Positions 1 to 38,378 of a stretch of DNA of 38,378 nucleotides are shown here, in pieces. The translations under genes were made by a program, and so were the position numbers. The notes under the pieces are model-generated. The model ran no database searches. It had not been told where the DNA came from and saw only the letters and a list, made by a program, of their open reading frames with translations. The DNA is from a virus: the IMG/VR virus record IMGVR_UViG_3300034418_006209, positions 1 to 38,378 of that record; one strand, 5' to 3'. Within the stretch, counting starts at the first letter, position 1; each line of letters begins with the position of its first letter.

Positions 1-385
1 TGTGATGTGCGAGATGAAGTACATCCCCCTAGTAGCACGACAGAAAACCTGCGGGGAGATCTGCAGCAGAGAATACAAACTAGAGCAGGAAAAACTGAAG
101 TATCGGTCGGTCAATCCGAAACCGTGCATCGTCTGCAAAGAAATCTTTCAGGCAGATCGACGAGCAAAAACCTGCAGTGAGGAATGCAGTCGGAAATGGC
201 GGAACAGAAGGATTGGGAGGAAGTATCCACCCAAGAATTGTGTCGTCTGCAAGAAGGAATTTTACGGGAGTCCTCGATCCATCACTTGCAGTGCGGAGTG
301 CTCGTATCAGTCGAAGTTGGAGAGGTCACGACTCGGTTTGTATCTGAAGGATCGACCACCGAAACCCTGCGAAACCTGCGGGGAG
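1..385. repeat. Left copy of a diverged terminal duplication
   Basis: These bases align without gaps to 37994-38378. By eye about 33 positions differ, roughly 91% identity. Positions 55-154 are identical and most differences cluster after 270. Both copies encode the same zinc-ribbon protein in the same frame. Either the phage has two tandem paralogues meeting at the permutation point, or a circular or terminally redundant genome was assembled from two strain variants. Confidence 0.85.
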
Positions 386-1081
386 ATGTTCAAACCGAAG
401 ACTCTATCCCATCGATTCTGTGGACGGAGATGCTGGGAATCGAACCCCAGAAAGCCTCCCCAGATTGTGGCCTGTCTGCAATGTGGAAGTGACTATACGA
501 AGATAAAGAGTCACCAGAAATACTGCAGTGCTGACTGTTTTGATGAGGCAAGAAAGGAGAGAGCACAGCGAACTAATTGGAAAGTCCGTGGGGTTCCAGA
601 GAAGAAGGTGGTGAAGTGCAAGTCCTGCAATTTCCATTTTGAGCAGAAGCACTCCCGCCATGTCTACTGTTCCGCAAGTTGTAATTCGGATGCCCAACGG
701 GAACGTGGACGACTCGCAACCCAGAACTCACCCATTCGACCTAAAAAGTGTCTGCACTGCAAAGGGGAGTTCAAACCCAGAACTCGGAAGTCGATGGCAA
801 AGTTCTGTTCCCACAAATGCCGAGGTGGGTATCAGGTAGGAAAGAGACAAGAAAAGATTGATGAACTGGAGAAGGAACAGAAGAACTTGGTTCAACTGCA
901 GAAGAAATGGGACGACTCATCGATTCAGATCCGAGATTGTCCTGCAGATACAGCATATGCCAAGGAAATCTGGGCCTATCTGAAGAAGGGCAAGACGATC
1001 ACTAAGTATCTGCACCCGATTTGGGCAGTTGGATCAACCATCAATGAAGATGAGGAGGAATTGATCGAATTAGAAATTTAA
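2..1081 (+). CDS. Tandem zinc-ribbon protein (5' truncated)
   Basis: I do not recognise a named family. The protein is a chain of seven modules of about 40 residues, each with a CxxC pair, 8-13 residues, then CxxxC, often preceded by F/Y/T and followed by S, as in FCS/MYM-type or TRASH zinc fingers. Clear pairs start at residues 42, 83, 124 and onward, and the last module ends in KFCSHKC. The first ribbon lacks its leading Cys because the window begins inside the gene; the right-end copy shows about 12 more upstream residues. After the seventh ribbon come a charged helical stretch and an acidic C-terminus (NEDEEELIELEI). Modules are joined by basic linkers rich in K and R, which fits nucleic-acid binding. 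It lies next to a non-coding repeat array and continues a run of small zinc-binding genes at 37342-37962 if the genome is circular. Role unknown; early regulation is an inference. Confidence 0.75.
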   Translation: MMCEMKYIPLVARQKTCGEICSREYKLEQEKLKYRSVNPKPCIVCKEIFQADRRAKTCSEECSRKWRNRRIGRKYPPKNCVVCKKEFYGSPRSITCSAECSYQSKLERSRLGLYLKDRPPKPCETCGEMFKPKTLSHRFCGRRCWESNPRKPPQIVACLQCGSDYTKIKSHQKYCSADCFDEARKERAQRTNWKVRGVPEKKVVKCKSCNFHFEQKHSRHVYCSASCNSDAQRERGRLATQNSPIRPKKCLHCKGEFKPRTRKSMAKFCSHKCRGGYQVGKRQEKIDELEKEQKNLVQLQKKWDDSSIQIRDCPADTAYAKEIWAYLKKGKTITKYLHPIWAVGSTINEDEEELIELEI

Positions 1082-2184
1082 CGGTGCTGGGCAAAGTGGT
1101 GAGCGGAGTCCTCCCTAAACAAATTCCGCTACATTCATGTACCACCTAATCAATACGGGGGTTTTTATAGTTTTCTCCCCCTACGATGTCAGCACCTCCC
1201 CACCCACTGATCTGCATCAGGCCCATCCTGTGGGTCTGGTAGAGACCAGTGACGGACTGAGAATCAGAGGATGTAATTACGCTATTGGGTCCTCTCAGCA
1301 TAAAGCTGTCAATGCGCTCGACGTTCTGCTGACACGGTAACGACGACGAGGTTCTTCAATCCAAACTGATAACGCCTATGGGATCTGGCGAGAAGGTGCT
1401 GGTCTCCTATTCCAAAACTACATTTGGGTGGGCTGTGTCACGGTAAGTTGCGATAAGGTCGGGTTTGATGCGGTCGGGTTTGATGCGGTGAGGTCAACAC
1501 AATATCAGAATTTAATCCTTTTGGGCTAGGTCTGGTGAGACTGTGTCGGATCAGGTCAGTTGAGGTGTGCTGGGATATGATGCGATGGGGTGCGGTCAAC
1601 CATAGAAGAGAGATTCTAAAGGGGTCTCTCTCCTGTCGTTGGATGGGATCGAGGTAGTGTGAGGTGGTATGTGTTCCGGTTGGTTGAGGTGCTGCCTGTT
1701 TGGGTCGGGTTCTGTGGAGCAAGGTAGGTTGCGGTTTGATATGGCAAGGCTTGGCTAACGGCAGAAAGACTAAAAGTCCTTCTCTCCTATCGTTAGATGG
1801 GATCGAGGTGGTGTACGCCGATGTTTGGTGCGGTGGCGTATGGTGGTGCGGGGTCTGATTTGGTTAGTTGCGGTGCGTTATGACACGTTGCGGTGTGGCT
1901 AACGACAGAATAGAGGGACCAAAGGTCTTTCTCTCCTATCGTTAGATAGGGTTCAAGGTGTGTCATGTCAGGGTTAGTTAAGTTGAGGTGCGTTCTGCTG
2001 AGATCGGGCTTGTTCGGTTCTACTATGTTGGGTTTTGGTTCGTTTGGGCAGGGCAATGCCAGGCCTGGCATGGTTTGGTAGGGCTGGACCCGGCAAGACA
2101 GGACCTAGAATTATACACACTTGGAGTGGCGAGGCGTGATCGCCTCCCTACTCTCACTCTCTCACTCAAGAAAAGGTAATCACT
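1082..2184. other. 1.1-kb non-coding region, G/T-rich on the + strand
   Basis: No convincing gene is visible. Frames open here are low-complexity, have no ribosome-binding site and resemble no family. The first 350 bases hold nothing I can name. From about 1440 the + strand becomes strongly G/T-rich with recurring TGCGGT and TGAGGT words and three hairpins, described separately. The last 80 bases lead into the gene at 2185, which has AAAAGG about 8 bases before its ATG. A promoter, replication or packaging function is possible but not shown. Confidence 0.7.
1457..1957. repeat. Array of TGCGGT words and three related hairpins
   Basis: A 15-bp unit (GGTCGGGTTTGATGC) is repeated in tandem at 1457-1486. 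Exact TGCGGT occurs at about 1469, 1484, 1592, 1730, 1829, 1869 and 1889. Three hairpins are spaced by about 150 bases: 1598-1641 (CAAC/GTTG outer, AGAGAGA/TCTCTCT inner), 1755-1796 (CTAACG/CGTTAG outer, GACT/AGTC inner) and 1899-1945 (CTAACGA/TCGTTAG outer, GACC/GGTC inner). Each 3' arm runs on into a shared tract of the form CTCTCCTATCGTTAGATGGG. The stems are kept while the sequences change, which suggests selected structure. Candidate roles are a replication origin, a packaging site or a regulatory RNA. Confidence 0.7.
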
Positions 2185-2754
2185 ATGGAAATTCTACGTT
2201 TCCAAATTAAGGGGGAAACCCCATTGATGATGCACAACAATGTCGCTTGTGATCCGTTGCATCCATTAGCAAAACAGATGAAGAAGATTTCGTCTGTACG
2301 AAACAAGACCGATGAACACCATGAGGAATTGGCCTTCATTGAATACCAGGCCGGTATCTACCATGACCCAAAGATTGGTCCCTACATCCCAGGCCGTTGC
2401 ATGGATGCACTTCTACGAGAAGCTGCAAAGTTCTCTAAGAAAGGCAAGACCGTGACCCGTGCTCTGCAAACCGTAGAGGACAAGATCAAACTGATTTTTG
2501 ACGGACCCTCCGACATCCCATCCTTATATAGAAAGGGATTTAGGGACCGCAGACCTGTCACCGTCAATCGATCCACTGTGATCCGCACCAGACCTTTCTT
2601 TGATGAATGGGCCGCAGAGTTTCAGGTTGCCATTGATCCATCCCAACTTGATGCGGTTGAGGTGAAGCAGTTTCTGGAGATTGGAGGTCGTTTGGTTGGT
2701 CTCTGTGACTACCGTCCTACTTACGGCAAATTCAATTTAGAGGTGGCCGCTTAA
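2185..2754 (+). CDS. Conserved phage protein with RAMP/Cas7-like traits
   Basis: The 189-residue protein belongs to a phage family usually left unnamed, found beside ssDNA-binding and primase genes. Its pattern recalls RAMP-fold (Cas7/Csm3-like) proteins. The N-terminal strand reads IKGETPLMMHN. A motif YIPGRCMDALLRE at about residues 68-80 resembles the IPGSSLKGALR motif of RAMPs. The C-terminus, GGRLVGLCDYRPTYGKF, resembles the glycine-rich loop of that fold. Basic segments (FRDRRPVTVNR, VIRTRP) lie between. This likeness is mine by eye and could be coincidental. The stop codon overlaps the next ATG (TAATG), so it is coupled to the gene at 2754. Acting on single-stranded nucleic acid during replication or recombination is an inference from context. 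Confidence 0.7.
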   Translation: MEILRFQIKGETPLMMHNNVACDPLHPLAKQMKKISSVRNKTDEHHEELAFIEYQAGIYHDPKIGPYIPGRCMDALLREAAKFSKKGKTVTRALQTVEDKIKLIFDGPSDIPSLYRKGFRDRRPVTVNRSTVIRTRPFFDEWAAEFQVAIDPSQLDAVEVKQFLEIGGRLVGLCDYRPTYGKFNLEVAA

Positions 2755-3248
2755 TGGAAAAGCTCACCGTCTACCCTGCTTGGAAAGCCAGAGTTGAGGA
2801 GATTCTGGAACTCTATGAGATTGGTGAGCTGATCCCTCACCAGTTCTTTTATGACCTCTTTGAATGCCATCCAAATCAGGAAGGTATCTCTGTTGAGGCA
2901 TATAAGAAACGTCAGATCGAGTTCCTGCAGCACTTCACGGGATTCCGTGACCATCTGCTGTTAGATCATAAGATCGATCTGGTAAACGTCCGCACAGAAG
3001 GATACCGCATGGTTCCTCCTTCTGAGCAGGCGGAACTTGCTGAAAGGCAACTGCACCAGCACCTCTCCAAGATGCTGGACAAGGCTCAACGTCGAGTGTC
3101 CTTCACCCGATTTGAGGAACTGGATGACCATCAGAAACACCGTCACCGAGAGGTTGCTGTGCGTCTGAAAAGTCTATCCATGATGGCTAGTGATAAACGC
3201 AAAGAGATTCCCAGCCTGCGTGAGCATTTGGCTATAGAGAATCAGTAA
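2754..3248 (+). CDS. Hypothetical replication-block protein
   Basis: I do not recognise this 164-residue protein. It is mainly charged and helical, rich in E, R, H and K, with no membrane segment, signal peptide or cysteine cluster. The start ATG shares its A with the upstream stop (TAATG), indicating translational coupling. It sits between the RAMP-like protein and the ssDNA-binding protein, so it probably takes part in DNA replication or recombination as an accessory factor. That role rests on position only. Confidence 0.7.
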   Translation: MEKLTVYPAWKARVEEILELYEIGELIPHQFFYDLFECHPNQEGISVEAYKKRQIEFLQHFTGFRDHLLLDHKIDLVNVRTEGYRMVPPSEQAELAERQLHQHLSKMLDKAQRRVSFTRFEELDDHQKHRHREVAVRLKSLSMMASDKRKEIPSLREHLAIENQ

Positions 3249-3274
3249 ACAAAACACTAAACAAATAGGTAAAG

Positions 3275-3901
3275 ATGGCTTGGTTGCCCAAATCCTACAA
3301 AGCACCCTCCGCAGGAGGTGACTTTCTGAACCCCTCAAGGATTCCTGAATCTGATCACATGGATCGACCTGTCAAGATCCGTGTTCTTGGAAACTTTGAT
3401 TATCCCAAGACTGCCATCATGGGATGGAGTTCCTGGGAACGTACAGCACAGAAGAATATCTGTCACCGAGTGGAATACAGCGATGAGGCCAGAGCAGAAC
3501 TGGAAGCCAGGGAGTACGATGATGTCAAACACTTCTGGGCCTTGCTGGTTTACAACTGGGAAGAGATGAGACCCCAAATCTTTGAATTCACCCAGGCTAG
3601 CATTCGCAACGACCTGCTGAAACTTTTCGCTGATCCTGACTGGGAAGATCCAAAGGATTATGACATTAAGATCCGTAAGAACGGGTCAGGGGTAAACACC
3701 AAGTACAGTGTTGTCCCTGTGGGAAAGGCCGAACTGCCCAAGGATGTCCGTGATCAGATCAAGTCCAGCAAGTACGATTTCACCCGTCTGTTCAAGAATG
3801 AGCAGGTTTTTGAAGGGTCCGTTACTCCCTTGGAGAAACCAAAGGAAGTGAAGGAAGAAAAGCAGATTGCCACCCAAGAGGAAGAGGATGTTCTATTCTG
3901 A
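3275..3901 (+). CDS. ssDNA-binding protein
   Basis: A 208-residue protein likely to coat single-stranded DNA during replication. The central part (about residues 28-150) looks like an OB-fold core with many aromatic residues (W51, W54, W88, W95 region), including a block DIKIRKNGSGVNTKYSVVP similar to the gp32-type DNA-binding core. The C-terminal 35 residues are highly acidic and end EEEDVLF, the acidic tail plus terminal Phe typical of SSB-type proteins that recruit partner enzymes. Its gene overlaps the primase-helicase gene by 14 bases. The assignment rests on the tail, composition and neighbour; the exact OB family is not certain. Confidence 0.75.
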   Translation: MAWLPKSYKAPSAGGDFLNPSRIPESDHMDRPVKIRVLGNFDYPKTAIMGWSSWERTAQKNICHRVEYSDEARAELEAREYDDVKHFWALLVYNWEEMRPQIFEFTQASIRNDLLKLFADPDWEDPKDYDIKIRKNGSGVNTKYSVVPVGKAELPKDVRDQIKSSKYDFTRLFKNEQVFEGSVTPLEKPKEVKEEKQIATQEEEDVLF

Positions 3902-6146
3902 CCCTTATGAGGTGATCAGACATAAAGGCATGACTCCACCCGATGAAATCTTCTTTGACGAGGAGATTCATCGGTTCTCTGCCAACGGCAAACCAATGGA
4001 CAAGGCTGGATGGTACACCGGAAAGGATACCGGAGACCTGAAGGTCCTTGTCTTTGGAGATTGGCGGATGGGCGGAAAATATGTCTGGACCAATCTGGAA
4101 ACCACCGACAAACGAACCAAGGAATACAAGCAGGCTCAGAAGATCCATGAGGAACTGAAAGCCAAGCAGGAAGAGCTGCAACGGCAGAAGTACGAAGAAT
4201 CTGCAGAGTATGCCACGAGAATCTGGGAGAAGTCCGTAGATGCTCCTGCAGATCATCCGTACCTGCAGAAGAAAGGAATTGGACCCAATGGGATTCGTTT
4301 CAAACGTGACGATAATCAGGATCGTCTGGTCCTTCCCTTGATGAATGAGAGACAGCAGATCCAAACCCTGCAGTACATTGATGACGATGGCAACAAACTA
4401 TTTTTACCCAATGGAAAGGCCCGTGGTGGGTTCTTCTGGATCGGAACAGACCCTGATGAAGTAACCCCAGAGGTCCTGCTGATCTGTGAAGGTTTTGCAA
4501 CGGCTGCCAGTCTTCATGAGTGTACTGGATGCCCTGTGGTCGTTGCCTTTAATCTGGGGAACCTCAAACCTGTCCTGCAGGCCGTTTTGCCTCGGTTCAC
4601 AAGTCAGACACAGGTTCTGCTTTGTGCTGATGATGACCGTTTTAAGGATCGAAATCGAGGAATGGAGGAAGCCGAGAAACTGGCACAGGAATTTTCCCTG
4701 CGTTGGGTTGCTCCTAAATGGCCTGACGGATCAGACACTGGAACAGATTTCAATGACCTGGTTGCCCAGATTGGTAAAGATCAGGTCCGTGATCAGATTG
4801 AGTCTGTCCTCGACAAACCTGCAGAGATTCCTGCTTCTTGGTGGAAGATCAGCGAAAAGGGTGCAATCAGTTTCTCCAGTCAGTTTGCTGCAGAGTCTTG
4901 GGTTCTCTCCCATCAACACCGAGTGTATCAACATCCAGACCTCTGGCAGTTCAATGGGAAGGTCTGGGAACGACTGGAACCAGAGTCTGCCAAGGCAGAG
5001 ATCCGTCGTCTGGTCTGCCGAGGCAAAGGTGCTGAAGAGGGAATGCTACGCTCCTCCCATGTTGAGGACACGTTGTCTCAGTCCAAGATGATCCTCCAAC
5101 AAGGCAACCTGATTGAGTTTGATCATAACCCAAAACTGCTGGTCTTCCGTAACGGCACTTTGGACCTCGATGCTGGAGAGTTCCGTAAAGGACAGTGGAG
5201 TGCAGAAGATCATACGACGATCCTGCGAGACTATGACTATGATGAGTCTGCCGATTGTCCAAGATGGAAAGCATTCCTAGAAGAAGTCCAACTGGAGAAG
5301 GATACGATCCAACGACTGCAGGAATGGTGTGGATACTGTCTTGTTCCCGATGTCTCTCTGCAACGATGTCTGATGCTGGTCGGTGATGGAAAGAATGGAA
5401 AGTCCGTTTTCCTTCAAACACTCCGAGAAGTCATTGGATCTGCCAATGTCTCCAGCCTGGAACTCGCAGAGATGTTTGATCGGTTTAAGGTCGGAGGACT
5501 GCAAGGGAAACTAGCCAACATCTGTAGCGATGTAGACACCAACACCGTCATCCATACCAGTTTCAAGAAGATCGTCGCAGGAGAACACACCGTTGCCGAA
5601 CGCAAACACTATGACCCGTTTGAGTTCCAACCCTTTGCCCGAATCCTTTTCTCTGCCAACAAGTTCAATCCTACTAGAGACCACTCTGAAGGATTTTATC
5701 GACGTTTCGACATCGTCCGATTCCAGCGGTTCTTTGAAGACCATGAACGAGATCCTGCTCTGCTTTACAAGCTCAAGGATGAACTGCCTGGGATCTTCAA
5801 CTGGGCACTGCTCGGACTGATCAGAATGATCAACCAGAACATGAACCTGACACATTCCAAATCAATGGCACAGGAACATGAGAAGTTCAGACTAGAGACT
5901 CATCCGTTCCGTGGATTCTTGGAAGAATGCTGCGAGATCAAAACAACTGAAGACGGTGATCCTATCGGTAATGTTGAGAAGTCCTTCTTCATTGAGAAGT
6001 ACAAGGAATGGTGTGAACAAAATGGCTATCGAATGCAGTCCACTCATCGAATTACCGCAGACCTTGCTGCTCTCGGTGTGGAAGTCAAACGAGCAAGAGA
6101 AGGAACCAGTCTCGTCCGCCAGTACGTTGGCGTAATGATGCTCTGA
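3888..6146 (+). CDS. Primase-helicase (Toprim + SF3 D5-type helicase)
   Basis: A 752-residue replicative primase-helicase. The N-terminal region carries a PriCT-like segment (HPYLQKKGI) followed by a Toprim domain at about residues 190-290, with the EGFATAASL glutamate motif and the acidic CADDD motif. The C-terminal half is a D5/P4-type superfamily 3 helicase: Walker A GDGKNGKS near residue 500, Walker B LANICSDVD near 545, and motif C ARILFSAN followed by an arginine-rich GFYRRFDIVRF. A winged-helix-like tail follows. An in-frame TTG lies at 3867, but ATG 3888 is preceded by GAGGAAGAGG and is the better start. No DNA polymerase gene is seen in the window, so elongation probably uses the host enzyme. 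Iteron-like repeats directly downstream are the likely loading site. Confidence 0.92.
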   Translation: MFYSDPYEVIRHKGMTPPDEIFFDEEIHRFSANGKPMDKAGWYTGKDTGDLKVLVFGDWRMGGKYVWTNLETTDKRTKEYKQAQKIHEELKAKQEELQRQKYEESAEYATRIWEKSVDAPADHPYLQKKGIGPNGIRFKRDDNQDRLVLPLMNERQQIQTLQYIDDDGNKLFLPNGKARGGFFWIGTDPDEVTPEVLLICEGFATAASLHECTGCPVVVAFNLGNLKPVLQAVLPRFTSQTQVLLCADDDRFKDRNRGMEEAEKLAQEFSLRWVAPKWPDGSDTGTDFNDLVAQIGKDQVRDQIESVLDKPAEIPASWWKISEKGAISFSSQFAAESWVLSHQHRVYQHPDLWQFNGKVWERLEPESAKAEIRRLVCRGKGAEEGMLRSSHVEDTLSQSKMILQQGNLIEFDHNPKLLVFRNGTLDLDAGEFRKGQWSAEDHTTILRDYDYDESADCPRWKAFLEEVQLEKDTIQRLQEWCGYCLVPDVSLQRCLMLVGDGKNGKSVFLQTLREVIGSANVSSLELAEMFDRFKVGGLQGKLANICSDVDTNTVIHTSFKKIVAGEHTVAERKHYDPFEFQPFARILFSANKFNPTRDHSEGFYRRFDIVRFQRFFEDHERDPALLYKLKDELPGIFNWALLGLIRMINQNMNLTHSKSMAQEHEKFRLETHPFRGFLEECCEIKTTEDGDPIGNVEKSFFIEKYKEWCEQNGYRMQSTHRITADLAALGVEVKRAREGTSLVRQYVGVMML

Positions 6147-6168
6147 CTCAAGAGACCATGATGAAAAT

Positions 6169-6480
6169 GTTCCCACTCTGTTCCAACTTGTTCCACCTTT
6201 TAAAAGTGAAGTGGGAACAGGTCTAGCCCAGTAACGGCAAGGGGTAGAGAAAACTGTTCCATCTGTTCCATCTTTTTTTTATTTATTACGTGAAGAGAGA
6301 AATAGAAATACAAGAAAATATAGAAGAATAATGAATATATATAATCTCAATAATATAAATAATCTGGGGAAAAAGTTGGAACAGTTGGAACAAAACCTTG
6401 GAGGCCAGACAGATTCTGGCCTACAGCGTTCCAACTTTGGTAAAATAGCTGGAACAAAGTTGGAACAAAGTTGGAACAAA
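6169..6480. repeat. Iteron-like GTTGGAACA cluster, candidate origin
   Basis: Immediately after the primase-helicase the motif TGTTCCAAC/GTTGGAACA recurs in both orientations. The upstream group has TGTTCCCAC (6169), TGTTCCAAC (6179), TGTTCCACC (6189), GTGGGAACA (6211) and two TGTTCCATC (about 6255 and 6263). The downstream group has a 9-bp tandem GTTGGAACA at 6375-6392, CGTTCCAACTTT at 6427, GCTGGAACAAA at 6448 and an 11-bp tandem GTTGGAACAAA at 6459-6480. Between the groups lies a very A/T-rich tract (6268-6365). Iterons flanking an A/T-rich segment beside the helicase gene are the usual plan of an initiator-dependent origin. Confidence 0.65.
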
Positions 6481-6786
6481 TTAGGTGTCTGTGAGGCCAA
6501 AAACTGCAAAAACACCAAGGATTTCAATGTACTATGCGGAGAATGCGAAATTCTTGAATTTAGCGAGTTTTGTCGCCTTGGATCGATATTTTATATACCT
6601 AATCATTGGATAATCCCCGAAAATCAAGAATCAATGGACGATTTACAAGAAATGGCAGAAGTCGTGACCAATATCGTCCGTAAACGTGATCACTCCCTGA
6701 AAGTGGTCTTGGATGGAAACAAACTCATCTGCCAGTCTTGGATGAAAACCCATGTTGATGAATCTATTCCAGAATGGTTGAGATAA
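6331..6786 (+). CDS. Hypothetical protein overlapping the iterons
   Basis: The frame encodes 151 residues. The first 50 residues are read through the GTTGGAACA repeats and are low complexity (N, L, Q, E rich), so the true start may lie further in, for example ATG 6634. The middle contains CEAKNC and CGEC, a possible zinc ribbon, and the C-terminal third looks like an ordinary mixed alpha/beta domain. Its stop overlaps the small terminase ATG (TAATG), which supports the 3' part being real. I do not recognise the family. Confidence 0.5.
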   Translation: MNIYNLNNINNLGKKLEQLEQNLGGQTDSGLQRSNFGKIAGTKLEQSWNKLGVCEAKNCKNTKDFNVLCGECEILEFSEFCRLGSIFYIPNHWIIPENQESMDDLQEMAEVVTNIVRKRDHSLKVVLDGNKLICQSWMKTHVDESIPEWLR

Positions 6787-7232
6787 TGACTGAGCCAAAG
6801 AAAAGCAATCGTAAGTATTCCGATGAACAGGTGGAAGCCTTCTGCAATCACATTGCCGATGGCAAGAGTCTTCAGGAAACTGCAGATCTCTATGGGATGA
6901 CGAGGTATGCACTGTACCAGGTGCTAAACAGGAATCATCAGGAACGTTATATGTCTGCTCTCAATGAGAGGGCAATGCGCCATGCAGAACACATTGAGTA
7001 TCTTGCCAAAGAGTGTGAACAGGGACGGATTGATCCTAGAGCTGCAGATGTATCTATCCGTGCCAGACAGTGGATCTGTGCCAAATATCACCCTGAGTTC
7101 CTTGCCGAGCGAATGAAAAAGGATGTGAGTGTGGAACACTCGATGAGGAAGGAACACTTGGACACCATGAAGAAGATTGCGAAGAGAAAAGCGGAGATTG
7201 AATACAAGTCTGAGCAGAAGCCCAAGGATTGA
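6786..7232 (+). CDS. terS: Terminase small subunit
   Basis: A 148-residue DNA-recognition subunit of the packaging motor. The N-terminal 45 residues form a helix-turn-helix of the kind in small terminases (EQVEAFCNHIADGKSLQETA, then a turn, then MTRYALYQVLNR). A helical oligomerisation region follows (residues about 55-105), ending in the typical VSIRARQWICAKYHPEFL segment, then a basic C-terminal tail. ATG 6786 shares its A with the upstream stop (TAATG); an in-frame ATG at 6774 is less likely. The large subunit gene lies 1.9 kb downstream, separated by rusA, a transporter and a DpdA-like gene, an unusual split. Confidence 0.85.
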   Translation: MTEPKKSNRKYSDEQVEAFCNHIADGKSLQETADLYGMTRYALYQVLNRNHQERYMSALNERAMRHAEHIEYLAKECEQGRIDPRAADVSIRARQWICAKYHPEFLAERMKKDVSVEHSMRKEHLDTMKKIAKRKAEIEYKSEQKPKD

Positions 7233-7293
7233 GCAGATGCCCGTTAACATTACGCACGCTCGATTCTCCTACAACTTTAGGCGTTATTTTGGG

Positions 7294-7330
7294 CTATATG
7301 TTCGTTAAGTTAACATTATCGAACATATAG
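7294..7330. promoter_or_regulatory. Perfect 11-bp inverted repeat
   Basis: CTATATGTTCG (7294-7304) and CGAACATATAG (7320-7330) are exact reverse complements around a 15-nt spacer that itself holds TTAAGTTAA. There is no T tract after the stem, so it does not look like a simple intrinsic terminator. It could be a protein-binding palindrome or part of a packaging site. Confidence 0.6.
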
Positions 7331-7454
7331 AAATGATCAGTTGGTGGCGAGGGTGGGAACCGACATGCCGCAGAAAAACTGGGATCGAGCAGGATATGAC
7401 TGAAAAGGGCAACAAAAAGGGCAACATCTGGGTCCAGATCGCAGATTTTCGCAG

Positions 7455-7520
7455 ACCCCCCCAGGGGTGGTCGAACCGAGGGGGTGGTGCGTGGGCGCAC
7501 CCCTCCACACCCCCCCCGTA
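7455..7520. other. G/C-rich hairpin tract, possible packaging site
   Basis: A run of C's is followed by GGGG-rich and then CCCC-rich blocks. The best stem is GGTGCG (7486-7491) with CGCACC (7496-7501) around TGGG, extended by outer G/C blocks. The composition is far from that of its neighbours. Position between terS and the rest of the packaging operon suggests cos or pac; it could also be a terminator lacking a U tract. Confidence 0.4.
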
Positions 7521-7547
7521 CCCCTTAGAACCTAGAACGGCACCCCG

Positions 7548-7913
7548 ATGCTAAAAATTTTCAAAATTTCCCCACAACCGAAGCCGAGGATGACCAGATC
7601 CGACAGATGGAGAACCAGACCCTCGGTGCTGGCATACCGAGCATTTGCCGATGCAATGCGTTCTCAATCCGATGGCTGGGAACTGCCGGATGCCTTCCAT
7701 GTGAGGTTCATCGTCCCCATGCCGAAGTCCTGGTCCAAACGCAAACGCCTGCAGATGGTTTCAACCCCCCACCGACAGAGACCGGATCTGGACAACTTCA
7801 TCAAGAGTTTCGACTGCCTCCGCGAAGACGACAGCAGCATCTGGAAAATCTCTGCCGAGAAAATCTGGGGAGAGGAAGGCGCAATCATCATTGACGATTT
7901 GAAGGACAACTAA
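7548..7913 (+). CDS. rusA: RusA-like Holliday junction resolvase
   Basis: A 121-residue crossover junction endodeoxyribonuclease of the RusA family, which cuts four-way DNA junctions and in phages helps debranch DNA before packaging. The N-terminus has the family pattern PQPKPRMTRSDRW. The catalytic core RPDLDNFIKSFDCLREDDSSIW-type segment at about residues 79-100 supplies the acidic residues (PDLDN and DDS), followed by a basic and acidic end. ATG 7548 has no good ribosome-binding site; an internal ATG at 7589 would lose the conserved first strand, so I keep the longer form. Confidence 0.85.
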   Translation: MLKIFKISPQPKPRMTRSDRWRTRPSVLAYRAFADAMRSQSDGWELPDAFHVRFIVPMPKSWSKRKRLQMVSTPHRQRPDLDNFIKSFDCLREDDSSIWKISAEKIWGEEGAIIIDDLKDN

Positions 7914-7921
7914 GGAGACCT

Positions 7922-8413
7922 ATGCAGAGAACTGCCATCATCATTTACCTAGCCGCCATCGTAACTGCAAACCTACTGATCCTAGAGTTTGGTCCGAGTG
8001 TTTCGATCATCAACGCCTTTCTGTTGATTGGGCTAGACCTGTCTTTGAGAGACTACCTGCATGACTGCTGGCAGGAGAACCTGAAACGCAACATGGCCCT
8101 GTTGATCTGTGCAGGGTCAGGGTTGACAATCTTGCTGAACCTCGACGCCTTGCAGATCGCTCTAGCCAGTGCCGCAGCCTTTGGGATTTCTGCCCTGCTG
8201 GACTCCTTCGTCTACCACAAATTAAAAGATCACCCGTACCTCGTCCGTTCCAACTCCTCCAACCTGCTGGGATCATTGACCGACTCAATCCTGTTCCCAG
8301 TGCTAGCATTCGGAGGATTCCCCGTTTGGATCATTGCAGGACAGTTTGCAGCAAAACTGCTGGGTGGATTCATCTGGAGTCTGGGAATCAACAAACTCCG
8401 CACAGCAGAATGA
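7922..8413 (+). CDS. VUT-family (YhhQ-like) queuosine-precursor transporter
   Basis: A 163-residue membrane protein of the VUT/YhhQ family, whose bacterial members import 7-deazaguanine precursors such as preQ0. About five to six hydrophobic segments are visible. Family signatures are present: ANLL with FGP near residues 19-29, the INAFLLIGLDLSLRDYLHDCW block (residues about 36-56), AAAFGISALLDSFVYHKLK, RSNSSNLLGSLTDSILFPVLAFGG and the terminal GQFAAKLLGGFIW. A strong AAGGAG ribosome-binding site precedes ATG 7922. The stop overlaps the next ATG (ATGA), so it is coupled to the DpdA-like gene, which would use the imported base. A phage-borne importer is an accessory trait rather than a core phage function. 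Confidence 0.85.
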   Translation: MQRTAIIIYLAAIVTANLLILEFGPSVSIINAFLLIGLDLSLRDYLHDCWQENLKRNMALLICAGSGLTILLNLDALQIALASAAAFGISALLDSFVYHKLKDHPYLVRSNSSNLLGSLTDSILFPVLAFGGFPVWIIAGQFAAKLLGGFIWSLGINKLRTAE

Positions 8414-9156
8414 TTCACTATCACGGGACGAGAATTGCCGCGAGTGATGATCAGGTCACAAGGATTTTGAAGTCCAGACATGCCTGTGTGTCCTATGCGG
8501 ATCTGTCACAGTTGTCAATTGTGCAAGAGGTTTGTCAGTCGTGGATGCTGGACAATGGGGCCTACAGTTTCTGGAACTCTGGCAAGACCACAGACTGGGA
8601 AGACTACTACAAGTTTGTCAGTGATCTGAAGGACCCGTGCTGTGATTTCTGGATCATTCCCGATGTGATTGATGGGACAGAAGATGAGAACAATGAATTG
8701 ATTGAGAACTGTCCGTTGCCTGGAGGGACTCCAGTTTGGCATTTCAACGAATCACTGCAGAAGTTGGAGTGGTTGGCAGAACAATTTGAGAGAGTTTGTA
8801 TTGGGACAACGGCAGGTTTGTCCCCAAATTCAGAGAATTATTGGGTTCGACTGCACCAGGCCCTTGACCGCATCACAGACAAGGACGGGAAGACTGCAAT
8901 CAAACTACATGGATTACGGGCTTTACATCCAGAAATTTTCTGCAAGGTTCCCTTTGCATCCGCAGACTCTACAGCCGTAGGTCGGAACTTGAGTTTGAGC
9001 AGCAACTCCATTTTCAACAACTCCTCAACATTTGACAAATTGAGCATTCATGGCAGAGCAATGGTTTTGATAGATCGGATTGAATCGTTCAATGCTCCGA
9101 GGCATTGGGACCGTAATCACTCCAGTGTCCAGCTTGATTTATTCGGAGCACCCTAA
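8410..9156 (+). CDS. DpdA/TGT-like 7-deazaguanine transglycosylase (probable)
   Basis: A 248-residue protein resembling DpdA, the tRNA-guanine-transglycosylase relative that swaps guanine in DNA for a 7-deazaguanine. Features fitting a TIM-barrel transglycosylase are LDNGAYSFW with a candidate catalytic Asp near residue 48, FWIIPDVIDG with a second Asp near 84, CIGTTAG near 140, and the final HGLRALHP followed by PFASADSTAVGRN, as in the last strands of TGT-fold enzymes. It overlaps the transporter by ATGA and the large terminase by TAATG. No preQ0 synthesis genes (folE, queD, queE, queC) are in the window, so the base must come from host or import. The family call is from pattern memory; a different TIM-barrel enzyme is possible. 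Confidence 0.65.
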   Translation: MIHYHGTRIAASDDQVTRILKSRHACVSYADLSQLSIVQEVCQSWMLDNGAYSFWNSGKTTDWEDYYKFVSDLKDPCCDFWIIPDVIDGTEDENNELIENCPLPGGTPVWHFNESLQKLEWLAEQFERVCIGTTAGLSPNSENYWVRLHQALDRITDKDGKTAIKLHGLRALHPEIFCKVPFASADSTAVGRNLSLSSNSIFNNSSTFDKLSIHGRAMVLIDRIESFNAPRHWDRNHSSVQLDLFGAP

Positions 9157-10532
9157 TGCAACTCAGTGAACTGATCCTGACCTACGAACGGCATCCAGAT
9201 CTCTTTGTCGAGGACCTCTTGGGCGTGACCCCCCAGGACTGGCAGCGGGAGGTGATGTCTGCCGTGGCAAAGGGACAGCGGAGGTGCAGCATCCGCTCTG
9301 GGCATGGAGTCGGAAAATCATCTTGTGCCAGTTGGCTCATGATCTGGTTCCTCCTGACAAGGTATCCGGTAAAGATCGTGGTCACAGCACCAACGGCATC
9401 GCAGTTGTTCGATGCTCTCTTTGCAGAGTGCAAGCGCTGGATCAAGGAACTCCCCACCCCAATCAAATCGTTGCTGGAGATGAAGTCCGACCGGATTGAG
9501 CTGGGTTCTTCTCCGACCGAGGCATTCATCTCAGCCCGAACGAGCAGATCCGAATCCCCAGAATCCCTGGCAGGAGTCCATGCAGATCATGTGTTGCTGG
9601 TGGTCGACGAGGCATCTGGAGTACCGGAGTCGGTCTTTGAGGCAGCCTACGGATCGATGTCTGGGAAGGACGCCACAACAATTTTGCTCGGCAACCCCAC
9701 CCGATCATCAGGGTATTTCTACGAAACGCACACAAGACTGCGGGACAGTTGGTGGACAAAACAGGTCAGTTGCTTGGATTCTCCCCTGGTCTCTCCAGAC
9801 TTCATCCAAGAGATGGAACTGAAGTACGGTGCCCAGAGCAACGCGATGAAAGTGCGAGTATATGGTGAGTTTCCAACTGCCGAGGACGACACCCTGATCT
9901 CTCTGCATGCAGTCGAGCAGGCATCCAAGCGAGTAGTCGAACAACCGGAGGGAACCCCCGTAGTCTGGGGCCTGGATGTCGCACGGTACGGAGATGATGC
10001 GAGTGTCCTCTGCATCCGCCAGGGCAGACACCTCATCGAACTGCACAGCTGGAAGAAACTCTCATTGATGGAACTGTCAGGACGGGTGCTGGATCTCCTG
10101 AACAGTGCAGACGAACCTCCAGAGGAGATCCTGGTGGACAGTATCGGATTGGGGGCAGGAGTGCTGGACCGACTGCGGGAACTCGACATCAGTGCCAGAG
10201 GGGTGAACGTCTCAGAGAGTCCAGCAATGGCAGACCGATATGCCAATCTCCGTGCAGAACTCTGGGACTTGACGAAGCAATGGTTCAGCGAGGAGGTGCA
10301 GATCCCGAATGATGACAGTCTGATTGCAGACCTGACGGCCCCACGATACTCGTTCAATTCATCGGGGAAGATGATCGTGGAATCGAAGGCCGAGACCAAG
10401 AAACGTCTGGGCAGATCGACAGACTTTGCAGATTCGTTGGTGCTGACCTTTGCGAGTACAGCAGCAGGCGCATCTGGGCAATACCGGAGGAAGAAGAGAG
10501 GCCGCAGAAGGAATGTGGGAGGAGTGGTTTGA
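9156..10532 (+). CDS. terL: Terminase large subunit
   Basis: A 458-residue packaging motor with ATPase and nuclease domains. Walker A is SGHGVGKS near residues 48-55, and Walker B with the catalytic Glu is LLVVDEASG near 148-156. The coupling motif region is ILLGNPTR. The RNase H-like nuclease follows, with WGLDVARYGDD near 273, the second acidic site VDSIGLGAGV near 328, and the last Asp in STDFADSLVLTF near 428. A basic tail ends the protein. Start ATG shares its A with the previous stop (TAATG). It cuts concatemers and pumps DNA through the portal encoded at 11662. Confidence 0.95.
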   Translation: MQLSELILTYERHPDLFVEDLLGVTPQDWQREVMSAVAKGQRRCSIRSGHGVGKSSCASWLMIWFLLTRYPVKIVVTAPTASQLFDALFAECKRWIKELPTPIKSLLEMKSDRIELGSSPTEAFISARTSRSESPESLAGVHADHVLLVVDEASGVPESVFEAAYGSMSGKDATTILLGNPTRSSGYFYETHTRLRDSWWTKQVSCLDSPLVSPDFIQEMELKYGAQSNAMKVRVYGEFPTAEDDTLISLHAVEQASKRVVEQPEGTPVVWGLDVARYGDDASVLCIRQGRHLIELHSWKKLSLMELSGRVLDLLNSADEPPEEILVDSIGLGAGVLDRLRELDISARGVNVSESPAMADRYANLRAELWDLTKQWFSEEVQIPNDDSLIADLTAPRYSFNSSGKMIVESKAETKKRLGRSTDFADSLVLTFASTAAGASGQYRRKKRGRRRNVGGVV

Positions 10533-10606
10533 GTTCCAACTTTTTCCAACCAAATTCCAACTAAATCCCCCAGTAATTTATACATATATATATAGGAGCA
10601 ATTGGA
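10533..10606 (+). promoter_or_regulatory. Spacer with three TTCCAAC motifs and A/T-rich promoter-like tract
   Basis: GTTCCAACT, TTCCAACC and TTCCAACT occur within about 30 bases just after the terL stop. They share the core of the iteron-like motif at 6169-6480. An alternating A/T tract (TATACATATATATATA) follows, with TAGGAG before ATG 10607. This could be a regulated promoter for dcd and the structural genes. Confidence 0.4.
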
Positions 10607-11128
10607 ATGGTCCTTTCTGACGAGAAACTGATGGAATTGATCCACTCTGGCTACATCCCTTCAGATGTCCATTTGGGGCCCTGTTCTGTGGATCTGACTC
10701 TTGCCGAGGACTACCTGGTGCCGCACTTGCCGGAAGATCGTCCCTACCTCACAATTACGGAAGACTACCCCCACAAGTTGGCCCCAGTTGAGACCTTTGT
10801 TCTTTACCCACAGAAGTTTGTGTTGGCCTCAACGAATGAACTGATCAAGATTCCAGATCACATGTGCGCAGTCGTGCATGGGAGATCGAGTGTGGGACGT
10901 CTGGGCATCCAGGTACAGAATGCAGGTTTCATTGATGCTGGATTCACCGGACAGATCACCCTCGAGCTGGTGAACCAATCCAATGCTCCAGTGTTGCTGA
11001 AACCCAACATGCGAATCTGCCAACTGGTGATGCACAATCTACATGGACAGTCGAAGAGACCGTACCGAGGGAAGTACCAGGGACAGGTGGGTCCCACTCC
11101 ATCGCGGATCAAGGAGGACGAAGAATAA
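10607..11128 (+). CDS. dcd: dCTP deaminase / dUTPase-superfamily enzyme
   Basis: A 173-residue trimeric nucleotide enzyme of the Dcd/dUTPase superfamily, which deaminates dCTP to dUTP for thymidylate synthesis. The N-terminal GYIPSDVHLGPCSVDLTLAE block and the central signature HGRSSVGRLGIQ...GFIDAGFTGQITLELVN (residues about 90-122) are characteristic. The Glu in TLELVN matches the deaminase catalytic residue, favouring Dcd over a pure dUTPase. A C-terminal QGQVGPTPSR segment fits the substrate-closing tail. AGGAG lies before the ATG. It probably raises the precursor pool during phage replication. Confidence 0.88.
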   Translation: MVLSDEKLMELIHSGYIPSDVHLGPCSVDLTLAEDYLVPHLPEDRPYLTITEDYPHKLAPVETFVLYPQKFVLASTNELIKIPDHMCAVVHGRSSVGRLGIQVQNAGFIDAGFTGQITLELVNQSNAPVLLKPNMRICQLVMHNLHGQSKRPYRGKYQGQVGPTPSRIKEDEE

Positions 11129-11207
11129 CACACATTTAACTTGCATCTCCTGCAAAACCTTGCTGCAGTTTCCGGTAATCTGAGTAATCCGAATTATCTG
11201 GAGACAG

Positions 11208-11483
11208 ATGGCAATTACTTACCGAAACGAACGGTTTGCTGGGTACAACAAGGCCAAGCGAACCCCCTCCCATCCAAAGAAATCCCATGCGGTGCTTGCC
11301 AAGGAAGGAGACACCGTCCGCTTGATCCGCTTTGGACAGCAGGGAGTCCAGGGTGCAGGGTCCAATCCCAAGACTAAGTCGGAGAAGGCCCGTCGAGCAT
11401 CCTACTATGCCCGTCACAACGCCCAGGGCAAACCGACCTCCAAACTCTCTGCAAAATACTGGTCGCACAAAACAAAATGGTGA
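11208..11483 (+). CDS. Small basic phage protein (RFG...YW..K.KW family)
   Basis: A 91-residue basic protein with the pattern RFGQQGVQGAG, NPKT, RRASYYARH and a terminal YWSHKTKW. Similar small proteins occur near terminase and portal genes in many environmental phages; their function is unknown to me. CTGGAGAC precedes the ATG. The next gene starts one base after the stop, suggesting a common operon with the head genes. Confidence 0.7.
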   Translation: MAITYRNERFAGYNKAKRTPSHPKKSHAVLAKEGDTVRLIRFGQQGVQGAGSNPKTKSEKARRASYYARHNAQGKPTSKLSAKYWSHKTKW

Positions 11484-11484
11484 A

Positions 11485-11661
11485 ATGAAACCAGGACTCT
11501 ACGCAAACATCCACGCAAAGAAAAAGAGAATCGCAGCACAGAAAGCTGCAAAGAAGGCAGGCAAAAATGTGAAAGTGGAGAGAATGCGAAAACCTGGATC
11601 TGCAGGCGCACCAACGGCAAAGGCATTCAAACAATCCGCAAAAACGGCAAAGAAGAAATAA
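11485..11661 (+). CDS. Small Lys-rich protein upstream of the portal
   Basis: A 58-residue, strongly basic protein with the recognisable pattern GLYANIHAKKKRI, then MRKPGSAGAPTAKAFKQSAK. Short proteins of this pattern recur directly upstream of portal genes in marine phages. The gene begins one base after the upstream stop and ends immediately before the portal ATG. Function unknown; the charge suggests DNA or capsid binding. Confidence 0.75.
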   Translation: MKPGLYANIHAKKKRIAAQKAAKKAGKNVKVERMRKPGSAGAPTAKAFKQSAKTAKKK

Positions 11662-13770
11662 ATGGCTGAATCCCCCACCCCGATGACTGCAGAAGACCTC
11701 AAAGCCTGGATTGCTGGCACGATCCAAGACTCTGTGGACCACATTGACGATGAGGTCTCACCAGTCCGTGCCTCTGCATTCCGGTACTACCTCGGTGCCC
11801 CGTTCTCTGACAGTGGAGACTCACCTGCAGAAGAAGATGGCAGATCTCAGGTCGTCAGTCGGGAAGTCCATGATGCTGTACACTCGATGCTCCCCTCTTT
11901 GATGCGGGTCTTCTTCAGTCATGACAAATCCTGTGAGTTCATCCCACGAGGACCTGAAGATGTCGCAGGTGCCGCACAAGCCACAGAGTTAGTCAGTTGG
12001 TATTTGGAACAGAGCAATGCCTACAGTGTCTTTGCAGATGCCATCAAAGATTGTCTGATCAAGGGCGAAGGCATCATCAAGGTTTGGCACGAGACGCAGT
12101 ACGACATTCAAACACGAGAACTGCAGGGCTTGGACGAGCTGCAGATCGGTCTGTTTGTGCAGGAAGGATATGAGGTTACGTCAAGCGAAGAGTTGGAAGA
12201 TGCTCCAGGTTTGTATTCGGTCGTGCTGACGAAGCGAACTCCACGGGGCAAGATCCGGCTGGAGTGTCTTCCACCAGAAGAATTTTTGATCAACAGAACA
12301 GCTACCTCCTTGGATGATGCCAAGATCGTCGCGCACCGACAACTGCTGAGAGTCGGAGACCTGGTTGAACTCGGCTACCCCTACGAAACGATCATCGAGT
12401 ACAAAGGATACGAGGATGATTTTAGATCAAACGAAGAATGGAATCTGAGGCACCCGAACTGGCGGGAAGAGGACGACACCGACAGTGACCCTAGCAATCG
12501 ATTAGTCCAGTACGTTGAGAGTTTCGTGCGTGTCGATGCCGACGGAGATGGAGTGCCGGAACTGCGGAGGATCTGCACGATCGGCAACGCTCATGAGATC
12601 ATCATGAACGAACCTGTCGATTCTCACCCTTTCCTCTTGATCCGCAAAGATCCCTTACAGCACACCTGGAGAGGCATGTCTCTCTATGATGAACTCGCAG
12701 ACATCCAACGGATCAAGAGTGCAGTGATGCGGAACATGCTGGACTCTCTGTCTCTGTCCACCAGGCCAAGGATCTCCTATCTGGAATCTGCTGTGGACTG
12801 GGAGGATCTGGCGAATGACGAGGTCGGGGCACTGATTCCAATGCGACAGGCAGGCGCAATCCAGATGCTGGAAATGCCCTTTGTCGGAGCAGCCGCATTC
12901 CCTTTGTTGCAGTATTTGGATCAAGTCAAGGAGACCCGCACAGGGATCTCCAAGGCATCCCAAGGTCTTGATGCCGAGCATCTCCAGTCCACCACGAGCA
13001 TTGCCGTTTCAGCAACACAGAAGGCAGCCCAGGCAAGGTTGGAACTGATCGCCCGAAACATTGCCGAGTCTGGTTTCAAACCGTTGTACAAGAGACTGCT
13101 GCAGCTCACCTTGTTGCACATGGACCAACCGACCGTCATGAGACTGCGAGGTGAATTCGTCCAGGTCGATCCCCAGAGTTTTGCAGACTACGATGTGCTG
13201 ATCACCCTCCCACTGGGACGAGGATCTGAAGAAGAGAGACGCCAAGCACTGCTGGGACTGCTGGAGAAACAGGAGATGCTGATTGCCCAGTACGGACCCA
13301 TGAATCCGATCGTCGGACCAGAACAGTATTACCAGACTTTGCAACGTCTCTTTGCAGATCAAGGACTGGGTGCCGAGGCAGGATCATACCTCCGTCCTCC
13401 ACAGCAGATGCAAGCTCTCTTGCAACAACAAATGCAGCAAGTGATTGCACAACAGAACGAAGAACCAAAACCCTCACCAGAGGAGATGCTGGCTCAGGCA
13501 GAGATCCAGAGGAAACAGCTCGAGGTTGCCCAACGTGCCGAGGAGATGAAACGAGAGGACGACAGGAAGAGGGACGAGATGGAAGCAGAACTCTTCCTCA
13601 AATTGAAGGAACTCTCCTTCAAGTACCAGCAACCGATTGATGCCTCCCCACTGCTGGATGCCCTGACCCGAAACCGTGAGCTGGAACGAGTGGACCAGGT
13701 GAGACAACAGCAGTTGTACGAACAGCAGTTCCAGGCACCTCAACCCCCACCAGGACAGATGCCCGCATGA
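11662..13770 (+). CDS. Portal (head-tail connector) protein
   Basis: A 702-residue portal of the type found in HMO-2011-like and other marine podoviruses. It forms the dodecameric DNA channel at the head vertex. Characteristic parts are an N-terminal helical region with RSQVVSREVHDAVHSMLPSLMRVFF (split here: residues about 57-82), a wing with a DADGDGVPE calcium-loop-like turn near residue 294, the stretch GMSLYDELADIQRIKSAVMR near 335, and the barrel helices YLDQVKETRTGISKASQGLD near 420. A Gln- and Glu-rich coiled coil forms the C-terminal 120 residues. The start abuts the previous stop and the end overlaps the next ATG (ATGA). Confidence 0.9.
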   Translation: MAESPTPMTAEDLKAWIAGTIQDSVDHIDDEVSPVRASAFRYYLGAPFSDSGDSPAEEDGRSQVVSREVHDAVHSMLPSLMRVFFSHDKSCEFIPRGPEDVAGAAQATELVSWYLEQSNAYSVFADAIKDCLIKGEGIIKVWHETQYDIQTRELQGLDELQIGLFVQEGYEVTSSEELEDAPGLYSVVLTKRTPRGKIRLECLPPEEFLINRTATSLDDAKIVAHRQLLRVGDLVELGYPYETIIEYKGYEDDFRSNEEWNLRHPNWREEDDTDSDPSNRLVQYVESFVRVDADGDGVPELRRICTIGNAHEIIMNEPVDSHPFLLIRKDPLQHTWRGMSLYDELADIQRIKSAVMRNMLDSLSLSTRPRISYLESAVDWEDLANDEVGALIPMRQAGAIQMLEMPFVGAAAFPLLQYLDQVKETRTGISKASQGLDAEHLQSTTSIAVSATQKAAQARLELIARNIAESGFKPLYKRLLQLTLLHMDQPTVMRLRGEFVQVDPQSFADYDVLITLPLGRGSEEERRQALLGLLEKQEMLIAQYGPMNPIVGPEQYYQTLQRLFADQGLGAEAGSYLRPPQQMQALLQQQMQQVIAQQNEEPKPSPEEMLAQAEIQRKQLEVAQRAEEMKREDDRKRDEMEAELFLKLKELSFKYQQPIDASPLLDALTRNRELERVDQVRQQQLYEQQFQAPQPPPGQMPA

Positions 13771-15902
13771 GACCTCAGAGGTACGGATCTAGACGAAGAG
13801 CAGTACAACAACAACCAGGTCTGCTGGATGACTGGGAACTGCTGGACTATCTGGGTCTAGTTGCTCCCATGATGCCAACTGCCTTGCTTGGAGATCCTTT
13901 CAGTCCAATAGAAGCAATGGCAGGAGAAGACTCTGACATCAAACGATATCAACAGAATTATTTTGATATTACTCAAGGCAATCCTGCTCGGTACAAAGAC
14001 TTGCCTATCTTTAATCCTGCAGATTATCCAGGGAAGACTATTGCTCCAATCAAGGCAGATTTGACGACTGGAGGGAAGACTTACACAGGGATTGACTCAT
14101 CTAAGATTGACGATCCTGTCCCGATGATGGGTGGCCCTGAGTATGTGGTTGAACCTGGCAGAGAGTCTTTACTATTCCCTGAAGAGGCAATTGCAAACAG
14201 TAAAAGCAACACAACCTCTATGTGGGCATCAAGTCCTAAAAAAGCATTGTTAGGAGGGCAAAGTAAATTACCTCCAACAAAAGGAGGTGCTGACTTTGTG
14301 ACTGTTCATGCACTTAGTCAGGATGCTCATAAATCTAATCAATCATTGATGGACAGCACATTACGGACTGTTGGTGCATATGTCCGAGATGGACGGATTA
14401 GTCCTAATGATATTGTAGAATTGAACAAATTGATCCGAGTCCAAGTGCCAGACTTCCCTGGGTTAGAAGACCCCAGTTCATATGAAAAAACGGGACAGAT
14501 GACCTTTGACCAACGTGCAAAAATTTTGAACATTTTGGCAAAACCAGGTGCTGAGAAATACAACGTTCCGCCAATTTCAAAAATTTTAAATGAAACTCGA
14601 AGTGCGGAATTTCATGGAACTAGAAAGAATCAACCGATGCTTGTCTTGAAACCACATCGAGACGCACAAGGCAACTTGATTCCTTTACGATTAGGTCGAG
14701 ACACAGAGGCACTGCACAACTCTTACGGTAAGGGGTTCGCAGGCGAGGTCGTTGGACGATTTGCAGCACCCGTTGCTCCAGATGCCTTGTATCCAGATTT
14801 TTATCGAGAAAAACGATCTGCAGGTAAACTAGACAAAAATATTGATTGGGAATTGGCCGACAGGTCTCAACCTGTTCAGACGATCAATCAAGAAGTGATC
14901 AGTAGAACAAGAGCAACACCTTATCAATATATACGCTCACCACGACAAGCAGAGTTGGCAATTGAGGCAGGTCTAGGAAAATTCCGAGATTCAAAGGCCA
15001 AGGTAGATGATGGAGGAGTTTCTCCTGCAGATTTTTCTCGCCAGTTGCGATCTTCTCCAGCATCTGCGGCACTAACACAATATTCAGAGAAGGATCTGAA
15101 TAAAAAAATAAAATCTGGGGAGATGGAACTTTTCCAATTAGGCAAGGATTCTAAAATTGGATTCGGTCTGCAGTATGGTCAAAGTTATTTAAATGATTAC
15201 GGTTTTGATTCTCCGGTTTTGTCTTCTGACGATGTGCGGATTGTTTCTGTGTTCAACAACGAACCTGGGGCAAGTGGGGTAGGAGGACCAGGCACAATGT
15301 TAAAGGCGTTGTCAAAAGGTGGGAATGTCCTTGATGCCTATGCAGTCCCAACACCAGAGAACCCGTCAGGGTTCCTTCCTAAAGTTTATGAAAAGTTTGG
15401 ATTTTCTGAAGTTGGCAGAATCCCATTTAGTCGAGAATTTTTCATTGAGGACATGGAGAAAGCTGGAAAAAATGGGAAACAAGCGTATAATGATTTAGTA
15501 GAATTTTGGTTAAGCACTGGCTGGAATCCCACAATGGGAGAACCAGACATTGTGATCATGAAATATACTGGAGATCCAGATGTTAGATCAAACCCAGTCC
15601 GAGAATTTTTTGAACAGGGTCGTCTCGGTGTTAGGTCTGGAAGAACAAGGATCAACACCGCAGCAGTGGCGAGTGTTGGTGGACGAGTTGGAGGATTTGC
15701 TGGAGACACGGTCACCGGATCAAATATCCGACCAGATGATCCAAGGATCATGGAAGGTCGCAACCCACCTGCATCCCGTGGACGGTTCCCTGCGTTATTA
15801 GATGAGATCATTAACCTCTCCAATCAAGATGTTTACAATCTTGGCCTAGATAAGTACGACGTTAAAGCCCTTAGAAACAAATTAACTTCCTTGCTTTTTT
15901 AA
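13767..15902 (+). CDS. Large unknown protein between portal and scaffold, GNAT-like C-terminal region
   Basis: I do not recognise this 711-residue protein as a whole. The N-terminal 150 residues are loose and Pro/Asp-rich; the middle holds several charged helical blocks. A C-terminal segment (about residues 500-560) reads GVGGPGTMLKALSKGG, VLDAYAV and GFLPKVYEKFGFSEVGRIPF. That resembles the end of GNAT acetyltransferase-like domains seen in phage and toxin proteins, where a GFxxV block follows a glycine-rich cofactor loop. Base composition is visibly more A/T-rich than in portal and scaffold, suggesting a separate origin. It overlaps the portal stop by ATGA, so it is made with head proteins and could be packaged and ejected. 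Function is unproven. Confidence 0.7.
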   Translation: MRPQRYGSRRRAVQQQPGLLDDWELLDYLGLVAPMMPTALLGDPFSPIEAMAGEDSDIKRYQQNYFDITQGNPARYKDLPIFNPADYPGKTIAPIKADLTTGGKTYTGIDSSKIDDPVPMMGGPEYVVEPGRESLLFPEEAIANSKSNTTSMWASSPKKALLGGQSKLPPTKGGADFVTVHALSQDAHKSNQSLMDSTLRTVGAYVRDGRISPNDIVELNKLIRVQVPDFPGLEDPSSYEKTGQMTFDQRAKILNILAKPGAEKYNVPPISKILNETRSAEFHGTRKNQPMLVLKPHRDAQGNLIPLRLGRDTEALHNSYGKGFAGEVVGRFAAPVAPDALYPDFYREKRSAGKLDKNIDWELADRSQPVQTINQEVISRTRATPYQYIRSPRQAELAIEAGLGKFRDSKAKVDDGGVSPADFSRQLRSSPASAALTQYSEKDLNKKIKSGEMELFQLGKDSKIGFGLQYGQSYLNDYGFDSPVLSSDDVRIVSVFNNEPGASGVGGPGTMLKALSKGGNVLDAYAVPTPENPSGFLPKVYEKFGFSEVGRIPFSREFFIEDMEKAGKNGKQAYNDLVEFWLSTGWNPTMGEPDIVIMKYTGDPDVRSNPVREFFEQGRLGVRSGRTRINTAAVASVGGRVGGFAGDTVTGSNIRPDDPRIMEGRNPPASRGRFPALLDEIINLSNQDVYNLGLDKYDVKALRNKLTSLLF

Positions 15903-15944
15903 CTAAAAAGGCAGGGATTTTTGCGTTCAAAATTTAAGGAACCC

Positions 15945-16046
15945 ATGCCCAACCCGATGAAATTCAAACCCTGTCCCACCTGCCCAGCACCAAAGGTCTG
16001 TGCAAAACTCGGCAGGTGTATCAAACAACAGAAAGGCAGAAGATGA
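15945..16046 (+). CDS. 33-residue Cys-rich protein
   Basis: A tiny gene with AAGGA before its ATG. The protein holds CPTC, then C and C in KVCAKLGRC, a likely zinc-binding mini-domain, and a basic tail. Short CPxCP...C...C proteins occur at this place in several marine phage head operons. Its stop overlaps the next ATG (ATGA), which supports translation. Confidence 0.65.
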   Translation: MPNPMKFKPCPTCPAPKVCAKLGRCIKQQKGRR

Positions 16047-16285
16047 GTGACCCTACAATACGCATAGGTGATGCTGCCAAGAAAATCCTGCAGGAAGATG
16101 CCGTGAGGCAAGCATTTGACGATCTCAAGTCTGGCCTAGTCCAGCAATGGATTTCCGGTAAGACTGCAGAAGATCGAGAGCACTGCTGGTATGCGTATCA
16201 TGCCGCAACCAACCTGCAGAACGAACTGAACGCCCAGGTCCAGCGGAGTATCCGCAGGAAGAAACAAACCAAAACAGAGGAGTGA
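16043..16285 (+). CDS. Small helical head-operon protein
   Basis: An 80-residue protein, mostly amphipathic helix, with the pattern AAKKIL, QAFDDLKSGLVQQWI and a basic C-terminus RRKKQTKTEE. The pattern is familiar from short genes just ahead of scaffold genes in podoviruses, with no known function. Start overlaps the upstream stop (ATGA) and the scaffold gene begins six bases after its end. Confidence 0.7.
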   Translation: MSDPTIRIGDAAKKILQEDAVRQAFDDLKSGLVQQWISGKTAEDREHCWYAYHAATNLQNELNAQVQRSIRRKKQTKTEE

Positions 16286-16290
16286 TTTAG

Positions 16291-17280
16291 ATGAGTGAAT
16301 ATGCGGATTCCGTGAATGTCCCAGCAGAGACTGACGGAGCACCCCAGACCCCTGATATGTTGGTAGCTGACAAGTTCGATGATTTACTTGGCACTCGACC
16401 AAACCCGCAGACCGAAGAAGTTGACGAACCTCAAGACGAGTACGAAGACGATGTACAAGACACACAAGAAGAAGAACAAGAAGAAGTAGAGGTCCAAGCA
16501 GAACCTGAACTCTACAAAGTAATCATTGATGGGGAGGAGGTCGAGGTCTCCCTCGATGAGCTGCAGAAGGGATACAGCAGACAGAGTGACTATACCCGCA
16601 AGACCCAGCAACTCGCACAGCAAAGAAAAGAGGCCGAGGCACTGCAACAGGACTATGCTCAACGGGTTCAGCAACTCAATCAGTTTGCCCAACAGATTCA
16701 GCAGCAACCGGACATCCCAGAACCTGCTTGGACTGCAGATCCACAAGCCTGGGAACGTCTGCGACACGAAGATCCAGTTCAGTTTGTGCTTGAAAAGGAT
16801 GCAGCACGGGACCGACAGTTGGCACGACAGGAACGTGCCCAGCAGATGCAGTACCTGCAATCAGAACAACAGCAGTTGCAACAGCAACAGTTTGCCCAGC
16901 ATCTCGAAACCGAACGACAGAATCTGTTGGAGTTGATTCCAGCATGGACCGATAAAGAGACCGCAAAGACCGAGAAGGCCGAGATCCGTAAGTTTGCTCA
17001 AGAGAAATTTGGTCTGACCGAGCAAGACCTCTCTGCAGCATACGACTCCCGCCTTGTCGCAATTTTGTACTCAGCCTGGCAAGCGAACAAGACTACCTCG
17101 CAGGCCAAGCAACAACTGAAGAAGAGTCCTGAATCGACTGTGAAAACAGCACCGAAGATGGGCCGGAATTTTACCCCAACCGATGAAGGTGCATCACGAC
17201 TCAAAAAGTCAATGCAACGCCTACAGAAGTCTGGGAAGAACCAAGACGCAGTTGCAGTGTTTGATGCGTTATTGCGTTGA
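16291..17280 (+). CDS. Capsid scaffolding protein
   Basis: A 329-residue internal scaffold. The N-terminal 75 residues are very acidic (EEEQEEVEV region). Next comes a short beta unit YKVIIDGEEVEVSLDELQKGY typical of podovirus scaffolds (residues about 72-92), then a long Gln-rich coiled coil (residues 95-220) and a basic helical C-terminus that would contact the capsid protein. It directly precedes the capsid gene, as scaffolds usually do. Confidence 0.85.
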   Translation: MSEYADSVNVPAETDGAPQTPDMLVADKFDDLLGTRPNPQTEEVDEPQDEYEDDVQDTQEEEQEEVEVQAEPELYKVIIDGEEVEVSLDELQKGYSRQSDYTRKTQQLAQQRKEAEALQQDYAQRVQQLNQFAQQIQQQPDIPEPAWTADPQAWERLRHEDPVQFVLEKDAARDRQLARQERAQQMQYLQSEQQQLQQQQFAQHLETERQNLLELIPAWTDKETAKTEKAEIRKFAQEKFGLTEQDLSAAYDSRLVAILYSAWQANKTTSQAKQQLKKSPESTVKTAPKMGRNFTPTDEGASRLKKSMQRLQKSGKNQDAVAVFDALLR

Positions 17281-17335
17281 ACCTGCAAATTTTTTTGCCC
17301 AATATGGGTAATCTAGATTATTGGAGTAAGTCACA
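17281..17335 (+). promoter_or_regulatory. Leader before the major capsid gene with a 12-bp palindrome
   Basis: The 55-base leader contains TAATCTAGATTA at 17309-17320, a perfect palindrome, and a TTGCCCA-ATA-TGGGTAA inverted repeat just upstream (about 17296-17312). GGAG lies about 10 bases before ATG 17336. The first inverted repeat follows a run of T's rather than preceding one, so it is not a standard terminator. It may shape translation or processing of capsid mRNA. Confidence 0.4.
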
Positions 17336-17662
17336 ATGGCACTTCTAACGAATGCCTCCACCTCGTATGACATTAAGGCGTCGGGAACCGAGGAGGATGT
17401 AATTGATATTAAAGAGATTGTTTATAACATCTCTCCCACTGAGACCCCATTCGTCAACAGTGTAGGGACCCGCAACGTCTCAAACACCGTCTTTGAGTGG
17501 ATCACAGAAGAGTTGTCCGCAACCTCAACCACAACCGACCTGGAAGGGGATGCCATCAGTGCAGCAGCAGCCTCACTGACCACCCGAAACAGCAACGTCT
17601 GCCAAATCATGTCGAGGGCAGTAGCTGTGACAGGGACTCAGTCTGCGATCAAACTCTACGGT
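17336..17662 (+). CDS. Major capsid protein, exon 1 of 3 (SU10/DUF5309 type)
   Basis: First 109 codons of the major capsid gene. The family pattern is clear: IDIKEIVYNISPTETPFVNSVG, then FEWITEELS, DLEGDA and CQIMSRAVAVTGTQ. The coding exon ends at GGT (Gly), after which the reading frame meets TAA at 17678, 16 bases inside the intron. After removal of both introns the gene is 960 bases and encodes 319 residues, the normal size for this HK97-fold capsid family. The junction Gly-Lys-Thr-Ser lines up residue for residue with intron-less relatives, which have GRKSELAYQLAKRGKEL where this protein has GKTSQMAHQMARRTKEL. Confidence 0.9.
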
Positions 17663-17912
17663 GAACGACTTGCCGCTTAACTAGGGAACTAGTTATGAAA
17701 AACTCCGTGAATTGCTGGGAAGTCCAGACCGGACAATCAGCAGCCAAGCCCAGAAATGGGAAGGTTCAACGACTAGCCGAAAGGCGTACACTCAAGCGAG
17801 TGGAAGTGCGGAGCACCCTGATCGGGTGAAGATATAGTCTGAACTGCCTGGGAACAGGTAGCAGTCCCGAATGGGACGGGTCAGGGAGTAGCGAACCTGA
17901 TTGAACATATTG
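17663..17912 (+). ncRNA. Group I intron 1 in the capsid gene (IA-like, 250 nt)
   Basis: Self-splicing intron without an open reading frame. P1 pairs exon CGGU (17659-17662) with GCCG (17672-17675), giving the U-G pair at the 5' splice site. P10 pairs CUU (17669-17671) with exon AAG (17913-17915). P2 is UAACUAG/CUAGUUA with a GGAA loop. P3 is CUCCG (17703)/CGGAG (17809), P4 UGCUG (17713)/CAGCA (17738), P6 CCCA-GAAA-UGGG, and P7 GACUA (17771)/UAGUC (17835), within typical R and S elements. P8 is CACCC/GGGUG. Stems P7.1 and P7.2 between P7 and P3 suggest subgroup IA. The terminal base is G (17912). Confidence 0.93.
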
Positions 17913-18313
17913 AAGACATCGCAGATGGCCCATCAGATGGCAAGACGCACCAAGGAACTCAAGCGCAGTGTCGAAGCGGCACTCTTGAGCAACCAGGCCC
18001 GCAACAATGGTGCTGCGGCAACAGCCCGAACGAGTGCAATGATTGGTGCCTGGTTGGACACCAACACCGACTTTGATGGTGGTGGTGCAGATCCGGTGAC
18101 TCCAGGCTCAACAGCCCGAACGGACTCTGGAGTTCAGCGAGCATTGACTGCCTCAATCATCAACACGGTGATGCAATCGTGCTACACGGAGGGTGGTGAA
18201 CCAGATCGCTTGATGGTCGGACCTTACAACAAGACCGTCGTTTCAACATTGACCGGACGATCTATTGCCCGTGAGATGATTGATTCCAACACTGCTGGTA
18301 GCAACGTAACCGT
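17913..18313 (+). CDS. Major capsid protein, exon 2 of 3
   Basis: Central 401 bases of the capsid gene, beginning AAG ACA TCG (Lys-Thr-Ser) and ending with the first two bases of a Val codon (GT at 18312-18313) that exon 3 completes. It encodes the conserved ARRTKELKRSVEAALLSNQ helix, the GAAATARTSAMIGAWL block, an insertion domain rich in Gly and Asp, and the RLMVGPYNKTVVSTLTGR strand region. Read without splicing, the frame runs to TAA at 18327, 14 bases inside intron 2. Confidence 0.9.
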
Positions 18314-18563
18314 AAAATGTGCGGCTTAATCAGGTAACTGGTTAATGAAAAACCCTGTGAATTGCTGGGAACTCCAGAACGGACAATCAGCAGCCAAGCC
18401 CGAAAGGGAAGGTTCAACGACTATCTCGAAAGAGAGTAGGATCAAGCGATCCGAAGTGCAGGGCATCCTACGGGATGATGATATAGTCTTCTCTGCCTGG
18501 GAACAGGTAGCAGTCACCAACGAGTGACGGGTTAGTTGTAGCGTAACTAACTGAAAATAAAGG
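18314..18563 (+). ncRNA. Group I intron 2 in the capsid gene (IA-like, 250 nt)
   Basis: A close relative of intron 1 with exactly the same length. P1 pairs exon CCGU (18310-18313) with GCGG (18321-18324), a compensated version of intron 1. P10 pairs AAAU (18315-18318) with exon AUUU (18564-18567). P2 is UAAUCAG/CUGGUUA with a GUAA loop. P3 is CCCUG (18353)/CAGGG (18459), again compensated. P7 is GACUA (18419)/UAGUC (18484). P8 is CAUCC/GGAUG, and the P7.1 and P7.2 stems differ in sequence but keep pairing. The P4 core and the P9 hairpin (CCUG-GGAA-CAGG) are identical in both. The terminal base is G (18563). No endonuclease gene is present. Confidence 0.93.
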
Positions 18564-18795
18564 ATTTGCTACAGATTTTGGGGACCTTCAGGTCATGCCA
18601 AATCGATTCCAGCGAGAACGTGACGCTTTCTTGATCTCGCCCGATTTTGCGAAGGTTTCCTATTTGAGAAATTTCCAGGTAAGTACCCTTGGAAAGACCA
18701 GTGATGCTGAGACCAAGTACCTGGTCGTGGAGATGGGTCTGGAGATGACTCAGGAAGCGGCTCATGGTGGGATCTTTGATCTGGAAACCTCCTAA
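18564..18795 (+). CDS. Major capsid protein, exon 3 of 3
   Basis: The first base completes the split Val codon, giving TV-FATDFGDLQVMPNRF across the junction. Intron-less relatives have a very similar SDFGTLKVVPNRF, which confirms frame and splice position. The rest encodes the conserved C-terminus: RERDAFLISP, a KVSYLRNFQ strand, GKTSDAETKYLVVEMGLEM and the terminal GIFDLETS. An ATG at 18595 inside this exon would start only the last 66 residues and is not a real start. Confidence 0.9.
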
Positions 18796-18825
18796 TTTTT
18801 AACTAACAGACTGCAGGTTGGAATT

Positions 18826-19152
18826 ATGTTGACCAAACAGATCCTTGATCATACGGGACATGTAATGAGTGAGTTCTATGTTGATGAAGTAGACTCGCGC
18901 AACCTGCAGATTCACCACAAAGTCACGCAAGACATTGAGCCAACCCTCCAGTTGACCAAGACCTTGCGAGACCACCAACACCTCGATCCATTTGCCAACA
19001 AACAATCTGGCTGGAAGAGAGTTGCCGAGATCCCCAGAGTGCTTTACGACCAACTCGCACAGCAGGGAATCACCAGGGACAAGAAAAAATTCCGAGCATG
19101 GTTGAATGACTATGCAAACAAACCCTTCCGAGTTTGGGAAGGACATCTATGA
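18826..19152 (+). CDS. Head-associated hypothetical protein
   Basis: A 108-residue protein next to the capsid gene. The core GWKRVAEIPRVLYDQLAQQGI followed by FRAWLNDYANKPFRVWEG recurs in the same place in other SU10-type phages. There it is a small unnamed gene, perhaps a head decoration or completion factor. Its stop overlaps the next ATG (ATGA). No membrane segment or metal-binding motif is visible. Confidence 0.7.
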   Translation: MLTKQILDHTGHVMSEFYVDEVDSRNLQIHHKVTQDIEPTLQLTKTLRDHQHLDPFANKQSGWKRVAEIPRVLYDQLAQQGITRDKKKFRAWLNDYANKPFRVWEGHL

Positions 19153-19769
19153 CATTTGATGAATTAAAATCCAACATTGCAGACTGGTTGAATCGTACCG
19201 ACCTGACGAGTGTGATCCCAACCTTTATCACGTTGGCGGAAGCCAGGTTGAACCGACAACTGCGGACGACCAATCAGTACACCCGTGCAGACATCTCGAC
19301 GAGTGATCAGTATCTATCGATGCCCTCCGACTTCCTAGAGATGCGGCATCTGCGGATGACAAGCCCAAAGGAGAGGGACCTGGTGGAAATTGCAGCTCAT
19401 GCGATCAATGAATACACCGATGCCAATTTCATTGCAGGACTGGCAGATTCCTATCCTAGATATTTCGTCTACGGCAATGCTCTCAGGATCATCCCCACCC
19501 CTGCCGAGTCGATCACCTACGAAATGTTTTACTACGCAAAAATTCCAGCACTGAGCACATCGAACACAACCAACTGGGTTTCGAGCAGTCATCCTGATGC
19601 CTATCTCTACTACAGTTTGATGCAAGCATCTCCGTACCTCGGAGAAGATGAGAGAATCACGATCTGGCAACTGCAGGCAGAGAGGGCAGTCGCAGAGATC
19701 CAGGCATCAGATGATCGAAGGAGAACGAAGGGGTCACGGCATAGTCTGAACTTCCAGGCCATGTCATGA
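19149..19769 (+). CDS. Head-tail adaptor protein (SU10-adaptor type)
   Basis: A 206-residue adaptor that would sit under the portal. Family features are IPTFITLAEARLNRQLR near residue 25, LSMPSDFLEMRHL near 57, the EMFYYAKIPALSTSNTTNWV segment near 132 and HPDAYLYYSLMQASPYLGEDER near 152. ATG 19149 overlaps the previous stop (ATGA); a GTG-type upstream start would overlap more and is less likely. It links capsid assembly to the short tail. Confidence 0.8.
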   Translation: MTFDELKSNIADWLNRTDLTSVIPTFITLAEARLNRQLRTTNQYTRADISTSDQYLSMPSDFLEMRHLRMTSPKERDLVEIAAHAINEYTDANFIAGLADSYPRYFVYGNALRIIPTPAESITYEMFYYAKIPALSTSNTTNWVSSSHPDAYLYYSLMQASPYLGEDERITIWQLQAERAVAEIQASDDRRRTKGSRHSLNFQAMS

Positions 19770-19945
19770 GTGAGTTGATTCGATATGGGACAAAACGATA
19801 TGGGATTGGACCCTATGTGCAAAAGGTCAATTTTGAATCGGCTGGACCACCGACAGCAGACTGGACTGAGCGACCAGATACGACCTTAGAGATCTGGACG
19901 AAACGGACACCGACTGACAAAAACTGGACACCACAAACAAACTGA
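19766..19945 (+). CDS. Small structural-operon protein (59 residues)
   Basis: A short gene bounded by an ATGA overlap upstream and a TGATG overlap downstream, so it is tightly embedded in the operon. The protein is Thr-, Trp- and Pro-rich, with YGIGPYVQKVNFESAG and several spaced Trp residues near the end. I do not recognise a family. Position between adaptor and fibre genes suggests a tail or head-completion part. Confidence 0.6.
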   Translation: MSELIRYGTKRYGIGPYVQKVNFESAGPPTADWTERPDTTLEIWTKRTPTDKNWTPQTN

Positions 19946-20352
19946 TGCCAACGACTACTCACTACAGTATTTATTTACCGACACCAGGGCAGTCTAAAAA
20001 CACCTGGGGCAATGAATTAAACCAAGCATTTCAATCGCTTGAGAATGAAGTCTACACAACTGATCAGGTACTTGGGGATGCTGCAGACTCTGCAACTCCA
20101 AGTCTTGCGTACAATCTCACACAAGCCAGCACCAATGCCAGCACGGCAAAAACCAATTCCGAGACTGCGATTAGTGTGGCGAATAAATCGATCAATACAA
20201 CCCTGACTGCGTTGACGACCAGAGTCAGTGATTTAGAAACAACCGTCGGGTCTGTGGGATCAGCAGGGACTCTTGCCGATGACGCAAGAGACGCAAAGAC
20301 TGATGCTGCTGCAGCAAAAACTGCGGCAGAATCCGCTTTAGGAGTGCCGTAG
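19945..20352 (+). CDS. Tail-fibre-like protein, short
   Basis: A 135-residue protein. The N-terminal part (HYSIYLPTPGQSKNTWGNEL, then NQAFQSLENEV) is the same type of anchor segment as in the fibre at 21351 (YALNLPTVGSDDDQWGSYLN). The remainder is an Ala/Thr-rich coiled coil, with heptads such as AKTDAAAAKTAAESALG. The stop TAG is followed directly by the next ATG. It may be a short fibre or connector subunit. Confidence 0.65.
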   Translation: MPTTTHYSIYLPTPGQSKNTWGNELNQAFQSLENEVYTTDQVLGDAADSATPSLAYNLTQASTNASTAKTNSETAISVANKSINTTLTALTTRVSDLETTVGSVGSAGTLADDARDAKTDAAAAKTAAESALGVP

Positions 20353-21348
20353 ATGCCACAGTCGTCTCTCTACTATACAGACCTGGAGTTACCAACACTA
20401 AATGCCGATGGTTCGACCTATGGGCAAATTCTGAATGATTATGTGCAGGGACTGGAAACCAAGCTGAAAGACCTGTCAGACCGGATCAATGCCGCAGGCG
20501 TTGGCAGCACTTCGACTCTCGCGCAGATTGATCGGGATATTGCTCAGACCAACACAAACACCTCTGGGATTCTGCCTGATCCCTACTCTGGCAACTACAG
20601 CACCGTCAGCACCTGGCCTGCATTTAACACTGAACTGACTGCCCTTGGTCTGTCTCCTCCAGAGACTGCCAGTGAGATCGAGACCTTCTTCAGTTCGGGA
20701 GACTTCACGACCTTTGCAAATTTTCTCGATGATAAGGTCGATGCTTTGGACATTATCGTGACTCAGGCAGAGTCGGATCTAAGTTCTGCTCTTTACGACA
20801 CCTGTGCCACGTCAACGATTCTGTCTGCTCGGACTGCAGCGATCAGTGCAGGGACCTCGGAAATCAACACTCTGGTTAATACGTTTGGAGGGGGTCTGGA
20901 CTGCACCGTGGCGACTGCCGTGGTTAGTGGAAAATGGGAAACAACCTACGAGATGGCATTGAATGGCAGCAAAAACTTAGTGCAGACATTACTCAATGAG
21001 GGGGTCCTGGTCACAGATAGTTTTGAATCATTCTACGGGTCAAACACGAATGATTTTGTGTACACCTCCAATCTGTCAATCGGAGGGATTGCCTATGCGC
21101 TCTCTCCATCAACAGGAGGAGCGAGAATTTCGACAAGTACGGCAGATGTACAGATTAAGTACACCGGACCTAGCACCGTAGATTCGACCAGTCGGTTAGT
21201 GGTTAGGCTACCAGCAGGCGACACGACGCTACCTGCAGGAGGTGCAGTCGCTGGGGAGCGAACGGTGCTGACTTATCGTAAAAAACAAAAACGGTATCCC
21301 TACCCAACACTGAACTGTAGTAACCCGTCACCTCCTTATTTTAGTTAG
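20353..21348 (+). CDS. Tail-fibre-like structural protein
   Basis: A 331-residue protein rich in Ser, Thr, Asp and Gly, with alternating helical (ETKLKDLSDRINAAG) and beta-rich parts, as in phage fibres. The N-terminal segment YYTDLELPTLNADGSTYGQIL is again related to the anchor of its neighbours. The C-terminus is basic and Tyr/Pro-rich. Probably part of the receptor-binding apparatus; no enzymatic domain is seen. Confidence 0.65.
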   Translation: MPQSSLYYTDLELPTLNADGSTYGQILNDYVQGLETKLKDLSDRINAAGVGSTSTLAQIDRDIAQTNTNTSGILPDPYSGNYSTVSTWPAFNTELTALGLSPPETASEIETFFSSGDFTTFANFLDDKVDALDIIVTQAESDLSSALYDTCATSTILSARTAAISAGTSEINTLVNTFGGGLDCTVATAVVSGKWETTYEMALNGSKNLVQTLLNEGVLVTDSFESFYGSNTNDFVYTSNLSIGGIAYALSPSTGGARISTSTADVQIKYTGPSTVDSTSRLVVRLPAGDTTLPAGGAVAGERTVLTYRKKQKRYPYPTLNCSNPSPPYFS

Positions 21349-21350
21349 AG

Positions 21351-23855
21351 ATGGCAACCACCACGACAAACTACGCACTCAACCTGCCCACAGTAGGATC
21401 TGATGATGATCAGTGGGGAAGTTACCTAAATACAAACTTCACAAAAATTGATACCCAACTGAAGACTCTGAGTGATTCGATTGCAGATCAGGATCTGGAG
21501 GAGTTGGGGAATGTGGTCAATACAACACCAGCCGAGGATCAGGTCCTTCAATTCAACGGTCAAAACTGGTCAGCATCCACACTCTCAATTTCAGATATCT
21601 CAGGACTTCAGACTGCTCTCGACGATAAGGCGGACGATTCAGATCTCACAGGCATCACGACGAATCCAGCAGATGGGTCGATCACCTACGCAAAACTCAA
21701 CACTGCCCTCCAGGTGCAGGTTGATCGAATTCTTCTGACGGATGACGATGCCAGTCCTACCGATAATCAGATCCTCAAATACTCTGCAACTGATGCAGAA
21801 TGGCAGTATGCAGATCTCCCAGGTTCAACGGTTCAAACACTCTCAGACGTAAACACCGCATCACTCGCAGACGATGCCTTACTCGTCTACAACTCAACAG
21901 CAGGAGAGTTTCAGTTTGAGTCAGGTGCAACACTGAGGACCACGTTAGGGGTCGATGCCAGTGGGACAGATAACTCGACTCCGGTGACTCTATCAGGATC
22001 TTTGGATTACCTGACCTTATCCGGTCAAGCGATCACGCTGCAGCAAGTCAATCTGACTACAGACGTAACCGACACCCTCCCAGTTGCCTCTGGTGGGACA
22101 GGCAGTGCGACTGCCAGTGATGCCAGGACTGCTCTTGGGTTGCAGATCAATGTGAACACGCAGGCTTTTGATGCAGGACTGCAGTCAATCAGTGGCCTGA
22201 CCACTGCCGCCAACAAGATGATCTACACGACGGCTAGCGACACCTACGCCGTCACGGACCTCACCGCTTTTGCCAGGACCATCTTAGATGATGCGGATGC
22301 GGCTGCGGTTCAGGCCACGTTATCCCTAGTGCCAGGCACCGACATTCAAGCCTACGATGCCGACACCGCGAAGTACGATGACACTACTGCCAACTTCACT
22401 GGCACGCTTCAGAACGGTGGTAGCAACGTCGTGGTCAATTCTGATATTGGCTCTACCGTGGAAGCCTACAGCGCTACCAATGCCGACTATGGAGACACTA
22501 CTGCCAACTTCACTGGCACGCTTCAGAACGGTGGTAGCAACGTGGTGGTAGACAGCGACATCAACAGCACGGTGCAAGCCTACGATGCTGGGCTGGGTGA
22601 GATCGCAGCTCTTGCCGTTACGGATGGCAACTTCATTGTCGGCAATGGCACTACTTGGGTAGCCGAATCTGGTGCTACGGCTAGAGAGTCTCTTGGATTA
22701 ACGATTGGAACAGATGTCCAGGCTTACGATGCAGATACTGCTAAATATGACGATACGACTGCAAACTTCACGGGGGCATTACAAAACGGTGGTTCCAACG
22801 TAGTTGTCGATTCGGATATCGGGTCTTCGGTTCAAGGGTATGACGCTGATACGGCTAAGTACGATGACACCACAGCAAACTTTACGGGAACTCTCCAGAA
22901 TGGGGGGTCTAATGTAGTGGTCGATTCAGACATCGGATCTTCGGTTCAAGCCTATGATGCGGATTTATCTACAATCGCAGGACTGTCGAGTGCGGATGGA
23001 AACTTCATTGTTGGATCTGCAACCGGATGGGTTGTTGAATCAGGAGCAACCGTAAGAACTTCTCTCGGATTAGCTATCGGAACGGATGTACAAGCCTATG
23101 ATGCCAATACTGCCAAGTTAGACGCAACCACGAGTAACTTCACAGGCACTCTCCAAAATGGCGGATCAAACGTTCTTGTTGACTCAGATATTGGAAGCAC
23201 AGTTCAAGCGGCAGGTTCGTACCTAACTTCTGTTGATTTAACATCAAATGTTGGTTCCACAGTTCTTCCGGTAGCCAATGGTGGCACTGGAGTCACGGGT
23301 TTATCGTCTTTAGATGCTGCTGATCTCGGATCAAATAACGGGGTTACTGATGCTACGGGCGGATATGTTCTGACTGCAGATGGGACAGGTGGAACTGCTT
23401 GGGAAGCAGCAACAGGTGGGATCTCGGATGTAGTCAGTGACACGACACCGCAACTCGGTGGCAACCTGGATGTCAATGGGAACAGCATTGTCAGTGCTTC
23501 TGCAGGGAACATCATCATCACTCCCGATACCACAGGGAAAATCATTTTAGACGGGCTTTCTTGGCCTACGGCAGACGGTAGCGCAGATCAAGTATTGAAG
23601 ACCGATGGGAGCGGCAATCTGAGCTTCGTGGATCAGTCCGGTGGTGGTGGCTCTGGAAGTGCGTACATCGAACACTCTTCAACCGTATCGGACTCGCTAG
23701 CGATTAGTAGTGGTACTAATAGAATGTATGTTGGCAACACAAGTTTTAGTGGTAGTGGAACTATGGCAGGTTATTTAGTAATCAGTCACGGTTATGCAAA
23801 TTTTACTGGGACCGTCAATATCGACACAACAGGCACTCTTAACGTAGTGAGTTAA
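21351..23855 (+). CDS. Long tail fibre with tandem repeats
   Basis: An 834-residue fibre. The N-terminal 40 residues form the anchor (TTTTNYALNLPTVGSDDDQW). A beta-rich shaft follows with many G-x-T and ADG turns, then the repeat zone at residues 334-619, and a C-terminal domain beginning after a GGGGSGSAY linker. The TTDVTDTLPVASGGTG motif at about residues 230-245 is common in phage fibres and recurs near 640 as VGSTVLPVANGGTG. It probably binds the host surface at its C-terminus. The two small genes immediately after it are the usual companions of fibre genes. Confidence 0.8.
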   Translation: MATTTTNYALNLPTVGSDDDQWGSYLNTNFTKIDTQLKTLSDSIADQDLEELGNVVNTTPAEDQVLQFNGQNWSASTLSISDISGLQTALDDKADDSDLTGITTNPADGSITYAKLNTALQVQVDRILLTDDDASPTDNQILKYSATDAEWQYADLPGSTVQTLSDVNTASLADDALLVYNSTAGEFQFESGATLRTTLGVDASGTDNSTPVTLSGSLDYLTLSGQAITLQQVNLTTDVTDTLPVASGGTGSATASDARTALGLQINVNTQAFDAGLQSISGLTTAANKMIYTTASDTYAVTDLTAFARTILDDADAAAVQATLSLVPGTDIQAYDADTAKYDDTTANFTGTLQNGGSNVVVNSDIGSTVEAYSATNADYGDTTANFTGTLQNGGSNVVVDSDINSTVQAYDAGLGEIAALAVTDGNFIVGNGTTWVAESGATARESLGLTIGTDVQAYDADTAKYDDTTANFTGALQNGGSNVVVDSDIGSSVQGYDADTAKYDDTTANFTGTLQNGGSNVVVDSDIGSSVQAYDADLSTIAGLSSADGNFIVGSATGWVVESGATVRTSLGLAIGTDVQAYDANTAKLDATTSNFTGTLQNGGSNVLVDSDIGSTVQAAGSYLTSVDLTSNVGSTVLPVANGGTGVTGLSSLDAADLGSNNGVTDATGGYVLTADGTGGTAWEAATGGISDVVSDTTPQLGGNLDVNGNSIVSASAGNIIITPDTTGKIILDGLSWPTADGSADQVLKTDGSGNLSFVDQSGGGGSGSAYIEHSSTVSDSLAISSGTNRMYVGNTSFSGSGTMAGYLVISHGYANFTGTVNIDTTGTLNVVS
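22350..23207 (+). repeat. Protein repeats in the fibre: five 38-residue and two 48-residue units
   Basis: The 38-residue unit AYDADTAKYDDTTANFTG... ends in SDIGSTVQ and occurs at 22350, 22464, 22722, 22836 and 23094. A 48-residue unit (AYDAxLxxIAxL...DGNFIVG...ESGAT...LGL.IGTDVQ) occurs at 22578 and 22950. The order is A-A-B-A-A-B-A. The first two A copies are nearly identical in DNA over about 50 bases, while the later copies encode the same residues with different synonymous codons. Confidence 0.9.
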
Positions 23856-23857
23856 TT

Positions 23858-24094
23858 ATGGCAAACAGAATAGTGATTTTCCCAAACGATGACGGTGGCA
23901 TTTCTGTTCTTCATCCAGCACCAAACACTGGGCTTACTGTAGAACAAATCGCAGTCAAGGACGTACCCAGTGGGAAACCGTTTAAATACATTACTACGGA
24001 TGATTTACCAACAGATGACGATGGGAATTACGACAGGTCTTTCAGAGCAGCCTGGGAAGCAGATTTCAGTCAACCTGATGGCTATGGGGAATAA
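23858..24094 (+). CDS. Fibre-associated small protein, chaperone-like
   Basis: A 78-residue protein with the pattern NRIVIFPNDDGGISVLHPAPN, then VEQIAVKDVPSGKPF, and an acidic end SFRAAWEADF. Proteins of this kind sit after tail-fibre genes in many phages and are thought to assist fibre assembly. Its last base overlaps the next ATG (TAATG). Confidence 0.7.
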   Translation: MANRIVIFPNDDGGISVLHPAPNTGLTVEQIAVKDVPSGKPFKYITTDDLPTDDDGNYDRSFRAAWEADFSQPDGYGE

Positions 24095-24315
24095 TGATTA
24101 CCGTAAACTTTAACAAAGCCAAAACGGTTACAGCAGATCGTCTGCGACAGGAACGACTACCGAAACTGCAGGACTTGGATGTGCAGTATCAGAGGGCATT
24201 GGAAACAGGTGCTAATACGGCTGAGATCGTAGCACAGAAACAGGTACTTCGAGACTTGCCAGCACAGGTGGAAACCTGCACGACACTCACTGAACTAAAA
24301 AATCTAAAGGCATAA
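24094..24315 (+). CDS. Fibre-associated small helical protein
   Basis: A 73-residue helical protein with DRLRQERLPKLQDLDVQYQRALE and KQVLRDLPAQ. It is the common partner of the preceding gene in phages, read from an overlapping start. The role is presumed fibre assembly. No other domains are visible. Confidence 0.7.
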   Translation: MITVNFNKAKTVTADRLRQERLPKLQDLDVQYQRALETGANTAEIVAQKQVLRDLPAQVETCTTLTELKNLKA

Positions 24316-24316
24316 G

Positions 24317-25003
24317 ATGGCAGGTGACATTCAGTTAAATTCAACCAGTTTTGCCAGTGAGTCTAATGGTACGATCACTGTAAATAATGCAACCCTAGCC
24401 AGTGCTGTTGATCTGTCAAATCACTACGCTAGCACACCAGAAGTTCAAGGAACGCATACCACATTCAGCGGATCTCATTCTGATACTGCAACAACAATCA
24501 ATCTGGCATCTGTCTCCGGAATTTCCGCAGGAGATTATGTAGTCGGTGAGGGCATTACACCAGGCACAACGGTTTCGTCTGTCGGTGCTAGCTCAGTGGT
24601 CATCTCAGCAGGATTAGATACGGATAGTGTTGGCATTGCTGGAGGGGAACCGATTAGTTTCTACAAGTCAAACAAAGTGCTGAGTCCTGGACTTGTTGCT
24701 GGTGGATTGTGCCGTGCTTGGGTCCATTTCAATGGAACAGGGACGGTTGCAATACAGGCAAGTCACAATGTTTCGAGTATTACCGATAGAGGTCAGGGTA
24801 AATACACTTTGCACCTTGCAACTGCAATGCCGGATGCAAATTATTCTGGAGTAGTGTCAGCAATATTTCCGGGAGCCTCCTCTACTAATAGATCTGCAGG
24901 TCTTAGCCCAGTTGATAGCTCTTCAGCTTATTGTAACACGTGGCAAGATACATCATCCAGTTTAGTTGATGTTGATGTGATTTGTGCTGCCATCTTCCGC
25001 TAA
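24317..25003 (+). CDS. Tail tip / receptor-binding candidate
   Basis: A 228-residue beta-rich protein. Residues about 48-110 (SDTATTINLASVSGI, GDYVVGEGITPGT, VVISAG) form a small beta domain that also occurs in the protein at 26283. The C-terminal half, starting CRAWVHFNGTGTVAIQASHNVSSIT and then YTLHLATAMPDANYSGVV, is a domain frequent at the ends of phage fibres. I infer a distal tail or receptor-binding role. Confidence 0.65.
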   Translation: MAGDIQLNSTSFASESNGTITVNNATLASAVDLSNHYASTPEVQGTHTTFSGSHSDTATTINLASVSGISAGDYVVGEGITPGTTVSSVGASSVVISAGLDTDSVGIAGGEPISFYKSNKVLSPGLVAGGLCRAWVHFNGTGTVAIQASHNVSSITDRGQGKYTLHLATAMPDANYSGVVSAIFPGASSTNRSAGLSPVDSSSAYCNTWQDTSSSLVDVDVICAAIFR

Positions 25004-25036
25004 CCAACCTAGAACTGATTAAAAAAAGGCCGAGCA

Positions 25037-25324
25037 ATGCCAGCAGAAGCAACAGGAATAGTACAGATTATCAACGAGGTCGGTGTAGTGACTGCTGCTT
25101 TAGCTTTTTCTGCTTGGCTAGTGGTGTACCTCCTCAAAGGGTTTGAACGAGAACGGACCCAGTGGTTGACGAAAGATGACCTCGCAGACCAAGAATTGAG
25201 ACTCTTGATGAAGGAGTCAAACCAGGCTCTTACTGGAGTTCTAAAGGAAACAAACTCAACGCTACTGGAAATGAAGATCGCAATCACGAAACTGGAAGAG
25301 TCCATTAATAAAGGGCAAAGGTGA
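25037..25324 (+). CDS. Single-TM holin-like protein
   Basis: A 95-residue protein with one hydrophobic segment at about residues 14-35 (VGVVTAALAFSAWLVVYLL), followed by a charged helical tail that ends in lysines and arginines. It begins the cassette with the M15 peptidase and overlaps the next start (GTGA). Size and topology fit a holin or pinholin-type protein, but single-TM membrane proteins are common and the assignment is by context. Confidence 0.6.
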   Translation: MPAEATGIVQIINEVGVVTAALAFSAWLVVYLLKGFERERTQWLTKDDLADQELRLLMKESNQALTGVLKETNSTLLEMKIAITKLEESINKGQR

Positions 25325-25626
25325 AACTCCTGCTCCCTCTGTTGTTCCTTAGTACGACAGCAGTTGCTACAGAATTGGATTACAAAACTCACTATTTATT
25401 CATCTGGACAGGCAACTGTACGAGCAGGATGATCCCGAATTATGAGAGACAGGGAATGCCATTTAACTTTGCGTTTTCATTAGCATCACAGGGATGTTCC
25501 TGTGTGATCGATAGGTTCAGAGAGCAATACACACACACTGAGTTGCTAAGTCTCAGTGACGAGGAACGAGAAGAACGATCTCTATATTTTGCCCAAGTCT
25601 GCGGTGGCGTTACCAAGGAGATGTGA
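25321..25626 (+). CDS. Secreted Cys-containing protein with signal peptide
   Basis: A 101-residue protein with GTG start overlapping the previous stop. Residues 1-17 (KLLLPLLFLSTTAVATE) form a signal peptide with likely cleavage after AVA. The mature part has Cys in GNCTS, GCSC and VCGG, which could form disulfides in the periplasm. It lies between a holin-like gene and the endolysin, so a lysis role such as a spanin-like or regulator protein is possible. No lipobox is seen. Family not recognised. Confidence 0.6.
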   Translation: MKLLLPLLFLSTTAVATELDYKTHYLFIWTGNCTSRMIPNYERQGMPFNFAFSLASQGCSCVIDRFREQYTHTELLSLSDEEREERSLYFAQVCGGVTKEM

Positions 25627-26018
25627 TGTCGGTAAGTTCGTCAAAAAATTTTAGTCGTGAGGAACTGAAATGCTCATTCTCTGGAGAGTGCGAGATCGAG
25701 GAAGATGCGCTTAACAGACTGCAGGCACTGCGGGATGAGTGGGGGAAGCCCATCCGGTTGTCCTCTGCATTTAGAAGTTCTTCCCATCCACGTGAGAGAT
25801 TAAAACCAAACGGGCCAGGATACCATCACGGGAAAAACGGAAATGGTGGGCAGGCATTCGATGTATTGATTGCTGGGGAGGATGTCGTCCCCTTCATTAC
25901 ACTGGCAATCAAGCATGGATTCAAGGGGATTGGGGTCTGTCAGTCTCCTAAAACCGAATGGAATCAGAGGTTCATCCATATTGATACAAGAGACAAATAC
26001 GCTTGCTGGAGTTACTGA
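25626..26018 (+). CDS. M15-type peptidase endolysin
   Basis: A 130-residue D-Ala-D-Ala carboxypeptidase-like enzyme (M15A) that would cut cell-wall peptides. The zinc-site pattern is visible: LSSAFRSSSHP, then YHHGKNGNGGQAFDV (His and Asp ligands near residues 70-83) and the final RFIHIDTR with the third His. No separate wall-binding domain is present. ATG 25626 shares its A with the previous stop (TGATG); a GTG three bases earlier is an alternative. Confidence 0.85.
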   Translation: MSVSSSKNFSREELKCSFSGECEIEEDALNRLQALRDEWGKPIRLSSAFRSSSHPRERLKPNGPGYHHGKNGNGGQAFDVLIAGEDVVPFITLAIKHGFKGIGVCQSPKTEWNQRFIHIDTRDKYACWSY

Positions 26019-26290
26019 TGAATGAAGACATATTACTGGATTTCATCAAGAATAAAGTAACCGAAACTGTGACGGAAGAAGTCACCACTGTCGTCACCGA
26101 TGAGTTGGTTGCCACAACCGAAATGAGTGTAGAAGATCAAGCCTGGGGGGTGGTGGACATTATGCTGGACACTGGGGCTGCCGAAGGAATTGCAGGGGCA
26201 CTGGGAGCTCCGCTAGCAATCATTATTGGGATCAAAGTATTCCGGCAGTGGCGTAGAAAAATGAAAGAAGCTGAGAAGCAAAATGGCTAA
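26018..26290 (+). CDS. Small membrane protein in the lysis cassette
   Basis: A 90-residue protein. The N-terminal half is acidic and Thr/Val-rich (VTETVTEEVTTVV). A hydrophobic segment at residues about 62-78 (GALGAPLAIIIGIKVF) is followed by a basic end RQWRRKMKEAEKQ. Topology suggests a single C-terminal membrane anchor with a cytoplasmic basic tail. It may be a second holin or an antiholin. Start overlaps the endolysin stop (TGATG). Confidence 0.6.
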   Translation: MNEDILLDFIKNKVTETVTEEVTTVVTDELVATTEMSVEDQAWGVVDIMLDTGAAEGIAGALGAPLAIIIGIKVFRQWRRKMKEAEKQNG

Positions 26291-28073
26291 ACAACTCCAA
26301 GAGGTGCAGCTTCCTCCAGGGTTTACGGATGGCACTGCACGATCTGTCAAGCAACGATGGTGGAAGGGCAATTTGGTTCGGTTCCGTGATGGGCGGCTCC
26401 GACCTGTTGGAGGTTGGCAAGCACTCCCCCTGTCACGGCATTCCGAGACTCTGGACTCTCAGGTCCGAGGTCATCATCAGTGGCGTAATAATGTGGGAGT
26501 TGGTCTGCTGACATTAGGAACAGCAGGATCAGGCAGTCCAAACTATGGGAAACTTTTTGCGGCAACCATTGGAACACCTAGCACATTTACTGATGCCACG
26601 GCAGACACAACCTTGGACAGTGATCAGATTACTGTGGATGATGACACACTTTACGAGGTGGGGGATCTGATCAGTGGAACCGGAATCCCTGACAATTCTC
26701 TAATCACGGCAGTCAGTTCCAATACGATCACGATTTCCAATGACTGTACAGCAACCGGAACCAATATCACGGTGACGGTGACTCCAACGGAGGCACGGCA
26801 ACGATTCTATGACATTACTCCGTCAGGATACCAGGCCGCAGGAGATGCTGAGTTCCGTGCAGGATATGGTTCGTTTTTCTATGGTCAATCAGAGTACGGG
26901 TCTATCTACAGTGGACCTGGCACAGCCACATATACCCGCAAAGCTCATTGGTCCCTAGACAATTTTGGCGAGAACCTGATCGGGACCCATGCTTCAGATA
27001 AAGGTTTGTTTTACTGGGAAGGGGATGTCGCCACCGATGCAGAGGACATCACCACAGTAAACGGATATACGGAGAACGCGCCAACTGCTGTTGCAGTGGT
27101 CGTGACTCAAGAGAGGCACGTCTTGGCCCTAAGTGCAGATGGGGATGCTCGGAATATCCGGTGGTCCTCACAGGAAACTGTAGATGTTTGGACTCCGAGT
27201 GCGACCAACAGTGCAGGAGATTTGCCCCTGCAAACTCAAGGATTTATTGTCACAGGCAAACGGGTGCAAGGGGGTGTACTCATCTGGACCGATGTCGATA
27301 CTCATCTCCTCACCTATCAGGGACCCCCATTGGTCTTTGGGGTTCAACGGTTATCTGATAACTCAGGGGTCCTTTCTCCGTATGCGATTCACAGCTCATC
27401 AGAAATCACAACGTGGCTGAATAAAGGTGGTTTCTGGATATACGATGGGTATGTGAGGACGTTGCCCTGTCCCATTCAGGATCGAGTGCTGCGAACCATT
27501 GACTGGACACAGGAGGGTTTGATTTACGCTGGAGGAAATTCTCAATTTGGAGAGGTTTGGTGGTGGGCTTCCAGCACTGTGGGGACTCCAGGGCAGTGCA
27601 ATTATTATGTGGTGTATAATTATCGTGATGATGTCTGGTATGACTCCTATAGCGACAGTGGGATCACTAGAAACTGCTGGATTGATAAGGGAGTCGTGAA
27701 TGCTCCTCTGGGGATTGATCCGAGCAATAACACGATCTACATGCACGAAAGCACCAGTCCCACACAAACAGATTTATCTGTTGCAGAGTCTGGTGCAATC
27801 GACCTGATGGGTGGGAATCGGTTCACCCGAATCTCCAAAATTTTCTCTGACTCGGATCAACAGACGGCAGGAGACATTGACTTTGCCTTCTTCACCTCGG
27901 TTTCTGCGGATGCAGACGAAACAGAATCAAGCAGTTTCCCCTTAGAAGATGACGGAGAAATTGATCTACGACTGCAGGGTCGTCAGATTCGTTACAAGGT
28001 AAGTGGGGAATTAGCCAAGGATTGGACTGTCGGAAATACAAGATTTGAAACACACATTGGGGGAAGACGATGA
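26283..28073 (+). CDS. Tail nozzle / P22 gp10-like DNA-stabilisation protein
   Basis: A 596-residue beta-rich protein resembling the gp10 or tail-nozzle family of podoviruses, which plugs and extends the portal. The N-terminus has VKQRWWKGNLVRFRDGRLRP and GGWQ, the usual entry motif. Repeated Trp/Gly-rich blades follow, such as WSSQETVDVWTPS, GGVLIWTDVDTHLLTYQGP, GGFWIYDGYVRTLPCP and VVYNYRDDVWY, consistent with a beta-propeller. Residues about 100-165 form an inserted beta domain (TLDSDQITVDDD, GTGIPDNSLITAV) like that in the protein at 24317. It overlaps the upstream gene by eight bases. Confidence 0.75.
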   Translation: MAKQLQEVQLPPGFTDGTARSVKQRWWKGNLVRFRDGRLRPVGGWQALPLSRHSETLDSQVRGHHQWRNNVGVGLLTLGTAGSGSPNYGKLFAATIGTPSTFTDATADTTLDSDQITVDDDTLYEVGDLISGTGIPDNSLITAVSSNTITISNDCTATGTNITVTVTPTEARQRFYDITPSGYQAAGDAEFRAGYGSFFYGQSEYGSIYSGPGTATYTRKAHWSLDNFGENLIGTHASDKGLFYWEGDVATDAEDITTVNGYTENAPTAVAVVVTQERHVLALSADGDARNIRWSSQETVDVWTPSATNSAGDLPLQTQGFIVTGKRVQGGVLIWTDVDTHLLTYQGPPLVFGVQRLSDNSGVLSPYAIHSSSEITTWLNKGGFWIYDGYVRTLPCPIQDRVLRTIDWTQEGLIYAGGNSQFGEVWWWASSTVGTPGQCNYYVVYNYRDDVWYDSYSDSGITRNCWIDKGVVNAPLGIDPSNNTIYMHESTSPTQTDLSVAESGAIDLMGGNRFTRISKIFSDSDQQTAGDIDFAFFTSVSADADETESSSFPLEDDGEIDLRLQGRQIRYKVSGELAKDWTVGNTRFETHIGGRR

Positions 28074-28282
28074 TTTTACCCAACCCTCCAGGTGCATACC
28101 TTCAATCATATTTTGCTCCAGTTCTGCAGCAGATTGCTCGACTGCTGACGACCTCGTACCAAAAAGGGTCTGATGTTGAATTAAACGCAGATCAACGACT
28201 AATTATTGTAAGCCCTAATGGGACCCGTTACCAGATTGAGACGGATAACTCAGGGAATCTCTCCACTTCAGTAGTGAGTTAA
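28070..28282 (+). CDS. Small hypothetical tail protein
   Basis: A 70-residue protein starting in an ATGA overlap with the nozzle-like gene. It has an N-terminal amphipathic helix (SYFAPVLQQIARLLTTSYQ) and a short beta hairpin (RLIIVSPNGTRYQIETD). Not recognised. Position suggests a structural accessory part. Confidence 0.6.
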   Translation: MILPNPPGAYLQSYFAPVLQQIARLLTTSYQKGSDVELNADQRLIIVSPNGTRYQIETDNSGNLSTSVVS

Positions 28283-28284
28283 TT

Positions 28285-30468
28285 ATGATCCGACAAGATG
28301 GAAACGGAAATCAAAACAATGGTCGATCAACTCAACGCAATAGCAGTAGAATCCCAATTGTCAGTGATGTATTAGATCTGTTGGGAGGTGGTGGGCAACC
28401 GGAGATGCAAACGACAACACAACAGAACCTACCAAGCTGGGCAATCCCGTTTGCTCAACAAGGACTGAATCTGGCGAATTATTACACCATGAATCCGAAC
28501 TATCGGCCCAGCACACTGGATCGGGATTACTCTGGGATTCGTGGCTACAATGCCCAAGGTCAACCCAATTCTCAGGTTGGCAGTTTTGGACTCAACCCTT
28601 TATCTATCCAACCGTCTCCTACTTCTGTAACTCCTGCACCCCCAAAACCTCCGCAGAGGAATCCCTACACAGGAAAACTGAATTCTCAGAAAATGAGCCA
28701 GTTCCATCATGGAGATCCTGACGGAGATGGCACGTTTGACACACCACTGACGTTTCGACCAGGTCAGGGGTTTGTTCTGCCAGATGGAAGTCCCTACAAT
28801 AGTACAGTCGTAGGATCGGGTGATCAAATTACTCAATACTACGGTGATCCAGATGGAGATGGGACGTTTGACATGCCCATCGATCGTGGACCTGATGGTT
28901 TTTATCAGTCCATGCCAGTTTCCTTGCCAGATAATCTGCAGGAAACGACACAAGGGAGGAGTGCGAGTCGTGCAGATGCTGGAGGTGGAACTGCAATCGC
29001 CAACGATTCAGCATTTCAAGGTGGTGCAGACACTTTCAACATCAACCCTGGTGCGGGGCAGGTCAATGCAGGCGATAATGCAAACACCCCAGGTGCTTGG
29101 TCTGCCGAAGACGTACGGAAAGCTCAAGCAGGACAGGGAAAACTGACAGTTGCCGATGGTTTCGTCCCTTTTGAAAACACAACAACCTCATCAGGAACTT
29201 CTTTCGACCCCTCCCAGATGACCCCGTTCCAAGCCTATGATCGTCAACGCTTTGCCGCACCGTCTGACCGAACCTTGCAGGGGGAGAACCTGCTGGCTGG
29301 ACGGATCAGACAGGGCAATCCCTATGACCCTGCAATTCGGGTTGCAGATCGGTTATCGAATTATCAGTCAGGCTACAACCCTGCAGAACTAAATCTGACC
29401 GGACCCCAAGCAAATTCTTATAATAATGTTCTCAGTGGTTTGGGGAATGTGAATGCTGATTTAAGTTCTGCTGAATATGGCAATGCCAATCAAGGACTGC
29501 TGGGTGCTAACGATTATACGTCAGGTCGCAGTTTTCAGGATCGGGTTCAGGACTTCCTAAACCCGTTTACAGACCAAGTAGTTTCTAGCAGTCTCAAAGA
29601 CATTGACCGTGCCCGTCAGATGGCAGACCTCAGTACGATGGGAGGAGCAGCAAAGTCTGGAGCATTCGGGGGATCAAGGGAAGCCTTGATGCGTGCAGAA
29701 AATACAAGAAATGCACTGGACCAAGCAGCAAAGACCTCTGGAGAACTGCGGTCTGCAGGGTTCAACACTGCCGCAAATCTCGCACAGCAGGAAGAACTGC
29801 AACGATTAGGGTTGACTGCATCTGACCGTCAAAACCTCAGAGGATATCAATCTGCAGGCAATCTCCAAGGCCAATCTCTAACTGCAGCAGACCTCCAAAA
29901 TGTAAGAGGGTTGCAGTCACAAGGGGCCTTGGCAGCGCAAGGACTGGACGCACAGGGTGCCTTGACTGCACAGGGGTTAGGGGCACAAAGTGATCGAGAT
30001 GTGATGAGTCTGCAACAAGATTTACAACGGCAAGGGAATCAGTTGGCAGTGGAACAGGCCAGACTAGCCGAGCAGTTCAGACAAGGAGCAGGGGCACTTA
30101 ATCTTCAGGGGGCAGGAGCATTGGGGAACCTGACTCAGATGGGTGTAAATGATCGTCGTCAACGGATTGCAGACCTGCTTGCATCAGGTGGGGCAGGTGA
30201 TGCTCGGAATCAACAGGATCTCGACTTCATCTTCTCTGAATTCAATAGAGAGTTGGATTATCCAGGTAGACAGATTGATCTCAGGAATGCTGCGATCAGT
30301 CCAGCCACAGGTTCGATAGTCACGACGACACAACCGAGGTATTCCTCTGGAGGATTGCCCCAAGCAGCAGGTGCAGGATTGGCAACCTATGGGGCATTGG
30401 CGGGCATCCCTGCAGCGGCACCCTACGCACTCCCTGCAGCACTGGCAATGGGTCTACTTAATTACTAG
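28285..30468 (+). CDS. Internal virion protein 1
   Basis: A 727-residue protein of the kind that sits inside the head and is ejected with DNA. The N-terminal 370 residues are loose and rich in N, Q, G and P; they include two DPDGDGTFD calcium-loop-like motifs (about residues 148 and 190). The central part has the typical QDFLNPFTDQVVSSSLKDIDRARQM-type block (about residues 428-455) and a GAFGGSREALMRAE motif. A long Gln/Ala-rich heptad region follows, with a hydrophobic Ala/Gly-rich C-terminus (residues about 695-727) that may insert in membrane. It is the first of three consecutive ejection-type genes. Confidence 0.75.
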   Translation: MIRQDGNGNQNNGRSTQRNSSRIPIVSDVLDLLGGGGQPEMQTTTQQNLPSWAIPFAQQGLNLANYYTMNPNYRPSTLDRDYSGIRGYNAQGQPNSQVGSFGLNPLSIQPSPTSVTPAPPKPPQRNPYTGKLNSQKMSQFHHGDPDGDGTFDTPLTFRPGQGFVLPDGSPYNSTVVGSGDQITQYYGDPDGDGTFDMPIDRGPDGFYQSMPVSLPDNLQETTQGRSASRADAGGGTAIANDSAFQGGADTFNINPGAGQVNAGDNANTPGAWSAEDVRKAQAGQGKLTVADGFVPFENTTTSSGTSFDPSQMTPFQAYDRQRFAAPSDRTLQGENLLAGRIRQGNPYDPAIRVADRLSNYQSGYNPAELNLTGPQANSYNNVLSGLGNVNADLSSAEYGNANQGLLGANDYTSGRSFQDRVQDFLNPFTDQVVSSSLKDIDRARQMADLSTMGGAAKSGAFGGSREALMRAENTRNALDQAAKTSGELRSAGFNTAANLAQQEELQRLGLTASDRQNLRGYQSAGNLQGQSLTAADLQNVRGLQSQGALAAQGLDAQGALTAQGLGAQSDRDVMSLQQDLQRQGNQLAVEQARLAEQFRQGAGALNLQGAGALGNLTQMGVNDRRQRIADLLASGGAGDARNQQDLDFIFSEFNRELDYPGRQIDLRNAAISPATGSIVTTTQPRYSSGGLPQAAGAGLATYGALAGIPAAAPYALPAALAMGLLNY

Positions 30469-30477
30469 GAGAGTTTG

Positions 30478-32412
30478 ATGGCATTACAATATATGGGGTA
30501 TCCTAACCCACAGGGATGGAAAGACTACCTAGACGAAGAATTCTTTCAACTGAGTGCCCTGTCTGGCGCAAATCCATCCAATCCTGCCTCTGCATACTCT
30601 CCGAATGCTTTGGACTATCTGGATCAGTTGGACCAAGCAAGACTGCAGCAGGCCATGATGCCGAACTTGCCGAAGACCTTGGACTCTGATCCAGCATCGA
30701 TGATTGAGAGACAGTTCCGGCAGTATCGGGACAAACGCCAGAGGGAGGCAATCCCAACGAACCGGAGTGCAGAGACACGGGGAGCACGACCACCTGCGAA
30801 CTATGATCCGCTCAGTTCAGTACAGACCAGACCTCGACCTGTCCAACCAATCACACCTCCCAGCATGGGACCTCCTCCCAGCACTGGCAATGTTCGATTG
30901 CCTGCCAGAACACAGACCTCTGCAGTTCAAACTACCGGACTGCTGGACACCGAAGATGCTCCTGAATCTGACACCTCCTGGTACGACGATCCCACTCGGA
31001 TGGGGTTGCTGCAGGCAGGACTTGGCTTGATGTCCGCACCTCGGTACAGCACCAACCCGAATGATGTGACGCTGGGATCTGCACTTGCCAGGGGTCTCGG
31101 TGGGTTCGTTCAGGGTTATGGTGGGACGAAGAAACGGTTGAGTGAGGCAGAACAGGATCGTCTGGATCAAGAATTCAAACGGTCTCAGATGGAACTGGAC
31201 CGGATGTACAAGATGGCACTGACGGACGAGTCTGCTGCCCGCGCTGCAAGGGAAGAAGCCAACCTCACGAAACAATATGAAGCAGAGAAACAGGCAGAAC
31301 AACGGAAGAGAGAGCAGATCCTAACGATTATGGAACTGCAGCAAGGAAATGCTACGACCTTGGCCCAATTGAACAACCTCAGTGCCGAGAAGGTCAACGA
31401 AATCTATGAAGGGGTGGTTGCACCCAGTCAGGAAACTCGACAACGTCAGGAACTGATCAACCAGATCCAGACAGGTGACAACCTGACTCCTGACCAGAAG
31501 AAAATCCTGGTGGAATATGCACAGAATGAGGAGAGCAAGTACAAGGATGTGATGGCTATGCGGGATGAATATGCTGCAAAGAACCGAGGACCGGAGCAGG
31601 TCAGTACCGCAGCATTTGAGAACTGGTTGGGCACACAGACCGAACTGACCGACATAGAGCGGAACTTGGTACTCTCAGAAGTCCAGAGGTCAGGAGACAC
31701 CGACAGTGGTTTTGCTTCTGTGCAGAAGATTATGAACCTGAAGAAAGCCCAGAAGGGAGATCAACCCAAAGACTCAAGCACCATGTCAGGCACAATCATC
31801 CTCCAAGATCCGCAGTCTCTTGCCAACTACCGACCGGAAGACTATCCAGGGTATCAGGCCACAAAGAGCAGAGACCGTGTCCTGCTGAAACCAATGACAG
31901 CAGATCAACTGAAGGCCATGAATGACAAGGGCGCTGCAGCTCAAGCAATTGACGCTTATCTGCAGGAGTTGAGGAAGATCCCAGGCAACAGTCTTGAGTT
32001 GAAGTACAAGGCATTGGTCGAAGATCCTTCCTTGTCTGCACTCAGGTCCAAGTTCATCCATGCCATCATGAAACTCAAAGATGCTTATGGACTTGGGGTC
32101 CTTTCCGGTAATGATTACGACCTGCTGGAAAGTGCCTTGAACGATCCAACCAAAATTCTGACAATCCGCAACAAGGAAAACTTTATTGAGACTGTGCGTC
32201 AGACAGGAGAGCAGGCATACCGAAGCTATGCAGGAGATGCAACCTTGTTCAACTACGACCCTCTGGCGTACTACAGTCAATATATTGCCAACAGTTACCA
32301 ACTGCCTAGTACATTGGCAAACCCAGTCAACCAGGAACAAGCCCGAAAGAATAAGGCACTCCAAGGTACTACCGAAGACCCTGATGCTTATCTTTTGGAG
32401 CCAAGGCCATGA
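30478..32412 (+). CDS. Internal virion protein 2
   Basis: A 644-residue protein. The N-terminal 180 residues are Pro-, Ser- and Gln-rich. Residues about 165-205 have a short Gly/Leu region (MGLLQAGLGLMSAP, LARGLGGFVQGYGG) common in podovirus ejection proteins. A long charged coiled coil covers residues 215-315. The C-terminal part contains MKLKDAYGLGVLSGNDYDLLESALND, a segment that recurs in this position in other marine phages. TAGGAGAG precedes ATG 30478; a TTG three bases earlier is possible. Confidence 0.75.
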   Translation: MALQYMGYPNPQGWKDYLDEEFFQLSALSGANPSNPASAYSPNALDYLDQLDQARLQQAMMPNLPKTLDSDPASMIERQFRQYRDKRQREAIPTNRSAETRGARPPANYDPLSSVQTRPRPVQPITPPSMGPPPSTGNVRLPARTQTSAVQTTGLLDTEDAPESDTSWYDDPTRMGLLQAGLGLMSAPRYSTNPNDVTLGSALARGLGGFVQGYGGTKKRLSEAEQDRLDQEFKRSQMELDRMYKMALTDESAARAAREEANLTKQYEAEKQAEQRKREQILTIMELQQGNATTLAQLNNLSAEKVNEIYEGVVAPSQETRQRQELINQIQTGDNLTPDQKKILVEYAQNEESKYKDVMAMRDEYAAKNRGPEQVSTAAFENWLGTQTELTDIERNLVLSEVQRSGDTDSGFASVQKIMNLKKAQKGDQPKDSSTMSGTIILQDPQSLANYRPEDYPGYQATKSRDRVLLKPMTADQLKAMNDKGAAAQAIDAYLQELRKIPGNSLELKYKALVEDPSLSALRSKFIHAIMKLKDAYGLGVLSGNDYDLLESALNDPTKILTIRNKENFIETVRQTGEQAYRSYAGDATLFNYDPLAYYSQYIANSYQLPSTLANPVNQEQARKNKALQGTTEDPDAYLLEPRP

Positions 32413-34505
32413 CCATCCCAGAAATCCTGAAATCAGTTTTAAAAGCCCGAAGCGAAGGAATTCCTGAAAGTCAGATTGACGAGTACCTGGGGCAAAAGGG
32501 ATATACTCGCAAACGATTTGAGGAAGCAGTTCGATACTCCATCGACAAACAAACCAAAAAAGCAGGATACCAAAAGGCACTTGGTGACAAATGGAGTCCT
32601 CAGTTTGCAGGTGCCGTTGCAAGGGAACTGACCAATGGGATTTTGTACGAATGGGGAGACGAACTGGAAGCAGTTTTCCGTACCTTGGTCACAGATGAAA
32701 CCTATGACGAAGCAAAAAATAAGATCAACGAGGAACGCCAGACATTCCAAGAGATGGACCCCACTGCAACGAGTTTAATCAACCTCGGTGGTTCTTTGAT
32801 GGGCAGTGGTGCAGAAGGAAGATATTTGCTTACTGAAGGAATTCCCTTTGTATCTAAAGCAGGCGAAATCATAGGCCCCAAGGCACTTCAACCAGTCACA
32901 GGACAACCCATCCGCAATGTTGGACGAGCAGCAACTGCTGCAGGAGGAAGTGGAGCAATTGCAGGAGGAATCACATCTTACGGTCAGGGCACAGACCCAC
33001 TGGCAGGTATGACAGTCGGTGCAGCACTGAGCAGTGTGACAACGCCAGCAATGGACTTTGGATACGCAGCACTTCAAAAAATGACTTCTGGATCAGGGGG
33101 GGGTGGGACCGTTGGACCCCCATCCACACGCAATGACTACAACCCGAACAATCGAGCACTCCGACAAATTCTTCAGAATCTGGAAGATGACTATGGAGTT
33201 GTAGGAGATGCCGCAGTCCAGGCTGCGCGACAGAACATGCAGGACAGGTTCGTCAGTGCAGGACGAGGGCAGGATGCCATGCTGCTGGATCAAGGCAGAC
33301 GCAACCTGTTGAAAACTGCAGATTCTTTGGTTACGACACCTGGGCCTGCCGCAACACAGGTCAGTGATGCCTTGTATGAACGTCAGGCAGGTCAACGGGA
33401 TCGCATGATTGGCAGTGCAGAGAAAGGGATGGGAGTCGGAGCAGATCCCGAACTGTTTGCGCAACAGATGAAGGAAACCAGAGATGCACTGTCTCCAAGA
33501 TACCAGGCAATCCAGAACGACTTGATGCGGAGTCCGGTCTATCAGCAGATTTATGAGAGAGATCCACGGTTTGCCGATGCTCAACGATCTATCCAGCAAA
33601 ATTATGGACGGGCGGGAGAACCAACGACAGGACCAATCAGAACAGATCAAGGAATCATCCGACCAGGGCCTTACACACTGAGAGAGATTGAGGATACTCG
33701 GCAAGGTGTGGGAGATATGATTGACCGAAGACCTGTGGAATCTGGATATGTCTCCGGTGCAGAACGACGATCCTTGTCTAAGAACTACTCACAGATGATG
33801 GATGCTGCAGATGTTGACAGTCCTGATTACCAGCAGTTACGACGAGCGGGGTATGACACTCGACTGATGCAAGAACTGAATCTGCAGGGATACACGGAGA
33901 TCCCCCGAATGCCTCCAGAACGATTGCAGAATTTTGTGGCAGGAAGAACAGAGGCAGAAATGAATGCCATGCGTTCAGGGTTTGTTCAGAAACTGAAGGA
34001 CCAGATGAACGAGAAGACTGCCATTGCGGGAGACCGAACCAGAGACTGGTCCTCTCCGAACATGCAGAGACGTATTGAGATCCTATTCCCTACTCCTGAG
34101 AAGTATGCACAGTTTCAAAGGGAGATGGATGCAGAACGGAGGATGAGTGAATCTGCAGGGTATGTGCTGGGGAACAGTCGAACTGCAGAACGTCTGGCAT
34201 CTCAGGATGAACTGGGAGGAATGACTAGCCAGGAAGCCATCAGTGCAATGAGGTCAGGTCCTGTGGATATGGCAGCAAAAGGTGTGGATCTGTTGTCCAA
34301 CTACTTCAAACGCAATAACATGCGGCAGATGTCGGAGCAGTTAGGGCCACGGATGACTGCACAAGGTGAAGATGCCATAGAACAGCAGTTCAGAGACCTG
34401 CAAAATTACACAGCACTTCAGAACCAAATGGCTCAAGAACGGGCTAGACGAAATATGTTCTTAGGGGGTGTCGGAGGGATCTACGGTGCAGGACTTCTGG
34501 ACTAG
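32409..34505 (+). CDS. Internal virion protein 3
   Basis: A 698-residue protein, last of the late genes on this strand. An N-terminal helix-rich domain (EILKSVLKARSEG, ESQIDEYLGQKGYT) is followed by an Ala/Gly-rich hydrophobic stretch (residues about 165-215) that could cross a membrane. Then comes a long helical region with LRQILQNLEDDYG, and an Arg-rich end. Gene order, size and composition fit an ejection protein. ATG overlaps the previous stop (ATGA). Confidence 0.7.
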   Translation: MTIPEILKSVLKARSEGIPESQIDEYLGQKGYTRKRFEEAVRYSIDKQTKKAGYQKALGDKWSPQFAGAVARELTNGILYEWGDELEAVFRTLVTDETYDEAKNKINEERQTFQEMDPTATSLINLGGSLMGSGAEGRYLLTEGIPFVSKAGEIIGPKALQPVTGQPIRNVGRAATAAGGSGAIAGGITSYGQGTDPLAGMTVGAALSSVTTPAMDFGYAALQKMTSGSGGGGTVGPPSTRNDYNPNNRALRQILQNLEDDYGVVGDAAVQAARQNMQDRFVSAGRGQDAMLLDQGRRNLLKTADSLVTTPGPAATQVSDALYERQAGQRDRMIGSAEKGMGVGADPELFAQQMKETRDALSPRYQAIQNDLMRSPVYQQIYERDPRFADAQRSIQQNYGRAGEPTTGPIRTDQGIIRPGPYTLREIEDTRQGVGDMIDRRPVESGYVSGAERRSLSKNYSQMMDAADVDSPDYQQLRRAGYDTRLMQELNLQGYTEIPRMPPERLQNFVAGRTEAEMNAMRSGFVQKLKDQMNEKTAIAGDRTRDWSSPNMQRRIEILFPTPEKYAQFQREMDAERRMSESAGYVLGNSRTAERLASQDELGGMTSQEAISAMRSGPVDMAAKGVDLLSNYFKRNNMRQMSEQLGPRMTAQGEDAIEQQFRDLQNYTALQNQMAQERARRNMFLGGVGGIYGAGLLD

Positions 34506-34577
34506 CAACCTTGTCTTTACTGACCATTTTCAATCTTGCAAAACACTGATATTATAGAAGAAATCATACTTTCTATA

Positions 34578-34622
34578 TGACTTCTAATCAGTAGGTTTCA
34601 GGTTCAAGTCCTGATGGGCGCA
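34578..34622 (+). other. attP: attP core: 3' half of a tRNA-Arg(TCT) gene
   Basis: The 45 bases reproduce a tRNA from the anticodon stem to the end of the acceptor. The anticodon loop CTTCTAA (34581-34587) has anticodon TCT, followed by stem TCAGT, a variable region, the T arm TCAGG-TTCAAGT-CCTGA, and acceptor strand TGGGCGC with discriminator A. The 5' half of the tRNA is absent, so this is not a functional gene. It is the standard picture of a phage that integrates at the 3' end of a tRNA and restores it. The integrase gene begins 45 bases away. Confidence 0.88.
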
Positions 34623-34666
34623 CGCCTCGCGGGGATTTTCGATTTGTCGAGACCTCCCTATTCGCA

Positions 34667-35728
34667 TCATAGGTTTCTCACCAAATTTTCAATCTCCAGA
34701 GCATCAGGGTCGAGATACCCCATTGTGGTGGCAAGGTCCTCATGTCGGAGCAACCGTTGGACATGAACGGGACTTGCTCCCTGTCTCAATAATTCCGTTG
34801 CCACTCCAGCCCGAAATCCATGCAACGGTTTCGGACCTCTGCAGTCGCACTTGGTCTGCACGAACCTCATGCTGGCAGTCAGTTCGTTCAGATGTGCCCA
34901 GTATCGATCCCCATTCCCCTTGTCCAGCACCCAGGTCTCGCCTGTTTTCTCCCACTGATTCCACTCTTGCTGCAGTTTTGGCGACACGGGAACCCAGGCA
35001 TCTCTGCGTGATTTGACCTGCCAAGTCTCAGTGCTGACGATTTTGATCCGTTTCTCCTCAACCTCTGACCACTTCAGATTCAACAGTTCCCCTCCCCTCA
35101 TGCCTGTCTGACTCAAGATCCAAATTGCTCTATATAATAAGTGGTATCTGCGTCCTGCAGTCTCTCGGCAGTAGTCCAGCATCCGCTTGATCTGTTCTGC
35201 ACTGTAGAACTGCGGACGTTTCTTGACGGTTCGCAATGCCTTGAGCGTGACCGGATGCTTCAACAATTCCCGTTCTGCCAACCACTTGACGAATACCCTG
35301 ACGGATCTGACTGCAGAATTGATGGAGGAATCGGACAAGCCGAGACTGCGGAGGTGATCGTAGAAGGGTTCTTGAACCTTGGAGGAGAGTTGTCCAGTGC
35401 GAGGGGGAGCAACGTGCAAAAATCTTTGCAGGTCTAAACGGTAGTGATCGACGGTCTTGGAGTCCCTGGCAGAGGCAACGGAGGCAAGCCACTCCTCCAG
35501 CAGGGGTTCCAGATACTGTCCGTGACGTTCCTGCTCCTCAACTAGTCGGTCAAACTTGTCCTTTGCTTTGCGCCAAAGAGTCCCAACTACCTGCTGTCTC
35601 TCTTCCTCGGTGAGCTGGTCGTAGTCCTCTTTGCTGATCAGGGTGGGTCTGTGGCGTTTTCCGTCTAGTCGGAAGTTCGCAGTAAAAACACGGTTTGTTT
35701 TGTCGTAAACAATGTCTTTGCGGATCAT
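34667..35728 (-). CDS. int: Tyrosine-type site-specific integrase
   Basis: A 353-residue recombinase. The N-terminal region holds an arm-binding-like basic part and a SAM-like core-binding domain (residues about 70-165). The catalytic domain shows box I TGMRGGELLNLKW (Arg near 214), a Lys in QVKSRRD, HGFRAG (His and Arg near 304-307), LLRHEDLATTMGYLD with His near 328, and the Tyr nucleophile near 336. It should recombine attP with the host tRNA-Arg gene. It runs opposite to the late genes and lies downstream of the repressor on the same strand. Confidence 0.93.
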   Translation of the reverse strand: MIRKDIVYDKTNRVFTANFRLDGKRHRPTLISKEDYDQLTEEERQQVVGTLWRKAKDKFDRLVEEQERHGQYLEPLLEEWLASVASARDSKTVDHYRLDLQRFLHVAPPRTGQLSSKVQEPFYDHLRSLGLSDSSINSAVRSVRVFVKWLAERELLKHPVTLKALRTVKKRPQFYSAEQIKRMLDYCRETAGRRYHLLYRAIWILSQTGMRGGELLNLKWSEVEEKRIKIVSTETWQVKSRRDAWVPVSPKLQQEWNQWEKTGETWVLDKGNGDRYWAHLNELTASMRFVQTKCDCRGPKPLHGFRAGVATELLRQGASPVHVQRLLRHEDLATTMGYLDPDALEIENLVRNL

Positions 35729-35833
35729 GTTTGATTAAACAAATATCGAATTACACAAACATGGGGGGGGTAACGCTTTTGTAACAATATGTATAAAAGG
35801 TAGCTAATGCCTGTAATTACTGACTTGGAGGAT

Positions 35834-36226
35834 CTATATCGTCAAATTGCTTGGTCGATTGATCCATTGTGGTGCGATTGTCGGATTCCATTTTTTTTTG
35901 TGTTCATCCTTCAGGACCTCAATCTGTTCTTTTAAGGTCTCTATATACTCCTTTTGAATCTGAATGATCTGATCTTTATCCCTCAGTCTGGATGCATCTG
36001 GATTCATGTTATTCGATGAATCTGGTTTCATTTCCCCCTCATAATCGTCTAGCCAATCGCTTGCTAAACCTCGTTCAGCAAGTAACTGCCGAATTTCTAA
36101 AAATGGAAAATCACCACGCGAAATTTTCTGGCTAAACCCTGACTTGGTCATATTTAGAGCTTCAGCGATTTCCCTGTCATATTTAAATCCAAGTTTTTTC
36201 TTAGTAATTTCAATAAGTTTCTTCAT
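35834..36226 (-). CDS. CI-like phage repressor, HTH plus coiled coil
   Basis: A 130-residue regulator. Residues about 3-45 form a CI/Bro-type helix-turn-helix (GFKYDREIAEALNMTKSGFS, then QKISRGDFPF). EIRQLLAERGLASDWL follows, then a charged coiled coil (residues about 80-110) for oligomerisation. There is no peptidase domain of LexA type, so induction would need another route such as an antirepressor. ATG 36226 is preferred; an in-frame TTG upstream would add ten residues. Divergence from the gene at 36394 matches a cI/cro-type switch. Confidence 0.75.
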   Translation of the reverse strand: MKKLIEITKKKLGFKYDREIAEALNMTKSGFSQKISRGDFPFLEIRQLLAERGLASDWLDDYEGEMKPDSSNNMNPDASRLRDKDQIIQIQKEYIETLKEQIEVLKDEHKKKWNPTIAPQWINRPSNLTI

Positions 36227-36393
36227 CTGTAACCGTCTTTTAAGGTTGTGGCCCAAAAAGTTTCTTTTCTTAAAAATCTAGGTTTTGCTGATGTTTTCAC
36301 AACAAACCATAAAAAAAGTGTTGAACAGTTCTTAACTTTTAAGTATCGTTTCATGTGTCGCCAAAAACTGATCAACAGTTTAACAGATTGACT
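36227..36393. promoter_or_regulatory. Divergent control region (lysogeny switch)
   Basis: The 167 bases between the repressor and the rightward early genes are A/T-rich. GAACAGTTC (36323-36331) is a 9-base palindrome. The word AACAGTT recurs at 36324 and 36374, 50 bases apart, and could be operators. A possible rightward promoter is TTGAAC (36321) with TATCGT 17 bases downstream. Neither flanking gene has a clear ribosome-binding site, so leaderless transcripts are possible. Confidence 0.5.
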
Positions 36394-36564
36394 ATGCAAA
36401 TCAACATAAGTTTAGACGAAATTTCAAAAAAAACTGGGGTATCTGTGGATAAACTCCGCAGACTCCGCAAGGCTGGAAAAATCCCTTGTGGATACCAAGT
36501 GCACAAACATGCCCCAGTCCTATATACGCAACAGGAATTCACTAAAATTCAAGAAAGTTTATGA
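36394..36564 (+). CDS. Small HTH protein, Cro- or excisionase-like
   Basis: A 56-residue DNA-binding protein with a winged-helix/MerR-like start: SLDEISKKTGVSVDKLRRLRKAG. Divergent from the repressor gene, it could be Cro or an excisionase. A GTG at 36355 would lengthen it by 13 residues with no better signal. Stop overlaps the next ATG (ATGA). Confidence 0.65.
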   Translation: MQINISLDEISKKTGVSVDKLRRLRKAGKIPCGYQVHKHAPVLYTQQEFTKIQESL

Positions 36565-36740
36565 CCGACATTGAACTTGATGAGATCAAATCTGATCTCA
36601 AGGAAATCAAGGAGATGATGCAGATCATCTCCAAACAGGTTGCAGCAGACCAAGAGGTTGCTGCCGTTCGCACTCTCCGCAAGTTGGAGGAGAGTCGCAT
36701 TTCAAAACAGATCCGCCAGATGTCGGAACTGGCGGACTAA
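36561..36740 (+). CDS. Small coiled-coil early protein (59 residues)
   Basis: A short gene overlapping the HTH gene by ATGA. The protein is a nearly continuous charged helix (DEIKSDLKEIKEMMQIISKQ, then RTLRKLEESR), likely a coiled coil. No family recognised. It probably belongs to the early operon. Confidence 0.6.
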   Translation: MTDIELDEIKSDLKEIKEMMQIISKQVAADQEVAAVRTLRKLEESRISKQIRQMSELAD

Positions 36741-36755
36741 CCATAAAGAGGACGC

Positions 36756-36995
36756 ATGAGACTAAACAACTTACCAAATGAATTAATGTCTGGATTCCCA
36801 GACTTTGACCGCACTCCCAAAAGTGTCATTGCAGCTATTGCCGTTTCATTTGCTGCTCTGCAATCAGATGGAGACTTTGAAAAAGCAAAAGAACTAATTC
36901 GTCAAGAATGGTTCCTTTTACATCAAGGGAGGGTTGTCCCGCAAAAACCACCCAAAGCAAAAAAAATAGAAAAAGCAATCGAGGAATCTTACTGA
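36756..36995 (+). CDS. Small early hypothetical protein
   Basis: A 79-residue protein with AGAGG before the ATG. One helical half (VIAAIAVSFAALQSDGDFEKA) is followed by a basic Pro/Lys-rich end (PQKPPKAKKIEKAIEE). No known domain, no membrane segment strong enough to call. Early operon placement is the only clue. Confidence 0.6.
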   Translation: MRLNNLPNELMSGFPDFDRTPKSVIAAIAVSFAALQSDGDFEKAKELIRQEWFLLHQGRVVPQKPPKAKKIEKAIEESY

Positions 36996-37008
36996 CCCTC
37001 ACCGGCTT

Positions 37009-37076
37009 CCCAGTGCCGTGATCTGTGTGCTGTCGTGGTCCCGCCTACACAGGTCTAAAACTGGGCTTCCACTGGG
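37009..37076 (+). ncRNA. Candidate structured RNA in the early leader
   Basis: In the 188-base gap 36996-37183 a nested stem can be drawn: CCCAGTG (37009-37015) with CACTGGG (37070-37076), enclosing GATCTGTGT (37020-37028) with ACACAGGTC (37047-37055), nine pairs including one G-U. A further perfect inverted repeat CACCAT-TG-ATGGTG lies at 37091-37104. There is no T tract. It could be a leader, antitermination or processing element; it matches no tRNA. Confidence 0.4.
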
Positions 37077-37183
37077 GTGCAGAACCTAATCACCATTGAT
37101 GGTGTGGACAGTCTGTACGCAGGAACGTGCAACGGTCACTCTGCATCCCATTGGATGAGCCAACCCAATACATGGAGTTTCCA

Positions 37184-37345
37184 ATGTCTCGTGTTGAGTA
37201 TCTGTTTGATCTGCAGATCGCAGATCGAAAGTCCCGCCTTTTAAGACCGTCCCAGCAGTTGATCCTCCGTCGTGCGTACTGGTGGATCAGACTGAAGTAC
37301 ATCACCCTCCGTTGGAAGATCCGACAGATGAAGAAATCCAAGTGA
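37184..37345 (+). CDS. Small basic early protein (53 residues)
   Basis: ATG 37184 is preceded by TGGAG; an upstream ATG at 37172 lies inside that signal. The protein is rich in Arg, Leu, Trp and Tyr (LILRRAYWWIRLKYI) and ends in lysines, so it may bind membrane or nucleic acid. It overlaps the next start (GTGA). Not recognised. Confidence 0.5.
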   Translation: MSRVEYLFDLQIADRKSRLLRPSQQLILRRAYWWIRLKYITLRWKIRQMKKSK

Positions 37346-37635
37346 CTCATGCCGAAAAGATGAATGCCCGATTTGAGGCATTCAAGGAAGAAACTCGCAG
37401 GATGAACAGATCGTACTGGGCATCTGTGCGTCGTGCCCAGGAACGTCTGGAAGAAACGAAACGAAATCAAACCCTGTTGGATGAGTGTCCAAGGTGCGGA
37501 CGACTGGATCAGCCCAGTCATATTCCAAAATGCCAGACGATCAAACCAGCAGACATCAGCATGGAAGAGAAACTGTCTAGGAGGGACGATGTATTTAATG
37601 ACGCTACATGGGACTACCAGGCGACCATTGAGTGA
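37342..37635 (+). CDS. Early protein with C-terminal zinc motif
   Basis: A 97-residue protein from a GTG overlapping the previous stop. An alternative ATG is at 37360. The first half is a charged helix (EAFKEETRRMNRSYWASVRR), followed by CPRCGRLDQPSHIPKC, a CxxC...HxxxC zinc knuckle. It overlaps the next gene by 47 bases. Possibly a small nucleic-acid-binding regulator. Confidence 0.55.
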   Translation: MTHAEKMNARFEAFKEETRRMNRSYWASVRRAQERLEETKRNQTLLDECPRCGRLDQPSHIPKCQTIKPADISMEEKLSRRDDVFNDATWDYQATIE

Positions 37636-37780
37636 ACGACTGCGAGAGAGGTTGGACAAGCTGGATTCAAAACCCAGCATGTTGTTCTGTGGGCAGTGCG
37701 AAACGCACAAGCCCAACCGTATGCCGTACTGGAAACCAGGCCATGCTCGATGTCGTCACTGTGAAAGGATTAAAGGATGA
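37589..37780 (+). CDS. Small zinc-ribbon protein
   Basis: A 63-residue protein. A strong AGGAGGG site precedes ATG 37589, although this lies inside the previous gene. The sequence has a basic N-terminus (RRPLSERLRERLDKL) and a zinc ribbon CGQCETHKP...RCRHCERIKG. Its stop overlaps the next ATG (ATGA). Confidence 0.65.
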   Translation: MYLMTLHGTTRRPLSERLRERLDKLDSKPSMLFCGQCETHKPNRMPYWKPGHARCRHCERIKG

Positions 37781-37962
37781 GCTACCCGCACACGGGGAAT
37801 CGACAGTGCCGCAACTGTCGACACTACAAGACTGCGGGGAACTTCAGACTGCCCTCCTCTTATATCTGGGGGATGTGTGGAGTGACTGGGGCAGATGAAG
37901 CACCCTTGCACTCCTGCGGATTTTGGGAGTGGGACGAAAACAGGAAGGAGAAGAAGGATTGA
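37777..37962 (+). CDS. Small Cys-rich protein
   Basis: A 61-residue protein with CRNCRHYK, then MCGV and HSCGFWEW: four to five Cys plus His suited to one zinc site. Similar small CxxC...C...C proteins occur in phage early regions without known function. The stop overlaps a TTG start of the next gene (TTGA). Confidence 0.6.
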   Translation: MSYPHTGNRQCRNCRHYKTAGNFRLPSSYIWGMCGVTGADEAPLHSCGFWEWDENRKEKKD

Positions 37963-38378
37963 GCGAGAAGCGATGGAACGCTCCCAGAATCTGTGTGATG
38001 TGCGGAATGAAGTACATCCCTTTAGTAGCACGACAAAAAACCTGCGGAGAGATCTGCAGCAGAGAATACAAACTAGAGCAGGAAAAACTGAAGTATCGGT
38101 CGGTCAATCCGAAACCGTGCATCGTCTGCAAAGAAATATTCCAGGCAGATCGACGAGCAAAAACCTGCAGTGAGGAATGCAGTCGCAAATGGCGGAACAG
38201 AAGGATTGGGAGAAAGTATCCACCCAAGAATTGTGTCGTCTGCAAGAAGGAATTTTACGGCAGTCCTCGCGCAATCACCTGCAGTGCTGAGTGCAGTTAT
38301 CAGTCGAAGTTAGAGAGAGCAAGGTTGGGGTTGTATCTAAAAGATCGACCTCCGAAACCTTGCGAAACCTGCGGAACG
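37959..38378 (+). CDS. Tandem zinc-ribbon protein (3' truncated), right copy
   Basis: Starts at TTG 37959 overlapping the previous stop, with AGGAGAAGAAGG upstream. It begins SEKRWNAPRICVMCGMKY and runs through three full ribbons into the fourth before the window ends. From 37994 it is about 91% identical in DNA to the left-end gene, with most changes silent in the first half and more replacements in the third ribbon. It supplies the missing N-terminus of the left copy and shows the true gene start. Confidence 0.75.
   Translation, partial: MSEKRWNAPRICVMCGMKYIPLVARQKTCGEICSREYKLEQEKLKYRSVNPKPCIVCKEIFQADRRAKTCSEECSRKWRNRRIGRKYPPKNCVVCKKEFYGSPRAITCSAECSYQSKLERARLGLYLKDRPPKPCETCGT
37994..38378. 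repeat. Right copy of the diverged terminal duplication
   Basis: Collinear with 1-385, no gaps, about 33 mismatches by eye. It starts at exactly the base where the window begins, which suggests that the window was cut at a circularisation or overlap point rather than at a random site. Confidence 0.85.

Follow-up and report, generated by a model that had tools for sequence, protein, structure and literature searches.

Where would a phage that encodes a putative DNA transglycosylase of the DpdA type, and none of the enzymes that synthesize a 7-deazaguanine, obtain the base to insert? The question is raised by the virus record IMGVR_UViG_3300034418_006209 (38,378 bases, GC 49%), which was analysed over its whole length and is referred to as the window. 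It carries genes for a tyrosine integrase and a CI-like repressor and is hence read as a temperate tailed phage. Portal and terminase are nearest to those of uncultured Manatee Spring phages and of Sinorhizobium phage phiM5, whereby the identity of terminase and portal to the nearest cultured relatives is only 38-55%. The host is probably a proteobacterium. A search for tRNA genes across the window found none. The genes at the locus are arranged as follows:

6774-7232, plus strand: small terminase subunit (Pfam Sf6_terminase, 40.8 bits; phrog_1482)
7548-7913, plus strand: RusA-like Holliday junction resolvase in the same gene run, upstream of the pair (Pfam RusA, 54 bits)
7922-8413, plus strand: YhhQ-type (Vut_1) transporter of the COG1738/QPTR family, 163 aa (Vut_1, 49.2 bits; phrog_4899, 4e-36)
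8410-9156, plus strand: predicted DpdA-like guanine/7-deazaguanine DNA transglycosylase, 248 aa (phrog_887, 2e-55)
9156-10532, plus strand: large terminase subunit, its start overlapping the stop of the DpdA-like gene (phrog_2 terminase large subunit, 4e-44)

The first-pass annotation described a transporter gene that overlaps a TGT/DpdA-like gene by ATGA, both lying between the two terminase genes. The overlap is borne out by the coordinates of the two reading frames (7922-8413 and 8410-9156). The placement is right as well, except that the RusA gene (7548-7913) also intervenes. The stop codon of the DpdA-like gene in turn overlaps the ATG of the large terminase gene as TAATG, and a strong Shine-Dalgarno sequence precedes the transporter start (AAGGAGACCT ATG). 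The DpdA-like frame is counted here from the ATG at 8410, giving 248 aa, while the program-made list of reading frames starts it earlier, at a TTG at 8326. Both genes of the pair are under purifying selection, with dN/dS values of 0.06-0.07 and 0.11-0.16 against three near relatives.

Some further features of the window were recorded. A dCTP deaminase gene follows directly after the large terminase gene (10607-11128; TIGR02274, 146 bits). Two related group I introns on the plus strand (17653-17861 and 18304-18510; RF00028, 91.9 and 95.6 bits) interrupt the SU10-type major capsid protein gene, whose exons lie near 17336-17680, 17901-18329 and 18595-18795; a homing endonuclease is not evident in these introns. 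The ends of the window (1-381 and 37994-38374) are 91.9% identical over 381 bases without gaps. This similarity falls inside a Cys-rich HNH-like reading frame and is due either to a repeat that has diverged or to a circular overlap between strain variants.

The importer call of the first-pass annotation (VUT/YhhQ type) holds. The transporter passes the Pfam Vut_1 cut-off (49.2 bits against 27.2) and matches the putative preQ0 transporter of phage CAjan at 1.6e-10. Profile comparison with E. coli YhhQ, a member of the same family that is needed for preQ0 salvage (PMC5372724), gives 6e-6 over the C-terminal half, while BLASTP against E. coli YhhQ gives no significant match. For TIGR00697, the NCBIfam equivalog of queuosine precursor transporters, the score is 32.4 bits and does not reach the cut-off of 50.95. 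By these profile scores the protein is assigned to the right family (COG1738/QPTR) but not to the curated equivalog TIGR00697. The AlphaFold model is confident (pLDDT 93.9) and shows five helical segments. Its top 12 structural rows are all substrate-binding (S/CbiM-type) components of ECF transporters, among them RibU, BioY, ThiT, PanT and CbiM, at Z 8.8-10.8, which is below the value of about 13 under which helical bundles call for caution. The best row is 5kbw_A (Z 10.8, rmsd 3.5, 148 residues aligned) and the row after the top 12 has Z 7.4. Model and rows together argue for a full-length, short family member and against a gene fragment.

The DpdA-like identity of the protein encoded at 8410 is firmly predicted by homology. 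BLASTP detects the DpdA proteins of Pantoea phage MED16 (1e-31), Salmonella phage 7-11 (1e-30) and CAjan (3e-14), and the profile comparison with CAjan DpdA gives 6.5e-14 (98%). The family phrog_887, which the window enzyme matches at 2e-55, is annotated as queuine tRNA-ribosyltransferase. Among these relatives function has been tested: virion DNA of 7-11 and MED16 contains dADG (PMC6884629, PMC8306585), and deletion of dpdA in CAjan abolishes dPreQ0 (PMC6884629). Three candidate active-site motifs were located in an alignment of 125 sequences:

8551-8562, plus strand: D48-N-G-A, candidate general-base Asp at the position of the TGT 'DSGG' motif (D48, N49, G50 and A51 invariant in 125/125 sequences)
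8656-8664, plus strand: I83-P-D85, candidate base-recognition Asp (P84 and D85 invariant in 125/125 sequences)
8962-8973, plus strand: A185-D186-S-T, candidate nucleophile Asp (D186 in 124/124 ungapped sequences)

Two histidines, H111 and H167, are all but invariant in the 125 sequences, as are the DNGA, PD and ADST motifs. In the alignment with CAjan DpdA, D48 falls on LDSGAFS and D186 on CDSS. E. coli TGT has its DSGGFQ motif at 89 and FDC at 263, and by motif order only D48 and D186 may be the counterparts of these. When the DpdA alignment was compared as a profile with E. coli TGT alone, no significant match resulted, and no relative was detected by sequence among solved structures, so the link to TGT runs through the phage DpdA proteins. 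The enzyme matches neither Pfam PF01702 (TGT) nor, at the curated cut-off, PF23859 (DpdA), while the partner enzymes at the viral loci L032 and L053 do match PF23859.

A TGT relative next to a transporter of this family could instead serve to raise the queuosine content of host tRNA, with the importer bringing in preQ1 or preQ0 and the transglycosylase modifying tRNA, which would aid translation of phage genes. COG1738 members do normally serve tRNA queuosine salvage (PMC5372724). The CxCxxC zinc motif present in E. coli TGT is absent from the 248 aa, however, and this together with the missing Pfam TGT match argues against a tRNA enzyme. Moreover, the protein is far shorter than E. coli TGT, its profile match to that enzyme is not significant, and in its tested relatives it is the virion DNA that contains dADG (PMC6884629, PMC8306585). 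We therefore regard a tRNA target as unlikely.

The structure model of the enzyme is a TIM barrel of medium confidence (pLDDT 72). The alignments for the structure predictions were built from the window and IMG/VR sequences. Cap10, a TGT-like CBASS enzyme, gives the best structural row (Z 11.6, rmsd 4.6, 217 residues aligned), tied with TrpA (Z 11.5, rmsd 3.5, 196 aligned). Archaeal TGT 1j2b (Z 11.2, rmsd 5.3, 222 aligned) lies within the tie with other TIM barrels, and human TGT (Z 10.8, rmsd 4.6, 220 aligned), likewise tied with TrpA, and mouse TGT are also among the best. If the Cap10 row were taken at face value, the transglycosylase might target a protein or nucleotide of host defence, with DNA as a bystander. 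This is very improbable given the tie with archaeal TGT and TrpA, sequence relatives that modify DNA, and a window with no QueC-like partner, whereas the conjugation is assigned to QueC-family proteins (PMC13279940).

The window was searched for genes that would make the base. QueC, QueD, a radical SAM protein of the QueE type, FolE and QueF gave no match in the 38.4 kb record, with positive controls; the profiles without match in the window include PF01227, PF01242, PF04055 and PF06508. Thus the first-pass annotation was correct in finding no preQ0 biosynthesis gene. Its further remark that synthesis genes are usual in the phage systems known is contradicted by the 2019 census, in which DpdA-only phages form the largest group with 76 of 182 viruses (PMC6884629). 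Phages that carry the pair were searched as well. QueC was found in none of 15 named phage records that have the pair but lack a synthesis cluster, and QueD in none of the first 11 of these, with CAjan as positive control in both searches. Mycobacterium phage GreaseLightnin is particularly instructive. It encodes an importer and a TGT-like protein of phrog_15826, and QueC was not found. The host of GreaseLightnin and related phages is M. smegmatis, and the genus Mycobacterium has no preQ0 genes (PMC6884629). Import is hence the obvious source of the base.

We then asked how regularly the two genes occur together. Scans of IMG/VR returned at least 577 transporter relatives and at least 555 enzyme relatives, of which 80 each were kept. 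A TGT-like neighbour is found at 76 of the best 80 transporter loci, which include near-identical contigs and are thus not a sample of independent events. The neighbours comprise 60 enzymes of the window's DpdA type, 9 of phrog_15826, 4 ParB-TGT fusions, 2 of PF23859/phrog_1279 and 1 accompanied by QueC; the other four loci are copies of one phage. Seen from the enzyme, the transporter lies within 4 kb in 52 of the 80 DpdA-anchored loci. It is not seen within 4 kb in the remaining 28, so the importer is dispensable for some of these phages. Without duplicates there are 101 distinct pairs; the enzyme gene comes first in 82 and the transporter gene in 19, and gene order changed at least five times on the enzyme tree. 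The genes overlap or abut in most pairs, and the two trees are correlated (r 0.65, 0 of 999 permutations). A chance pairing is rejected on the grounds of purifying selection on both genes and of the wide recurrence of the pair. The functional coupling of importer and DpdA-like enzyme proposed in the first-pass annotation is thus supported by linkage, by the occurrence of both orders and by the correlated trees.

Bacterial genome contigs served as control. Searched with the transporter alignment, they gave 68 relatives, of which 62 have no TGT-like neighbour and which are mostly solitary chromosomal genes; a search with the single transporter sequence gave no match. The linkage is hence a feature of phages. 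Exceptions exist among viruses. In the viral contig group L045 the transporter has no TGT neighbour. Phage mEp021 (L260, 1992-3259) is a real exception to the linkage: its diverged transporter gene overlaps one for a putative DNA cytosine methyltransferase, an adenine methyltransferase gene lies immediately upstream, and a TGT-like gene was not found. This phage, the solitary bacterial relatives and the varied substrates of COG1738 members (PMC11130926) would fit a transporter that serves some other salvage, of another purine or a vitamin, and merely hitch-hikes with dpdA in an accessory cassette. Such hitch-hiking would however hardly yield linkage to several TGT-like sub-families in both orders and with correlated trees, and we give it little credence.

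The pair is adjacent or separated by one or two small genes in PEAT2, AB3P2, Flyfo Tbat1_6, Opt-719, ECO111 5-P, RCIP0319, Lg3, LHE71, Phc, Pam5 and RHph_X2_30, whereby Tbat1_6 (from bat faeces) and ECO111 5-P (an unverified record) are not securely isolates. Other TGT-like sub-families take the place of the partner in phiLM21, GreaseLightnin, Aoka and ReqiPine5. RHEph06 carries transporter, DpdA and QueC at separate places in one genome.

The exchanged partners were inspected as well. Proteins of phrog_15826, annotated as of unknown function, show ADNG and PDV motifs and a weak match from the window enzyme, and adjoin the transporter (loci L033, L042, L096, L097, L104, L259, L263 and L264); they are likely a further DpdA/TGT-like sub-family. 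At L058 (3-1337), L059 (2403-3974), L060 and L066 a protein with an N-terminus that we read as ParB-like has a TGT domain at its C-terminus (Pfam TGT 4e-5, below the cut-off), and its gene overlaps the transporter gene. At L018 (3146-8061) and L081 (2540-4683) the transporter and a DpdA-like gene lie inside QueE/QueC/FolE or QueC clusters. At L010 (5036-5866) a DpdA relative is split into several frames, by error or decay.

Taken together, our data suggest that the pair is probably a salvage-and-insert module, consisting of an importer of free 7-deazaguanine and a transglycosylase that installs the base in phage DNA. The proposal builds on homology, on predicted active-site motifs that are intact, on purifying selection, on partner exchange, and on linkage that recurs in unrelated phages where synthesis genes are absent. 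The membrane protein would import a free 7-deazaguanine that is present in the environment or released by RNA turnover, preQ0 or preQ1 being the likeliest. Once phage DNA has been replicated, the transglycosylase would cleave the glycosidic bond at selected guanines via an aspartate-linked intermediate and put the imported base in their place. Phage DNA could thereby be modified without any synthesis enzyme, to an extent set by the available base. Substrate and direction of transport, and DNA rather than RNA as the target, are what we infer for this module. The overlap of the enzyme gene with the terminase gene suggests late timing. Published amounts fit a dependence on supply. The dpdA gene of phage 9g alone in E. 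coli led to only 0.3% of G as dPreQ0 (PMC6884629), which is consistent with precursor limitation. In the phages CAjan and Rosebush, which synthesize the base themselves, about 30% of G is modified, in CAjan about 32% (PMC6884629). A counter-example is Orion, a DpdA-only Mycobacterium phage with no modification (PMC6884629). We found no biochemistry or mass spectrometry for any phage that carries only the pair.

What the modification is good for is a separate matter. Protection against host restriction, as put forward in the first-pass annotation, is not supported by the nearest tested relatives. Their dADG amounts to traces, 0.02% of G or 50 per million nucleotides in 7-11 (PMC6884629) and 0.13% of G or 354 per million nucleotides in MED16 (PMC8306585, PMC6884629). 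From these published densities we calculated ~9 (7-11) and ~33 (MED16) modified bases per genome. MED16 DNA is cut by EcoRI, EcoRV, HaeIII and others (PMC8306585), including enzymes whose sites hold the GA/GGC motifs modified in CAjan (PMC8306585, PMC6884629); its resistance to MboI and Bsu15I is ascribed to m6dA (PMC8306585). Hence the module might instead place a few site-specific marks that serve packaging or replication or help to evade one specific nuclease. The position of the DpdA-like gene in the terminase run, with its stop overlapping the start of the large terminase gene, would agree with this, but the terminase-adjacent position is not kept in the relatives PEAT2, AB3P2 and Pam5. 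Moreover, low density in 7-11 and MED16 may only mean precursor shortage without an importer. No annotated transporter was found within 4 kb of dpdA in either phage, and a pair-bearing phage may therefore differ in density. We consider sparse marking as the benefit of the salvage-and-insert module rather doubtful.

The components of the module are already known, and several systems come close to it. Like the window, 7-11 and MED16 have a related DpdA and no reported preQ0 synthesis genes (PMC6884629, PMC8306585), but they lack the annotated transporter nearby and contain only trace dADG. Escherichia phage CAjan and Enterobacter phage EC151 (PMC8310023) hold the same transporter and DpdA families in one cluster; in contrast to the window, this cluster includes the whole preQ0 pathway (folE, queD, queE, queC) and a longer DpdA of 306 aa. 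Pectobacterium phage PEAT2, Acinetobacter phage AB3P2, Pseudanabaena phage Pam5 and Sinorhizobium phage phiLM21 have an adjacent or near-adjacent pair and no QueC, although on other backbones and in other gene orders, and with a phrog_1279-type DpdA in phiLM21. The pair genes in these four are annotated singly, and we found no description of a module. About 9% of the bacterial dpd islands detected by GATOR-GC carry YhhQ, for which the authors propose preQ0 salvage (PMC11888242), but these islands comprise dpdAB and other genes and are not a two-gene phage unit. Among archaeal viruses HRTV-29 has DpdA only and HCTV-1 and HCTV-16 have synthesis genes and YhhQ, but not both DpdA and YhhQ without synthesis (PMC8651126). 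YhhQ homologues of phages were reported to show no correlation with any phage group (PMC6884629). In the literature covered we found no description of a synthesis-free pair of importer and DpdA as a recurrent module, an earlier description being possible.

The recurrence of the pair in unrelated viruses that are unable to make the base suggests a widespread DNA modification of the type 'borrow, don't build'. This bears on the question left in 2019, namely where DpdA-only phages obtain their base and why some of them carry YhhQ, and it names phrog_15826 and the ParB-TGT fusion as new candidate DpdA sub-families. It is conceivable, though we would not yet wager on it, that many phages of proteobacteria, actinobacteria and cyanobacteria practise such synthesis-free, environment-dependent DNA marking, keeping an importer beside any TGT-like enzyme (including phrog_15826 and ParB-TGT fusions) and marking their DNA only if free 7-deazaguanine can be obtained, also in hosts such as Mycobacterium that are unable to make it. 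The Mycobacterium phages would provide a clean natural test, as their host has no preQ0 pathway. The linkage as such points to salvage as a dedicated strategy.
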